Shown here one piece after another: positions 1-53,790 of a stretch of 53,790 nucleotides of DNA. The position numbers and the translations under genes are program-made. Numbering within the stretch: the first letter of the stretch is position 1; each line of letters opens with the position of its first letter. Below the pieces are notes generated by a model, which was not told the origin of the DNA, did no database searches, and saw only the letters and a program-made list of their open reading frames with translations. The DNA comes from Candidatus Poribacteria bacterium (GTDB taxonomy: Bacteria; Poribacteria; WGA-4E; WGA-3G): NCBI GenBank assembly GCA_022824265.1, contig JAJEAG010000077.1, positions 1 to 53,790 on the forward strand. The letters are read 5' to 3'.

Positions 1-115
1 ATATTCCGTTGTTCAGGATGAAGGGGTGCCTTTTGCCAAGGAACATTAGCATACAAATCTCTTATTTTGTAAATCTTGGTTCAGACACAATACTTGTCCG
101 ACCTACGAGAATGTC

Positions 116-190
116 TGAGGCGCGATGCATTGCGCGACTACGAACGCGTTTTTTTGTTAATGAGAAGTTATTATTTAGAAATGGTATAAT
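116..190 (+). repeat. Dispersed repeat A, copy 1
   Basis: This copy contains a GCGCGATGCATTGCGC-like palindrome, then GACTACGAACGCG, a T run, and GTTAATGAGAAGTTATTA followed by TTTAGAAATGGTATAAT. Nearly the same unit occurs at 2651-2712 and 2721-2758 (plus strand), and inverted at 33903-33980. The copy at 33903-33980 shares the TTTAGAAATGGTATAAT extension. It encodes nothing visible. It is probably a small non-autonomous element or a REP-like sequence. Confidence 0.75.
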
Positions 191-224
191 ATCATTGATT
201 GTCCTCCTATTTGGACTAAAATAA

Positions 225-267
225 ATAATACCAAATAATACCATTTGGTATTACCGTGGTATTATTG
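225..267. repeat. Compound palindrome of AATACC units
   Basis: ATACCAAAT (228-236) pairs perfectly with ATTTGGTAT about six bases later. The outer AATAATACC can also pair with GGTATTATT at the right end. The result is a nested hairpin, or an operator with several AATACC half-sites. It lies just 3' of the small minus-strand gene at 335-454, so it may act as its terminator or as a binding site. Only the symmetry is directly seen. Confidence 0.5.
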
Positions 268-334
268 CTAAATTGGTTCTTAGAATAGTCACTGTATGGG
301 TTTAGAGATGTTTTTGCGAGCGTAGAATATTTTT

Positions 335-454
335 TTATTTTTCGGTTTCGTCTAATATTTTATATATTGTTTTGATGAGTTGTTTAGATAATAGTTGGTC
401 GAGTATCTTGCGATCCAGTTCATATTGTTGTTCGGGTGATAATTGTTTTAGCAT
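335..454 (-). CDS. Possible 39-residue microprotein
   Basis: This is a short minus-strand frame from ATG at 454 to TAA at 335-337. A GGAG ribosome-binding site lies about seven bases upstream, and a TATAAT box lies further upstream on the same strand near 497. The product is 39 residues, charged and amphipathic: it begins MLKQLSPEQQYELDRKIL and ends in ILDETEK, so it is probably mostly helical. I recognise no family. The strong start signal and protein-like composition are the only support. It could be chance, or the remnant of a longer gene. Confidence 0.4.
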   Translation of the reverse strand: MLKQLSPEQQYELDRKILDQLLSKQLIKTIYKILDETEK

Positions 455-606
455 TTTCTACTCCAGTTTAATTGGACGTTTGTTTGTGTCTGCTTGTATT
501 ATACTTGATGGGTTTGGGTATTTGTAGTTTATTTGGTATCGGGAACAATATATATCCAATATGTTTCAGATTTTTGGCTGTCGGCTGTCAGAGGTGCGGA
601 TCATTG

Positions 607-650
607 TCTGAACCAGGATTTTCAGGATTATAGGATTTTCAGGATAAGAG
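607..650 (+). repeat. Dispersed repeat B, copy 1 (AGGATTTTCAGGAT units)
   Basis: The motif CTGAACCAGGATTTTCAGG is followed by a second GGATTTTCAGGATAAGAG. The same 44-base sequence recurs with three or four substitutions at 2380-2423, on the other side of the sulfatase gene. The internal GGATTTTCAGGAT unit is itself tandem. No coding capacity is seen. Confidence 0.7.
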
Positions 651-700
651 ATTTATATTTCAATATTCCTTTGCCAAAGGTAGTCCTTCACTTTTATACT

Positions 701-778
701 TGTCGTAGGTCGCTTTGCTCGTTCCGACCTACAGGGCTGTATGTAAGCTGCGGGCGAGGAGACCTCGCCCCTACGAAT
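701..778. repeat. Paired palindromic (REP-like) repeats
   Basis: GTAGGTCG (705-712) pairs with CGACCTAC (725-732). Immediately after, GGGCGAGG (752-759) pairs with CCTCGCCC (763-770), and a CTACGAA tail follows. The GC-rich stems contrast with the AT-rich surroundings. The element lies 3' of the minus-strand sulfatase gene and could double as a terminator or mRNA-stabilising hairpin. Confidence 0.6.
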
Positions 779-793
779 GTAAAAAGCATAAGG

Positions 794-2242
794 TTAGTCA
801 TTATCCTCTTCAGGATAATCAATCGCCCATTTTCCTTTTCCATCTCCAGTGGGAGATTCTTGCCAAAGGGCAAGGAAAGGTTCAGGAGCGTTGTGTTCCA
901 AAAGATATGCTATAAAGAGTTGATGCAATTCAGTGACGAGTGCTTCGTTGTCTTCTGCAAGATTGTTCGTTGCAATTGGATCTACTGTTAAGTCGAACAA
1001 TTCAGGTGTTCCATAAGCACCAACAGGGGCATATCCCCAACGTTCTGTGACGAGGAAGGGAGTAGTTGCACGACGTGGTACAGTTCCATTACGCGAACCT
1101 ATATGTGTTCCAGTTACTGCATATTCCCTGTGTTGAGAATCACCATTGAGAAGCGCGTCAGCAAATGAACGTCCTTGAAATGGTTTGGGAGGATCCAGAG
1201 TGACACCTGCTAAATCACACAATGATGGTAAAATATCCATCGGTTGTGCAATCATATCTATCCGTTGTCCTTGTGGTACATCACCACCAGCAATTAAGAA
1301 CATTTCATGGTTTATCTCTGGATAAGTGGGCCAATATCTTGGGTCTTCAGAATCAATGTTAGATTTTCCAGTTCTATCGTGTTCTCCAATAGACATACCA
1401 TGATCAGACATTACTACGACAAGCGTATCATCCCAGAGTTCCAAATCCTCTACTTTTTGTAGAATCTGTCCGATGTGCCGGTCAATCAACTCAGATTCCC
1501 CTGCATAATGTGCCCAAAGATTATGTAATTCTGCATCTGAATAAATGGAGGATCGTCCATAGTTTGGATGTAGCATTGGGGGTCCAGAATAATCTGGATC
1601 GTAACGTTTGACAATATATTCGGGTGGATCCCAAGGTTCGTGCGGATCGAAGAAATCTACCCACAAGAAGAATGGACCGGAACGATAGTTTTCTTCTAAG
1701 AATCTTATAGTGGATTGGGATGTTCTACCAGAAAATGTTTCTGCTTCGTATTGGTAGTATCTATTTGTCCAACGATGTGTATTGGGTAAGGTGTTACCTC
1801 TAAAGGATGGGTTTGGACGTGTTTTCTCATCTGGCATGATAGTTTGTATCTCATCATTGAGATGGAGCAGTGGTTTATCACCTTCCTGTCCTCTGTGTTG
1901 GAATGCAGCATGAAACCCTTGTTGGAATCGCGCATTAAACAGATGCGGACAATCGCAAATCAATTGTGTCGCATATCCCTTTCCAGCTAAAAGTTTAGCA
2001 ATGTGGTTTGGACCACTGAGATCAATTGCTTGCCATCCATAGTGGGGCCATCCTAATGTTCCAGTTGCGACATCAGTGCGATGGGGAATTGTGGGAAAAC
2101 TACTCATATAAAATTTGTCAATAGCAGTAGCGCGTTCTGCCTCAAATTTATCGAGCATCGGTGTTCGGATAGGTTTTTCTGCCCGTTCACCAAGGTTGTC
2201 ATAGCGGAATGTATCAGTAATCAATAAGACGATGTTTTTCAT
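794..2242 (-). CDS. Sulfatase-like hydrolase with Thr at the formylglycine position
   Basis: This is a 482-residue member of the sulfatase/alkaline phosphatase superfamily with no visible signal peptide. Seen metal-site motifs are the N-terminal T-D-T-F-R-Y-D (D10), D-P-H-E-P-W near residue 199, and S-D-H-G (D280, H281) followed by K293. In ordinary sulfatases the nucleophile motif is [C/S]-x-P-x-R-x4-T-G. Here it reads T-I-P-H-R-T-D-V-A-T-G, so Thr51 occupies the position normally converted to formylglycine. Thr is the nucleophile in related phosphodiesterases and phosphoethanolamine transferases, so a phosphoester or phosphonate substrate is as likely as a sulfate ester. An AAAGGAC site precedes the ATG. 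The gene stands alone, flanked by repeats. Confidence 0.85.
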   Translation of the reverse strand: MKNIVLLITDTFRYDNLGERAEKPIRTPMLDKFEAERATAIDKFYMSSFPTIPHRTDVATGTLGWPHYGWQAIDLSGPNHIAKLLAGKGYATQLICDCPHLFNARFQQGFHAAFQHRGQEGDKPLLHLNDEIQTIMPDEKTRPNPSFRGNTLPNTHRWTNRYYQYEAETFSGRTSQSTIRFLEENYRSGPFFLWVDFFDPHEPWDPPEYIVKRYDPDYSGPPMLHPNYGRSSIYSDAELHNLWAHYAGESELIDRHIGQILQKVEDLELWDDTLVVVMSDHGMSIGEHDRTGKSNIDSEDPRYWPTYPEINHEMFLIAGGDVPQGQRIDMIAQPMDILPSLCDLAGVTLDPPKPFQGRSFADALLNGDSQHREYAVTGTHIGSRNGTVPRRATTPFLVTERWGYAPVGAYGTPELFDLTVDPIATNNLAEDNEALVTELHQLFIAYLLEHNAPEPFLALWQESPTGDGKGKWAIDYPEEDND

Positions 2243-2311
2243 CTGATGTCCTTTCTTTTTAGAATGCTAATGTAGATTCATTATGCTTAGAATCTTATTC
2301 TCATAACCCGG

Positions 2312-2337
2312 TATGTGCGGTTTCCTAACCGCACATA
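2312..2337. repeat. C-type hairpin repeat (TATGTGCGGTT / AACCGCACATA)
   Basis: TATGTGCGGTT and AACCGCACATA form a perfect 11-bp stem around a TCCT loop. A relative with a GGTTCGGTT / AACCGAACC stem and the same TCCT loop occurs at 34324-34345. A weaker version lies near 2779-2803. The identical loop with compensated stems suggests a structural repeat family. Confidence 0.7.
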
Positions 2338-2379
2338 GACATAAATTTAGTGACTCTTATCTGTCTGAATTGCTTGTTG

Positions 2380-2423
2380 TCTGAACCAGGATTTTCAGGA
2401 TTACGGGATTTCCAGGATAAGAG
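2380..2423 (+). repeat. Dispersed repeat B, copy 2
   Basis: This is the second copy of the CTGAACCAGGATTTTCAGG element found at 607-650. The substitutions fall mostly between the two GGATT units. Both copies are in the same orientation and flank the sulfatase gene. Confidence 0.7.
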
Positions 2424-2650
2424 TATGTACAATCACGTTTCTTACCAAGGACCTACTGTTCTGTATCTGCTATTGAAGATTTCGTTTTAATTATTACTAT
2501 AGTTTGGACAGTTTTGAGATTACTCATATAGTATGTTGTGGAAAACGTCTAACCTTCAAACAAGTTATAAGCATACACCTTTCGCCCCGCTGGGGCTTGA
2601 TGTCCTTGTGGTAGGGTCGCGATTCGGAGAGTGCTTCTACAGAATGTAAT

Positions 2651-2758
2651 GTGAGAGGCGCAATGAATTGCGCGACTACAAACGCGTTTTTTGTTAATGA
2701 GAAGTTATTAATTTTGAATGTGAGAGGCGCAATGAATTGCGCGACTACGAACGCGTTT
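2651..2758 (+). repeat. Dispersed repeat A, tandem copies 2 and 3
   Basis: Two copies follow each other directly. Each starts with GTGAGAGGCGCAATGAATTG, which contains the perfect palindrome GCGCAATGAATTGCGC-like core, and continues CGCGACTACRAACGCG. The first copy includes the TTGTTAATGAGAAGTTATTA arm; the second is truncated after ACGCGTTTCC. Confidence 0.75.
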
Positions 2759-2851
2759 CCTCCTTAAATTGACGCTTATGGTGTGGAATCTTAACCGCAC
2801 CGAGTACAGAAATCTGTTTTGTCAAACTAACGTTATGCTATAATTTCTTCT

Positions 2852-3778
2852 TTAAACCTCTTGTCTTGTTGTTTTTAGTAATAGCATTGTAGCTAATAAC
2901 AAAGGAAGAATCACTGCGCTTGAAACAACGAGTGACACTTGTGTACTAAATAGGCATGGGAAAAATAGTATAGAACCGATCATAGATCCTTTCAACGCAT
3001 AATATCCGTTTTTCTCATTAGGTTGCATGAATAGTGGAATTCGAGTGATTATAGTAGCAAGGACTCCCAGTATTATCCATAAGACATAAGTTTTGTGTAT
3101 GAGCGAATCTTCCAACCAATACGGTAATAGTGCTACAACAAAGGCGGATATAGTTGCTGCTGCAGACAAGATCAAGGCTGGTTTTATTCCGAGTTGTACA
3201 GGTGTTGTTGTAATTCCCTGTTGTTTATCACGCGTAATGTCTTTAAATGTTGTTGTGATATGTGTTCCTAAATCGTAAAGCGTGGTCGCTCCAAATGCAT
3301 ACCACACTAATCTTGGGATACTTCGCGTCACGACTAACGCACCGAATACATTCAACAATCCAATTCCCAATGGTAATGTCAAACTTCCTAATATTCCTCG
3401 CGCTTTGAAAAATGCATTATAGAGATGAGAAATTGCGACTAATGCCATTACCAACAGTCCAGCTTTTATATTTAGCAGGAACCCGCAGATGACACATAGT
3501 GAATAGATAATACTTGCGGGGACAAGTGCTTGTTTAGGTGTTAATCGAAGTGATGGCAGCGGACGATCAGGATTCGTTACGACATCTGTTTCCCGATGGA
3601 AATAGTCGTTTTTTATCATTCCTGCAAAGTAACCGAACATTGCTATGACTAACGCAGCAGCAACGCGCCAAGTCCATTGTCCTTCGCTTGCAATGAGTGC
3701 ACCAGGTAGCGTTGCAACAATCGGAATTCCAAAAAGGGGGTAACGGATGAGTTCAAGGTATGCTTTGACTCGGTTCAT
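2852..3778 (-). CDS. UbiA-family prenyltransferase
   Basis: This is a polytopic membrane protein (308 residues from the chosen start) of the UbiA superfamily, which transfers isoprenyl chains to aromatic or other acceptors in quinone, heme or lipid synthesis. The first Asp-rich motif is N-D-Y-F-H-R-E-T-D (N57-D65) followed by N-P-D-R-P-L-P. The second is K-D-I-T-R-D (D180, D184) followed by the usual G-I-T-T-T-P-V. The central Asp of the canonical NDxxDxxxD is replaced by His61. I placed the start at ATG 3778, four bases after the upstream lipoprotein's stop, because the longer frame would overlap that gene by 98 bases and adds a non-family N-terminus. The substrate cannot be told. Confidence 0.82.
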   Translation of the reverse strand: MNRVKAYLELIRYPLFGIPIVATLPGALIASEGQWTWRVAAALVIAMFGYFAGMIKNDYFHRETDVVTNPDRPLPSLRLTPKQALVPASIIYSLCVICGFLLNIKAGLLVMALVAISHLYNAFFKARGILGSLTLPLGIGLLNVFGALVVTRSIPRLVWYAFGATTLYDLGTHITTTFKDITRDKQQGITTTPVQLGIKPALILSAAATISAFVVALLPYWLEDSLIHKTYVLWIILGVLATIITRIPLFMQPNEKNGYYALKGSMIGSILFFPCLFSTQVSLVVSSAVILPLLLATMLLLKTTRQEV

Positions 3779-3782
3779 TTGA

Positions 3783-4793
3783 TTAAAAGTTATCCCTTGG
3801 TACACCTGCTTCAGATACAGGAGAATTCCTTGGATCAAACACCTCATCAACACCATAATACTGGTCGCTTTGCGTCCCAATACTCAACTCAATGACATTT
3901 GGACCCACCTGTTTATTTCCGCTGATATAATTGTCTCTTAGTCTTCCACCGTCGTAAACAGCCCAACCGTTGTTTAATGTGATATTGTTAGAAACGATTT
4001 CAGGTGAAGATGTAGAATAGCAGATGATGGCATATTCATAATTTGATCTGATATTGTTATTTTGGATTCGCGGACGAGAATCGTCTTCACATACAAGTCC
4101 GAACCGATTCGCTGAGAATTCATTATATTCTACCTCAGGTGTTGCAGAACCGCGAAATTGCAGACCACTACCATTTCTGTTAAATTCGTTTGCAGTGATA
4201 GTTGGATTGGAGTTATCACAAAGTACACCAATGTTGTTTTCACTGAAGAGACATCTTTCAATCTGGACAGAATCTGTACCACACAGAATTCCGTTAGCTG
4301 CATGTTGGATACGACAATATGTGAATCGACTATTTTGACTTTGTGTTTCGATTGTGATTCCTTGCCAATCTCCTGCACTTGGCGGTAAAGCGTTTATATT
4401 TGTAGAATTTGTTTGTCTTGATGATGTATTCTGTTCAGGGACTTGTGCTTTTGTTTCTTGTTGTTTACCTAAAGATCCAAATACAATCATTCTGTCTGGT
4501 GCACCTTCAGCATAGAGTTCACCATGCACTATGATGGCAATACGATCCTCTGTAGGCTCAAAACCAACAATTGTTCCAGATCGAATTGTTAGGGTTATAC
4601 CTTCTGGTACAATCACGGTGCCAGTAACGTACACCCGTCCATCCCAAACTTCATTTTCTGTGAGTTCACCAGTTTTTTCGAGGATACCTGTTGAAGAACT
4701 ATTTGTGTTGAAGTTAAATGCACAACCTTGACTTCCAAGATAAAGGCAAGGTATGAGCAGAATGAAAATTAGTTTAATTGATTTATTTTTCAT
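3783..4793 (-). CDS. Lipoprotein with right-handed parallel beta-helix
   Basis: This is a 336-residue exported protein with an N-terminal hydrophobic segment and a lipobox ending S-Q-G-C (Cys24), so it is probably a lipid-anchored periplasmic or outer-membrane protein. From about residue 150 to 310 it has repeats of roughly 22-24 residues of the PbH1/NosD type (for example N-N-I-G-V-L-C-D-N-S-N-P-T-I and N-R-F-G-L-V-C-E-D-D-S-R-P-R-I). These predict a right-handed beta-helix, often carbohydrate-binding or carbohydrate-lyase-like. No catalytic motif is evident. It is followed after four bases by the UbiA gene, suggesting co-transcription. The ATG has no ribosome-binding site, but a good promoter ends exactly upstream of it. 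Confidence 0.8.
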   Translation of the reverse strand: MKNKSIKLIFILLIPCLYLGSQGCAFNFNTNSSSTGILEKTGELTENEVWDGRVYVTGTVIVPEGITLTIRSGTIVGFEPTEDRIAIIVHGELYAEGAPDRMIVFGSLGKQQETKAQVPEQNTSSRQTNSTNINALPPSAGDWQGITIETQSQNSRFTYCRIQHAANGILCGTDSVQIERCLFSENNIGVLCDNSNPTITANEFNRNGSGLQFRGSATPEVEYNEFSANRFGLVCEDDSRPRIQNNNIRSNYEYAIICYSTSSPEIVSNNITLNNGWAVYDGGRLRDNYISGNKQVGPNVIELSIGTQSDQYYGVDEVFDPRNSPVSEAGVPRDNF

Positions 4794-4799
4794 AACATA

Positions 4800-4828
4800 G
4801 TTGTATCATAGATATGGATTAATGTCAA
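4800..4828 (-). promoter_or_regulatory. Sigma-70-type promoter, predicted leaderless start
   Basis: On the minus strand TTGACA (4828-4823) and TACAAC (4805-4800) are separated by exactly 17 bases. The expected start, about seven bases after the -10 box, falls on the A of the ATG at 4793. No Shine-Dalgarno sequence is present. The transcript would therefore be leaderless. Confidence 0.55.
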
Positions 4829-4868
4829 TACTTACTTGACATTCGGTATGAATTTGATGTGTTTTTTC

Positions 4869-4897
4869 TTGACAAATTTTTAACAATTTTATACTAT
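4869..4897 (+). promoter_or_regulatory. Sigma-70-type promoter for the exported protein at 5023
   Basis: A perfect TTGACA (4869-4874), a 17-base spacer and TACTAT (4892-4897) predict a start near 4904 and a leader of about 118 bases. It diverges from the promoter of the beta-helix lipoprotein. The leader ends in a strong AGGAGG site. Confidence 0.65.
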
Positions 4898-5022
4898 TAA
4901 TTGAATTTGAAGTCAATTGTAAGTACTTATATACTTAATTGTTGTACTGTTATCATTTATCCAATTAAGTTAGGTTATATAGAGACATTCATATTATAAT
5001 ATTTTAGGAGGAAATATCGATT

Positions 5023-5847
5023 ATGAAAATTCGTTATCTTTTACTACTTGTAATATTCACATTTTCTATTATTCTGAGTGGTATGAACTTTGTTTATGCC
5101 CAAGGAAAGGTTAATGTCCAAGATGGACCTATTCCAGAAGCAGAATGGATGGTTAAGGTTGCTGGAGCAGAATTAAGTGAAGATCACTCCGGTGTAGATA
5201 CCTGGATCACTAAATGGTATGGACTTGATGGAAACTATATTAACAACGGAGGATTTGGAGCAAGTGCTCCAAAAGACCTAATTGAATTAGGCACAGACGG
5301 TAAACTAACACAGTTAACATTGTCAACCGTAGTTGGAATAAATAAGACGAAGGATGTTGATGTGAATTGGCCCGATAATGGTGGAGCCAGAGAATGGACA
5401 GTCTTTGAAATAGATCCTGCGAATCCACACAACATGGATAGAGGTGGTCCCGTAGATAACTATGATATGTATGCAATCTGTGTTATTGATGCACCTAAAG
5501 CCATGAAATCTGTTATGTCTCCTGCCCATGATGATCATGCACAGATTTGGATCAACGGTGAAAAATGGTATAACAATCCAACATGGACAGGTGCTGCACA
5601 ACAAGTTGACTTCAATATTGAAGTTGATTTGAAAAAAGGTGCAAATGTTGTTCTGTTTCGGTGTGGAGAAGGTGGAGGTCACGGATACCTTAATCTACAT
5701 TTTGATGATGATACCCACGATGCAGTAGATATTTATCCTGACAAGTCTGATGACCAAGCAAGTTTCTTAAAAGAAGTCGCAGGTGTTTTACCAGTTGAAC
5801 CCACAGATAAGTTAACTACCATTTGGGCAGACATTAAACGAAAATAG
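5023..5847 (+). CDS. Exported protein with C-terminal TTxW tail
   Basis: This is a 274-residue secreted protein with a Sec signal peptide (residues 1-26, cleavage near Y-A-Q-G). It starts behind a very strong AGGAGGAAA site. The body looks like a beta-sandwich. The segment around residues 165-230 (H-D-D-H-A-Q-I-W-I-N-G-E, then a G-A-N-V-V-L-F-R-C-G-E-G-G turn) resembles the jelly-roll/PA14-like carbohydrate-binding domains attached to glycosidases. I cannot assign a precise family. The last residues are V-E-P-T-D-K-L-T-T-I-W-A-D-I-K-R-K, the tail shared with four other exported proteins here. The gene is monocistronic, with its own promoter (4869) and terminator (5902). The strong signals suggest high expression. 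Confidence 0.8.
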   Translation: MKIRYLLLLVIFTFSIILSGMNFVYAQGKVNVQDGPIPEAEWMVKVAGAELSEDHSGVDTWITKWYGLDGNYINNGGFGASAPKDLIELGTDGKLTQLTLSTVVGINKTKDVDVNWPDNGGAREWTVFEIDPANPHNMDRGGPVDNYDMYAICVIDAPKAMKSVMSPAHDDHAQIWINGEKWYNNPTWTGAAQQVDFNIEVDLKKGANVVLFRCGEGGGHGYLNLHFDDDTHDAVDIYPDKSDDQASFLKEVAGVLPVEPTDKLTTIWADIKRK

Positions 5848-5901
5848 GCTTCTGATTTTTTATTAACACGAAAAATTGTGTTTGTTGTATATAATCTATT
5901 C

Positions 5902-5942
5902 AAAGGTGAATGGGTATAATACCCATTCACCTTTATTTTTTT
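5902..5942 (+). terminator. Rho-independent terminator
   Basis: AAAGGTGAATGGGTAT and its exact complement ATACCCATTCACCTTT form a near-loopless hairpin at 5902-5934. A T-rich tract (ATTTTTTT) follows. It closes the transcription unit of the exported protein at 5023-5847. Confidence 0.9.
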
Positions 5943-5968
5943 ATAGACCTTATGCACCTTACAATTTC

Positions 5969-5997
5969 TTGCAATCCAGTATGTTTTCAAGTATAAT
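5969..5997 (+). promoter_or_regulatory. Sigma-70-type promoter, predicted leaderless start
   Basis: TTGCAA (5969-5974), a 17-base spacer and a perfect TATAAT (5992-5997) place the expected start at about 6004. That is the A of the ATG of the BatC-like gene, and no ribosome-binding site is present. The spacing of six bases between -10 box and ATG is identical to that at 4793-4800. Confidence 0.6.
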
Positions 5998-6003
5998 TTT
6001 AAT

Positions 6004-6627
6004 ATGCTGAATAGAATTATGTTTTACATTTTTATTATAATATTTCTACCATTTCTTGTTGCCTGGTTTGGTGGTTGGAGGAAGGTACTGCAAAGCGGTA
6101 ATGAAGCCTACTGGAATCACAATTTTGAGGCAGCAACAGAAGCATTTCATCAATTAACATTAGATAAACCGAATTATTCAACTGCCTTTTATAATCTTGG
6201 AACAGCACTCTACAAAAATGGCAAATATCAAAAAGCTGCTATAGCATTTCAAAATTCAATTATGAAATCCAGTTCTGATAACGAAGCCGCTGCTTATTAC
6301 AATTTAGGTAATGCACAGTTTCAAATGCATGATTTGAATGCGGCAATTGATTCATATAAACACTCTCTTCGTTTGGATCCTAATAACACAGACGCAAAAC
6401 ATAATCTTGCTATGGCTCTTGAATTACTGAATAAACAAGAACAAAATGTAACGCAGCAAATGGAAAGTTCTAAGGAACAAGAATCTCAAGAAAATACCCC
6501 CGATCAATTATCTAAATCTGAATCACAACAATTTCTTGAAAATTTGAGTAACAATGAAAGTTTAAGACGGCAAGAGATACTCAAACAACAACTCAATACT
6601 GGATATAGACGTGAAAAAGATTGGTAA
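6004..6627 (+). CDS. BatC-like TPR membrane protein
   Basis: This is a 207-residue protein with one N-terminal membrane segment (about residues 4-22), then three to four TPR units (about 29-150; Y-Y-N-L-G-N-A-Q-F and D-P-N-N-T-D-A-K-H-N-L-A are typical), and a Gln/Glu/Ser-rich tail. The last TPR with its D-A-K-H-N-L motif is characteristic of BatC/BatE proteins of Bacteroides aerotolerance (Bat) clusters. These act with VWA proteins at the periplasmic side of the inner membrane. It overlaps the downstream batD-like gene by 17 bases, which supports translational coupling. The usual BatA/BatB VWA partners are not adjacent. The start appears leaderless (promoter 5969-5997). Confidence 0.75.
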   Translation: MLNRIMFYIFIIIFLPFLVAWFGGWRKVLQSGNEAYWNHNFEAATEAFHQLTLDKPNYSTAFYNLGTALYKNGKYQKAAIAFQNSIMKSSSDNEAAAYYNLGNAQFQMHDLNAAIDSYKHSLRLDPNNTDAKHNLAMALELLNKQEQNVTQQMESSKEQESQENTPDQLSKSESQQFLENLSNNESLRRQEILKQQLNTGYRREKDW

Positions 6628-8266
6628 TCTACAGTCTCTTCAGTCAAAGATTATATATTGTATTCTTATATTCAGTGTTATATTAATTCTTCCCACTCCA
6701 GAAGTGCTTAGCAATGATGTTAAAGTTGCAGCTGTAGTCACACCTCGCCAAATTCAACTGAACGAAAAGGCAAAGTTAGAACTCTCTATATCTGGAAATA
6801 CATTGATAGAGGATATAGGTACGCCGAAGTTCAATTTTTTGCCCGATTTTCTTGTTGTTCCGCTTCAAACTAAAACTACTCCTCGCTTGGTAGAAGATAA
6901 AGTAGCAGTTAAGATGGCATGGGCTTATGAACTTATTCCACAAAAGATTGGTGAAGTAGTTTTATCGGATGTCAGTTTTTCATATCAAGGAGTTCCTTAT
7001 GTTGCAAACCCCGGTAAAATTATAGTTGGTGCGGCTGACACATATAACCATCCCTCAACAGGTGGAATCCATAAAGTTGAAGCTACAATCAGTAAAAAGA
7101 ACCCGTATGTGAATGAAGCGATAGAATATCGTTTTAGATACCTATATACCACAATTTTACCTACTAAAGAATCAACTGTTACGACACTTCCAAAATTTCA
7201 AGATTTTATAATTGAAGAACTATCGGATGAAAAAACAGGGACTGTAAATTTAAGAGGGGATACATACCATTATCAAGAATCATTAATCCGTATCTACCCA
7301 CAGAATACAGGTAAGATACTTATACAATCTTCACGATTAGACTTGCCAATTAAAAGTAATCCAAAGATATTAACAACAGAATCGATTCCAATCAATGTGC
7401 AACCACTACCGGAATTAGGGAAGCCGTCAGATTACAGTGGTGCAGTCGGTGAATATAATATCACTGCACAGGTTGACAGGACGAGACTTGGAGTCCGGAA
7501 AGCACTAACACTTACTCTGATAATTACAGGAAGTGGTAATTTCAATACTGTAAATCCACCGAGATTAACCTCATTAAATGGATTCAGAGTTGATCCTCCG
7601 AACCATGTAAATAACAATACGACTAATAATGCACAATATACCTATGTAGTTATTCCATTAAAGGCAGGTATATTAAAAATACCGACAATAAACTTTTCAT
7701 ACTTTAATCCTAAAAAGCAAACTTACCAGACAACTAATACAACACCAATTCCAATAACAGTATTACCAAATCCTACCGATGTTGAGAAAATTAATACCGA
7801 TACATATTCTTGGTTATTGTGGCTAATTCTTATCCCATTGTTAACTGTTTTGGGATACGGAGGGTACCTGATATATCGCTCGAAATTGAATCCGAATAAT
7901 GGCAATCCTTCACCAGATGACGCAGTTATCTCTTCTGGTCAAGTAAAGGAAGTTCTTGAAGAATTGGATTCATTGAAAGAAAATACAGGTTCAACATCTT
8001 TGGTTGAGGAAGTACCAAGACTATTCAATAAATTTCTCTGTAATATACAGGGAGTACCTCAACGGAAACTAAACATCACAGAAATACTGGATGTTTGTCA
8101 ACAATTGAGTATTCCAACACAAATAGTTGATGAAATTGTAGACATTCTAAAAAAATGTGAACATCACCGCTTTGCACCTGTTCCACTTTCAGGAGAAGAG
8201 CGGAATACTTTAGTTACTCGAACTACGTCTGTGATAAAACATATTGATGAATCTAAATCTACATGA
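6611..8266 (+). CDS. BatD-like protein
   Basis: This 551-residue protein has an N-terminal signal segment (about 13-34) and a long periplasmic part with repeated Ig-like beta-sandwich segments. A single membrane helix lies near residues 399-423 (Y-S-W-L-L-W-L-I-L-I-P) and a cytoplasmic tail of about 125 residues follows. This layout matches BatD ('oxygen tolerance' family). The first domain shows the family's N-E-K-A-K-L-E-L-S-I-S-G opening near residue 46, which corresponds to the Gly-rich beta strand of BatD. It begins at GTG 6611 inside the preceding BatC-like gene and is presumably coupled to it. The biochemical role of BatD is not established. Assignment is by architecture and neighbour. 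Confidence 0.8.
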   Translation: MKKIGNLQSLQSKIIYCILIFSVILILPTPEVLSNDVKVAAVVTPRQIQLNEKAKLELSISGNTLIEDIGTPKFNFLPDFLVVPLQTKTTPRLVEDKVAVKMAWAYELIPQKIGEVVLSDVSFSYQGVPYVANPGKIIVGAADTYNHPSTGGIHKVEATISKKNPYVNEAIEYRFRYLYTTILPTKESTVTTLPKFQDFIIEELSDEKTGTVNLRGDTYHYQESLIRIYPQNTGKILIQSSRLDLPIKSNPKILTTESIPINVQPLPELGKPSDYSGAVGEYNITAQVDRTRLGVRKALTLTLIITGSGNFNTVNPPRLTSLNGFRVDPPNHVNNNTTNNAQYTYVVIPLKAGILKIPTINFSYFNPKKQTYQTTNTTPIPITVLPNPTDVEKINTDTYSWLLWLILIPLLTVLGYGGYLIYRSKLNPNNGNPSPDDAVISSGQVKEVLEELDSLKENTGSTSLVEEVPRLFNKFLCNIQGVPQRKLNITEILDVCQQLSIPTQIVDEIVDILKKCEHHRFAPVPLSGEERNTLVTRTTSVIKHIDESKST

Positions 8267-8307
8267 ATAAATTTATATAGATATACATCTAAAAGGATAA
8301 GGCAAAT

Positions 8308-8823
8308 ATGATTGATGTTATTTGGTTATTAATACGTTGGATTCATGTGATGGCAGCAGTAATCTGGATAGGGGGTAACCTAATTTTAGCAATGGTTATT
8401 GTTCCATATTTTAAACAAAATTTACCACTCGTTCAACGAATTAAACTATTGACACAGGTTGGAAAGCGATTTGAACCGATTGTTTGGGGTTGTGTTATAG
8501 TGCTATTATTTACCGGAATAGCAAATATATTCCAGATAATAGACTTTTCTGAACCTTTATCCAATGAATTTGTCAATAACGTGATGAGGACGTTATCCAT
8601 CAAACTAATTTTATTTATTACATTAGTTGTTTTAACTGGAATGCACAGTTTTGTATTTGGACCAAGGTTGGCTGCTGCTATTGAATCATTAGAGGATTCT
8701 ATAGATGAACTACCTGAAGATATTAGACCTATTCATAAACGTATGTCAATCGTGTCCAGTCTAATGGGAGTTGTATCACTATTAATTTTGCTTGCTGCAG
8801 TGGCATTAGGAATGGGGATCTGA
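8308..8823 (+). CDS. CopD-like integral membrane protein
   Basis: This is a 171-residue membrane protein with four predicted helices. The first carries the R-W-I-H-V-M-A-A-V-I-W-I-G-G signature seen in CopD/DUF2269-like proteins, where the His may bind heme or metal. A second His pair (M-H-S-F-V-F-G near residue 113, and P-I-H-K-R-M near 145) could complete a site. The function of these standalone proteins is poorly known; copper or redox roles are suggested for relatives. It lies 41 bases after the BatD-like gene on the same strand, with an AAAAGGATAAGG site before the ATG, so it may be in the same operon. Confidence 0.65.
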   Translation: MIDVIWLLIRWIHVMAAVIWIGGNLILAMVIVPYFKQNLPLVQRIKLLTQVGKRFEPIVWGCVIVLLFTGIANIFQIIDFSEPLSNEFVNNVMRTLSIKLILFITLVVLTGMHSFVFGPRLAAAIESLEDSIDELPEDIRPIHKRMSIVSSLMGVVSLLILLAAVALGMGI

Positions 8824-8829
8824 GAATGA

Positions 8830-8850
8830 ACAACATTAGAACAATGTTGT
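8830..8850. repeat. Short perfect hairpin after the CopD-like gene
   Basis: ACAACATT (8830-8837) and AATGTTGT (8843-8850) form an 8-bp stem with a five-base loop, seven bases after the stop codon. No T-run follows, so it is a weak terminator candidate or a stabilising hairpin. Confidence 0.4.
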
Positions 8851-8979
8851 CAAAATAAAATACATACTATTTACTGATATAATTTGTCATTTTTAATTTC
8901 AATATATAGAAATATTAAATAATTATTGATTCATTGTATTTACGAAAAACTAATAATATCTACAGATAGGAGAATTCTA

Positions 8980-9666
8980 ATGTATTTCCGATTTACTATA
9001 TTGTCCGTTTTCTTCGTATGTTTACTTATAATAGCGGGTTGTCATATCATGTTGGCAGAACAGGAATGGAGTGATAATTACGCATTACTTGATGGCACAC
9101 ATTCTACTATACCAGAAATGATTGATGGAGATTATAATACTATAGGTGAAACAAGAAGTTCTACTACTGGACCAGGTAGACTTTACGGTTCAAGCAATGC
9201 TACAGAAGTCGTTGTTACATTACCAGAAAAAAGGGTTGTACGTCGTATTGTAGTTCATTCTGACAATATCAAGAAGTTTGCCGTCTATGTAGATAAAGGT
9301 GGCACATTGCATTCTGATACAGATTGGCAATTGGTAAAAGAGGTAAAAATGGTAAAATCAAATCCTATTGTAATCCCAATTTTACACTCTGTCCCATTTG
9401 ATAGTATTCGATTGGTAGTTTTGGATACATTTGACGATGCTGCTCTTAACCGTAGGGCAAAAGCTGAATTTATGACTGAAGCAGACAGGTTTGATAGAGA
9501 ACAAAGTAATAATTTTAATCGAAATAGAAACAGACAATTCAATAGAAGAAGATATCCAGCGAGAATCAGTGAAATTGAGTTTTTTGGATACAAATCTGCT
9601 TCCGAAACTGCAGCAATCAAATCAGATCCAAAACAAGATGCTGAACTTGACTCCATATTGGATTAA
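8980..9666 (+). CDS. Discoidin-like lipoprotein
   Basis: The gene encodes 228 residues from ATG 8980, chosen because TAGGAGA lies just upstream and the protein then begins with a compact lipoprotein signal peptide (lipobox I-A-G-C, Cys21). The mature part resembles F5/8C (discoidin) domains. It has a D-G-x-x-x-T-x-G/E start (I-D-G-D-Y-N-T-I-G-E-T), a V-V-V-T-L-P strand, and the I-V-V-H-S-D-N-I strand with further V-x-V strands. Such domains usually bind sugars or surfaces. A stretch near residues 175-190 is Asn/Arg-rich. It is a distant paralogue of the lipoprotein at 15806-16378. It is followed by a terminator-like hairpin. Confidence 0.7.
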   Translation: MYFRFTILSVFFVCLLIIAGCHIMLAEQEWSDNYALLDGTHSTIPEMIDGDYNTIGETRSSTTGPGRLYGSSNATEVVVTLPEKRVVRRIVVHSDNIKKFAVYVDKGGTLHSDTDWQLVKEVKMVKSNPIVIPILHSVPFDSIRLVVLDTFDDAALNRRAKAEFMTEADRFDREQSNNFNRNRNRQFNRRRYPARISEIEFFGYKSASETAAIKSDPKQDAELDSILD

Positions 9667-9739
9667 AAATAATTTTGGAAATTGTGTTTTACCATAACGG
9701 TATTGTTTTTAGTTCAAAACCTATTCTTCCGATCAATTT

Positions 9740-9770
9740 GCCGAATACCAACGTGTATTCGGCATTGTTT
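9740..9770 (+). terminator. Probable terminator after the discoidin-like lipoprotein
   Basis: GCCGAATAC (9740-9748) and GTATTCGGC (9755-9763) form a perfect 9-bp stem with a six-base loop, followed by ATTGTTTT. Confidence 0.75.
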
Positions 9771-9836
9771 TGGTATATGCTAAATACACGATATCTCACT
9801 TGATATTATAATATGTTTCTGTTATCAAGCGTTGCT

Positions 9837-10241
9837 GTCAAGACACCGAAGCTTTAGCTCGGTGATGTAGACGGCACTAATGACTTGACATTTTGTTTGA
9901 AATTTGACATAATATATTTAGCAGTCGGCATTGGTTGTAATTGATGTTGTGGTAGACAGCTAAGCAGTGAAACAATTACGTAAAAGCCTTGCGATTCAAG
10001 ACTGCTAAAGTTCTTTGTAACATCTATTGCACGTTCAGGGAAAGCAGCGTAACAGCTCATCCCGTCTAAATCACGTGTACTAATCGTTTTTAAGACCTCC
10101 TTTGGAGGTGCAGTTGGGATGTCAACTGTTGGAGTAGGCTTTGTCAGACTTTCTTTGAAAGCAAAGGTCGTTGATCCCACGATCACTCAAGGTGATTCAG
10201 TCAAAAGAATCACCAGCACTTTAGTGCGGTGAGTATGTCAA
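9837..10241 (+). mobile_element. Decayed IS200/IS605-like (PATE-type) element
   Basis: This roughly 400-base block has a hairpin at each end: CACCGAAGCTTTAGCTCGGTG at the left (from about 9844) and CACCAGCACTTTAGTGCGGTG at the right (ending about 10231). GTATGTCAA follows the right one. Subterminal hairpins and this right-end sequence are characteristic of IS200/IS605 elements carrying tnpB. A perfect promoter (TTGACA 9885-9890, 17 bases, CATAAT 9908-9913) lies inside the left end. No intact transposase or TnpB remains. One plus-strand frame near the right end reads ...Q-S-K-E-S-P-A-L-stop, reminiscent of a TnpB C-terminus, but it is interrupted by stops. It is likely an internally deleted relic or non-autonomous derivative, with the right-end omega-RNA-like hairpin retained. 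Confidence 0.5.
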
Positions 10242-10281
10242 TATATTTTTATACCTATCCGACATAAATTTGAGGGATATT

Positions 10282-12222
10282 ATGTATAATTATTACTCGC
10301 GAATTTCATTAGTTTGTTTCATGTTCTTTATTGCTATATTCACAAGTTCGAGTTATGGAGAACAGTTTGTTATCGTAGATAGAGACAATGGTGACAGACT
10401 TACAGGACGTTGGATTGGTTCTTCGCAAACACATTTTGAGATCAAATATAACGAAGAGATATTAAGGTTTCCATTAGAAGGAAATACTATACACTTTATC
10501 TCAGATGTTGATAATGCACCTGATCAAAAAGCAACAAAACATTACCAGAGAGGACTCGACCTGTTAGATATTGACCTGCCTGAATTAGCAAAACGACAAT
10601 TTGAAGCAGCATTGGAAGAAGCACCAAAATATGTTGAAGCACATTATCAACTCGGACTATTACATCAAAGAGATGGTGACATTGATAAAGCATTAGCCAG
10701 ATTTCGATCAGTCCTCTTAATAGATACCACAAAATTTGACCTTGTTCCTCTGTTACAAGAAATCGGAGATAGTGCCGTTGTTCAGGAAGAATATACACAA
10801 GCTGTTAATGCCTACCAGTTGATAATCAAACACTATCCAGATCATCGAATTGTATCAAGTTTAAGTTATCAGACAGGATTCATTCTTGTGGAAAACTTAA
10901 AAGAGAATACCGCAGCTCTCGATTTGTTGCATAATGCAGTACAACAATACCCAAATTCTCCTGAACATGAGAAGGCAGTTTACTTGATAGGAGGATTACA
11001 ATCTGAATCTGGTGACTTGGAGGCGGCAAAAAATACATTCCAACAATTTCTTAGGTTATATCCTGAGAGCGATAGAGTAGAGGATGTACTTTTATCACTT
11101 GCAATTGTTTATTTGCAACTACGTGATAAAGATAGAGCAGTCCAGACAGCAAACTTTGTCCAGCAAAATACTGATGATACTTCCATAATTGCACAAGCGA
11201 AGGATATAGTAAGTGCAAGTGTATGGAACATATACACAGACGGTTTACCTGATCTTAATATACAGACGATTGTTGCTGATAGAGATTCTCTTTGGATTGG
11301 TACACCGAAAGGAGTAGCACAAATTGAAACCGGTGGTGCTGGGAACTGGATAGTAAATGAAGGTGTTGCTTGGATGATTAACACTCATACCGATTCGGTC
11401 CCAGATATCCAAGCTATTGCTGTAAATGAATCTGGAGTATGGGTCGGTACCCGCAATCAAGGTATTATACATTACAATAAAAATACCAACGAAGTTCAAA
11501 ATTACATTCGTAATCACGATGGTTTGCCAATTACATGGGTTCGGGACATCAAATTGGATGACAAAGAAATATGGTATGTTACAGATGTTGGTGTGCTGCG
11601 AGAGATTATTTCAACTGGACAGCGGTATCCCTATTACAGAAATGACCCAGTCCCCGAGGATATTTACTCTATTGCACTTACCCCCGCATCGGTATGGGTT
11701 GGTACAACTGGAAACGATATTGCTGTCTTTGATCGTGAAATTGAACTTTGGAAACCTCAGAGTTTTCTTGACCTTCCACAAGATTCAAACATTGTAGGTT
11801 TCTATGTAGTTGGAGAAAAAATGGTTCTATCCATGTATAATTTGGAAGAGAATTTCAATGGATTTTTTTATGCGAATTGGGATGGAACTGAAGGTAAATC
11901 TACAGCTATTAATGAAGGTACTGAAAAGAAAAATAGGTTAGAAAACATCTTTGTTACTGGAGTTGTTGATAATGGACAAGTCCCTTTGGAAAATGGCGAA
12001 CCGAATCCAAAATCTCTAATGCTATGGATTGCAGAAAATGAAAATGTTAATATCTATTTTCCCTATATGGATGAGTTTGGTGGTGTTGTTGGGTATCCCA
12101 AAATTGCTATGGAAGATATAGCTATTCAGTGTATAGTTGTAAATAAAAACCGTGCTTGGATCGGAACATCAAAAGGTATCCTTACTATAGATAAAAACGA
12201 TATACAACAAACAAATCAATAA
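10282..12222 (+). CDS. Exported TPR plus beta-propeller protein
   Basis: This 646-residue protein starts at ATG 10282, behind GAGGGA, so the upstream TTG is not needed. Residues 1-28 form a signal peptide. Residues about 75-320 hold TPR units (E-A-H-Y-Q-L-G-L-L-H-Q-R-D-G-D-I-D-K-A is typical) arranged as in outer-membrane assembly TPR proteins. Residues about 320-640 hold repeats such as S-L-W-I-G-T-P-K-G-V-A and G-V-W-V-G-T-R-N-Q-G-I, the 'two-component regulator propeller' motif. In hybrid sensors this propeller senses polysaccharides. Here no membrane helix, kinase or regulator domain follows, so it is probably a periplasmic scaffold or binding protein. It sits 40 bases after the decayed insertion element. 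Confidence 0.8.
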   Translation: MYNYYSRISLVCFMFFIAIFTSSSYGEQFVIVDRDNGDRLTGRWIGSSQTHFEIKYNEEILRFPLEGNTIHFISDVDNAPDQKATKHYQRGLDLLDIDLPELAKRQFEAALEEAPKYVEAHYQLGLLHQRDGDIDKALARFRSVLLIDTTKFDLVPLLQEIGDSAVVQEEYTQAVNAYQLIIKHYPDHRIVSSLSYQTGFILVENLKENTAALDLLHNAVQQYPNSPEHEKAVYLIGGLQSESGDLEAAKNTFQQFLRLYPESDRVEDVLLSLAIVYLQLRDKDRAVQTANFVQQNTDDTSIIAQAKDIVSASVWNIYTDGLPDLNIQTIVADRDSLWIGTPKGVAQIETGGAGNWIVNEGVAWMINTHTDSVPDIQAIAVNESGVWVGTRNQGIIHYNKNTNEVQNYIRNHDGLPITWVRDIKLDDKEIWYVTDVGVLREIISTGQRYPYYRNDPVPEDIYSIALTPASVWVGTTGNDIAVFDREIELWKPQSFLDLPQDSNIVGFYVVGEKMVLSMYNLEENFNGFFYANWDGTEGKSTAINEGTEKKNRLENIFVTGVVDNGQVPLENGEPNPKSLMLWIAENENVNIYFPYMDEFGGVVGYPKIAMEDIAIQCIVVNKNRAWIGTSKGILTIDKNDIQQTNQ

Positions 12223-12256
12223 CATATCTAAGAGTCAATGACACATTTTGAAAATA

Positions 12257-13102
12257 ATGGAACAGACATGCACCAAACAGGTTATCCGTTGGAATCAATC
12301 AGAATCAATTCAAATTGAGGACGATTTGGTTGTTGAAGAACCCCTTGAAATCCGTGTGGGTGAACAGAGTTTAATCGTTGTTATGCGAACACCCGGTCAT
12401 GATTTTGAATTGGCAGCAGGATTCCTCTTTACTGAAAGTCTAATCAAAACTGCCGATGATATTGAAATAATAGCATATTGTCAAGAGGATGATATTATTA
12501 CCGAAACTAAAGAACAGACATCAGATTTTGATATAAGGCAAAATATTGTCAATGTTCGTTTAACAGAACAGTTGGATTTAGAAGAACAAAGCGGATGGCA
12601 GCGTAATTTTCATGCAAATGCAAGTTGTGGACTCTGTGGCAAAATGACAATTGAATCTGTAAAACACCAAATCAACCCGCTGAATTCAGTATACCCATTA
12701 CAACAAAAGATATTTTACAAACTCAATGATAAATTGCGTACAGCACAATCCGTTTTCGAAAAAACTGGTGGTCTACATGCTGCAGGACTGTTTGATGAGA
12801 ATGGTGAACTGCTTATAATTAGAGAAGATATTGGTAGACATAATGCTGTTGATAAGGTTATAGGTCAGGCGTTGTTATCGGAAATGATCCCTCTTGAAAA
12901 ATATATCTTAATGGTAAGTGGTCGTGCAAGTTTTGAAATTGTACAGAAAGCACTTTTTGCACGTATACCAATAGTTGCTGCTGTTTCGGCTGCGTCAACA
13001 CTTGCAGTTGACTTAGCAACGGAAGGTAATCTCACATTAATTGGGTTTATGAGAGGACAACAGATGTCTGTTTATAGTTGTCCTGATCGGATTATAAAAT
13101 AA
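12257..13102 (+). CDS. fdhD: FdhD sulfurtransferase for formate dehydrogenase
   Basis: FdhD takes sulfur from the IscS desulfurase and transfers it to the molybdenum cofactor of formate dehydrogenase, which activates the enzyme. This 281-residue cytosolic protein has the hallmark C-G-L-C-G motif (around residues 124-128), whose cysteines carry the sulfur. It also has the conserved F-E-L-A-A-G-F-L-F-T-E-S near 50, the G-G-L-H-A-A-G segment, R-E-D-I-G-R-H-N-A-V-D-K-V and S-G-R-A-S-F-E-I-V-Q-K near 215-235. Length is typical. The start could also be TTG three codons upstream. No formate dehydrogenase gene lies in the window, so its partner must be elsewhere. Confidence 0.95.
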   Translation: MEQTCTKQVIRWNQSESIQIEDDLVVEEPLEIRVGEQSLIVVMRTPGHDFELAAGFLFTESLIKTADDIEIIAYCQEDDIITETKEQTSDFDIRQNIVNVRLTEQLDLEEQSGWQRNFHANASCGLCGKMTIESVKHQINPLNSVYPLQQKIFYKLNDKLRTAQSVFEKTGGLHAAGLFDENGELLIIREDIGRHNAVDKVIGQALLSEMIPLEKYILMVSGRASFEIVQKALFARIPIVAAVSAASTLAVDLATEGNLTLIGFMRGQQMSVYSCPDRIIK

Positions 13103-13129
13103 ATAATGAGATCGTGTGATGAGAAATTG

Positions 13130-13200
13130 GAGACAACAAGTCTCGCTATCCTTTTGGGGAGTGGTGTCTCTAAATTAGTAAAGATAAAAGAGACGTTGTC
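13130..13200 (+). promoter_or_regulatory. Leader with mutually exclusive stems
   Basis: Three pairings are visible between fdhD and the small membrane gene. GAGAC (13130-13134) pairs with GTCTC (13140-13144). GTCTCT (13166-13171) pairs with AGAGAC (13189-13194). Alternatively GACAAC (13132-13137) pairs with GTTGTC (13195-13200). The first and third cannot coexist. This resembles an attenuator or riboswitch-like leader, but no known class is recognised. Confidence 0.35.
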
Positions 13201-13238
13201 ACACTTCAAAAAATATTGTTACTACAAAAGGAGTTCAC

Positions 13239-13517
13239 ATGAATTTATTATTTGAGAGCATCCAATCATTAGTCAACTTAATATTCCTTATAGTTATTCT
13301 TGGGACATTAATCATATCTTGGGTTTTTGCTGACCGGTTACGCAAACGGCATAATGCAGATTTTCCTTGGAACAAAGCATTGGTTATAATCGGGATAGAA
13401 GTATTAGTATTTATAGCGTTTAATGTCTTCTTTGAGATATTCCAAGCGAATTGGATATGGATTTCAATTGGTACAATAATTATCATTTTCATAATACTCT
13501 CACGTAAAAGGCGATGA
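13239..13517 (+). CDS. Small three-helix membrane protein
   Basis: This 92-residue protein has three predicted membrane helices (about residues 8-28, 45-64 and 67-86), with a basic loop after the first (D-R-L-R-K-R-H) and a basic C-terminus (S-R-K-R-R). An AAAAGGAG site lies nine bases before the ATG, so translation is well supported. I recognise no family and no catalytic motif. The topology would put the Arg-rich loop and C-terminus in the cytoplasm. It follows a 136-base leader with possible alternative hairpins and precedes the MDR dehydrogenase by 68 bases. Confidence 0.7.
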   Translation: MNLLFESIQSLVNLIFLIVILGTLIISWVFADRLRKRHNADFPWNKALVIIGIEVLVFIAFNVFFEIFQANWIWISIGTIIIIFIILSRKRR

Positions 13518-13585
13518 TTTACCATACCTATATGATTGGTTTGCGTGAGCAAGAATACATTTTTACATGATATTAGGAGGGACCT

Positions 13586-14638
13586 ATGCCCAGGACTGGT
13601 AGAGCCGTAGTTGCTTATGGAAAGGAATTTGAGATACGCGAATACCCCGTACCTGAACCGGAACCGAATACCGTGTTGCTTCGCCAAGAATTAGCAGAGA
13701 TATGCGGGACAGACCTTCACAATTGGCAAAACGGTTTCGATAGGGAGATCCTTTTAGGACATGAAAATGTCGGAATTGTTGAAGCAATTGGGGAAGGCGT
13801 TAAAACGGACTATGTTGGCAAACCCATCAAAGAGGGTGATAGACTTATATTTGCTCCGGGTACTGACTATGGCGGTTACGGTTTCCAATGGAATCCTGAT
13901 GAAGCACCTCATTTCCGAGGTGGATTTGCAGATTACATGTATCTCACCTACCCTAATACATGTTTTATGAAAACAGATATTTCCCCAGAGGTAGCGGTCT
14001 TAACAGAACCTTTTACCGTTGGTGTCCACGCTGTGATGCGAGGACAGATTAAGTTTGGTGATACTGTCGTTGTACAAGGTTCCGGTGCTATAGGATTAGT
14101 AACGCTTGCATGTGCAAAACTAAGCGGTGCTGGGAAAATAATTATGGTCGGTGGACCCGCCGGAAGATTAGAACTTGCCAGAAAGTTCGGTGCTGATGTA
14201 ACAATTGATATTGAAGACGTGACATCCGTTGAGGAACGGACAGAACTTGTGAAAGCTGAAACAACTCGTAAGACAGGTGCAGATGTTGTCTTTGAATGTG
14301 CTGGGTTTTTACCCGCTACACCAGAAGGTTTAGGTTACACTCGACGGAGTGGAACTTTTGTAGAGGTCGGACACTTTGTGGATATGGGGTCTATTGATTT
14401 CAATATTAATCAGTTACTGATGCGTAAGAACTTACGTCTTGAAGCTATCTGGGGTAGTTCTTATGAGCATTTCGTCCGGGGTTTACCACTCCTTGAAAAA
14501 AGTGACTTGCCATTTGCCGATATGATTAGTCACAAACTTCCTCTATCACAAGTAGAAGATGGATTTAAGGCTCTTGATGGTGACTACCGTATAAATGGTG
14601 AAACTGCAATAAAAATTGCTATTCAAGCAGAAGAATAA
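13586..14638 (+). CDS. Zinc-type MDR alcohol/polyol dehydrogenase without structural zinc
   Basis: This 350-residue NAD(P)-dependent medium-chain dehydrogenase starts behind AGGAGGGACCT. The catalytic-zinc ligands are visible as I-C-G-T-D (Cys40) and G-H-E-N (His59, Glu60). The Rossmann motif reads G-S-G-A-I-G-L-V near residue 172. The four-Cys structural zinc lobe is absent; the corresponding region reads A-P-G-T-D-Y-G-G-Y-G-F. It is followed 40 bases later by a Gfo/Idh/MocA oxidoreductase, so the pair may oxidise a sugar, polyol or inositol-type substrate. The exact substrate is not inferable. A second, zinc-lobe-containing MDR enzyme lies at 20736. Confidence 0.88.
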   Translation: MPRTGRAVVAYGKEFEIREYPVPEPEPNTVLLRQELAEICGTDLHNWQNGFDREILLGHENVGIVEAIGEGVKTDYVGKPIKEGDRLIFAPGTDYGGYGFQWNPDEAPHFRGGFADYMYLTYPNTCFMKTDISPEVAVLTEPFTVGVHAVMRGQIKFGDTVVVQGSGAIGLVTLACAKLSGAGKIIMVGGPAGRLELARKFGADVTIDIEDVTSVEERTELVKAETTRKTGADVVFECAGFLPATPEGLGYTRRSGTFVEVGHFVDMGSIDFNINQLLMRKNLRLEAIWGSSYEHFVRGLPLLEKSDLPFADMISHKLPLSQVEDGFKALDGDYRINGETAIKIAIQAEE

Positions 14639-14678
14639 TAAGAAGGTCAATATAATCAAAATATAGGAGAAATAACTT

Positions 14679-15698
14679 ATGCCAAAAACTTATCGCGTTG
14701 GATTTGCCTCATTAGTACATGACCATGTCTGGGGAGAACTTAATCGTTGGAAATCACATCCTAATGTTGAAATCGTCGCAGCGGGTGATGTCAACGAGGA
14801 ATTACGCGACCAGTTCAAATCTGAAAGTGGTTGTAATACTGTATACGATTCATGGCAGGAATTGTTGGAAAAAGAGGAGTTGGATATCGTTCAAGCATGT
14901 GCAGAAAATAACGCTGGAGCGGATATCGTTGAAGCTGCAGCTGCAAAAGGTATTCATGTCGTGTCTGAAAAACCTATGGCAGCACGACTTTCGCAAGCAG
15001 AACGTATGCTCAAAGCGGCAGATAATGCTGGCACATACCTTATGATTAATTGGCCTACTGCGTGGAGTCCTGCGCTAAACACTGCGATGCAACTCATTAA
15101 AGACGGTGCAATAGGTGAAGTATTTCACTTCAAATGGCGTTCTGCACATAATGGTCCAAAGGAAATTGGGTGTTCACGTTATTTCTATGAATGGCTTTAC
15201 GATGAAGAGAAAAACGGGGCTGGGGCACTTATGGATTATTGCTGTTATTGTGCTGATATGTGTGCATATTTACTGGGACTACCTGAGCAAGTAACAGGAT
15301 TCCGTGGAACTTTTGTTAAGGATTATCCACTCCCCGATGACAATGCCGTTATCATGATGAAGTATAGCAATGCATTCGGCATAACTGAAGCCTCGTGGAC
15401 ACAGAAAACAGGATATGTTACTCCAAATCCTGTGGTATATGGAACTGAAGGGGCATTGACGGTTTCAGGCAACCAAGTAAATCTTTCTCCTGCAGGTGGT
15501 GATACACAAGTTATTGAACCAGAACCGCTTGCTGAAGGCAAACGTAATGCTGCGGAATACTTCATACATTGCATAGAAACAGAAGAACCGATTGATGGGT
15601 TGTGCTGTCCATACATAAGTCGTGATGCACAAGAGATATTAGAAGCAGGTCTCGTGTCTGCGGATAGTGGTAAGGTTGTCAACCTGCCGATGAAATAA
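14679..15698 (+). CDS. Gfo/Idh/MocA-family oxidoreductase
   Basis: This 339-residue NAD(P)-binding oxidoreductase has an N-terminal Rossmann fold that begins Y-R-V-G-F-A-S, with acidic residue D58-type contacts. The family's E-K-P-M-A motif (S-E-K-P-M-A-A-R near residue 98) carries the catalytic Lys. The C-terminal alpha/beta domain includes G-A-L-M-D-Y-C-C-Y at about 188. The N-terminal H-D-H-V-W-G replaces the usual glycine-rich loop G-x-G-x-x-G, which is unusual but seen in some subfamilies. An AATAGGAG site precedes the ATG. Together with the upstream dehydrogenase it likely forms a two-gene sugar-oxidation operon. Confidence 0.9.
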   Translation: MPKTYRVGFASLVHDHVWGELNRWKSHPNVEIVAAGDVNEELRDQFKSESGCNTVYDSWQELLEKEELDIVQACAENNAGADIVEAAAAKGIHVVSEKPMAARLSQAERMLKAADNAGTYLMINWPTAWSPALNTAMQLIKDGAIGEVFHFKWRSAHNGPKEIGCSRYFYEWLYDEEKNGAGALMDYCCYCADMCAYLLGLPEQVTGFRGTFVKDYPLPDDNAVIMMKYSNAFGITEASWTQKTGYVTPNPVVYGTEGALTVSGNQVNLSPAGGDTQVIEPEPLAEGKRNAAEYFIHCIETEEPIDGLCCPYISRDAQEILEAGLVSADSGKVVNLPMK

Positions 15699-15805
15699 GA
15701 CAATAATCTATGGCAATGAGAATTTAGATCTCGTATATTTCAGTAATTATTGCGATATACTATTGGGACGGAGTTGATACGGATGTTGAGTAGAACATAT
15801 TCACA

Positions 15806-16378
15806 ATGCATATATATATGGTAATTGGAGTATGGTTACTTACATCAGGTTGTGCAACGATGTTTGAACCTCCTCCATTACGAATTGACGCTATAAATCT
15901 ATCCTGTGAGGAATACCCATTACTCGTTGATGGTGATCTTACCACAAAAAGTAACCTGAAAGTAAAAAGTCCTCTTCTAAAGCAGAATTCGCGTCATAGA
16001 AACAATACCGGATATGGAGATTGGATTGAAGGTAATGATAAGGCTGAAGCATTGATTCAACTTAACACCCTTACACATGTTGCTTGGATTGAGGTACATC
16101 CAGTATCAAATATTTCTCGTCTCACTGTAGACACTGCGACCACAGAAATAGTGGATGATAAAGAATATGATTTCGTCCCAGTGAAAAGCCATAAGATTGC
16201 AAGATCCAAAAATGGTGAGGTGATACGTATCTACATAGATAGACAGATAAGGTTTCTAAAGGTTGTAGTCTATGTTAATCGTGATTCAGCAAAAGTAACT
16301 CGTGAAATATTTACTGATAAAATAAAAGCGTCCTTTGATGATGTTGTAATTCGGGAAATAAAGGTATACAGTGATTGA
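15806..16378 (+). CDS. Discoidin-like lipoprotein with ambiguous start
   Basis: This is a 190-residue exported protein with lipobox L-T-S-G-C. Its mature part resembles the F5/8C-like lipoprotein at 8980: a V-D-G-D-L-T-T-K-S start, an A-W-I-E-V-H-P-V strand, I-R-F-L-K-V-V-V-Y, and a final V-V-I-R-E-I-K-V-Y-S-D. The annotated ATG has no ribosome-binding site. A better start (ATG 15783, GGAG nine bases upstream) lies in another frame. Removing one AT from the run at about 15810-15820 would join it to this frame and give a textbook lipoprotein signal (M-L-S-R-T-Y-S-Q-C-I-Y-M). The gene is either slipped, phase-variable or affected by a sequence error. Confidence 0.7.
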   Translation: MHIYMVIGVWLLTSGCATMFEPPPLRIDAINLSCEEYPLLVDGDLTTKSNLKVKSPLLKQNSRHRNNTGYGDWIEGNDKAEALIQLNTLTHVAWIEVHPVSNISRLTVDTATTEIVDDKEYDFVPVKSHKIARSKNGEVIRIYIDRQIRFLKVVVYVNRDSAKVTREIFTDKIKASFDDVVIREIKVYSD

Positions 16379-16509
16379 AATTCAAAGCAATAGGTGAGCG
16401 TATATCATTCTGTGTTGAGATAGTCTTAAATATACATATCTATATATTGTATAATTTTTATCTAATTTTTACCCTTTTCTCAAACTTATTTCAAACAAGG
16501 AGAACTTAA

Positions 16510-17268
16510 TTGAGCGAAAGAATACCAATTGCATTACAGTTATATTCCGTTAGAGATGATTGTGCTAAAGACCTATCCCTTACGCTACAAGCTGTTGCAC
16601 AGATGGGATATGAAGGAGTTGAATTTGCTGGCTACTATGACCGCACGGCAGAAGAACTTCGCGGCATGTGTGATGACCTTGAGTTAAAAGTTGTTGGTAC
16701 ACATACAGGGATAAACACACTCCTCGGTGATCAACTCGCTGAGACGGTTGAATTCAACAAAATACTTGGAAATCCGTATCTAATTGTACCAGGATTACCG
16801 GGAGAGTACAGTAATTCACCGAATGCGTGGCAAGACACGGCAAAACTGTTTAATGATATATCAGAAAAAATATCTGAACAAGGTATGTACACCGGCTATC
16901 ACAACCACACGGGTGAATTTAAACCTATGGATGGTGAAGTGCCGTGGGATATATTCGGAAGTAATACTCACGACGATGTTGTCCTGCAAATTGACACTGG
17001 TCACGTCCTACGTGCAGGTGCGGACAATGTTAAGTATATTGAACGGTACCCTGGAAGATATAAACTCGTCCATATAAAAGAATTTTCTGCAACAAATGAC
17101 AAAGCAGTGATTGGTGAAGGAGATATTCCTTGGGATGACGTGTTTGAAGCCTGTGAAACCGTCGGCGGTACAGAGTGGTACATCGTAGAACAGGAAAGTT
17201 ATGCCTTTTCACCAATTGAATGTGCAGAAAAATGTATTGAAAACCTAAGAAAAATGGGAAAAATATAG
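16510..17268 (+). CDS. Sugar phosphate isomerase/epimerase (AP-endonuclease-2 TIM barrel)
   Basis: This 252-residue TIM-barrel protein belongs to the xylose-isomerase-like family. Visible ligands include H-N-H-T-G-E-F near 128, Q-I-D-T-G-H near 160, and V-H-I-K-E near 185 with G-E-G-D-I-P-W after it. The last is typical of sugar and inosose isomerases and binds divalent metal. The start is TTG at 16510, supported by an AAGGAGAAC site and the family N-terminus I-P-I-A-L-Q-L-Y-S-V-R. A methyltransferase gene follows after two bases. It probably converts a keto-sugar or inosose; the substrate is unknown. Confidence 0.88.
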   Translation: MSERIPIALQLYSVRDDCAKDLSLTLQAVAQMGYEGVEFAGYYDRTAEELRGMCDDLELKVVGTHTGINTLLGDQLAETVEFNKILGNPYLIVPGLPGEYSNSPNAWQDTAKLFNDISEKISEQGMYTGYHNHTGEFKPMDGEVPWDIFGSNTHDDVVLQIDTGHVLRAGADNVKYIERYPGRYKLVHIKEFSATNDKAVIGEGDIPWDDVFEACETVGGTEWYIVEQESYAFSPIECAEKCIENLRKMGKI

Positions 17269-17270
17269 GT

Positions 17271-18008
17271 TTGAGCGAATCCGAAGCGTCAGAAAAAGAG
17301 AGTCATTCCTTCGCTGTTGAAGCAGACCTATTGCTATGGTGGGAAGATTACTATCTGCCTGTTTTTGAGTATATCCTACCTATTATGGGACCATTGGAAG
17401 GAAAGCGTGTACTTGAATTAGGAACAGGAACTGGTGGCACTGCAACGATGCTTGCGAAACAAGGCGCATCTGTTGTGGGAATTGATTTATTGCCCTTCAG
17501 AATTGATGAAGCACAAGAGAGGATACACCAGCACAACGTTGCTGATGATGTAGACTTCGTCCTAATGGATGCCACAAAACTTGCTTTTGAAGATAACACT
17601 TTTGACTATGTTATCTCAAAATCTGTATTAGTTTTTACTGATCACACACACACTGCAAAAGAGTGTTACCGAGTTCTTAAACCGGGTGGTAAAGCAATTT
17701 TCATTGAAAATATGCGAAATCACCCAGTTGTGTGGTCTTACCGCAAATTGTTTCTGAAATATTCCCGCGAATTGCACTATTTCTCAATATCAGATATTAA
17801 TGCGATTGGAAATGTATTCAAGGAGATGGAGCATAGAGAATTCCACCTCCTCTCTTTATGTGCGCTGTTTTGGCAAAAAGTTGTCCCTATTCCATTCCTC
17901 TATCGGTTATCTCTTAAGATTTTTAAGCAAATTGATGAATTTTTACTACGTAAGATAGCATTTCTTAAAAAGCATTGTTGGATCACAGCAATTATTTGCG
18001 AAAAATAA
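17271..18008 (+). CDS. Class I SAM-dependent methyltransferase
   Basis: This 245-residue UbiE/Methyltransf_11-type enzyme shows motif I as L-E-L-G-T-G-T-G-G-T near residue 46. The acidic end of strand 2 is G-I-D-L-L-P near 68, motif II is M-D-A-T-K-L-A-F, and motif post-II is Y-R-V-L-K-P-G-G-K near 132. The C-terminal part is hydrophobic and basic (F-L-L-R-K-I-A-F-L-K-K) and may contact membranes or a lipid substrate. It begins at TTG two bases after the isomerase stop, so it is translationally coupled. The acceptor cannot be inferred. Confidence 0.85.
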   Translation: MSESEASEKESHSFAVEADLLLWWEDYYLPVFEYILPIMGPLEGKRVLELGTGTGGTATMLAKQGASVVGIDLLPFRIDEAQERIHQHNVADDVDFVLMDATKLAFEDNTFDYVISKSVLVFTDHTHTAKECYRVLKPGGKAIFIENMRNHPVVWSYRKLFLKYSRELHYFSISDINAIGNVFKEMEHREFHLLSLCALFWQKVVPIPFLYRLSLKIFKQIDEFLLRKIAFLKKHCWITAIICEK

Positions 18009-18046
18009 CTCGGATATAGTTTCTAACATTTCATTGATGACATCAA

Positions 18047-19198
18047 TCAGTTTCTTTGATATTTTATTTCTCCATTCAAAATTGTCATAGTCAAATCTAT
18101 TTCAAAACGATCCGAATTCCAATAGAATAGAATCATATTCGCTTTGGTAGAATCATCATAGTTATCTATTTTATTGTCTAATCCGAGCAATTTTTTGAGT
18201 TGTAATGTGGCAAGTGAAAATGCTTCTGCCAATGAGATTCCCGCGAATCGCACACTATTTTCAATACCTCTTGCTAATTCAATCGCTGAACCGGCAAGAT
18301 ACTCAGTCCCTTGCAACCTAACACATCTATCCTCAGTCAATTCAACAGGTTGTCCAGCAAACTGATAATTTCCAGGTTTCATACCAGCCAAAGCAACAGC
18401 ATCACTAATGAGAATACAACGGTCAAGAGTTTTAGCACGTATCATAGATTTAACTACAGTGGGTGGAAGATGATGTCCATCAACAATTAGACTTGTCCAA
18501 AGCTCATCTGAACCAAGTTGTTCCCATATATAGTTCGGATGTCGTTTTATATTTGCGTGTGCACCATTTCCAAGGTGTGTTGAAAGCATGGCACCAGCAC
18601 TAATCGCTTCTTGGATATTTTCTACAGATGCATCTGTATGTCCAATAGCGACAACAATGTCCTCAGAAACAAGTTTTTCTATAAATGGAATTGCGCCAAA
18701 TTTTTCCGGTGCAAGGGTAACAATACGTATCATACCTTCTGCTATATCTTGAAACCTGCGAAATTCATCCCAGTCCGGATTTCTTATATGCTCTATAGGA
18801 TGTGCACCGCGCGGTCCATCAACAGGTGAGATATAAGGTCCTTCAAGGTGAATACCGAGTATTGAGTGTGCAACTGCTGAATCTGCATTACATGCCCCAA
18901 CAATAGCACGAAAGGAATTGCTTATACTCTCATACGATGCAGTTACGACTGTTGGACATAAAAAACCTGTTCCTACGTGCCAAAGTGAATGTACCATCTT
19001 GCATACATCCTCATCCGTAACAGTTGGCACATTCAAGTCATATCCAGAGAATCCATTGACTTGAATATCTACCAGTGCAGGTGCTAACAACATCAGACTA
19101 CGAGTTGATTCTATCTGATTAATCGACTGTATACGATTGTTAACAAATGTTATTTCAACTGGTTCATTTTTTAATATATCGGTACACTGAAGTTTCAT
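18047..19198 (-). CDS. nagA: N-acetylglucosamine-6-phosphate deacetylase
   Basis: NagA removes acetate from GlcNAc-6-phosphate in amino-sugar catabolism and wall recycling. This 383-residue amidohydrolase has D-I-Q-V-N-G-F-S-G-Y-D near residue 47, the metal Glu in H-L-E-G-P-Y-I near 119, A-I-G-H-T-D-A near 185, S-T-H-L-G-N-G-A near 206, V-D-G-H-H near 239 and the catalytic Asp in I-L-I-S-D-A near 262. NagA typically reads THLFNAM where this one has T-H-L-G-N-G-A, so substrate preference may differ slightly. It is convergent with the methyltransferase and has no transport or NagB partner here. Confidence 0.9.
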   Translation of the reverse strand: MKLQCTDILKNEPVEITFVNNRIQSINQIESTRSLMLLAPALVDIQVNGFSGYDLNVPTVTDEDVCKMVHSLWHVGTGFLCPTVVTASYESISNSFRAIVGACNADSAVAHSILGIHLEGPYISPVDGPRGAHPIEHIRNPDWDEFRRFQDIAEGMIRIVTLAPEKFGAIPFIEKLVSEDIVVAIGHTDASVENIQEAISAGAMLSTHLGNGAHANIKRHPNYIWEQLGSDELWTSLIVDGHHLPPTVVKSMIRAKTLDRCILISDAVALAGMKPGNYQFAGQPVELTEDRCVRLQGTEYLAGSAIELARGIENSVRFAGISLAEAFSLATLQLKKLLGLDNKIDNYDDSTKANMILFYWNSDRFEIDLTMTILNGEIKYQRN

Positions 19199-19396
19199 GA
19201 TAATTCTGTTTTTTTAAATAGAATATAACAAGACATATCAGATAATACGCAACTTTTCTATCCTATGCAAGAAAAAAGTGTTGCAATATTATATAATATC
19301 GGTTAATGTATGTTATACCTAAATGATTTCAGTCAGTTGAAGTGTTAATCAGTGAATTCTACCCCTATGAATTTACATACGAATAGTGGAGGCAAA

Positions 19397-20176
19397 ATGG
19401 AGTATCTTACTTATGGCAAAACAGGTTTAGAAATATCACGTCTCTGCTTCGGTGCAGGACATCTTGAGAAGTTATATGATATTCAAACTGGTGGCAAACT
19501 TATGCTGAAGGCACTTGACGAAGGTATAACCTTTTGGGATACAGCCGAAGGATATGGAACTCAACCTCACCTTGGCGAAGCAGTTAGACAGATTAACAGA
19601 AATGAAGTAGTTATCCAAACTAAAACTGCAAAGAAAGATCATCAAGGTGCATCAGCGAGCATTGAAAAAGCCCTACGCGAACTACAGACCGACTATATTG
19701 ATGTAATGTTATTACATGCTGTCTCTTCGCCAGAGGATTTAGAAGAACGAGAACGTGAAGGAGCATTTGATGCATTCCGTGAAGCAAAAGCTGCCGGCAA
19801 AGTCCGTATAATCGGTTGTTCCACACATCTATATACAGGTGCAGTGATGGATGCAGTGATTGATCATCCTGAGATTGATGTAATTCTGACAACCGCGAAT
19901 AAAGAAGGTAGGATGTTAGAGGGAGGTCCATTCGATAAACATTTGGAATACATAGAACGTGCATATAACCTCGGTAAAGGAATTAGCATTATGAAGGTAA
20001 TCGTCCAAAATGACATGCCTGAGGAAGATATGCCAGAATGGATTGAATGGGCATTTAACCTTGAAACTGCACATGCCATTAACCTCGGTATAACCGAAGA
20101 TCGACATATTACACTTGATGTTGGTCTGGCACGCGCAAGTGCAAGAAGACGACTTATCCAAAGCAAAGCAGCATAA
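19397..20176 (+). CDS. Aldo/keto reductase
   Basis: This 259-residue NADPH-dependent TIM-barrel oxidoreductase starts at ATG 19397, chosen because GTGGAGG lies five bases upstream and the family N-terminus (M-E-Y-L-T-Y-G-K-T-G-L-E-I-S) begins there. The catalytic tetrad is visible: Asp in F-W-D-T-A, Tyr in E-G-Y-G, Lys in Q-T-K-T and His in L-L-H-A. It lacks the 4Fe-4S ferredoxin-like C-terminal extension found in some relatives. It appears to head an operon with the SpoU methyltransferase and an MDR dehydrogenase. The substrate is not inferable. Confidence 0.92.
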   Translation: MEYLTYGKTGLEISRLCFGAGHLEKLYDIQTGGKLMLKALDEGITFWDTAEGYGTQPHLGEAVRQINRNEVVIQTKTAKKDHQGASASIEKALRELQTDYIDVMLLHAVSSPEDLEEREREGAFDAFREAKAAGKVRIIGCSTHLYTGAVMDAVIDHPEIDVILTTANKEGRMLEGGPFDKHLEYIERAYNLGKGISIMKVIVQNDMPEEDMPEWIEWAFNLETAHAINLGITEDRHITLDVGLARASARRRLIQSKAA

Positions 20177-20214
20177 TGTGGAATGCTGAATACCTTATTT
20201 GCATCTACTGATAA

Positions 20215-20736
20215 ATGAAGCAGTTAAGAGGTAAACCACTCAAAGACTTTCTAAAGCAGGTGCAACAACCCAAAAGGGATCTGATTTTTATTCTACAAGA
20301 TGTACAAGATCCTATCAATGTTGGTTCAGCATTTCGTATAGCAGATGCATGCAATGTTCAAGAGCTTATATTAACAGGTATAAGTGCAAAACCACCTCAT
20401 CCACTGCTTCGAAAAGTTGCAAGAGGTAAACAAAGACGCGTCCAATGGAGTTATACGGAACAAGCTGCTGATGCAATTATATCGTTAAAATCAAAAGGGT
20501 TCATGAGTTGTGCGTTAGAACTCACACCGAAGTCTATCCCCTACAATCAAGTAGATTTACCAGACAAAATATGCCTTGTTGTTGGTCACGAAGATCATGG
20601 TATAACCAAACGGACACTTGCAGTCTGTGATATGTTCATATTCCTACCGATGTACGGTAAGGGTACATCAATGAATGTCCATGTGTCGCTTGGTATTGCC
20701 GCATATCACATATTACATGCTCCAAGGAAAACATAA
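20215..20736 (+). CDS. SpoU/TrmH-family RNA 2'-O-methyltransferase
   Basis: This 173-residue SPOUT enzyme methylates ribose in tRNA or rRNA. Motif 1 reads D-P-I-N-V-G-S-A-F-R-I-A-D-A near residue 31, with the catalytic Arg. Motif 2 is V-G-H-E-D-H-G-I near 122. Motif 3, S-M-N-V-H-V-S-L-G-I-A-A-Y near 148, forms the trefoil-knot SAM site. It is compact, lacking the N-terminal RNA-binding extension of rlmB, as in TrmH/TrmL-like proteins. The stop overlaps the next ATG by one base (TAATG). The target nucleotide cannot be told. Confidence 0.9.
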   Translation: MKQLRGKPLKDFLKQVQQPKRDLIFILQDVQDPINVGSAFRIADACNVQELILTGISAKPPHPLLRKVARGKQRRVQWSYTEQAADAIISLKSKGFMSCALELTPKSIPYNQVDLPDKICLVVGHEDHGITKRTLAVCDMFIFLPMYGKGTSMNVHVSLGIAAYHILHAPRKT

Positions 20737-21809
20737 TGTCAGATACGATGCGCGCTATTATGTGTCGTGGTCCTTATGATTACCAACTGGATGAGGTGGC
20801 AATCCCACAAGCTGCAACAAATGAAGTAGTGATAAAAGTAAATGCATGTGGTGTATGTGCGAGTGATATAAAATGTTATACTGGAGCACAGCTTTTTTGG
20901 GGAGATGAACAGAGAAAACCTTATGTTGAAACTCCTGTGATACCCGGTCATGAATTCATAGGAGAGGTTGTCCAACTTGGGGAAGGAGCAAGCGAAAAAT
21001 ATGGGTTACAACTTGGGGACATAGCAATCGCTGAACAGATTGTTCCTTGTTGGGAATGCCGATATTGCCATACAGGTAAGTATTGGTTATGTCAAATCCA
21101 TAATATCTATGGATTCCAACCAGTTGTGAATGGTGGTATGGCAGAGTTTATGAAGTTTCTTGCGCGATCACTTGTTTACAAAGTACCAAATGATATGCCG
21201 ATCGCGAATGCTGCTATGATTGAACCGCTTGCTTGTTCCATACATGCTGTTCAACGTGGTAATATCGAATTTGGTGATGTTGTTGTGATTGCGGGTGCTG
21301 GGACTCTTGGACTTGGTATGATCGGTGCTGCGAAGTTGAAAAATCCTGGTACTCTCATAGCAATTGACTTAATCAATAAAAGATTGGATATAGCAAAAAA
21401 ACTTGGTGCTGATATAACAATCAACCCATCTGAAGAAGATGCTGTTGAAATGGTTTTAGACCTAACAGAGGGTTATGGTTGCGATGTCTATATTGAGGCT
21501 ACTGGGCATCCAAAGGCAGTTGAACAGGGACTTCACATGATACGTAAAGCGGGAACTTTCGTTGAATTTAGTGTCATGCGAGAACCTGTAACGGTAGATT
21601 GGACAATCATAGGGGATACGAAAGAATTAAATATACACGGTTCCCATTTAGGACCCTACGCTTATCCACTCGCAATAGATTATATCCACAGTGGTAGTAT
21701 TGATGTAAGTCACATTGTAACACATCAGCTCCCATTGGAAGATTATATAACGGCATTTGAAATGGTTCAGAAAGGTAGCGATTCAATCAAAGTCCAGTTA
21801 GTTTCATAA
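20736..21809 (+). CDS. Zinc-dependent MDR alcohol/threonine-type dehydrogenase
   Basis: This 357-residue NAD(P)-dependent enzyme carries both zinc sites. The catalytic ligands are C-G-V-C-A-S-D (Cys38/Cys41 region) and G-H-E-F near 71. The structural lobe has Cys105, Cys108, Cys111 and Cys119 (P-C-W-E-C-R-Y-C-H-T-G). The Rossmann motif is G-A-G-T-L-G-L-G near 180. It resembles threonine or sorbitol dehydrogenases, but the specific substrate is not determinable. It shares a one-base overlap with the SpoU gene, so they are co-translated despite unrelated functions. Confidence 0.9.
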   Translation: MSDTMRAIMCRGPYDYQLDEVAIPQAATNEVVIKVNACGVCASDIKCYTGAQLFWGDEQRKPYVETPVIPGHEFIGEVVQLGEGASEKYGLQLGDIAIAEQIVPCWECRYCHTGKYWLCQIHNIYGFQPVVNGGMAEFMKFLARSLVYKVPNDMPIANAAMIEPLACSIHAVQRGNIEFGDVVVIAGAGTLGLGMIGAAKLKNPGTLIAIDLINKRLDIAKKLGADITINPSEEDAVEMVLDLTEGYGCDVYIEATGHPKAVEQGLHMIRKAGTFVEFSVMREPVTVDWTIIGDTKELNIHGSHLGPYAYPLAIDYIHSGSIDVSHIVTHQLPLEDYITAFEMVQKGSDSIKVQLVS

Positions 21810-21834
21810 TCAAATTGTAACTTGTGAAATTGAA

Positions 21835-21864
21835 TTGCTGCATATTTTTTGTCTGTGGTATAAT
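21835..21864 (+). promoter_or_regulatory. Sigma-70-type promoter upstream of the SUMF1 protein
   Basis: TTGCTG (21835-21840), an 18-base spacer and a perfect TATAAT (21859-21864) predict a start near 21870. This coincides with an ATG that opens a 14-codon frame (ending TGA at about 21912-21914), not the gene's own start. Confidence 0.45.
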
Positions 21865-21934
21865 TGATAATGTATATCTCAAAACACATAAATGTTATTG
21901 CACATAGACAATGAAATAATTGTGTCAAAAGATT

Positions 21935-22819
21935 ATGCTATTAGATCTCAGTAAACCGAAAGAATCGCGTATTGCCCTTTTAGAAAATGAGAATACGGAG
22001 GCATTCCAGCAATTACTTCAAGAGTATTGGCATTGGTACTACAACGAATCAATACATGATTCCGTAAGGTTACTTCTAAGTACAGATTTAGGATGGGAAA
22101 AAGCACCAAAAGCTATTTCACCTCCAGTTGGTGAGGTAATTTCACCTTTGGGACAAGCACTTGCACACACAAATAAAGATATTCGTGATGCTGCGCTTCA
22201 AATCTTGGATGCCACTACTTGTATACCTGCAGGAACTGCACTGATTGGTGAAGAATGTGTTCCTATTGATGTTGAAGAATTTGAGATTGGAGTGTATCCT
22301 GTTACAAATGCACAATATCTCCGGTTTATTCTCGCGACCGATTATGATCCACCTAAGGATTGGCAAGAAAATGCTGAGCTGAATTATGAGATATATTCAA
22401 ACAAAGGGGATCACCCCGTTGTTTGGATAAGTTGTGAAGAAGCGGATGCTTATGCAGATTATATCGGCGGAAGATTACCGACTTTTGAAGAGTGGCAATA
22501 TGCTTCACGGGGAACAGATGATAGACTTTTTCCATGGGGGAATGAAATAGATATACCACGATGTAACACAGCAGAACTCGGTGCTGAAGGGACAACACCA
22601 GTCGGTATGTTTAAAGACGGTGTGAGCCCATTTGGTTGTTATGATATGTTAGGGAATGTATGGGAATGGACAAAGACACCTTATGATGAAAAAGGTGACT
22701 TTCATGTTGCCTGTGGTGGAGCATGGTATTATAACCACGACTATAGTACATGCATTAGTTACGATTTTTTCAGTAGAAATTATGCTGAATTTGTTATCGG
22801 TTTTCGTATTGCCAGATGA
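21935..22819 (+). CDS. SUMF1-fold (formylglycine-enzyme-like) cytosolic protein
   Basis: The gene encodes 294 residues from ATG 21935. The start is weakly defined; a TTG lies five codons upstream. Residues about 105-294 form a SUMF1/FGE-sulfatase domain. Recognisable are Y-P-V-T-N-A-Q-Y-L near 130, D-H-P-V-V-W-I-S near 164, G-R-L-P-T-F-E-E-W near 182, F-P-W-G-N-E near 205, M-L-G-N-V-W-E-W-T near 245, and the closing G-F-R-I-A-R. The true formylglycine-generating enzyme uses two Cys after G-G-S. Here the segment is G-G-A-W-Y-Y-N-H-D-Y-S-T-C with only one displaced Cys, so it is unlikely to convert sulfatase Cys. No signal peptide is seen; the first 100 residues look helical and unassigned. Confidence 0.85.
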   Translation: MLLDLSKPKESRIALLENENTEAFQQLLQEYWHWYYNESIHDSVRLLLSTDLGWEKAPKAISPPVGEVISPLGQALAHTNKDIRDAALQILDATTCIPAGTALIGEECVPIDVEEFEIGVYPVTNAQYLRFILATDYDPPKDWQENAELNYEIYSNKGDHPVVWISCEEADAYADYIGGRLPTFEEWQYASRGTDDRLFPWGNEIDIPRCNTAELGAEGTTPVGMFKDGVSPFGCYDMLGNVWEWTKTPYDEKGDFHVACGGAWYYNHDYSTCISYDFFSRNYAEFVIGFRIAR

Positions 22820-22928
22820 AATCTTAAAAGTTGCAACCGATTGACAATCAAATTAATGTTGAGACTTTATTCAGATTTAGGTGTTTAAAATATATAGGTT
22901 CTATTTGAGGAACAATCGGAGTTTGTAG

Positions 22929-23528
22929 ATGAAGGACAAAAAAACGGACAAAGTCAATAATGATATAAAATCAGACTCCTCTCTGAAACGTGACGATTCA
23001 TCTATTTCCTCTAAAACCTTACAGAATAAGTTTATTCAACAAGGTCGTTTGGATATACATCACCATCAAACAGCTGCAACGCATTTAAAATTGGGGGCAG
23101 ATGCATTAAAGGCGCGAGACTTTGAGAAGGCAATTGAAGAATTTCTACTTGTAATACAACATAATCGTGAATCCGCTGAAGCACACTTTCATCTCGGTTT
23201 GGCATATTTTATGTTGGAGCATTATGAAAAAGCGATAGACGCATACAAAATGGCGATAGCATGTGAACCGAGCGAAATAACAGTATACATAAATCTGGCA
23301 TCAACTTACCGTATGTTAAAACGTTATGATGAGGCAATAGATGTATATGAACGTGCTATAAGGTTTAACCCTAATACACCTGAACTCCATTCGGAACTCG
23401 GTGCGGTATACTCGTTACGTGGAAGACGAGATGAAGCAGTCAATGCCTTTAAAACTGCAATGCGTCTGAAGTTAAAACTATCAAGCCTAAATCAGACGAC
23501 CGAAACGGAAATTTCTGAAGAAGAATAA
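22929..23528 (+). CDS. TPR protein heading an ECF sigma operon
   Basis: This 199-residue soluble protein has a polar N-terminus of about 45 residues rich in Lys, Asp and Ser. Four TPR units follow (about 50-190; A-H-F-H-L-G-L-A-Y-F-M-L-E and P-E-L-H-S-E-L-G-A-V-Y-S-L-R-G are typical). There is no signal peptide or membrane helix. A CGGAG site lies upstream of the ATG. It precedes the ECF sigma factor by 55 bases and may be a cytosolic interaction partner in the same regulatory unit. TPRs give no specific function. Confidence 0.8.
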   Translation: MKDKKTDKVNNDIKSDSSLKRDDSSISSKTLQNKFIQQGRLDIHHHQTAATHLKLGADALKARDFEKAIEEFLLVIQHNRESAEAHFHLGLAYFMLEHYEKAIDAYKMAIACEPSEITVYINLASTYRMLKRYDEAIDVYERAIRFNPNTPELHSELGAVYSLRGRRDEAVNAFKTAMRLKLKLSSLNQTTETEISEEE

Positions 23529-23583
23529 AATAGGTCATTCTTAGTTAATTTGTAAAAAACCTGAATACACACAGGAGTGTATC

Positions 23584-24183
23584 ATGTTTGTCTCAGATGA
23601 AGATTTGATGCTGGAATGTCGTAAAGGCGATATGAGTGCATTTGAACTGCTTGTCAGGCGGTATCAGGATGCACTTGTAAATTACATTTTCTATAACATT
23701 AATGATTTTCATCGGGCAGAAGATTTGGCACAGGAGACATTTCTCCGTGTATTGAAAAGTGCAAGTCGCTATGAACCGAAATCCTCATTTAAAAGTTGGC
23801 TTTATACAATTGCTACCAATTTGTCTCGAAATGAAATCCGTAATCGTGTTAGACGTAAAACATATTATCTTGAAGATATGGTGGAAGAAAATGAGGATAT
23901 ACACCATTCAGAATATATGATTGATACTCGTTTTCAACCTGACATACTATATGAAAAGAAAGAACGTCAACAACTTGTAAAAAAGACACTTAAACAATTA
24001 CCTGAAAATCAACGATTAGCCTTGACTCTCGTTACATATCAAGAATTAAGTTATGAAGAGGTCTCAGATATATTGAATTGTTCAGTTGGTGCCGTAAAAT
24101 CGCTCATTCATCGTGCACGACGGAACATGAAAAAACTACTTATCAAGTCCGGATTAGGAGAAAGTGTAAATGCTAAAATCTAA
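23584..24183 (+). CDS. ECF-type RNA polymerase sigma factor
   Basis: This 199-residue sigma-70 family protein has only regions 2 and 4. Region 2 spans about 5-95 (A-F-E-L-L-V-R-R-Y-Q, then A-E-D-L-A-Q-E-T-F-L-R-V, and W-L-Y-T-I-A-T-N-L). Region 4 spans about 135-195 (L-P-E-N-Q-R-L-A, then Y-E-E-V-S-D-I-L-N-C-S-V-G-A-V-K-S as the helix-turn-helix). It would redirect RNA polymerase to stress- or envelope-responsive promoters. Its anti-sigma gene starts inside its last codons (14-base overlap). An ACAGGAG site precedes the ATG. Confidence 0.95.
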   Translation: MFVSDEDLMLECRKGDMSAFELLVRRYQDALVNYIFYNINDFHRAEDLAQETFLRVLKSASRYEPKSSFKSWLYTIATNLSRNEIRNRVRRKTYYLEDMVEENEDIHHSEYMIDTRFQPDILYEKKERQQLVKKTLKQLPENQRLALTLVTYQELSYEEVSDILNCSVGAVKSLIHRARRNMKKLLIKSGLGESVNAKI

Positions 24184-24697
24184 AATGGTTGACTGTCAGA
24201 ACTTACAGAAGCAACTCTCTACGTATTTTGATAACGAACTCCAATCGTGGAAAAGTTTACTAATAAAATGGCATATTAAGCATTGCACAGAATGTAGTAA
24301 GAAATATACAGACATCCAACAGACACACACTTTACTTAATTCCGTGGAGGCGATTAGAACTTCAGATGACTTTCTGTCGAATGTGATGTCACGTGCTAAT
24401 GCTATAAATAGTTATCAGAAGGAACGATTATCACTGTTTAACCGTCTGGGTTCCATCGTCGAAGGATTACAAGAAAGGATGCGAGGCAATATTCGCACAT
24501 ACAATCCACTTTACATCAGCGGGTTTTTTGTTGGTGTGATTCTAATGATAGGTGTGACTCTCTACTCACCTAAAATAGACAAACTAAATATGTTTTCAGA
24601 ATATAAAAATCAACCTATAAATACACAACAAGAACGTCTGGTCGCCTTTGAAGTTATTATGCAACAAGAACCAAAACGTACATTAAAAATACGTTGA
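24170..24697 (+). CDS. Zinc-binding transmembrane anti-sigma factor
   Basis: This 175-residue partner of the ECF sigma factor has an N-terminal anti-sigma domain (ZAS/zf-HC2) whose ligand motif is H-I-K-H-C-T-E-C (HxxxCxxC, near 41-48), preceded by the L-S-T-Y-F-D-N-E-L helix. One membrane helix lies near 118-138 (Y-I-S-G-F-F-V-G-V-I-L-M-I-G) and a short periplasmic tail follows. It would hold the sigma factor at the membrane until a signal releases it. I kept ATG 24170 rather than ATG 24185 because AGGAGAAAG is correctly spaced for the first. Confidence 0.9.
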   Translation: MLKSKMVDCQNLQKQLSTYFDNELQSWKSLLIKWHIKHCTECSKKYTDIQQTHTLLNSVEAIRTSDDFLSNVMSRANAINSYQKERLSLFNRLGSIVEGLQERMRGNIRTYNPLYISGFFVGVILMIGVTLYSPKIDKLNMFSEYKNQPINTQQERLVAFEVIMQQEPKRTLKIR

Positions 24698-24710
24698 TGA
24701 GGTATACAAA

Positions 24711-26483
24711 ATGAAAAATAAAACGTATCGCGCAATGAAATCAATTACACATAAAGCATTGTTGATATCAATGGTACTGCATATATTCCTACTAATTACT
24801 TTATTTTATTTTTCTGTTAGTGATCAAACCCTTTTACCGGTAAAAGACAAGCTCGACGTTACAATTACTACAGTACCAAAGCAGATGCAAGTAAAGATGC
24901 CAATGAAGACACCTATTCCACAAGTGCGTCAAACTACTTTGCATGAAGCCGCGGAAATGCCTGTTCCTAAAGTTGAAACACTACATCCACAATTAGAGAT
25001 TCAACCGCGACTTACACAGACAACTTCTATTGAAACAGACCAACCACGACTTCAAAATACTGAAACAGCACCAGATATTGATGTAAATGTAAGTACTGCT
25101 TTTAAGCAGCTTCAGCAAGTCGAAAATGGTTTGTCTACAAAAGAATCTGCCCAACCGATATTAAGCGGGTCACTGGGAACAAAACGTTCTGGCTCACCCG
25201 GTATACAACGTGGACCTATCCGATCTACACTTGACATTGCTACAACAACAGGTGGAGATGACAATCCAACAGAAATCGTTGATTTCCAAGAAAAAAAACC
25301 AGATTTACCAAGAATAACTTTCGGCAACGTTATGAAGAATCTTGCTGATGACATTACAGAAACAAGTGAGGGTGGTCCGATTGATGTTATTTTTGTTATT
25401 GATGCAAGTGGGAGTATGGGAGATAATATCTATGGTGTAGTAGGTCATCTATCCGATATGATTGATGTTTACAAATCCTCAGATATTGACTACGCACTCG
25501 GTCTGTCAACATTTAATGCACAGCAAACCAATAATATAAAAATTCATCAATTGACAAAAGATTTATCAGTATATAAACAGATGATTAGAAAGATACAACC
25601 TACAGGTGATGAAAATGCATTGGATGCCATTGAAAAAACAGTCTACAACATGGAATTTCGTGCTACATCCAAAAAACACCTCATACTTGTCACCGATGAA
25701 CCTCTATCAAGTATAGATGGCAATACTATACGAAGTACTATTGATTTATGTAGAGAATTCGGCATTTATGTAAATGTACTTGGTCTTGCGCTTGATGGAC
25801 ATAGAAAAATTGCCATAGATACCGATGGTAAATGGCATACAATACCCGAAAGACAGAATAGACGCCCCATGTCCAATAGAAATACATCGCTAACAGAACA
25901 AGTAAAAAAACAGCTTCTTCAAAATGCAAAATGGTCTGATATGCAGCTAATAAGTAAAGTTGTTTTGCAAAAGTCAGAGAATTCACCAATTGATATTGTC
26001 CTGTTTTTAGATGGAAGTAAAAGCATGGAAGGAAAACTTTTAAACTTTTATTTACAACTGAAAACTATGGTGCGTGACTGGGATAATGCACTAATTGACT
26101 ATCAGATAGGAGTAGTGAGTTATAGAATGAGAGGTTCAGTAAAAAGTGTAAACGTATATGATCCTCCACAAACAATAGAACAAATAGAAAAAATTGTTGA
26201 ATTACCCCAAAAAAACGATGAAGATTTGTTACATGCAATTTCTCAGGGATTACGAAAAATACAACTACGTCCAAATGCACAAACTCACCTTATAATTGTT
26301 ACTGATGAACCTATCACACACAATGCACCTGCAAAAGGAATGATACAATATCTACAAGAAAAACATTTGATAGTAAGTGTTGTTGGAACAATTGATGAAT
26401 TCCAAGAGCAAATAACTGAAAAAACAGGTGGTGTATGGGTGCCAATTCCAAATGGACATACAACAAGTCAATCATACTGGTAA
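24711..26483 (+). CDS. Membrane-anchored protein with two VWA domains
   Basis: This 590-residue protein has one N-terminal membrane helix (about 16-36). A Pro/Thr/Gln-rich, probably unstructured periplasmic stalk covers about 40-215. The first VWA domain has MIDAS motif D-A-S-G-S-M-G near 230 and the second has D-G-S-K-S-M near 434. Both end in T-D-E-P strands (I-L-V-T-D-E-P and I-I-V-T-D-E-P). The DxSxS triads look intact, so both can bind Mg2+ and a ligand. It is 13 bases after the anti-sigma gene, so it is probably part of the same envelope-stress operon, as effector or as sensor. Confidence 0.88.
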   Translation: MKNKTYRAMKSITHKALLISMVLHIFLLITLFYFSVSDQTLLPVKDKLDVTITTVPKQMQVKMPMKTPIPQVRQTTLHEAAEMPVPKVETLHPQLEIQPRLTQTTSIETDQPRLQNTETAPDIDVNVSTAFKQLQQVENGLSTKESAQPILSGSLGTKRSGSPGIQRGPIRSTLDIATTTGGDDNPTEIVDFQEKKPDLPRITFGNVMKNLADDITETSEGGPIDVIFVIDASGSMGDNIYGVVGHLSDMIDVYKSSDIDYALGLSTFNAQQTNNIKIHQLTKDLSVYKQMIRKIQPTGDENALDAIEKTVYNMEFRATSKKHLILVTDEPLSSIDGNTIRSTIDLCREFGIYVNVLGLALDGHRKIAIDTDGKWHTIPERQNRRPMSNRNTSLTEQVKKQLLQNAKWSDMQLISKVVLQKSENSPIDIVLFLDGSKSMEGKLLNFYLQLKTMVRDWDNALIDYQIGVVSYRMRGSVKSVNVYDPPQTIEQIEKIVELPQKNDEDLLHAISQGLRKIQLRPNAQTHLIIVTDEPITHNAPAKGMIQYLQEKHLIVSVVGTIDEFQEQITEKTGGVWVPIPNGHTTSQSYW

Positions 26484-26589
26484 TCGTATTTCAATACACC
26501 ATATTTTCGGATTAACATTTATCCACTCTCATTTCTCATCACACAACTAATTATTGGTTGAAAAATATATTTGAGGGAAAGTACATAAA

Positions 26590-27207
26590 GTGAATATTGC
26601 AGTGCTTGCTTCAGGTAGTGGAACTAACCTACAAGTTCTGATTGAGCAGTTACATGAAGATAAAGCGACAGATATTAATATATCAGTAGTTATTAGTGAT
26701 AGGAAACAGGCTTACGCACTGATTCGGGCGAAACAGGCAGGTATTCCTACGCAGATTGTCTCGGTAAAAAACTATAACAATCGTATTGAATTTGACGCAG
26801 AAATTGCACGACATATTGAATGTTATTCTGCTGAGTTAATTGTACTTGCAGGATTCATGAAGTTATTTCAACCCCCTTTTGTCCGAAAATATCACAACCG
26901 AATTATTAACATCCATCCCAGTCTACTACCTGCATTTCCTGGTGCAACTGCTGTAGCCGATACTTTGGCAAAAGGTGTTAAAGTAACTGGTGTTACAGTA
27001 CATTATGTTGATGAAGGTGTAGATACTGGTCCTATTATTGCACAGACTTCAATACCTGTCTACGATACAGATGATGAAGAAAGTCTTCATAAACGAATCC
27101 AAATTGAAGAACATAAACTCTATCCAAAGGTAATTAAGTGGTACGCACAAGGAAAAATCAAAGTTGAAGAAAGAAAAGTTATCACAGATTCATCAGAAAC
27201 ACTATGA
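26590..27207 (+). CDS. purN: Phosphoribosylglycinamide formyltransferase 1
   Basis: PurN transfers the formyl group of 10-formyl-THF to GAR, the third step of purine synthesis, in the cytosol. The 205-residue protein opens with A-V-L-A-S-G-S-G-T-N-L, the GAR-phosphate loop. Catalytic residues are visible as I-N-I-H-P-S-L-L-P-A-F-P-G (Asn and His) and E-G-V-D-T-G-P-I (Asp), with V-T-V-H-Y-V-D before the last. Length is normal. The start is GTG at 26590 behind GAGGGAAAG. It stands alone, without other pur genes nearby. Confidence 0.95.
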   Translation: MNIAVLASGSGTNLQVLIEQLHEDKATDINISVVISDRKQAYALIRAKQAGIPTQIVSVKNYNNRIEFDAEIARHIECYSAELIVLAGFMKLFQPPFVRKYHNRIINIHPSLLPAFPGATAVADTLAKGVKVTGVTVHYVDEGVDTGPIIAQTSIPVYDTDDEESLHKRIQIEEHKLYPKVIKWYAQGKIKVEERKVITDSSETL

Positions 27208-27279
27208 GTCCAAACTAACGGATATGTATTGACATCCTATCTAATTACTACCACACAAACATACTACAAACCTAAGTAA

Positions 27280-28182
27280 ATGTTAGCAATTTCAACGTTT
27301 TGGAACGCTCAAAGACAACCGGACGGTGCTGCTCTATTTGATGAATTGAATGACCTTGGTTTTGATAATATTGCACTTAGTCGACATCTGACAATAGAAC
27401 AAATTGAACAGATAAAACCCGCTTTTCTTGACATCGGACAAGCACCACCTTGCTGTATCCAGAATTTCTGTCCAATATTACCAGGAACAAAACAAACTGA
27501 ATTAGAAGAAGATATAATACTACTATCAAGTCTTGATAACGATGAACGTAAAGAAGCAATTCGAAGAACCATTGAAACCATGCAACTTGCAATTGAAATG
27601 GAAATACCTATAATCATCCTCCGACTTGGTAAAGTGGACACTTTTGATCGTTCGTATTTGATGAAGGATCTTTATGAATACGGAGAACGGGAGTTTGAAG
27701 CATTTAGCAAAAAGGTGACTGAGGCAACGGAGTGGAGAAAACGTAAAGAATCAAAACATCGTGATGCTGTTATGCGAAGCCTTGACGAACTAAATGAACG
27801 GGCTTTAAAAATGGAACTAAGTATTGCTATTGAAAATAGACCACATTATTACCAAATGCCTAATTTTGATGAAGTAGGTTTGTTATTCGATGAATTTTAC
27901 GGTAGTCCAATGAGATATTGGCATGATGTGGGACATGCAGCATATCAAGAAAAACTCGGATTGTGTTGGTCACATGAATGGCTTGAAATATATAGTGAAC
28001 ATCTTATAGGTGTAACTTTGCATGACCTTCAAGACCTTGCACCTCACCACCCGCCTGGAACCGGTGATATTGAGTGGGATACCGTATTTACTCAGATTCC
28101 ATCAGATATCGTCAAGGTATTTGAACTTCAGCATTGTGATACCGAATTGGTTATTCAAGGACGTGAAATGTGTGAGACTTAA
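27280..28182 (+). CDS. Sugar phosphate isomerase/epimerase-like TIM barrel
   Basis: This 300-residue protein of the AP-endonuclease-2/xylose-isomerase-like superfamily is not closely similar to the isomerase at 16510. Metal-site segments include I-A-I-E-N-R near 187 (Glu), W-H-D-V-G-H-A near 213 (Asp, His), V-T-L-H-D-L near 246 (His), and P-G-T-G-D-I-E-W near 258, the family's G-x-G-D/E-[IL]-x-[WF]. An inserted helical region rich in Lys, Arg and Glu (about 135-170) is unusual. The start ATG has no strong ribosome-binding site. The substrate is unknown. Confidence 0.8.
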   Translation: MLAISTFWNAQRQPDGAALFDELNDLGFDNIALSRHLTIEQIEQIKPAFLDIGQAPPCCIQNFCPILPGTKQTELEEDIILLSSLDNDERKEAIRRTIETMQLAIEMEIPIIILRLGKVDTFDRSYLMKDLYEYGEREFEAFSKKVTEATEWRKRKESKHRDAVMRSLDELNERALKMELSIAIENRPHYYQMPNFDEVGLLFDEFYGSPMRYWHDVGHAAYQEKLGLCWSHEWLEIYSEHLIGVTLHDLQDLAPHHPPGTGDIEWDTVFTQIPSDIVKVFELQHCDTELVIQGREMCET

Positions 28183-28252
28183 ATGACTATATAAGACAAG
28201 AATTGATTACTCTATTTGAATCTACCTGTTGGTAAAAAAGAATATAAATATA

Positions 28253-28281
28253 TTGACATTTGTTTCAAATTTCTACATAAT
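28253..28281 (+). promoter_or_regulatory. Sigma-70-type promoter for the LamG gene cluster
   Basis: A perfect TTGACA (28253-28258), a 17-base spacer and CATAAT (28276-28281) predict a start near 28288. The leader of about 76 bases ends in a very strong AGGAGGAGG site. It probably drives the first LamG gene. Confidence 0.65.
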
Positions 28282-28363
28282 ATTTATAATGCAAATAAGT
28301 AAAATATAACGTATAAATACTCATTTTTTTCATAGTATTATGTCCTAATGATAGGAGGAGGAT

Positions 28364-29218
28364 ATGTTTTGTACATTTAAGAAATTTAGAAATCACAATT
28401 TTATACTACTATTTTGTTCCATATTTTTAGTATCATTGTTCATATTTAGTCCCTCTATTGAAGCTCAACGCGATGAAGCAACAGTTGCGGGTATCTGGAC
28501 TTTTGATGACGGATCTGCAAATGATACTTCAAATCAATCTCTAAATGGAGTTGTTGTAGGCAAGCCTAAAGCCGAAAAGGGCATTGTGAATGATGCCTTG
28601 AGGTTTAATGGTACAAGCGATGGAATCCAGATTCCCGATTCCAATAGAATAAATACAGGTGGTCCATTCCCTAAACGTACCGTTGCTGCATACTTCAATT
28701 GTGATGATGTTAATAAAAACCAAAAACAGGTTATTTTCGAGGAAGGTGGAAGAACGCGTGGGTTAGTTGTTTATGTGTTCGATGGTAAAATATATGGAGG
28801 AGCGTGGAATCGCGCAGAATATAATTGGCAAGGAGAATGGTTATCAACTGATATAAAATCAAAAAATTGGTATCACGTTGCTGTTGTCATTAGAGATGCC
28901 GCTGGAAAAGTAGAAAAAGATAAGTTTGAATTATGGTTAGATGGTAAACTCATTGATACGGCAGATGGTGGTCAACTACATGCACATGGTGATAATAACG
29001 GAATTGGTTTTGTTAACCAAAATGTAGTATATCATGATGATGGAGGCGCAGGAACAAACATTGATTGGTTTGGAGGATTAATCGATGAAGTTGTAATCTA
29101 CAGTTCGTCCTTTACCGAGAAGGAAATATTAGAACTCACAGAAGCATTAACCGTTGAACCACAAGGAAAATTCACAACTACTTGGGCAAAATTGAAAGAA
29201 CATAGGTCTTTACATTAG
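28364..29218 (+). CDS. Exported LamG-domain protein 1, TTTW tail
   Basis: This 284-residue secreted protein has an N-terminal signal (about 1-36, ending S-I-E-A-Q-R-D). One concanavalin-like LamG domain (about 40-255) opens with A-G-I-W-T-F-D-D-G, has G-D-A-L-R-F-N-G-type and W-Y-H-V-A-V-V strands, and closes with G-L-I-D-E-V-V-I-Y. LamG domains bind carbohydrates or proteins at the cell surface. The extreme C-terminus is V-E-P-Q-G-K-F-T-T-T-W-A-K-L-K-E-H-R, the shared tail. It is the first and most divergent of three tandem paralogues. Confidence 0.88.
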   Translation: MFCTFKKFRNHNFILLFCSIFLVSLFIFSPSIEAQRDEATVAGIWTFDDGSANDTSNQSLNGVVVGKPKAEKGIVNDALRFNGTSDGIQIPDSNRINTGGPFPKRTVAAYFNCDDVNKNQKQVIFEEGGRTRGLVVYVFDGKIYGGAWNRAEYNWQGEWLSTDIKSKNWYHVAVVIRDAAGKVEKDKFELWLDGKLIDTADGGQLHAHGDNNGIGFVNQNVVYHDDGGAGTNIDWFGGLIDEVVIYSSSFTEKEILELTEALTVEPQGKFTTTWAKLKEHRSLH

Positions 29219-29343
29219 TTGTACCTTGAGTGTCCTAATTCAGGGAAATAGAGGATTTTTATTAATTATTTCTATCTTAGAATCCTAAACCAAAACTTTA
29301 CACTTTGAAACGGTGATTTTCTCAATATCAAGGAGTATTTCTA

Positions 29344-30174
29344 ATGAAAAAGTATGTTCTAATTTTATGTGTATTTCTTACACTAAATGCATTATCAGTT
29401 TTTGCAGCCAGAGATGAAGCCACTGTTAAAGCTAACTGGAATTTTGATAACGGTGATGGAACAGATGCTTCTGGTAATGATGTAAATGGAACAATAGTCG
29501 GTGAACCAGAAGTTGTAGACGGCATCGTTGGAAAAGCATTCAAATTTGATGGAATTGATGACGGTATAAAATTTCCAGACGAAGAAGGAATAAATACTGG
29601 AGGTCCTTTTACTAACCGAACAATTGCAGCTTTCTTCAAATGTACTGATGTTAGTATTTCAGATCATAAACAAACTATTTTTGAGGAAGGTGGACGATCA
29701 AGGGGCTTGGTTCTAAATGTATATGAGGGAAATGTATATGTTGGTGCATGGAACCGGGCAGAATACCAATGGGCAGGTGCATGGCCCTCCGTTACTATTG
29801 AATCTGATAGATGGTATCACGTTGCATTGGTCCTCAGAGAAGGAGGCAATCAAGTTGAACCAGATAAATTTGAGATGTGGCTTGATGGTATAAAGGTTTC
29901 AAGTGATCCTGGTGGACAAGTCTTTGCTCACGGTGCTGATATTGGCATTGCCCATACAAATGGAGATACTTTTTTCCACGACGAAAGTGGTCAAGGTAAT
30001 AACATCCATTTCTTTGGTGGAGTAATTGACGAAGTAATTGTATACAACTCAGCTTTTGATGAAGATGATTTCGCAGAATTTGCTGATGTGATTCAAGCTG
30101 CTACAAGTGTTGAACCACAAGACAAATTCACAACTACTTGGGCAAAATTGAAAGAACACAGATCTATAAATTAG
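29344..30174 (+). CDS. Exported LamG-domain protein 2, TTTW tail
   Basis: This 276-residue paralogue of its neighbours has signal peptide about 1-22 (S-V-F-A-A-R-D-E) and the same R-D-E-A-T-V start of the mature chain. A LamG domain follows (W-N-F-D-N-G, W-Y-H-V-A-L-V, G-V-I-D-E-V-I-V-Y). The tail is V-E-P-Q-D-K-F-T-T-T-W-A-K-L-K-E-H-R-S-I-N. An AAGGAG site precedes the ATG. Its last 120 bases are nearly identical to those of LamG protein 3 while the remainder is much less so, suggesting recombination between the copies. Confidence 0.88.
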   Translation: MKKYVLILCVFLTLNALSVFAARDEATVKANWNFDNGDGTDASGNDVNGTIVGEPEVVDGIVGKAFKFDGIDDGIKFPDEEGINTGGPFTNRTIAAFFKCTDVSISDHKQTIFEEGGRSRGLVLNVYEGNVYVGAWNRAEYQWAGAWPSVTIESDRWYHVALVLREGGNQVEPDKFEMWLDGIKVSSDPGGQVFAHGADIGIAHTNGDTFFHDESGQGNNIHFFGGVIDEVIVYNSAFDEDDFAEFADVIQAATSVEPQDKFTTTWAKLKEHRSIN

Positions 30175-30238
30175 TTGTTTCTTGTATAATCCAAATATGA
30201 TTTACGAATATCATTACATTTTCAAAGGAGAATATCAA

Positions 30239-31066
30239 ATGACAAAATTTATCTCAATATTGTGTGTGTTGCTTATGTTATTTACACTAACGGTGTTTGC
30301 AGCAAGGGACGAAGCAACTGTCAGAGCAGTTTGGACTTTTGATGAAGGGGATGCAGCTGACACCTCTGGACATGATGTCAACGGTACGTTTGCTGGGGAA
30401 CCTGAAGTGGTTGACGGAATTGTTGGCAAGGCTCTCTTATTTGATGGCGTTGACGATGGAGTCAAACTACCAGATTCAAACGGACTCAATACTGGCGGTC
30501 CTTTCATGAACCGTACCATTGCTACATATTTCAAATGTACTGATGTGACGATCTCAGATACTAAACAAACCATTTTTGAAGAAGGTGGCAGAACACGTGG
30601 TTTTGTGATAAATGTCCATGAAGGAAAGATATATGTTGGTGCATGGAACCGTGCTGAGTACCAATGGGCAGGTGCGTGGCCCTCTGCTGATGTAGAATCT
30701 GATAGATGGTATCACGTCGCTCTTGTCCTACGTGATGGAGCCAGTGCAGTTGAAGATGACAAATTTGAGATGTGGCTTGATGGTGTGAAAATTGCCAGCG
30801 AACCGGGTGGTCAGATGCATGCTCACGGCGACAATACAGGTATCGCACATACAAATCAAAATGCTGTATTCCACGATGACGATGGTTCAGGAACAGATAT
30901 TCATTACTTCGGTGGAGTAATTGACGAAGTAATTGTATACAACTCAGCTTTTGATGAAGATGATTTCTCAGAATTTGCTGATGTTATTCAGGCTGCTACA
31001 AGTGTTGAACCACAAGACAAATTTACTACTACATGGGGTACACTTAAATCGGATAGGTTGCGATAG
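30239..31066 (+). CDS. Exported LamG-domain protein 3, TTTW tail
   Basis: The gene encodes 275 residues from ATG 30239, chosen for the AAAGGAG site seven bases upstream and because the protein then starts with a normal signal peptide (about 1-21, T-V-F-A-A-R-D-E). The LamG domain closely follows that of protein 2 (V-W-T-F-D-E-G, W-Y-H-V-A-L-V-L-R, G-V-I-D-E-V-I-V-Y). The tail is V-E-P-Q-D-K-F-T-T-T-W-G-T-L-K-S-D-R-L-R. A terminator-like hairpin at 31105 closes the cluster. Confidence 0.88.
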   Translation: MTKFISILCVLLMLFTLTVFAARDEATVRAVWTFDEGDAADTSGHDVNGTFAGEPEVVDGIVGKALLFDGVDDGVKLPDSNGLNTGGPFMNRTIATYFKCTDVTISDTKQTIFEEGGRTRGFVINVHEGKIYVGAWNRAEYQWAGAWPSADVESDRWYHVALVLRDGASAVEDDKFEMWLDGVKIASEPGGQMHAHGDNTGIAHTNQNAVFHDDDGSGTDIHYFGGVIDEVIVYNSAFDEDDFSEFADVIQAATSVEPQDKFTTTWGTLKSDRLR

Positions 31067-31104
31067 ATATACCTGAAGCAATTGTTATTTGAAAAATATA
31101 TAAT

Positions 31105-31141
31105 AAAGCGCGGTGGTGAATAATCATCGCGCTTTATATTT
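31105..31141 (+). terminator. Terminator after the LamG cluster
   Basis: AAAGCGCG (31105-31112) with an adjoining TG pairs with CATCGCGCTTT (to 31135) around a loop of GTGAATAAT, giving a stem with one mismatch. TATATTTTA follows. Confidence 0.75.
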
Positions 31142-31259
31142 TAATAGAAAAAATGACTTGCCATATTGGCATTATTCCTGTCAGATTTGCTAATTCATAT
31201 TGTTTTTTCCTCACTTCATTGTATTTCAACGATCCATTGTGTTAAATATTAAAATAATT

Positions 31260-31275
31260 TTGGCACAAATATTGC
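31260..31275 (+). promoter_or_regulatory. Sigma-54 (RpoN) promoter of clpB
   Basis: TTGGCAC, five bases, TTGCT matches the -24/-12 consensus (YTGGCAC-N5-TTGCW) at every conserved position, with GG at 31262-31263 and GC at 31274-31275. The predicted start near 31287 lies 26 bases before the clpB ATG, with AAGGAG in between. No good sigma-70 promoter was seen closer to the gene. An enhancer site for the activator was not identified. Confidence 0.65.
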
Positions 31276-31312
31276 TCAATAAAAAAATAAAGTAAGAACA
31301 AGGAGAAACAAA

Positions 31313-33898
31313 ATGAGATTCGATAGATTCACAATCAAAGCACAAGAAGCACTTCAATCAGCACAAACATTAGCGAGCGAGTTACAAAGTCCAGAACTAA
31401 ATGTTGAGCACTTAATGCTTTCCCTAATCAATCAAACAGATGGGATTGTAACACCAATTTTTCAGAAATTGGGGGTCGACATACAAAGGGTAATTTCTGA
31501 CCTTGAGGGAAAAATCCAGCAATCACCTAAAGTCGAAGGAGTAAGTTCAGAACAACGAATATCATTAGCACTTCAATCGATTCTTGATACTGCTCTGAAA
31601 GAAGCAACCACACTCAAAGATGAATATGTCAGTACAGAACACCTATTGATCGCTTGTTCGGAATCAAAGCAGAGCGATGTTGGACAAATCCTTCGTGAAG
31701 TTGGTGTGACGAAGGACAAAATCCTCGCAGCACTGGTTGACATTCGGGGTACACAACGGATAACTGATCAGAATCCTGAAGACAAATACCAAGCACTCAC
31801 AAGGTTTGGTAGAGAACTCACGCAAGAGGCACTATCAGGTAAACTTGACCCGGTAATCGGTAGAGATGACGAAATACGCCGTATCATGCAAGTTTTATCA
31901 CGAAGACGAAAAAACAATCCTGTACTTATAGGTGAACCGGGTGTTGGCAAAACTGCTATTGTTGAAGGCTTAGCACAGCGGATCGCTGACGGTGATGTAC
32001 CAGAAAGCTTGCGTGAAAAACGACTTATCGCACTTGACATAGGGGCACTTATCGCTGGGAGTAAATATCGTGGTGAATTTGAAGATAGACTTAAAGCAGT
32101 TCTTGCTGATGTTGAGCAGGCAGAAGGTGAGGTAGTTCTATTTATTGACGAACTTCATACCATCGTTGGAGCGGGTGCTGCAGAAGGAGCAGTAGATGCA
32201 TCCAATATGCTAAAACCAGCATTAGCAAGAGGAGAATTGCGGTGCATTGGTGCAACAACATTGGATGAATATCGCAAACATATTGAAAAAGATGCTGCAC
32301 TTGAAAGAAGATTTCAACCAGTACAAGTTCATGAACCTTCAGTTGAAGATACGATAGCAATTCTTCGCGGTTTAAAGGAAAAGTATGAGACCCATCATGG
32401 TGTTCAGATTCAAGATAATGCTATTGTATCTGCAGCAACGCTCTCAAATCGGTATATCTCTGATCGCTTTCTTCCCGATAAAGCAGTAGATTTAGTGGAC
32501 GAAGCAGCATCACGATTACGCATTGAAATAGATAGTGTTCCAGAGGTTATAGACGAAGTTGAACGTCGTATTATTCAACTTCAAATTGAACAACAAGCGT
32601 TGGAAAAAGAGGACGATGACGCATCAAAACAACGTTTGGACAAATTGAATCAAGATTTGGCTGAGCTCAACGAGAAAGCAGTCGCACTAAAAGCGAATTG
32701 GATAAACGAGAAAGAAAATCTAATACAGATTCGCAATATAATGGAACAGGTTGAGACGCTCCGATTTGAGTCTGAGCAAGCCAAACGTAGTGGTAATCTT
32801 GCTAAAGCATCTGAGCTTGAATATGGAAAAATACCCGAATTGGAGTCTCAACTAAATTCTCTACGAGATGTTATTGATAAAGAATCCAACGGGACACACA
32901 TGCTAAAAGAACGAGTCAGCGCGGAAGATATTGCTGAGATAGTTGCAAAATGGACAGGTATTCCTGTTTATCGTCTTATGGAAGGTGAAACACAGAAACT
33001 ACTCTACATGGAGGAACGACTGTGTGAACAAGTAATCGGACAGGATGAAGCGGTTTCTACTGTTTCAAATGCTATCCGTAGATCTCGTGTAGGTCTTGGT
33101 GATCCAGAACGTCCACTGGGTTCATTTCTATTTATGGGTCCAACAGGTGTTGGGAAAACACATCTGGCTAAATCCCTCGCTGAATTTCTGTTTGATGATG
33201 TCAACGCAATAGTTCGGATTGATATGAGCGAATACATGGAGAAACATACAGTTTCCAGACTAATCGGTGCTCCTCCGGGTTATGTAGGATATGATGAAGG
33301 AGGACAACTCACTGAAGCTGTCAGGCGTCACCCTTACTGTGTTATTCTCCTGGATGAAGTCGAAAAGGCACATCCAGAGGTATTCAATGTGTTACTCCAG
33401 ATGCTTGATGATGGTAGAATGACAGATGGTCAAGGTCGTACTGTCGACTTCAAGAATACGGTCGTTATCATGACTTCTAACATTGGTAGTCAATGGATAA
33501 ACGACTCAAACCTTGGATCAGAGGACATTCATCGTAAAGTAATGGATGCTCTACGTTCACATTTCCCACCCGAATTTCTAAACAGAGTGGATGATCTGAT
33601 TATTTTCGATCGTCTTGGAATTGAAGAATTGAAACGGATTGTATCACTTGAACTTTCAAAACTGAGTGAGCGATTTGCAGAAAAGGATATGACACTCATG
33701 TTAACAGATGAGGCAACAGAGGAATTGGTGAACCGTGGTTTTGATCCAGTGTATGGTGCCAGACCACTCCGTCGAATACTACAACGAGATATCCTCAACC
33801 CGTTATCAATAGAAATACTTGAAGGAAACTTCCATGAGGGAGATAAGTTAGAAGTTGATTTTAAGGATAACGAGTTTGTCTTCAAAACTCATACATAG
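31313..33898 (+). CDS. clpB: ClpB disaggregase (Hsp100 AAA+ chaperone)
   Basis: ClpB threads aggregated proteins through its hexameric pore, together with DnaK, in the cytosol. The 861-residue protein has the Clp-N repeats (about 1-150) and AAA1 with Walker A G-E-P-G-V-G-K-T near 206 and Walker B V-L-F-I-D-E-L near 275. The coiled-coil middle domain spans about 400-520 (Leu/Glu/Lys-rich). AAA2 has G-P-T-G-V-G-K-T near 608 and [10 protein letters not shown] near 675, with the pore loop G-Y-V-G-Y-D. The middle domain separates it from ClpA/ClpC, and no ClpP-binding loop is expected. Length is typical. It is a single gene behind a sigma-54-type promoter. Confidence 0.97.
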
Positions 33899-33902
33899 TT
33901 GA

Positions 33903-33980
33903 TTATACCATTTCTAAATAATAACTTCTCACTTACAAAAAACGCGTTCGTAGTCGTGTAATTCACGCGCCTCTTACATT
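33903..33980 (-). repeat. Dispersed repeat A, copy 4 (inverted)
   Basis: This is the inverted copy of the repeat at 116-190, beginning ATTATACCATTTCTAAATAA and continuing ATAACTTCTCA...AACGCGTTCGTAGTCG. It matches the extended copy 1 over about 75 bases. It lies immediately after the clpB stop codon. Confidence 0.75.
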
Positions 33981-33988
33981 TGGATTAG

Positions 33989-34293
33989 TATTATAACGTG
34001 AGTTCGATTAATGATAGTATTGTGTGCCAGTAGGAAACCTTTTGATATGATGATAATTACATTACTGACGTTCTAAAGATTCAGAGTTTTCAGAGTCAGA
34101 GGGAAATTTGAACAATTTTATCATGTGCCACAAACCTATATACAGTATGGTTTTACAGGACTATTATGACCTGTTTTATCAAGAATGACTCTGAAAATTC
34201 GGATGCTTCTACCTGAAACAGTGCTAAGGGAATTTAGGATGTGGATTCAGCCGATTCCATAAGTTATTTATTCCGAACTCACGTTATTATAGT
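33989..34293. mobile_element. MITE-like element with 18-bp terminal inverted repeats
   Basis: TATTATAACGTGAGTTCG at the left (33989-34006) and the inverted TATAATAACGTGAGTTCG at the right (ending at 34292) match at 17 of 18 positions. Inside, GTTTTCAGAGTCA (about 34088-34101) is inverted as TGACTCTGAAAA (about 34187-34198). At about 305 bases, with no reading frame and TA at both ends, it looks like a non-autonomous Tc1/mariner-IS630-type element. A link to the IS630-like gene at 53509 is only inferred. Confidence 0.5.
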
Positions 34294-34323
34294 AAAATCC
34301 AGATTTATTTACTCACTACGGTA

Positions 34324-34345
34324 GGTTCGGTTTCCTAACCGAACC
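34324..34345. repeat. C-type hairpin repeat (GGTTCGGTT / AACCGAACC)
   Basis: A perfect 9-bp stem surrounds the same TCCT loop seen at 2312-2337. The stem sequence differs but the pairing is kept, and the downstream ATAGGCAT is similar to ATAGACAT at the other copy. Confidence 0.65.
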
Positions 34346-34614
34346 ATAGGCATCAATCCGTATTCACGGCATCCTCACATCGTTCGGACGAGGTTCCCTC
34401 TCCTGTATATGATAACAGAACGCGCGGGGAACCCCTTCCGCGCCTTCCGCAATTCTGACATTTCTTTATCGGAATCACCGAAGACACTGAAAATACCTCT
34501 TCCTTCCGTGCCTTCAGTGTCTTCCGCCAAAGATAGAAACTAAAAATGAATTAACTGCCTCTGTAAACCTACATTATGCTTCTACGTTATAATACTATCA
34601 CAATACTAACATAG

Positions 34615-37600
34615 ATGGAGTTTACTCTCTTGAATCCACAGTACGCATATAAAATAATATTACTGTCAATCCTCGCACTCTGTTTTTTAATTATTGTTAC
34701 ACCTGTCTTAGCAGCAGATAAAGATGAATCCCTTCCTCCGCAACAAGAAGAGTCTGAATCACAAACAACTGTTGAGAATCCGTTTGAAACAAAACCCGAA
34801 AAATCCACATGGACTTTTGAAGAATCTGACACGAAATCGATTGAAGATAAATCAGAAACAGAAGAAATCGATGCAGATATATCTTTACGTCGACAGTTGT
34901 TGATGCCGTATTTAGAATCTTTGCGACGTTGGAAATATCCACCTGATTTGGGTGACCTATCCGAACTATACGGATGGCAGCCACGCAAAAAGACCGATAC
35001 AAAGGGAATTGATCTCCCGATGGATTCCAATTTACGTATAACAGGGTTTCAGTCAGTTACAATTGAAGTTAATAAAACACACTATTTCGGTGAAGGAGAT
35101 TTGAATCGATATGGTGGATACGGATATGGTAGTTATGGTGACTACGGTTCAGGACTCGACCTTGGTTTAAGTTCCTCCTACGGATATGAAGATTTTGGAT
35201 ATAGTAGTGGGTTAGGTGGAGGATATGGAAGTTCTGGTTCAGGGTATAGCAGCTATGGGAGTGGTTATAGTAGTTATGGTAGAGGAGGAATTCCGCGTGC
35301 GACAGGTATCAATATTCGTCAACATCAAAAAATCGGATTACATGGACGGGTAGGAGAACGAACACATATTGCTGTAGATTATAACGCAGGAGATACCTAT
35401 GGTGGCGGATATGGTGGATATGGCGGTTCAAGTAGTTTTGGTCTCGGTGGCACAAAAGAACAGAAGATAAAAATCTGGTATGAGGGGAAACCCGATAGTA
35501 TCATCAAGACTATCTCATTTGGAGATATTACGCTTAGTCTTCCTAATACACGTTTTTTGAATATCAATCGGAATCTTTTTGGACTTGAAGGTGTATTTGA
35601 ATATAAGAACACACGTTTTACAGCATTCGGATCACGTAGTAAAGGTATACGTGAAGTGCGGACGTTCCGGGGACAATCTCGCAGAGCAAGTTTTGGATAC
35701 GGACCTGGAGGTATACAAGTAGGGGATGCAAACTATATAAAAAACAGATATTATTTAATTCATCAAGGTGAGGATGGACTCCTACACGAAGCATATCTAC
35801 CAATAAAATCTGGTAGTGTAGAGATATATATTGATGATAGTGTAGTTGGTAACAACCAAGGTGGTCAACGAACAAGTCGCGGTTATTTTAATCCGCAATT
35901 TCCTGGACAGGACTATAATATAGACTATGAAACTGGTGAGATAGAGTTTTTGTCACCAATATCGTCAAACTACACTATAGTAGTTGCCTATGAATATCTT
36001 GGGGATGGCGGTGGAAGCATCGGAAATCCAGGTAATGTTTTCGCAGATGAAAATGGGGACGGTTCCTTTGATGAAGAGGGGGAAGAGATTGGATATGTTA
36101 CGATAAAAGAGAAAGGATTTCGTGGAACTGCGGCAGCACATGTCTATTTTCTCCAAAACCGAAACATCAACCCTCGTGATTTTCAGTTGACTATAATTCG
36201 TCAGGGAGAGAATGAAACGTTCCAGACAGATGATGGACTCGTTCCATATATAGAGATATTTGGATTAGACCAAAATGGGGATGGTAATGTTGATCCCGAA
36301 TTCATAGACTATGACAGAGGGTTACTACGGTTTCCAAGTACGCGTCCGTTTGAAATTAGGGATTCAGAACATCCATTTTATCAATATAGAGATACGCTAA
36401 ATAATGAGGCAATTTATCTGGAATCCATACGTAGCACAGACCAAATCTATACGATAGTTGCTGATTACTCCTTTCAGTCTGAGACCTATAATGTTGGTTT
36501 ATTTGTAATTCCAGAGAGTGAAACCGTTCGGCTAAACGGCAGACTTCTGACACGGGATACAGATTACTTGATGATTTACGAGGTAGGTACAATTCGGTTT
36601 TTTACTGAACTGGATGAATTTGATGAGATTGTCGTGGAGTTTGAAAAAACACCATTCGGAGGCGGCACGCAGCAGACTGTAGCAGGTTTATGGGTAGAAT
36701 ATACACATAAACCGAAACCAAAATCACCGAAGGAACAGAGTCTTGACGACAGATTCAATCGTTTAGGTGGGACACACACAGGACAACCCGGTTTAGATAA
36801 TAACCTGCCGACTGATCCATTTTCAGGAGGTATTTCTCGTTCAGGTAGTGGTCTCGGCAATATAGGGTTGGGTGGTAGTGGATTCGGAGGAGGAAGTTTT
36901 GGAAGTAGTGGCTATAGTAGGTATGGGGGATATGGTGGTCGTTCACGAATAGGATCAGGATATTACGGAGGATACGGTGGAACGTCAAACTATTTCAATC
37001 CAGTTTTTCAAAAAGGATTTAACATATCAACGGGTTATATCCTAACGACTGGACAGAAACCAACTCAAATTCCGGATGTTAACAGTGTTCCTAACCGTTT
37101 ACAAGCCCTTAATCTCAATACAAGCTTTGGTAGAGAGTTCAACATTGCATGGTTAGTTAATCCGCTACCTTTTGTGAATGTCCGTAATTTTCCTCTTTCA
37201 ATTGATGTTAGTGGTGAATCTGCATTTTCACATAATAACCCCAACAGCGTTGGTGTAGCCATTATTGATAGTATGGAAGGAGTAAAGCAAACTGCAACAA
37301 TTCCAACACTAAAATACAATTGGAAACCGAGTAGTGTTCCATATATCTCTGAAGGACAACAGGTAAATTCCACTGAAGACGAATATAATGTAATACCAAC
37401 ACTGGAAAATCGAGCACTCTTTAATGTCGTGCTTAAGGATAGAGAAGAAGCTGAGGCAGTTGGTAATTACATGCGAAATCGAGATGTCCCTGCATCCACT
37501 ATCCAACCACTTTCTCTCTCTACGGAGGAACGACTGATTATGGAGGTAGGATATGAATTTACCGATGTCGTTCATGAGTGGGGTGGTTTCTCCAACGGTG

Positions 37601-40600
37601 TGTCAAAATCTGGGGTTGACTACTCTGAACGTGGGTTTATTGAGATGTGGCTTCGTGTGCTGGGTGAGAATGATGTAACACTCTATCTGAATATTGGTGC
37701 TGTCAGTGAAGATGCAGATGCAGATGAACGTCTTGACAGTGAAGACTTGCCACAATCATTAGAGGATACAAATGGGGATGGTGTTATAGATGCACTGGAT
37801 CTTGACCTTGAAAATTTGTCTAATGAATACCGATATCGTGGTAATGGCACATTGGATACGGGAGAAGATGTTGGATGGTTGTATGAGGGGGCACTTCAAT
37901 CAAAGGCTTTTGGTGCAAATAATCAAATCTTAGACAGCGAAGACTTAAACGGAGACGGTGTACTTGATAGTGTTGATGCCTATTTTCAGGTCGCAATACC
38001 CTTAAATGAAATCCCAAATGAATGGATAAAAAGTAAGAACAATAATGGGTGGACTTTTCTCAACATTCCATTAACCGAATTTGTTCCTGAAGGTTCGCGT
38101 ATTCCAAGTCTTGTATTTGTTCAGCATTTCCGTTTTTGGCTACAAAAAAACCGTCCCGGAAATGTTAAAGGAACTTTCCAATGGGCATCAATTGAAATTG
38201 TTGGAAATAGATGGCAACAAGGGTTGGTAACAAGATCACTGACAGATACAACAACCGGACTTGCTGATAACCAAGTTGTTGAGGATACATTGGAGAAATT
38301 CATTGTAGGGACAAAAGATAACTTCAGTTTTGACGATTATCAGACTGCGTATTTGGAGATAGAGAACAATGATCTCTTTAGGAAATTACATCCCTTCACA
38401 GCGACAACACAGGCATTTCAAACACAACAACAACGTGAACAGACACTTAGTTTAGAATATTACTTATTCCCTGGATCGTACGGTATCACTTCCAAACAAC
38501 TTCGAGGGTATACTCAGAGTGAGGGTCAGGACTTTAGTAGACACGATACATTACGATTTTGGTTATATGGAGACAATAGCGATATGACCTTCGTGCTACA
38601 ACTCGCTCCAAGTGTTAACACAGGTTACAGAAGTTCATTTTACAGTTCTGACCCATTCCTCAACCAACCCGAACAGGAAGATGTAAATATCTTTGAGAAT
38701 CTAACCGACTACTATGAATACTCCGTGCCGATTGACTTTGATGGGTGGAAATTAATTGAAATTGATCTGCGTGATAATACCAAAAATGATTATCCTGACA
38801 GGATTGAGGATCCGAATGTTGATACAGACATAGTGCCTCAGAATGTCCAACCAATTCCTGAAGAAAATGCACCTGATGGTCATCCAGATGGCTTTATAGT
38901 TAGAGGTACAGGATCAAGTGTAAGTAGTACGCGACTAAGTGTAAAGAATATCGGTGGAATCCTGTTGGGGATTCGTAACGATACCGACAGAGAAATAAGT
39001 GGTGAGATATGGGTGAATGAGATACATCTTGGTGATCCACTTATCCGTTCTGGTTGGGCACGTCGTGGTGATATGTCTGTATCACTCGGATCGATTGTGC
39101 GTTTGCGTGGAGGTTATGCAAGTCAAGATAAAGATTTTGAAAGTGGTGCTGGGGAAATTGGACGACAACGTTTGTCATCTCGTGGATATAGCACAACCAA
39201 TAACGATTACAATATCAATGCGGATATAACACTATTCTCATGGTTACCGATTCGGTATTCTATTCGTGAGCAGGAATCTGAAACAGAAGCACAACGTGGA
39301 AGTTATACCACATATCAAAGTGGAAAGAGTGAATCGCTCAACCGTGATATATCTGTGAATTTTAACAGAAATCCCTATCCAAACTTGGGCTTTGCATACA
39401 ATTACCAAGATTTTTGGAATGAACGACAAGGCACACAGATTAGCCATCTTTATACAGGATCATTTGGTTACAACTTAGGATCCAAACTCGGTTTTAATAT
39501 GCTGTATCGGCATGAGGATATAATCGCAAAACCGGAAACTGCTACTGATACATCCACAACAACTTCTTCCTACTATAGCTACGGTTACGGTAGAAATCGG
39601 GATGAAAAGACAGATAGCGGTTCATTCACACTCAACATAAGTCCCATCAATGCGTTCAGTCTAAATCCACGTTATGAAATACGTCGAACTCTTGAAAAAC
39701 GTGATCAGAGTCGTTATAGACCTACCTTTTTTGGTGCGGGTGGAACAGACCCAAATATACCAACTGAAGACGAACCCGATGAGGAAATAGAACCTAATTT
39801 CACAATTGCAGAACGCGAACATCGTATTTCTCTGACACCTCGTCTCAATCGGGATCTGTTCGGTCTACGTCCAACGGTGACAAGTCGTGCAAGTTTCAGA
39901 GAAAACTGGTTCACCACGCAAAAGGATGCTTCAATCAACGGTAATGTCAATTTGGGTTTGAATTTTCGTATACAAAAATGGTTCGGATGGCTTTTTAAAA
40001 AGGAAGAACCAATTATTGAAACGGAGGAAACTGATACAGTCAATACAACAGAAGGAACGAACACACAAGAACCGAAGAAACAGTTAATTGAACAGTTGCG
40101 TGATAATGATATTGATGAAGCTCAAATCCAAAAGGTATCCGAGGATCAAAGCGATTGGATAAACCGTGATAAAACAGAAATGGATCAAAAACAGGTTACC
40201 AACAACACAAATGTTCAAGGTCAACTTGCTTCACAACAACCTAAACCGGAAGGTTTTGTGCAAAGGATAATCAATACACTTACGATTAATACAAGCGCAA
40301 ATTACACTGCGTATGAATCATTTCGTGAACTTATGTCTGGTCAAACCTTTATAGATATTTGGAATCTGGAAGAAGATGCTGAAGAACGTACCAACTCTCG
40401 GAAAAGTAATAGATACACAATCCGCACAAACGTCGATCCTTTGAAATGGTTGTCCTTTGGGACTAACCTTAGTACATCAGATAGTTTTCGTAAGAGTTAT
40501 GCCACGACCTATTTAACACATGCTGAAACTTACGAAGCGGATATAAAACTGAACGCTCAGCAGGCAACAAGTTTCCAATTACGATATAGTTTTACGAAAC

Positions 40601-41082
40601 AGAATACTGAAAACCTTGATGTTACTATCTCTGATAGTTCTGCACATACGCCATCGTTGAGTTGGTTACACAAATGGAATGAAAAGACACGAACATCATT
40701 GGGTATACGCACAACCCTTCGCGATCACTTACGCAGCGGTATAGAAAGTAACGCATTTATTGTAACTCCTAATTTTAGCATTGATTACCGTTACAACACC
40801 GAAGGAGGTATCCGTATACCTATATTTGGTAGAATTCCACTTAAGCACGACCTTGACTTGACCAATACCCTTTCTTTAGCCATCCGACGTGAAAACTACG
40901 GTGCCAATAGAGAAGAACGTTCTGAAAGGTATGAAACAACGCTACGCGTTGGTTATAAACTCAGTGATCATCTAACTGCAAATCTGCATCTGGGTGTAAG
41001 TTATAATAACGACAGGGTTGAAGAAGGAAGGGATTATCTGTCTATAGCAAGTGCGTTGACAGTTAGAGGGGAGTTTGAATAA
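34615..41082 (+). CDS. sprA: SprA-like giant outer-membrane protein
   Basis: This 2155-residue exported protein has signal peptide about 1-38 (V-L-A-A-D). I assign it to the SprA family (the type IX secretion translocon, a 36-strand barrel) from several matching segments. These are D-Y-D-R-G-L-L-R-F-P-S-T-R-P-F near 562-580, the Y-N-V-G-L-F-V-I-P-E-S-E-T-V then D-T-D-Y-L-M-I-Y-E-V-G-T-I region near 625-660, and V-N-E-I-H-L-G-D-P with G-W-A-R-R-G-D near 1470-1490, followed by long barrel-like beta strands to the end. Unusual Gly/Tyr/Ser-rich segments (about 162-225, 262-276 and 745-792) interrupt it. The ATG lacks a ribosome-binding site. TTG 34630 has GGAG nine bases upstream and may be the real start. 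T9SS partners (GldL, GldM, PorV) are not seen. Confidence 0.72.
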   Translation: MEFTLLNPQYAYKIILLSILALCFLIIVTPVLAADKDESLPPQQEESESQTTVENPFETKPEKSTWTFEESDTKSIEDKSETEEIDADISLRRQLLMPYLESLRRWKYPPDLGDLSELYGWQPRKKTDTKGIDLPMDSNLRITGFQSVTIEVNKTHYFGEGDLNRYGGYGYGSYGDYGSGLDLGLSSSYGYEDFGYSSGLGGGYGSSGSGYSSYGSGYSSYGRGGIPRATGINIRQHQKIGLHGRVGERTHIAVDYNAGDTYGGGYGGYGGSSSFGLGGTKEQKIKIWYEGKPDSIIKTISFGDITLSLPNTRFLNINRNLFGLEGVFEYKNTRFTAFGSRSKGIREVRTFRGQSRRASFGYGPGGIQVGDANYIKNRYYLIHQGEDGLLHEAYLPIKSGSVEIYIDDSVVGNNQGGQRTSRGYFNPQFPGQDYNIDYETGEIEFLSPISSNYTIVVAYEYLGDGGGSIGNPGNVFADENGDGSFDEEGEEIGYVTIKEKGFRGTAAAHVYFLQNRNINPRDFQLTIIRQGENETFQTDDGLVPYIEIFGLDQNGDGNVDPEFIDYDRGLLRFPSTRPFEIRDSEHPFYQYRDTLNNEAIYLESIRSTDQIYTIVADYSFQSETYNVGLFVIPESETVRLNGRLLTRDTDYLMIYEVGTIRFFTELDEFDEIVVEFEKTPFGGGTQQTVAGLWVEYTHKPKPKSPKEQSLDDRFNRLGGTHTGQPGLDNNLPTDPFSGGISRSGSGLGNIGLGGSGFGGGSFGSSGYSRYGGYGGRSRIGSGYYGGYGGTSNYFNPVFQKGFNISTGYILTTGQKPTQIPDVNSVPNRLQALNLNTSFGREFNIAWLVNPLPFVNVRNFPLSIDVSGESAFSHNNPNSVGVAIIDSMEGVKQTATIPTLKYNWKPSSVPYISEGQQVNSTEDEYNVIPTLENRALFNVVLKDREEAEAVGNYMRNRDVPASTIQPLSLSTEERLIMEVGYEFTDVVHEWGGFSNGVSKSGVDYSERGFIEMWLRVLGENDVTLYLNIGAVSEDADADERLDSEDLPQSLEDTNGDGVIDALDLDLENLSNEYRYRGNGTLDTGEDVGWLYEGALQSKAFGANNQILDSEDLNGDGVLDSVDAYFQVAIPLNEIPNEWIKSKNNNGWTFLNIPLTEFVPEGSRIPSLVFVQHFRFWLQKNRPGNVKGTFQWASIEIVGNRWQQGLVTRSLTDTTTGLADNQVVEDTLEKFIVGTKDNFSFDDYQTAYLEIENNDLFRKLHPFTATTQAFQTQQQREQTLSLEYYLFPGSYGITSKQLRGYTQSEGQDFSRHDTLRFWLYGDNSDMTFVLQLAPSVNTGYRSSFYSSDPFLNQPEQEDVNIFENLTDYYEYSVPIDFDGWKLIEIDLRDNTKNDYPDRIEDPNVDTDIVPQNVQPIPEENAPDGHPDGFIVRGTGSSVSSTRLSVKNIGGILLGIRNDTDREISGEIWVNEIHLGDPLIRSGWARRGDMSVSLGSIVRLRGGYASQDKDFESGAGEIGRQRLSSRGYSTTNNDYNINADITLFSWLPIRYSIREQESETEAQRGSYTTYQSGKSESLNRDISVNFNRNPYPNLGFAYNYQDFWNERQGTQISHLYTGSFGYNLGSKLGFNMLYRHEDIIAKPETATDTSTTTSSYYSYGYGRNRDEKTDSGSFTLNISPINAFSLNPRYEIRRTLEKRDQSRYRPTFFGAGGTDPNIPTEDEPDEEIEPNFTIAEREHRISLTPRLNRDLFGLRPTVTSRASFRENWFTTQKDASINGNVNLGLNFRIQKWFGWLFKKEEPIIETEETDTVNTTEGTNTQEPKKQLIEQLRDNDIDEAQIQKVSEDQSDWINRDKTEMDQKQVTNNTNVQGQLASQQPKPEGFVQRIINTLTINTSANYTAYESFRELMSGQTFIDIWNLEEDAEERTNSRKSNRYTIRTNVDPLKWLSFGTNLSTSDSFRKSYATTYLTHAETYEADIKLNAQQATSFQLRYSFTKQNTENLDVTISDSSAHTPSLSWLHKWNEKTRTSLGIRTTLRDHLRSGIESNAFIVTPNFSIDYRYNTEGGIRIPIFGRIPLKHDLDLTNTLSLAIRRENYGANREERSERYETTLRVGYKLSDHLTANLHLGVSYNNDRVEEGRDYLSIASALTVRGEFE

Positions 41083-41088
41083 GGTTTA

Positions 41089-41643
41089 TTAGTTACCAAA
41101 TATTGGTGGTGGATTGTACGGAATTATGAAATCTACACGTTTGGGAACACCTGTGGATATCGGAAGACCAAAATAAGGAATACCAAATAACCACCGAACT
41201 CCTTCAATCTCACCTACATTTTCATTAATTACCTCATCATTTCCATCTGTTGCTGTGAACGTAATTTGACATCCAACCGGTACTTTGCAGTCAAATTGCA
41301 ACTCATTCAGAGACTTTGTTGGAACGGGATTGATTTTCTTTTTGCGTGAATTTGCAGTCAAGAAAAACTCTATTTTATTAGCATGTTGTTGAAGGATATT
41401 ATTATCCAAAACAATTTTCCCGTATACCGTTCCAAAAAACAACCGTCTCCAAATTTGTGCAATTATTGTAATAATAATAACAAAAGCAATTAAAAAAAAT
41501 AGTTCATAACGGTAGAATATATCTCCAAATCCCAAGATTTTTGCAATCGTTAGGATAAGCGCGTAAAGAATAATACCAAATATCCAGTCAATCACAGGAG
41601 ACCAACGATGGTTAAAGATTCTGTGAACTGATTGTTGTTTCAA
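41089..41643 (-). CDS. Membrane protein of unknown function
   Basis: This is a 184-residue protein from TTG 41643, which has AAGGAG ten bases upstream. A longer frame would run to the edge of the tRNA gene and adds a non-conserved N-terminus. Two membrane helices lie at about residues 16-38 and 45-65. A cytosolic or periplasmic beta-rich domain follows, with one Cys pair (D-C-K-V-P-V-G-C) and a Pro-rich end (Y-N-P-P-P-I-F-G). I recognise no family. It lies downstream of two tRNA genes and convergently abuts the SprA-like gene (six bases between stops). Confidence 0.6.
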   Translation of the reverse strand: MKQQSVHRIFNHRWSPVIDWIFGIILYALILTIAKILGFGDIFYRYELFFLIAFVIIITIIAQIWRRLFFGTVYGKIVLDNNILQQHANKIEFFLTANSRKKKINPVPTKSLNELQFDCKVPVGCQITFTATDGNDEVINENVGEIEGVRWLFGIPYFGLPISTGVPKRVDFIIPYNPPPIFGN

Positions 41644-41724
41644 AATTGTGTGTCTCCTTAGGATTACATGGTTTGTAATAAAGTCAACACTTAATATGGT
41701 GGGCGGGGCACTTTGTTTTTGCAA

Positions 41725-41797
41725 TGGGGCGTACTGGATTTGAACCAGTGACTTCTACCGTGTGAAGGTAGTGCTCGTACCCCTGAGCTAACGCCCC
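41725..41797 (-). tRNA. tRNA-Val (CAC)
   Basis: On the minus strand, acceptor GGGGCGT pairs with ACGCCCC, the D-arm contains TAGCTC...GAGC, and the T-arm has CTGGTTCAAATCCAG. The anticodon loop TTCACAC between CTACC and GGTAG gives anticodon CAC (Val, GUG codons). The discriminator base is A. CCA is not encoded. Confidence 0.9.
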
Positions 41798-41809
41798 GAA
41801 TGAAAAAGA

Positions 41810-41882
41810 TGGGCCCACTAGGACTCGAACCTAGGACCAGTCGGTTATGAGCCGACGGCTCTGACCACTGAGCTATGGACCC
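41810..41882 (-). tRNA. tRNA with CAT anticodon (Met or Ile2)
   Basis: On the minus strand, acceptor GGGTCCA pairs with TGGGCCC including one G-U pair. The D-arm is TAGCTCAGTGGTCAGAGC and the T-arm CTAGGTTCGAGTCCTAG. The loop CTCATAA between GTCGG and CCGAC gives CAT. Elongator Met and lysidine-modified Ile2 cannot be told apart reliably from this sequence. It is not an initiator, since the G-C run typical of fMet is absent. It lies 12 bases upstream of tRNA-Val. Confidence 0.9.
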
Positions 41883-41971
41883 TTTATGATTCTAAATTAT
41901 ACCTTTTTATTTATGAAAAAGCAAGTATTAATTCTATACAATCATGCGAATAATATAAATGACAATTGTGT

Positions 41972-43612
41972 TTATTCAATGAAACCGCGCAGGCGATGGC
42001 TGCGGACAGGATGTCGAAGTTTACGGAGTGCTTTTGCTTCAATCTGTCGGATACGTTCACGAGTGACATCAAAGACGACTCCTACCTCCTCAAGTGTTTT
42101 TGGATAACCAGTAGTGATGCACAGTGTTGTAATTCGTTTGCGAGTTGTTTCTGACAATAAAGGATTCACAGCATCGTCCTCAATACCAAACCGAAGGACA
42201 ATCACTTCCCGTTCCCGTTCTGACAGATCAGCAAGAGCATCTTGAATGCGTTCTTTGAGAATACTTAGTTCAGCTTCTGTTGCAGGTGATAGAACACTTG
42301 CATCTTCAATAAAATCACCTAATTGACTATCATCATCGTCATCGCCAATTGGTGTTTCCAGTGAGACAGTTTCTGGAACAATCCTAAGAACTTCCCTAAC
42401 TTTTTCTGTTGGAATGCCCATATCCTCAGCGATCTCATCTGGTGTAGGTCTACGTCCTAATTCCTGTAATAGAGATCGTTCGGTCCTTTTCATTTTATTT
42501 ATTCTTTCATGCATATGAACAGGTATTCGGATAGTACGTCCTTGGTCGGCAATAGCACGCGTGATACTCTGTCGGATCCACCACGTGGCATAAGTGCTAA
42601 ACTTGTATCCACGCTGATAATCAAATTTGTCAACTGCACGCATCAACCCAATATTACCTTCCTGAATCAGATCAAGAAATTCCATTCCAGGTGCTTGGTT
42701 TCTATATTTTTTTGCAATGCTTACAACTAATCTGAGATTTGCTTCAACTATCGCCATTTTGGCATCTTGAGCATTTGCTTCACCTTTGCAAATCTGCTTA
42801 GTAACATCTTGTAATGTATCACGCGAAATACCGATTGTATTTAGATACTGTTTGATTTCGCGTTGATAACGAATTATATCAATGTATGCCTTTTTTGCTG
42901 CTCCCGTTTTGAAACTATGCGTTTTAGGGTTTAGTCTACCGTTACACCATTCTGGTGGAATGTTATGCCGTTTTTGTAGCTGCTCAATTTCTTTTTCCCG
43001 TTGACTAATGTTGCGATCTACCTCTGTAATAAGACCGGAGATTTTGCTTATTTCTTCCGGATCTATCTTAAGTTGATCCAAATGTTTTACAAAGGTTTTA
43101 TGAGAACGTACATTTTCAAGTTGGACAATAGAGTTATTTTTAGATGCATCCTTTACAGCAACAAGATACTCCAACTCTAACTTCTCAATTACCTGCATAA
43201 TTCTTTCAACTCTATCACGTAGTTTACGTTCTTTATCGCGGGTCGAGTTACTTGAAACTTGCATATCAATTATATCAGATGCACGTTTTTTCGCGATGAT
43301 GATTTTATAAAGCAGTTTGCGCACCTCAGCTATTGCTAATCGAGTTGTAAAGGTTGCTTCTTGCGCTTGACGAAGACTGCTTTCTATCTGCTTAGACAAT
43401 TCGATTTCCTTTTCTTTATCAATCAAAGGAATTTTTCCCATGTCACGTAAATATACCTTTATTAGATCCTCGCGTTCGCTGATTTCACCAGGGGCAAACT
43501 CAATTACATCATCATATTCCCCTTGCTCAGTATTGTCAGTTTCATTGAAATCAAGTAGGTGTGTATTTCCTATTTCCACCTGTATCTCTCCTTTCTGATT
43601 TCTTCGGTGCAT
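41972..43612 (-). CDS. rpoD: Primary sigma factor RpoD (with an insertion in region 4)
   Basis: This is the housekeeping sigma factor, 546 residues. Region 1.1 is essentially missing. Region 1.2 starts near 48 ([10 protein letters not shown]), a helical non-conserved region spans about 90-270, and region 2 spans about 290-360 ([25 protein letters not shown]). Region 3 follows (I-R-I-P-V-H-M-H-E), and region 4 ([12 protein letters not shown] and [12 protein letters not shown]). About 25 residues ([14 protein letters not shown] and onward) are inserted between regions 4.1 and 4.2. GTG 43579, preceded by AAGGAGAG, is an alternative start. It is the last gene of the mutS2-dnaG cluster. Confidence 0.97.
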
Positions 43613-43687
43613 TCTGATATATCCTTATCTTTGTATGCCTGCTTTTCAATCAAAGTCAATATAGATAGAAGAAGCATTTTACATCAA

Positions 43688-44266
43688 CTAACTATTCAAA
43701 ATCTGCTTACTTCGTTCCTCAATTTTCCCATTGATATGTTTTCTGTCTGCCATCGCGCGTACAACAGCTTGCCGAATCCACCAAGTAGCATAAGTTTTAA
43801 ATTGAAAGCCGCGCTGATAATCGAAATTGTCAATAGCCTTCATCAATCCGATGTTCCCTTCATGTATCAAATCAAGAAATTCGATTCCAGTTCCATGATT
43901 CACATGTCGCTTTGCAATAGTAGCAACTAATTTGAGATGTGCTGATATAAATTGAAAATATATATCTTCAATATTGTCACCGCATGTGTTTATCTCCATT
44001 GTTATATTTCGCAGTATATCACGTGATAAACCTATTTTGTTGAGATATATTTTAATTTGACTTTGATAACGTTTGATATCTTGATACGTCTCCTTTTGGG
44101 TATCTGATGCAAACTGATGAGTTTTTTCGTCGAACCCCACGTTCAACCATTCAGATGGGATGGCATGTTGCTTTTGAAGGAGTATGCTTTTTTCTTCCCA
44201 ATCACATATCTGTCGTTCAACTTCATTAATTTGAAAAACAATGGGGTGCATGTTTCCTAATGTCAT
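43688..44266 (-). CDS. Stand-alone sigma region-2 protein (partial RpoD paralogue)
   Basis: This 192-residue protein aligns along its length with residues about 192-375 of the neighbouring RpoD: the end of the non-conserved region (Q-H-A-I-P-S-E-W against R-H-N-I-P-P-E-W), then regions 2.1-2.4. The core-clamp helix reads [13 protein letters not shown] (Gln to His at the position of E. coli Q406). The -10 helix reads [13 protein letters not shown] (T440 position is Val). It stops at M-A-D-R-K-H, so regions 3 and 4 are absent, and the 75 bases before rpoD leave no room for them. It starts two bases after the dnaG stop with a well-placed AGGAGA, so it is surely translated. It may bind core polymerase as a competitor or partner. 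I know of no described family for this layout. Confidence 0.85.
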
Positions 44267-44268
44267 TG

Positions 44269-46137
44269 TTAGTTCTCCTGATTGAAATCTTTAGTGTTAA
44301 GCGTAAAATTTGAGTCATCGTTCAGTGGTGAATTATGTCTCATATCGGATTGCATTTTTTGTGCAACTGCACGCCGTTGTTTCGTTAAACTAAGAAGCTC
44401 CTTAAGTGACGATTCATAATCCTCATTACCTTCAGCTTGAATATTTGAACGCAGACGTTGTTCAAGGTCTTGAATCATTAATACTCTAAGTTTGTCAAGA
44501 CAACCTACAATTCTTTTTTTATGACAAGGAAACTCAACTTTGCTAATTAAAGCATTAGAAATAAAGTTATTAATATGCTCATCTTCACTTGTATTGAGGA
44601 TCTGCTGAACATCAACTGGTTCACCATCGTTGGATGCTTCCCAAAGTAGTTTAGAGATTTCCACAAGTCGAGTATTGGAAAGATCACGATAATCGAATTG
44701 AGTTTTTATTTCTGAAATTAACTCAGGTGCTTGAATTAAGGATTCGACGAATTGACATTCAATTCTTTCACGAGAAGACAATTTCTGTGAGGCGATTTTT
44801 TGGCGTTGTACATTACGTCTTGGAGGATTATCTTTCAATCCCAAATTACGTAATTCACTCCACAGCAGACCTTCATCAACATCAAGTTCACGGACGGTAT
44901 ACTTTAGATACTCTGAGCGTTCAACACGATTCTGGATATTCACGAGTATTTCACATATATTTTTAACGACTTTTGTCTTTACATCAGGTTTGCGGATATT
45001 CTTATTTTTAATCGCAGCCTGTATCTGAAATTCAATTAGGTTTATTGCTTTGTCTATAACCTCATTAAAGACATCTGCACCGTTTTCTTTTATAAATGAA
45101 TCAGGATCATCACCTGCAGGCATCAAAGCAATACGAACACGTATCCCCTCTGCTATTAATCTTTGTAATCCACGTTGTGCTGCTTGTAATCCAGATACAT
45201 CACCATCAAAAACAATAACAACTTCAGGTGTATAACGTTTGAGAAGTCCAGCGTGTTCTTCACTAAGGGATGTTCCTGACGATGCTATAACATTTTCAAC
45301 CCCGTTTTGATGAAGCATTAATACATCCATATATCCCTCTACAAGCAGAGCAGACTGTGTTCTGGTGATAGATTGTCTTGCCTTGTCAAGATTGAAAAGG
45401 ATTTTACTTTTGTTATAGAGAACTGTTCCGGGAGAATTTAAATACTTGGGTTGATGTTCATTAGAGAGAGAACGTCCACCAAATCCAACGGGTACTCCTT
45501 GTGTGTTGTTAATAGGAAAAAGGATCCTATTCCAAAAACGATCTTGCGGACCTTGCTCTTCATTCTTAATCAAACCTACGTCAACTAATTGTTGAACAGT
45601 CCAACCCTGATGAGTGGCTGCTTTGACGAGATCATTCCTCTGCCGTTTTGCATAACCAAGATTGAATAAATTCACTGTTTGTGAACGAATACCACGGTTT
45701 TTTAGATATTCACGCGCCTGTTGACTGTGTTGTCCAGTGCGAAGTAATTCATGATAGTATTTCACAGCAAATCTATTCAAATCACTTAATTCATTTCTCC
45801 TCTTCTGCTGAGTTGTGATTTTAGCATCTGTTGTTGGTAAAGGAATATTAGCGCGTTCAGCAAGCCATTCTATCGCTTCTATGAATGTTTTCCCTTCATG
45901 TTTCTGTAGAAAACCTATAACATTGCCACCAGTATCACACCCAAAACATTTGAATACTTGCATCTCTTGAGAAACTGAGAAAGATGGTGTCTTTTCTTGG
46001 TGAAATGGACAGAGACCTTTGAAGTTTCGTCCAGCCTGCTTTAGAGGTACACCACATTCCATAATTACTTCTACGATATCATTATTGTTTCTGATTTCGT
46101 CAATAGTTCCAGGTGGTATATAGTTTTTTGATGCCAT
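44269..46137 (-). CDS. dnaG: DNA primase DnaG
   Basis: DnaG makes RNA primers for replication. The 622-residue protein has the CHC2 zinc ribbon at the N-terminus (Cys43, His46, Cys64, Cys67; C-P-F-H and C-F-G-C). The catalytic core has G-F-G-G-R near 219 and the TOPRIM domain with L-V-E-G-Y-M-D near 265 and I-V-F-D-G-D-V-S-G near 310. A C-terminal helicase-binding domain of about 190 residues completes it. GAGG lies eleven bases before the ATG. Position between mutS2 and rpoD recalls the classic rpsU-dnaG-rpoD operon, with rpsU missing. Confidence 0.97.
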
Positions 46138-46185
46138 GATACAACCTCTATAGCAATATTCATTAGTCAGTTATAGGTAAGGATA

Positions 46186-48639
46186 TTACTCAATGAATTT
46201 AACGACTGTAACACCTTCCCCACCTTCACTGTGTGATGCATATTCAAAGCTTGCGACATGCGGGTTCGTCTTCAACACATCATGGACTGCACTACGTAGA
46301 ACTCCAGTTCCTTTCCCATGTAGTATTCTGACACTTAATAAACCCGCCAGAAAAGCATCGTCAAGGTATTTATCGGTTATGTCCACCCCTTCTTTAACCA
46401 ACATCCCATGTATACAGAGTTCTTCTTTAACTGAATTTGCTTTGTTATGTTGAATATCCAAAACAGAAGTTGAAAGATGTTGGGACTCCTTTTTCGGAAT
46501 TACTTTGTCAATATCCTTATAGGATACACGCATCTGCATATTACCTACATGAATTTGTAAAGGTTTACCGTTCTGATTTTTACCGATTGCAGTTACCTCT
46601 CCGAAACGATTAAGTTTTATAATCCGAACTTTATCACCAACATTGACGTTTATTATTTCCTTTTTGGGTTGTTGTTTTGGAGGGGTAGGTTTGAGTTGTT
46701 TTTTTACTGATTCTATTTTTGTGAAGGCATCACGTATACTGGCTTTTGATGCTTGGTCTCTTCGTATATCAGCGACGACATTATCAACTGTCCTGCGAGC
46801 ATTTGAAATGATTTCTAATGCTTCATTTTCTGCATTTTGTTGCAAGGTGTTTTTTTCTTCTTCAAATGTATTATTAAGTTCTCTATGTTTCTGATACTCA
46901 CTTTCAGTGAGACGAATCTTCTCGTGTAGTTGTTCTCGTCCTAAATCCAATTCTTGCTGTGTTTGTTGTAATTTGAGTAATAAGTCTTCAACCGCGATAT
47001 TGTTTTTTCCTAAATTGTTCTCTGCATCAGTGAGTATACTATGCGGAAGTCCTAATTGTTCTGCAATTTTAATTGCGTTGCTACTTCCCGGCACACCTAT
47101 CTGCAAACGATAGGTCGGTTTTAATGTGTTCCAATCAAATTCCATAGAAGCATTTTGCATATTCTTTTGTGTATGCGTATAAACCTTTAGTGCTCCATAG
47201 TGGGTCGTGACGATTGTACTTACGCTACGTTCATTTAGCCACGCTAATATAGCCATACCAAGTGCTGTGCCTTCAGTCGGGTCAGTACCAGCACCAATTT
47301 CATCCAATAAAACAAGCGATTGGGCAGATCCAGATTCTTCTATTGACTTCAACATGTCAGATATCTTTGTAATATGAGAAGAAAAGGTACTGAGATTATG
47401 TTCAATATTCTGATCATCTCCAATATCTGCAAATATGTGTTGAAAAATTGGGATTTTACTACCGCGTGCAGCTGGAATATGTAGTCCTGATTGTGCCATC
47501 AGACATAACAATCCAACAGTTTTGAGTACAACGGTTTTTCCTCCGGTATTCGGACCTGTAATGACAAGTGTTTTGTAACCTTTACCTATACGTACATTTG
47601 TAGGCACAACATGTGTGGGTCCTGTCTGTCTTTTAGTCTCAGAAGAGGTGTGATGTTGTTTGTCTTTTTGTTGATCGGATAACCGATTTGAACGTGTTTG
47701 AAATTCCAGAAGTGGATGTCGTGCTTCAATAAGATTGAGATTACCTTTAGTATTCAATTTCGGTTCAATCGCATTCAAGTCAAAACTAAATAGAACTTTG
47801 GCATTGATAAAATCAAGTTCTGCAAGTAACCCAAGTGCATTTTCAAAGTCAACAAGATGTTCGCGGAGTTGGTCTGTTAATTCCAAGAGAATTCTACGAA
47901 TTTCACGCTGTTCTGCTTCGACCAATTCATGAAGGGAATTATTCATCTCAACAACTGACAAAGGTTCCATAAAATAGGTAGCACCACTCGTGGATTGTCC
48001 TTGAACAACACCGCTAAAAAATGGTTTGGCATCCTGTTTTATGGGAATTACAAAGCGGTTATTACGAGAAGTGATAACAGATTCCTGAATCGATTTTTGA
48101 TAATCAGGTGAACGGAGGATGGCATCTAATTTTTGATGGATTTTGTCTCGAATTTTCTGAAGTTTTCGTCGGATAGATCGCAACTCATGACTTGCCTTAT
48201 CAAGAACAACACCTTCAGTACTGATACAGGATGAAATCGATTTAACAAGGTCATCAAAGACAGGAAGGGCATCTACGATAGATAATAATCTCGGTATTGT
48301 GTCGTAATCTTGATTTCTAAACTGTTTCTTAATAGTGGAGGGAAGTCTTGCTACCTTTAGGACATTAATAAATTCTTCTGGATCTAATATTGAACCGGTT
48401 TTAGATACGTGGCGAAGTGTCTTGGTAATATCAACTAAACCGTCTAACGACATACCTCCGGTATGTTCGTGAAATGCTTTCATTTCAGATACTAACTTCA
48501 ATTGATAATGCACTGAATCCACCGTTTCCAATGGTGTCAAATTATCTACCCGTGCATTTCCAAGTTCTGAAGCAGTATAATTTTTAAGATAGTGTTTAAT
48601 TTTATCGTATTCTAATGCTTTTTCTACTTTAGATTGCAT
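46186..48639 (-). CDS. mutS2: MutS2 family ATPase/endonuclease
   Basis: MutS2 proteins resolve recombination intermediates or rescue collided ribosomes. The gene encodes 817 residues from ATG 48639, chosen because AAGGT precedes it properly; a GTG lies five codons upstream. It has the MutS core and clamp (about 1-310) and the ATPase domain with Walker A T-G-P-N-T-G-G-K-T near 360 and Walker B L-V-L-L-D-E-I-G-A-G-T-D-P near 425. A coiled coil (about 510-610) and a C-terminal Smr domain with H-G-K-G-T-G near 768 follow. In the Smr motif the usual L-D-L-R-G is L-C-I-H-G, so nuclease activity is uncertain. It heads the dnaG-rpoD cluster. Confidence 0.93.
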   Translation of the reverse strand: MQSKVEKALEYDKIKHYLKNYTASELGNARVDNLTPLETVDSVHYQLKLVSEMKAFHEHTGGMSLDGLVDITKTLRHVSKTGSILDPEEFINVLKVARLPSTIKKQFRNQDYDTIPRLLSIVDALPVFDDLVKSISSCISTEGVVLDKASHELRSIRRKLQKIRDKIHQKLDAILRSPDYQKSIQESVITSRNNRFVIPIKQDAKPFFSGVVQGQSTSGATYFMEPLSVVEMNNSLHELVEAEQREIRRILLELTDQLREHLVDFENALGLLAELDFINAKVLFSFDLNAIEPKLNTKGNLNLIEARHPLLEFQTRSNRLSDQQKDKQHHTSSETKRQTGPTHVVPTNVRIGKGYKTLVITGPNTGGKTVVLKTVGLLCLMAQSGLHIPAARGSKIPIFQHIFADIGDDQNIEHNLSTFSSHITKISDMLKSIEESGSAQSLVLLDEIGAGTDPTEGTALGMAILAWLNERSVSTIVTTHYGALKVYTHTQKNMQNASMEFDWNTLKPTYRLQIGVPGSSNAIKIAEQLGLPHSILTDAENNLGKNNIAVEDLLLKLQQTQQELDLGREQLHEKIRLTESEYQKHRELNNTFEEEKNTLQQNAENEALEIISNARRTVDNVVADIRRDQASKASIRDAFTKIESVKKQLKPTPPKQQPKKEIINVNVGDKVRIIKLNRFGEVTAIGKNQNGKPLQIHVGNMQMRVSYKDIDKVIPKKESQHLSTSVLDIQHNKANSVKEELCIHGMLVKEGVDITDKYLDDAFLAGLLSVRILHGKGTGVLRSAVHDVLKTNPHVASFEYASHSEGGEGVTVVKFIE

Positions 48640-48804
48640 CTGTCCGACCTTCACAAAACTTGTATATATGTTATATAGAAAAAACTATATGAGGTAACCA
48701 ACCCCTTATTACGATATTAGGAGCATTGTCAAATAGAAATGAGGTTAACTTATATGAGAGGAATTAACGACAAATTTGCAATACGAATACACTAAATCTA
48801 ACAA

Positions 48805-49821
48805 TTATCTCAAAGTTCGTTTAACATCACCCCATGTTGTAGTTAACTTCTGTTTAGCTTCTACGTCAAGCACTTCATTTTTCCACCAAGAGATTCCAAA
48901 AATCCCTCCATCCACTTCAAACAGCTTTTCTGTTTTTTCAGCATTACGATCATATAGATAGAATGAACCCCATAAAGAATAAATAATAGATTGTGAATCA
49001 AATGACCAATCCGACCACATACTTGCATTTTTATCTACATCATAGAGAGGTGTTAATTCTCTTGTACCAACATTGATTGTGTACATTGTGTCAAGTTCTC
49101 TGTCCCATCTTCTGAATAATATTTCCTGACCGTCGGGTGTCCACACAGGATAATAATCAATGTTAAATTCAGTTAATACTTCTATTTCTCTCGTTTCAAT
49201 ATCCAATAGGAAAAGTTGTTCCAACCCGCCAGGTCTTTCAAGTGAAAATACAATTCTCTTACTTAATGGACCCCACGACATACCAAAAAAGAAAAAAGTT
49301 CTTCCAAAATGTGGTATTGCAGTTACAGGCTCCATTACCCCGGTATCAAGATCCATTATCCAGATTTGGTTTTCTTGTTGCTGCTGGTCTTGAGTATATC
49401 CGTTAAAAGCAAGTTTCTTTCCATTAGGTGATATGGAAAGGAAACGATAAGTACCCCCAATTGCAGTGAGTTGTGTCTTTTGCCTCGGTCTATTAACATC
49501 AATTGAAAAGATATGTGATTGCGTTTCTACTCGTTGTATGAAATAGAGTATGTCTTCTTGAGGTGACCAAACAGCATAATATCCGGGATGATGCAAAGAT
49601 CTTGATTTGAAATCACCGTCTTCAGTAAAAGTTGTCATTTGCAGATTGTATTCAAATTTGCCAAGTTGTTCATTAAAACCGCGAACAGAATAAGCGATAC
49701 GTCCTTGAAGTTCAGCATCTACAGTAAACGGTAAACTTAGAAAAAATAAAATGATTCCTAAAACAGATGATTTAACGATTCCATTTGTCCATACATATAA
49801 AACACGACAATTATTTTTCAT
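48805..49821 (-). CDS. Exported TolB-like beta-propeller, TTTW tail
   Basis: This 338-residue protein has a signal peptide (about 1-36, V-D-A-E-L). WD40-like/PD40 blades follow, such as H-P-G-Y-Y-A-V-W-S-P-Q-E-D-I-L-Y, S-I-S-P-N-G-K-K-L-A-F and Y-Y-P-V-W-T-P-D-G-Q-E-I-L-F, as in TolB and prolyl-peptidase propellers. No peptidase domain follows. The end, V-E-A-K-Q-K-L-T-T-T-W-G-D-V-K-R-T-L-R, is the short tail shared with four unrelated exported proteins here. Its ATG lies inside the end of the upstream TPR gene (11-base overlap), so the two are coupled. Confidence 0.85.
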   Translation of the reverse strand: MKNNCRVLYVWTNGIVKSSVLGIILFFLSLPFTVDAELQGRIAYSVRGFNEQLGKFEYNLQMTTFTEDGDFKSRSLHHPGYYAVWSPQEDILYFIQRVETQSHIFSIDVNRPRQKTQLTAIGGTYRFLSISPNGKKLAFNGYTQDQQQQENQIWIMDLDTGVMEPVTAIPHFGRTFFFFGMSWGPLSKRIVFSLERPGGLEQLFLLDIETREIEVLTEFNIDYYPVWTPDGQEILFRRWDRELDTMYTINVGTRELTPLYDVDKNASMWSDWSFDSQSIIYSLWGSFYLYDRNAEKTEKLFEVDGGIFGISWWKNEVLDVEAKQKLTTTWGDVKRTLR

Positions 49822-50968
49822 TTGACTCCCCTAAGTCTGATATTGAAAGACGGTTATAGTTGAGTAACGCGTTTTCGTAAAGATCGCGACTTAAACCGTA
49901 TTTTTCAAAATCTACCACATTGTCATAACTATTCAGTGATGTACTTAGATATCCTGATCTTTCAGATTTACGCGCTGATTTAACATTGCTAATAACTGTA
50001 GTTACAAGGTCTTCATATTTCCGGATATGGTCGCGTACATCCGAGGACAACCCACCTTCAACATCTTTTTTTACTTTATATGCACCTATAACCTCGGTAT
50101 AATTCACAAGTGCATCAAAATAAAGTTCATTTCCCTCCATACTCCCAGCACCAGATATATCCAAAGGTTCTTCAATTAATAATAATACATCTTTTGCATC
50201 TTTAATCAGTTCTATACTTCTCTGTTCAATACCGTAATTAACTGTGTTCTTAAATTCGTCAACAATATCTTTATATAATGTTTTCGCATCTTCAACATTA
50301 TTCAATTTCTCTTGACAGAGTGCCTGACTGTATTTGGCATTCGCTATCACGTATGAACGAATTTCAGGGGCAAGATTAGGAGTATCGGGAAATGCATTTC
50401 CATCGTAAGCTGCTATAGCCCCAACATAATCACCTTCCTGTTCAAGACAATTACCAATTGCCTTTTGGGCATATAATGCATAAATATTATTTTCGGGTTT
50501 ATGTGTTTCAATTATCTTTGTAAATTCGGTTCTTGATTCAGGATATTTTCCTTGAAAATACAAACTTTTAGCATATTTAAATCGTGCTTTGTCTGCTAAA
50601 GAAGTATTAGTATATTTATTAAAAATATCCTGTAGTTTTGCTTCAGCATCTTGAAAAGAAGTCTTTTCTTCACTCACTGCCTCATCAGTTTCTTCATCAG
50701 TCTCACTCGGTGATGATACATCAAAGTAATTGGTCTCCGCATCTTTATAGATTTCTGCTGCTGAAGAGAAATTCGCAGATGCCTCTGCATGTTTTCTTTC
50801 TTGATTTTGAGTATAGGTTAAATAACCTACAAAACCTACAACGGTAACAGCTACTACAATGCTGATAGTTCTGACATTATCTCTTAAAAAGGTATAACAG
50901 TTCAGAACTAAAGTTATAAATCTATCTTCCTGTTTTACCTCTTGTGTCAATCGATTGTTCTGAGTCAT
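49811..50968 (-). CDS. Membrane-anchored TPR protein
   Basis: This 385-residue protein has a cytoplasmic N-terminus of about 35 residues and one membrane helix (about 36-54, I-S-I-V-V-A-V-T-V-V-G-F-V-G-Y). A periplasmic part follows that is acidic at first (E-T-D-E-E-T-D-E-A) and then forms TPR-like helical repeats (about 110-300), resembling YfgM-type ancillary TPR proteins. YfgM relatives assist protein export, but this assignment is tentative. It overlaps the propeller gene downstream, whose product it may serve. A tRNA-Gly gene lies upstream. Confidence 0.7.
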   Translation of the reverse strand: MTQNNRLTQEVKQEDRFITLVLNCYTFLRDNVRTISIVVAVTVVGFVGYLTYTQNQERKHAEASANFSSAAEIYKDAETNYFDVSSPSETDEETDEAVSEEKTSFQDAEAKLQDIFNKYTNTSLADKARFKYAKSLYFQGKYPESRTEFTKIIETHKPENNIYALYAQKAIGNCLEQEGDYVGAIAAYDGNAFPDTPNLAPEIRSYVIANAKYSQALCQEKLNNVEDAKTLYKDIVDEFKNTVNYGIEQRSIELIKDAKDVLLLIEEPLDISGAGSMEGNELYFDALVNYTEVIGAYKVKKDVEGGLSSDVRDHIRKYEDLVTTVISNVKSARKSERSGYLSTSLNSYDNVVDFEKYGLSRDLYENALLNYNRLSISDLGESNEK

Positions 50969-51013
50969 GATTTCCTCGGTGTAATGTAGACTTCGGTGTA
51001 ATGTAGACTTACA

Positions 51014-51085
51014 AGCGGGTGACGGGAATTGAACCCGCGACCCTCAGCTTGGGAAGCTGACGCTCTACCGCTCAGCTACACCCGC
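51014..51085 (-). tRNA. tRNA-Gly (CCC)
   Basis: On the minus strand, acceptor GCGGGTG pairs with CACCCGC. The D-arm is TAGCTGAGCGGTAGAGC and the T-arm GCGGGTTCAATTCCCGT. The loop TTCCCAA between TCAGC and GCTGA gives anticodon CCC (Gly, GGG codons). The discriminator base is T, and CCA is not encoded. Confidence 0.92.
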
Positions 51086-51193
51086 GCCCTTCACCCTATT
51101 ATATCATATACTATAGATGCTGTCAAGATAAGATATGATATACTCTATGAAGTAATTTAATCGTGCTATGCCAAGATTTAGAAAGTAGGTCCC

Positions 51194-51249
51194 GTATAAC
51201 ATAATGTGAAGACAAGTACTTGTATACCCAACTTCACAACATGTTATAC
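51194..51249. repeat. Nested palindrome downstream of the peroxiredoxin gene
   Basis: GTATAACAT-AAT-GTGAAG at the left is mirrored by CTTCAC-AAC-ATGTTATAC at the right, giving a 15-bp stem interrupted by three bases. The 12-base palindrome ACAAGTACTTGT (51212-51223) lies inside. It sits 10 bases beyond the stop of the minus-strand peroxiredoxin gene and may act as its terminator, although no T-run follows. Confidence 0.55.
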
Positions 51250-51259
51250 AAAGAATAGC

Positions 51260-51724
51260 TTACAGTTTATCAAGTTCACTCAACACTTGTTCTGCTGTCA
51301 AGGTATTGTCAGGAGGGGCATCTTCAACATGTTTAAACGCAATTTTACCGTCTGAGTCAATAATGAATACTCCGCGTGTTGTAATACCAACTTCCTCAAG
51401 TGCCATGCCATACTGTTTTGATACCTCAAGATTCATGTCTGAGAGGAGTGGAAATCCGACTCCACCGAGTGACTCACTCCACGCTTTATGGGCAAACCCT
51501 GAATCTCTGTTAATGGCAATTACATCTGCACCTTTAGCTTGAATTGCATCTAATTGATCATTGAAATCTGGCACCTGTTCCGAACATACCGGTGAAAAAT
51601 CAAGTGGATAAAAAAGTATTACAAGTTTCTTACCTTTATAATCTGCTAACTTAACTTCTGTATCTTCCTGATTTATTGATCCTGACAGACTAAAATCCGG
51701 TGCTGCATTTCCTATTTCCGCCAT
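51260..51724 (-). CDS. Peroxiredoxin (AhpC/TSA-type, 1-Cys)
   Basis: This 154-residue cytosolic thiol peroxidase starts at ATG 51724, where GGAGG lies seven bases upstream and the family N-terminus (M-A-E-I-G-N-A-A-P-D-F) begins; the longer frame is spurious. The peroxidatic Cys47 is in F-Y-P-L-D-F-S-P-V-C-S-E-Q, the typical PxxxTxxC motif with Ser for Thr (D-F-S-P-V-C). No second Cys is present, so it should act as a 1-Cys enzyme with an external reductant. The C-terminal half has the E-V-G-I-T-T-R-G-V-F-I-I-D strand. It has its own promoter. Confidence 0.93.
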   Translation of the reverse strand: MAEIGNAAPDFSLSGSINQEDTEVKLADYKGKKLVILFYPLDFSPVCSEQVPDFNDQLDAIQAKGADVIAINRDSGFAHKAWSESLGGVGFPLLSDMNLEVSKQYGMALEEVGITTRGVFIIDSDGKIAFKHVEDAPPDNTLTAEQVLSELDKL

Positions 51725-52169
51725 ATAATACCTCCATAAATATGTTATCAAATAATAATATTTCTCTCTCAAAATTATACTACATAACATGTCAAAAACC
51801 AAATTAATTTGGATGAAATAATCAGTAAAAATTCTTCGCGTTGTATGAATTAGATTACTAACACTATAAATTGAACGGTATTGGCATAGAATTTGCTCCG
51901 AATACAATTATGTTGGTTACGTAACAACGAATCTTGAAGTATGTCGAGTAAGGGATGTAAATATAGAACAGCATTGACATCTTAGGTATTTCATTGATAG
52001 ATAATATTGGAAATTTGACGCGATATTTTTCACCAAAATTAGAAAAATTCACACAATAAAATACACATGTGGTTGGTAAATCTTGACAGCAAAAACAACA
52101 AATATAGATTTCTACCAACATCATAATTTAGTATCAACTGAAGACAACGAAATGATACGGAGAATCAAA
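51725..52169. other. Divergent intergenic region
   Basis: Apart from the peroxiredoxin promoter (51774-51802) and an ATACGGAG ribosome-binding site just before 52170, I see no gene, repeat or RNA in this AT-rich stretch. Frames across it lack start signals. Confidence 0.5.
51774..51802 (-). promoter_or_regulatory. Promoter of the peroxiredoxin gene
   Basis: On the minus strand TTGGTT (51802-51797), a 17-base spacer and a perfect TATAAT (51779-51774) predict a start near 51767 and a leader of about 43 bases. The -35 box is weak, which may indicate an activator such as an oxidative-stress regulator. Confidence 0.5.
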
Positions 52170-53288
52170 ATGAAAAACACAAACAAAATAATCACAGCAT
52201 TTAGCATTTTAATGCTTCATATTTATATAAACATTAGTATTGCAGATGTCCCTGACGGTATGGTTCTAATTCCAAATGGAAATGGAATTGATTCATTCTA
52301 CATAGACAAATACGAAGTCACCAATGCAGAATATAAAAAGTTTATAGATGCAAACCCATTATGGCAAAAAGGAAACGCATTAACATCAATTGTAGGAGAT
52401 ACATATTTATGGGGATGGAAAGGTAATATGTATCCGAAGGGTAGAGAAAATCATCCTGTTGTTGATATTAGCTGGTTTGCTGCAAAAGCCTACGCGGAAT
52501 GGGTTGGAAAAGAACTTCCAACACAAACACAGTGGGAAAAAGCAGCACGTGGCACATTGAAAAATACAAAATACCCGTGGGGTGACGAAAGTCCACAGAA
52601 TAAAGCCAACTTTGATAAATACACTGAGACGGTTAGTTTTAGAATACCTCCCACCAAAGAAGTAGGTAGTTATCCACCAAACGAATACGGCATTTACGAT
52701 ATGATTGGTAATGTTGGTGAATGGTGTTTGGATCGGTTGGATGTAGACGATATTCATGGAAGATATCATATCATGCGGGGCGGTTCTTGGTTTGAAACAG
52801 CAGAAGATTTACAGATCTCACGGATTAGTCAACATCCTGTTTATGATGGAATGGGCACTCTTGGATTCAGATGTGTTTTATCAAATAAAGTAGACATGTC
52901 ATCTGATGTGTTAAGTGATATGTCTTCTTGGTTATATGAAAACATGGATAGTTGTTTTGATAGTGCTCTTTATAGTGCTTCTGAAGGATATTTACCCCAA
53001 TCTAAACTTGAAGAAAAACTTGATGGTATCGTTAAGTACTTCACTGGATATTCCCGCACATTTGAGAAAGAACTCAATCTTGTTTTACTTAAAACTATAG
53101 CCGAATACAATCCAAGTGTAGATCCTGAAGAATATTGTACTATTAGAGACATAATGCATAATATATGGAAATTTTATCTCGAGATACATTTTAGATATTA
53201 TGAGAAAAAAACTGATGAAAAACTGGAACTTCTCCGTGGATGTATTCTGGAGAAAATAGATTACCTATTTATGGGTACTGGTTGTTGA
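52170..53288 (+). CDS. Exported SUMF1-domain protein with extra C-terminal domain
   Basis: The gene encodes 372 residues from ATG 52170, chosen because CGGAG lies seven bases upstream and a signal peptide (about 1-26, S-I-A-D) then follows directly. A SUMF1/FGE-like domain covers about 30-240: Y-E-V-T-N-A-E-Y near 46, H-P-V-V-D-I-S-W, L-P-T-Q-T-Q-W-E-K-A-A-R-G, Y-P-W-G-D-E, M-I-G-N-V-G-E-W-C, R-G-G-S-W-F. Both catalytic Cys of true FGE are missing after G-G-S-W. The last 120 or so residues are helical, with several Cys, and unassigned. GldK/PorK of type IX secretion also has a Cys-less SUMF1 fold, but no lipobox is present here, so that link is speculative. Confidence 0.82.
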   Translation: MKNTNKIITAFSILMLHIYINISIADVPDGMVLIPNGNGIDSFYIDKYEVTNAEYKKFIDANPLWQKGNALTSIVGDTYLWGWKGNMYPKGRENHPVVDISWFAAKAYAEWVGKELPTQTQWEKAARGTLKNTKYPWGDESPQNKANFDKYTETVSFRIPPTKEVGSYPPNEYGIYDMIGNVGEWCLDRLDVDDIHGRYHIMRGGSWFETAEDLQISRISQHPVYDGMGTLGFRCVLSNKVDMSSDVLSDMSSWLYENMDSCFDSALYSASEGYLPQSKLEEKLDGIVKYFTGYSRTFEKELNLVLLKTIAEYNPSVDPEEYCTIRDIMHNIWKFYLEIHFRYYEKKTDEKLELLRGCILEKIDYLFMGTGC

Positions 53289-53305
53289 GTTTCATGAGTA
53301 GGCTT

Positions 53306-53333
53306 GGTATGGGAATAGTTTATTTCTCATACC
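53306..53333 (+). terminator. Stem-loop after the exported SUMF1 gene
   Basis: GGTATG-G-GAA pairs with TTC-T-CATACC around TAGTTTAT. It begins 17 bases after the stop codon. The following ATTTCTCAT is only moderately T-rich. Confidence 0.5.
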
Positions 53334-53508
53334 ATTTCTCATCAACCAATTATATGGCGAGACACAATGAAGATTAACTTATTCTTTCGGTAATATTAAT
53401 TTCCCAATACCTGTAGGCGCGTTTTGTAAGCGCGCTGGACTTCAATAGTATAGTGACCATCAGAATTAAAGAGACATTTTTTGTATTTTGTTATAGAATG
53501 TATCTATT

Positions 53509-53673
53509 ATGGCATATTCAACAGATTTACGTAAACGCGTTTTAGATTTTATTGAAGCTGGCGGGAAAAAAGCCGAAGCTGCCCGTCGTTTTTCTCTGAA
53601 TCGTTCAACGATTTATAGATGGTTAGCCGCTGATGACCCGCTTGCGACCCAAAACCGGGTCCCAAAAACCTGA
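53509..53673 (+). CDS. IS630-type transposase, N-terminal frame
   Basis: The first frame gives 54 residues, M-A-Y-S-T-D-L-R-K-R-V-L-D-F followed by A-A-R-R-F-S-L-N-R-S-T-I-Y-R-W-L, the helix-turn-helix of IS630/Tc1-mariner transposases. The frame stops at TGA 53671. The protein continues in the -1 frame (P-K-N-L-R-V-L-D-E-A-A-L-K-K-H-V-A-D-F and onward). The slippery heptamer C-CCA-AAA (53661-53667) lies just upstream of the stop in the correct phase. This is either a programmed -1 frameshift or a broken gene. Confidence 0.8.
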   Translation: MAYSTDLRKRVLDFIEAGGKKAEAARRFSLNRSTIYRWLAADDPLATQNRVPKT

Positions 53674-53790
53674 GAGTGCTTGACGAGGCAGCACTGAAAA
53701 AACATGTCGCTGATTTCCCAGACTTCACGCAAAACGAACGCGCCTCACATTTCGGCGTTTCAGTGTCTTCTATAGCCTATGGGTTGCGGA
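53509..53790 (+). mobile_element. 5' part of an IS630-family insertion sequence (runs off the window)
   Basis: The transposase N-terminal helix-turn-helix and the start of its second DNA-binding segment (N-E-R-A-S-H-F-G-V-S-V-S-S-I-A-Y-G-L-R) reach the window edge. The DDE catalytic domain must lie beyond it. The left inverted repeat was not identified with certainty; it should lie between about 53440 and 53508. The region before it (53400-53431) has a short palindromic GGCGCG / GCGCGC repeat. Confidence 0.75.

Follow-up and report, generated by a model that had tools for sequence, protein, structure and literature searches.

The Poribacteria encode a diverged homologue of SprA/Sov, the outer-membrane translocon of the type IX secretion system (T9SS), as is established by profile, profile–profile and structure comparison. 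We put at about 0.83 the probability that, in a type IX-like secretion system of this phylum, the gene described here encodes the outer-membrane translocon. Judged from sequence, that system appears to be phylum-wide and to extend beyond the accepted range of T9SS, with multiplied carriers and a motor that is not detectable with current models. Kamke et al. 2014 (PMC3909097) reported proteins with T9SS-type C-terminal domains (CTDs) in Poribacteria, many of them with eukaryote-like repeats, found no secretion genes and called the pathway unresolved. Abby et al. 2016 (PMC4793230) found T9SS in Bacteroidetes only, and the abstract of PMC12421860 places it in the Bacteroidetes-Chlorobi-Fibrobacteres group. 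Our literature search for Poribacteria together with T9SS returned nothing that by its title concerns Poribacteria secretion, and the genes may already carry annotations. Genes annotated as SprA-like are also known from other candidate phyla.

Results

A diverged SprA homologue

The window (the whole stretch of DNA analysed, 53,790 nucleotides) comes from a Candidatus Poribacteria assembly of 4.45 Mb that is 96.66% complete. The gene starts with ATG, and its frame is open at exactly the coordinates in the first line below:

34615-41082 (+): SprA/Sov-like gene, candidate outer-membrane translocon, 2155 aa (open frame; TIGR04189 match; loci throughout Poribacteria)
34615-34713 (+): signal peptide-like N-terminus, residues 1-33, ending VLA (read by eye from the sequence)
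35101-35292 (+): insert 1, Gly/Tyr/Ser-rich, residues about 163-226 (composition scan; orthologue comparison)
35302-36705 (+): SprA-homologous N-terminal stretches, TIGR04189 positions 129-256 and 376-672 (profile search; hhalign to Parabacteroides SprA)
35383-35457 (+): insert 2, Gly/Tyr-rich, residues about 257-281 (composition scan; orthologues; hhalign)
36814-36993 (+): insert 3, Gly/Tyr/Ser-rich, residues about 734-793 (composition scan; orthologues; hhalign)
37150-39261 (+): SprA-homologous central stretches, TIGR04189 positions 722-816, 895-960 and 1082-1502 (profile search)
39058-41070 (+): predicted C-terminal membrane part, about 25 long antiparallel strands, residues about 1482-2152 (AlphaFold half model; Foldseek)
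39997-40278 (+): variable linker between strands, residues about 1795-1888 (modelled partly as helix, at low confidence)

The original prediction had called the product SprA-like, an identification that the sequence and structure comparisons support. A search with the SprA/Sov equivalog profile of NCBIfam, TIGR04189, which the prediction had proposed as a check, matches the protein with E = 4.8e-39 at 133.5 bits, below the curated cut-off of 200 bits. The match consists of five collinear stretches (positions 129-256, 376-672, 722-816, 895-960 and 1082-1502 of 2319). SprA genes scoring over the 200-bit cut-off are found in 0 of 79 Poribacteria genomes. A tblastn search of plasmid records returned a single record, from Parabacteroides distasonis, in which the match falls within the annotated sprA (E = 8e-4, 22% identity). 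When the protein was aligned to this Parabacteroides SprA with hhalign, the probability was 97.6 and the E value 4.4e-12 over 1035 columns. Identity to Parabacteroides SprA is about 22-26% by tblastn and hhalign, and identity to SprA in structure alignments is 10-13%; in length the two are of one class (2155 aa here, 2472 aa in Parabacteroides). Searching PDB sequences with the protein, or with a profile of either half, turned up no relative, and a Pfam CBM_11 match lies below the family cut-off. The SprA identity was reached solely via TIGR04189, via tblastn and hhalign with Parabacteroides SprA, and via folding.

Predicted structure

The protein was folded with AlphaFold as two separate halves, the C-terminal half comprising residues 960-2155. 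Mean pLDDT is low overall (38.6 for the N-terminal half and 57.0 for the C-terminal half), and is mostly 72-93 across the last 270 residues of the C-terminal model. The C-terminal model as a whole has about 25 long strands in antiparallel arrangement. With Foldseek, SprA chains of T9SS take the first four places for the C-terminal half (8gl8, 8gl6, 6h3i and 6h3j, E 6.5e-16 to 5.7e-12), the best non-SprA match being the Mtr complex at 4.5e-8. For the N-terminal half SprA takes the first three places (E 5.8e-15 to 1.5e-11), and the next match is at 4.3e-3. SprA ranks first for both halves, well ahead of whatever follows. TM-scores of the half models against SprA are 0.09-0.23.

VIA-align superimposed the C-terminal half on 6h3i with Z = 13.2 over 551 residues (model 42-1196 against SprA 1000-2400). 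Because ordinary porins reach equal scores (Z 12-16), this result indicates a barrel, not SprA specifically. We considered whether the C-terminal half is an ordinary porin and rejected this, as most porin alignments are short (200-420 residues only) and Foldseek separates SprA clearly. The half models are no more than compatible with a 36-strand barrel. The likeness to SprA of Flavobacterium johnsoniae (6h3i, 6h3j, 8gl6, 8gl8) and Sov of Porphyromonas gingivalis lies in collinear blocks and in the best structural match of both halves, and this combination of significant collinear homology with SprA as the closest fold places the protein in the SprA/Sov superfamily.

Distribution and lineage-specific inserts

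The original prediction had placed the candidate outside a recognisable Bacteroidota context, and the organism does lie outside that phylum: the related loci, 56 in all, come without exception from records titled Candidatus or uncultured Poribacteria, and the closest of full length is 97% identical. The SprA-like gene is present in 78 of 79 Poribacteria genomes and in 56/56 of those of good quality, with one locus in most. Open reading frames of at least 2100 aa, 47 in number, align over their whole length and are conserved apart from the initial 100 residues and a region near residues 1800-1900; the variable linker is the least conserved part of the protein after the N-terminus. At some loci BLAST matches were confined to residues 784-2155 or 20-717, as if halves had been replaced. 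We rejected this interpretation because the full alignment shows both halves conserved, the partial matches being search effects near the Gly-rich inserts. A synteny comparison found no neighbour of the gene kept throughout the phylum. In one neighbouring genus, many genomes have a PorU-like gene and the SprA gene about 30-45 kb apart, which is no more than suggestive.

The three Gly/Tyr/Ser-rich segments that had been noted from the sequence are present, and insert 1 reaches about 65 residues. Across eleven orthologues inspected, their place and composition are kept and their length differs. In the hhalign comparison inserts 2 and 3 lie opposite gaps in Parabacteroides SprA, and insert 1 precedes the aligned region. 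The inserts are variable parts of a barrel protein that is otherwise conserved, and on a plain reading they are flexible loops specific to the lineage; they may or may not be the structural or adhesive repeats to which the original prediction likened them.

Candidate carriers, proteases and cargo elsewhere in the genomes

Ten window ORFs scanned against NCBIfam include no PorV, no CTD and no GldL, GldM or GldN. The original prediction had noted that none of these was visible nearby, which holds within the window; genome-wide it fails for the PorV family and the CTD. The isolated translocon that it implied is wrong: this genome has PorV-family, PorU-like and CTD genes on contigs other than that of the window, so that PorV-family carriers, PorU-like sortases and CTD cargo occur genome-wide. 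The search for PorV and Gld proteins that had been suggested found the PorV family in 40 of 40 genomes and detected GldL/M/N in none.

Type A sorting domains (the TIGR04183 CTD) score over the cut-off in 79/79 genomes, with 34 matches in this genome, and sit at the very C-terminal end of those proteins that were inspected. The PorV family (NF033709) is over its cut-off in all 40 genomes, at 13-25 copies each (15 here), a multiplicity by which it differs from the known PorV/PorQ carriers. The best scores in this genome reach 224 bits against a cut-off of 90 bits. Four PorV-family proteins tested are over the family cut-off and none is over the PorV or PorQ equivalog cut-off. Two of the PorV-family genes adjoin large proteins with CTD-like ends.

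PorU-like C25 proteases are likewise present in 40/40 genomes, under the NCBI equivalog cut-off in every one. One example, a protein of 2158 aa on another contig (C98), combines Propeptide_C25, Peptidase_C25 (E 1.1e-89) and a C-terminal CTD and carries the GHGG and TTC motifs; against NF033707 it gives E = 1.3e-111 and 374 of the 420 bits required. This architecture is that of the PorU/gingipain family C25. The Poribacteria proteins differ from PorU in their size (about 1700-2300 aa), in the long segment separating protease from CTD, and in occurring more than once per genome in many cases.

SprA homology and fold on the one hand, and phylum-wide PorV-family proteins, PorU-like proteases and CTD proteins on the other, are observations. 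We infer that these proteins work together and that export occurs. The mechanism we envisage is modelled on the structures in PMC10994853, the source of the analogy for entry into SprA, binding of PorV by the CTD and sideways exit. CTD-tagged proteins would cross the inner membrane by Sec and enter the SprA-like barrel from the periplasm. At the lateral opening the cargo CTD would dock on a carrier of the PorV family, and cargo and carrier would leave the barrel sideways together. A PorU-like C25 sortase may then process some of the cargo.

The motor

GldM and GldN gave no match in 40 Poribacteria genomes, and GldL gave one, in genome G001, which we judged spurious (E 2.9e-4, inside a 1155-aa frame). 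Pfam GldL_N produced sub-threshold matches only, likewise in unrelated control genomes. As a control, the GldM model was run on Parabacteroides, where it scores 575 bits within a gldL-gldM-gldN cluster. The absence of GldL and GldM is not proven by these searches, because even SprA shares no more than about 22% identity between Poribacteria and Parabacteroides. Within the window, 52083-53288 encodes an FGE-fold (SUMF1-like) protein that matches the GldK model with E = 1.2e-25 at 90.7 of 350 bits, a match that is probably generic for the FGE superfamily.

The motor and ring (GldK/L/M/N) may simply have diverged past the Bacteroidota models, leaving a complete ordinary T9SS with the translocon as proposed above; we rate this at a little under even odds. 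Given how far SprA has diverged, equally diverged and much shorter GldL and GldM proteins could escape detection, and proteins of the FGE fold, which is that of GldK, are present, the window protein among them. However, GldM is silent in 40 genomes in which SprA, PorV and PorU all match, the GldL_N signal is no different in unrelated controls, and the FGE match is generic.

We regard as unlikely a phylum-universal type IX-like export that dispenses with GldLM and draws its energy from another source, an ExbB/ExbD set being one candidate. Only one MotA/ExbB-type protein was found in this genome, and it is encoded in a cluster:

L135:7408-13155, contig C74: 1110-aa putative outer-membrane/envelope protein, ExbB with a CarboxypepD_reg domain, and two ExbD

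The cluster of ExbB-ExbD-ExbD and the 1110-aa protein is kept in six other genomes. The 1110-aa protein is in no assigned family, its outer-membrane barrel nature is a reading of its sequence, and it has no significant similarity to SprA by BLAST. Linking the cluster to the type IX-like system is speculation. That this particular set energises a T9SS-like system without GldLM is less likely still: it is the sole motor of its type found and is conserved beside a putative outer-membrane protein, but no connection with SprA, PorV or CTD genes emerged, the set could serve Tol-Pal or TonB functions, and its partner is a barrel by sequence reading only. Should the motor really be missing, the view that all type 9 export is powered by GldLM would have to be revised; if GldLM-free export were true, the module of translocon, carrier and sortase could work apart from the gliding motor.

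Least probable is a large SprA-derived barrel that does something else, such as forming a passive surface pore, while CTD proteins take another way out; an undetected motor, Poribacteria-specific inserts and scores under the equivalog cut-off would suit it, but PorV-family proteins, PorU-like sortases and CTD cargo co-occur phylum-wide and we know of no alternative exporter of CTD proteins.

Our preferred reading remains a SprA-like translocon serving type IX-like export, in which the SprA-like, PorV-family and PorU-like genes likely answer the question of the pathway left open by Kamke et al. 2014. These genes would then give the likely route for surface display of proteins in a dominant group of sponge symbionts.

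Other observations

Five proteins encoded in the window share a tail of about V(E/D)PxxK(L/F)TT(T/I)W(G/A)x(L/I/V)K (the KLTTTWGxLK tag):

5023-5847 (+): tagged ORF
28364-29218 (+): tagged ORF
29344-30174 (+): tagged ORF
30182-31066 (+): tagged ORF
48805-49821 (-): tagged ORF

Three of them, at 28364-31066, are tandem, similar, secreted-looking proteins of 276-294 aa. At the DNA level the tag pattern has 31 occurrences in this genome and its reversed form 2; per genome the tag pattern is found 17-33 times in this family and 0-9 times elsewhere in the phylum. All 44 sampled matches lie 10-16 codons ahead of a stop. A looser form of the motif ends 34 of 709 ORFs, where 0.1 are expected, and the N-terminus is hydrophobic in 29 of these 34 and in 245 of the remaining 675. 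Three tagged proteins that were scanned have zero NCBIfam matches. The tail may be a sorting or anchoring signal that has yet to be described, distinct from the T9SS CTD.

A 192-aa ORF at 43688-44266 (-) resembles by eye part of the adjoining 546-aa sigma factor at 41972-43612 (-), and is perhaps a partial duplication of it. Finally, the records labelled as Parabacteroides distasonis plasmids (NZ_OY725747-NZ_OY725770 and their siblings L136 and L155) carry the chromosomal genes ruvA, dxs, sprA, gldLMN and rpoN, and look like chromosome contigs mislabelled as plasmids.
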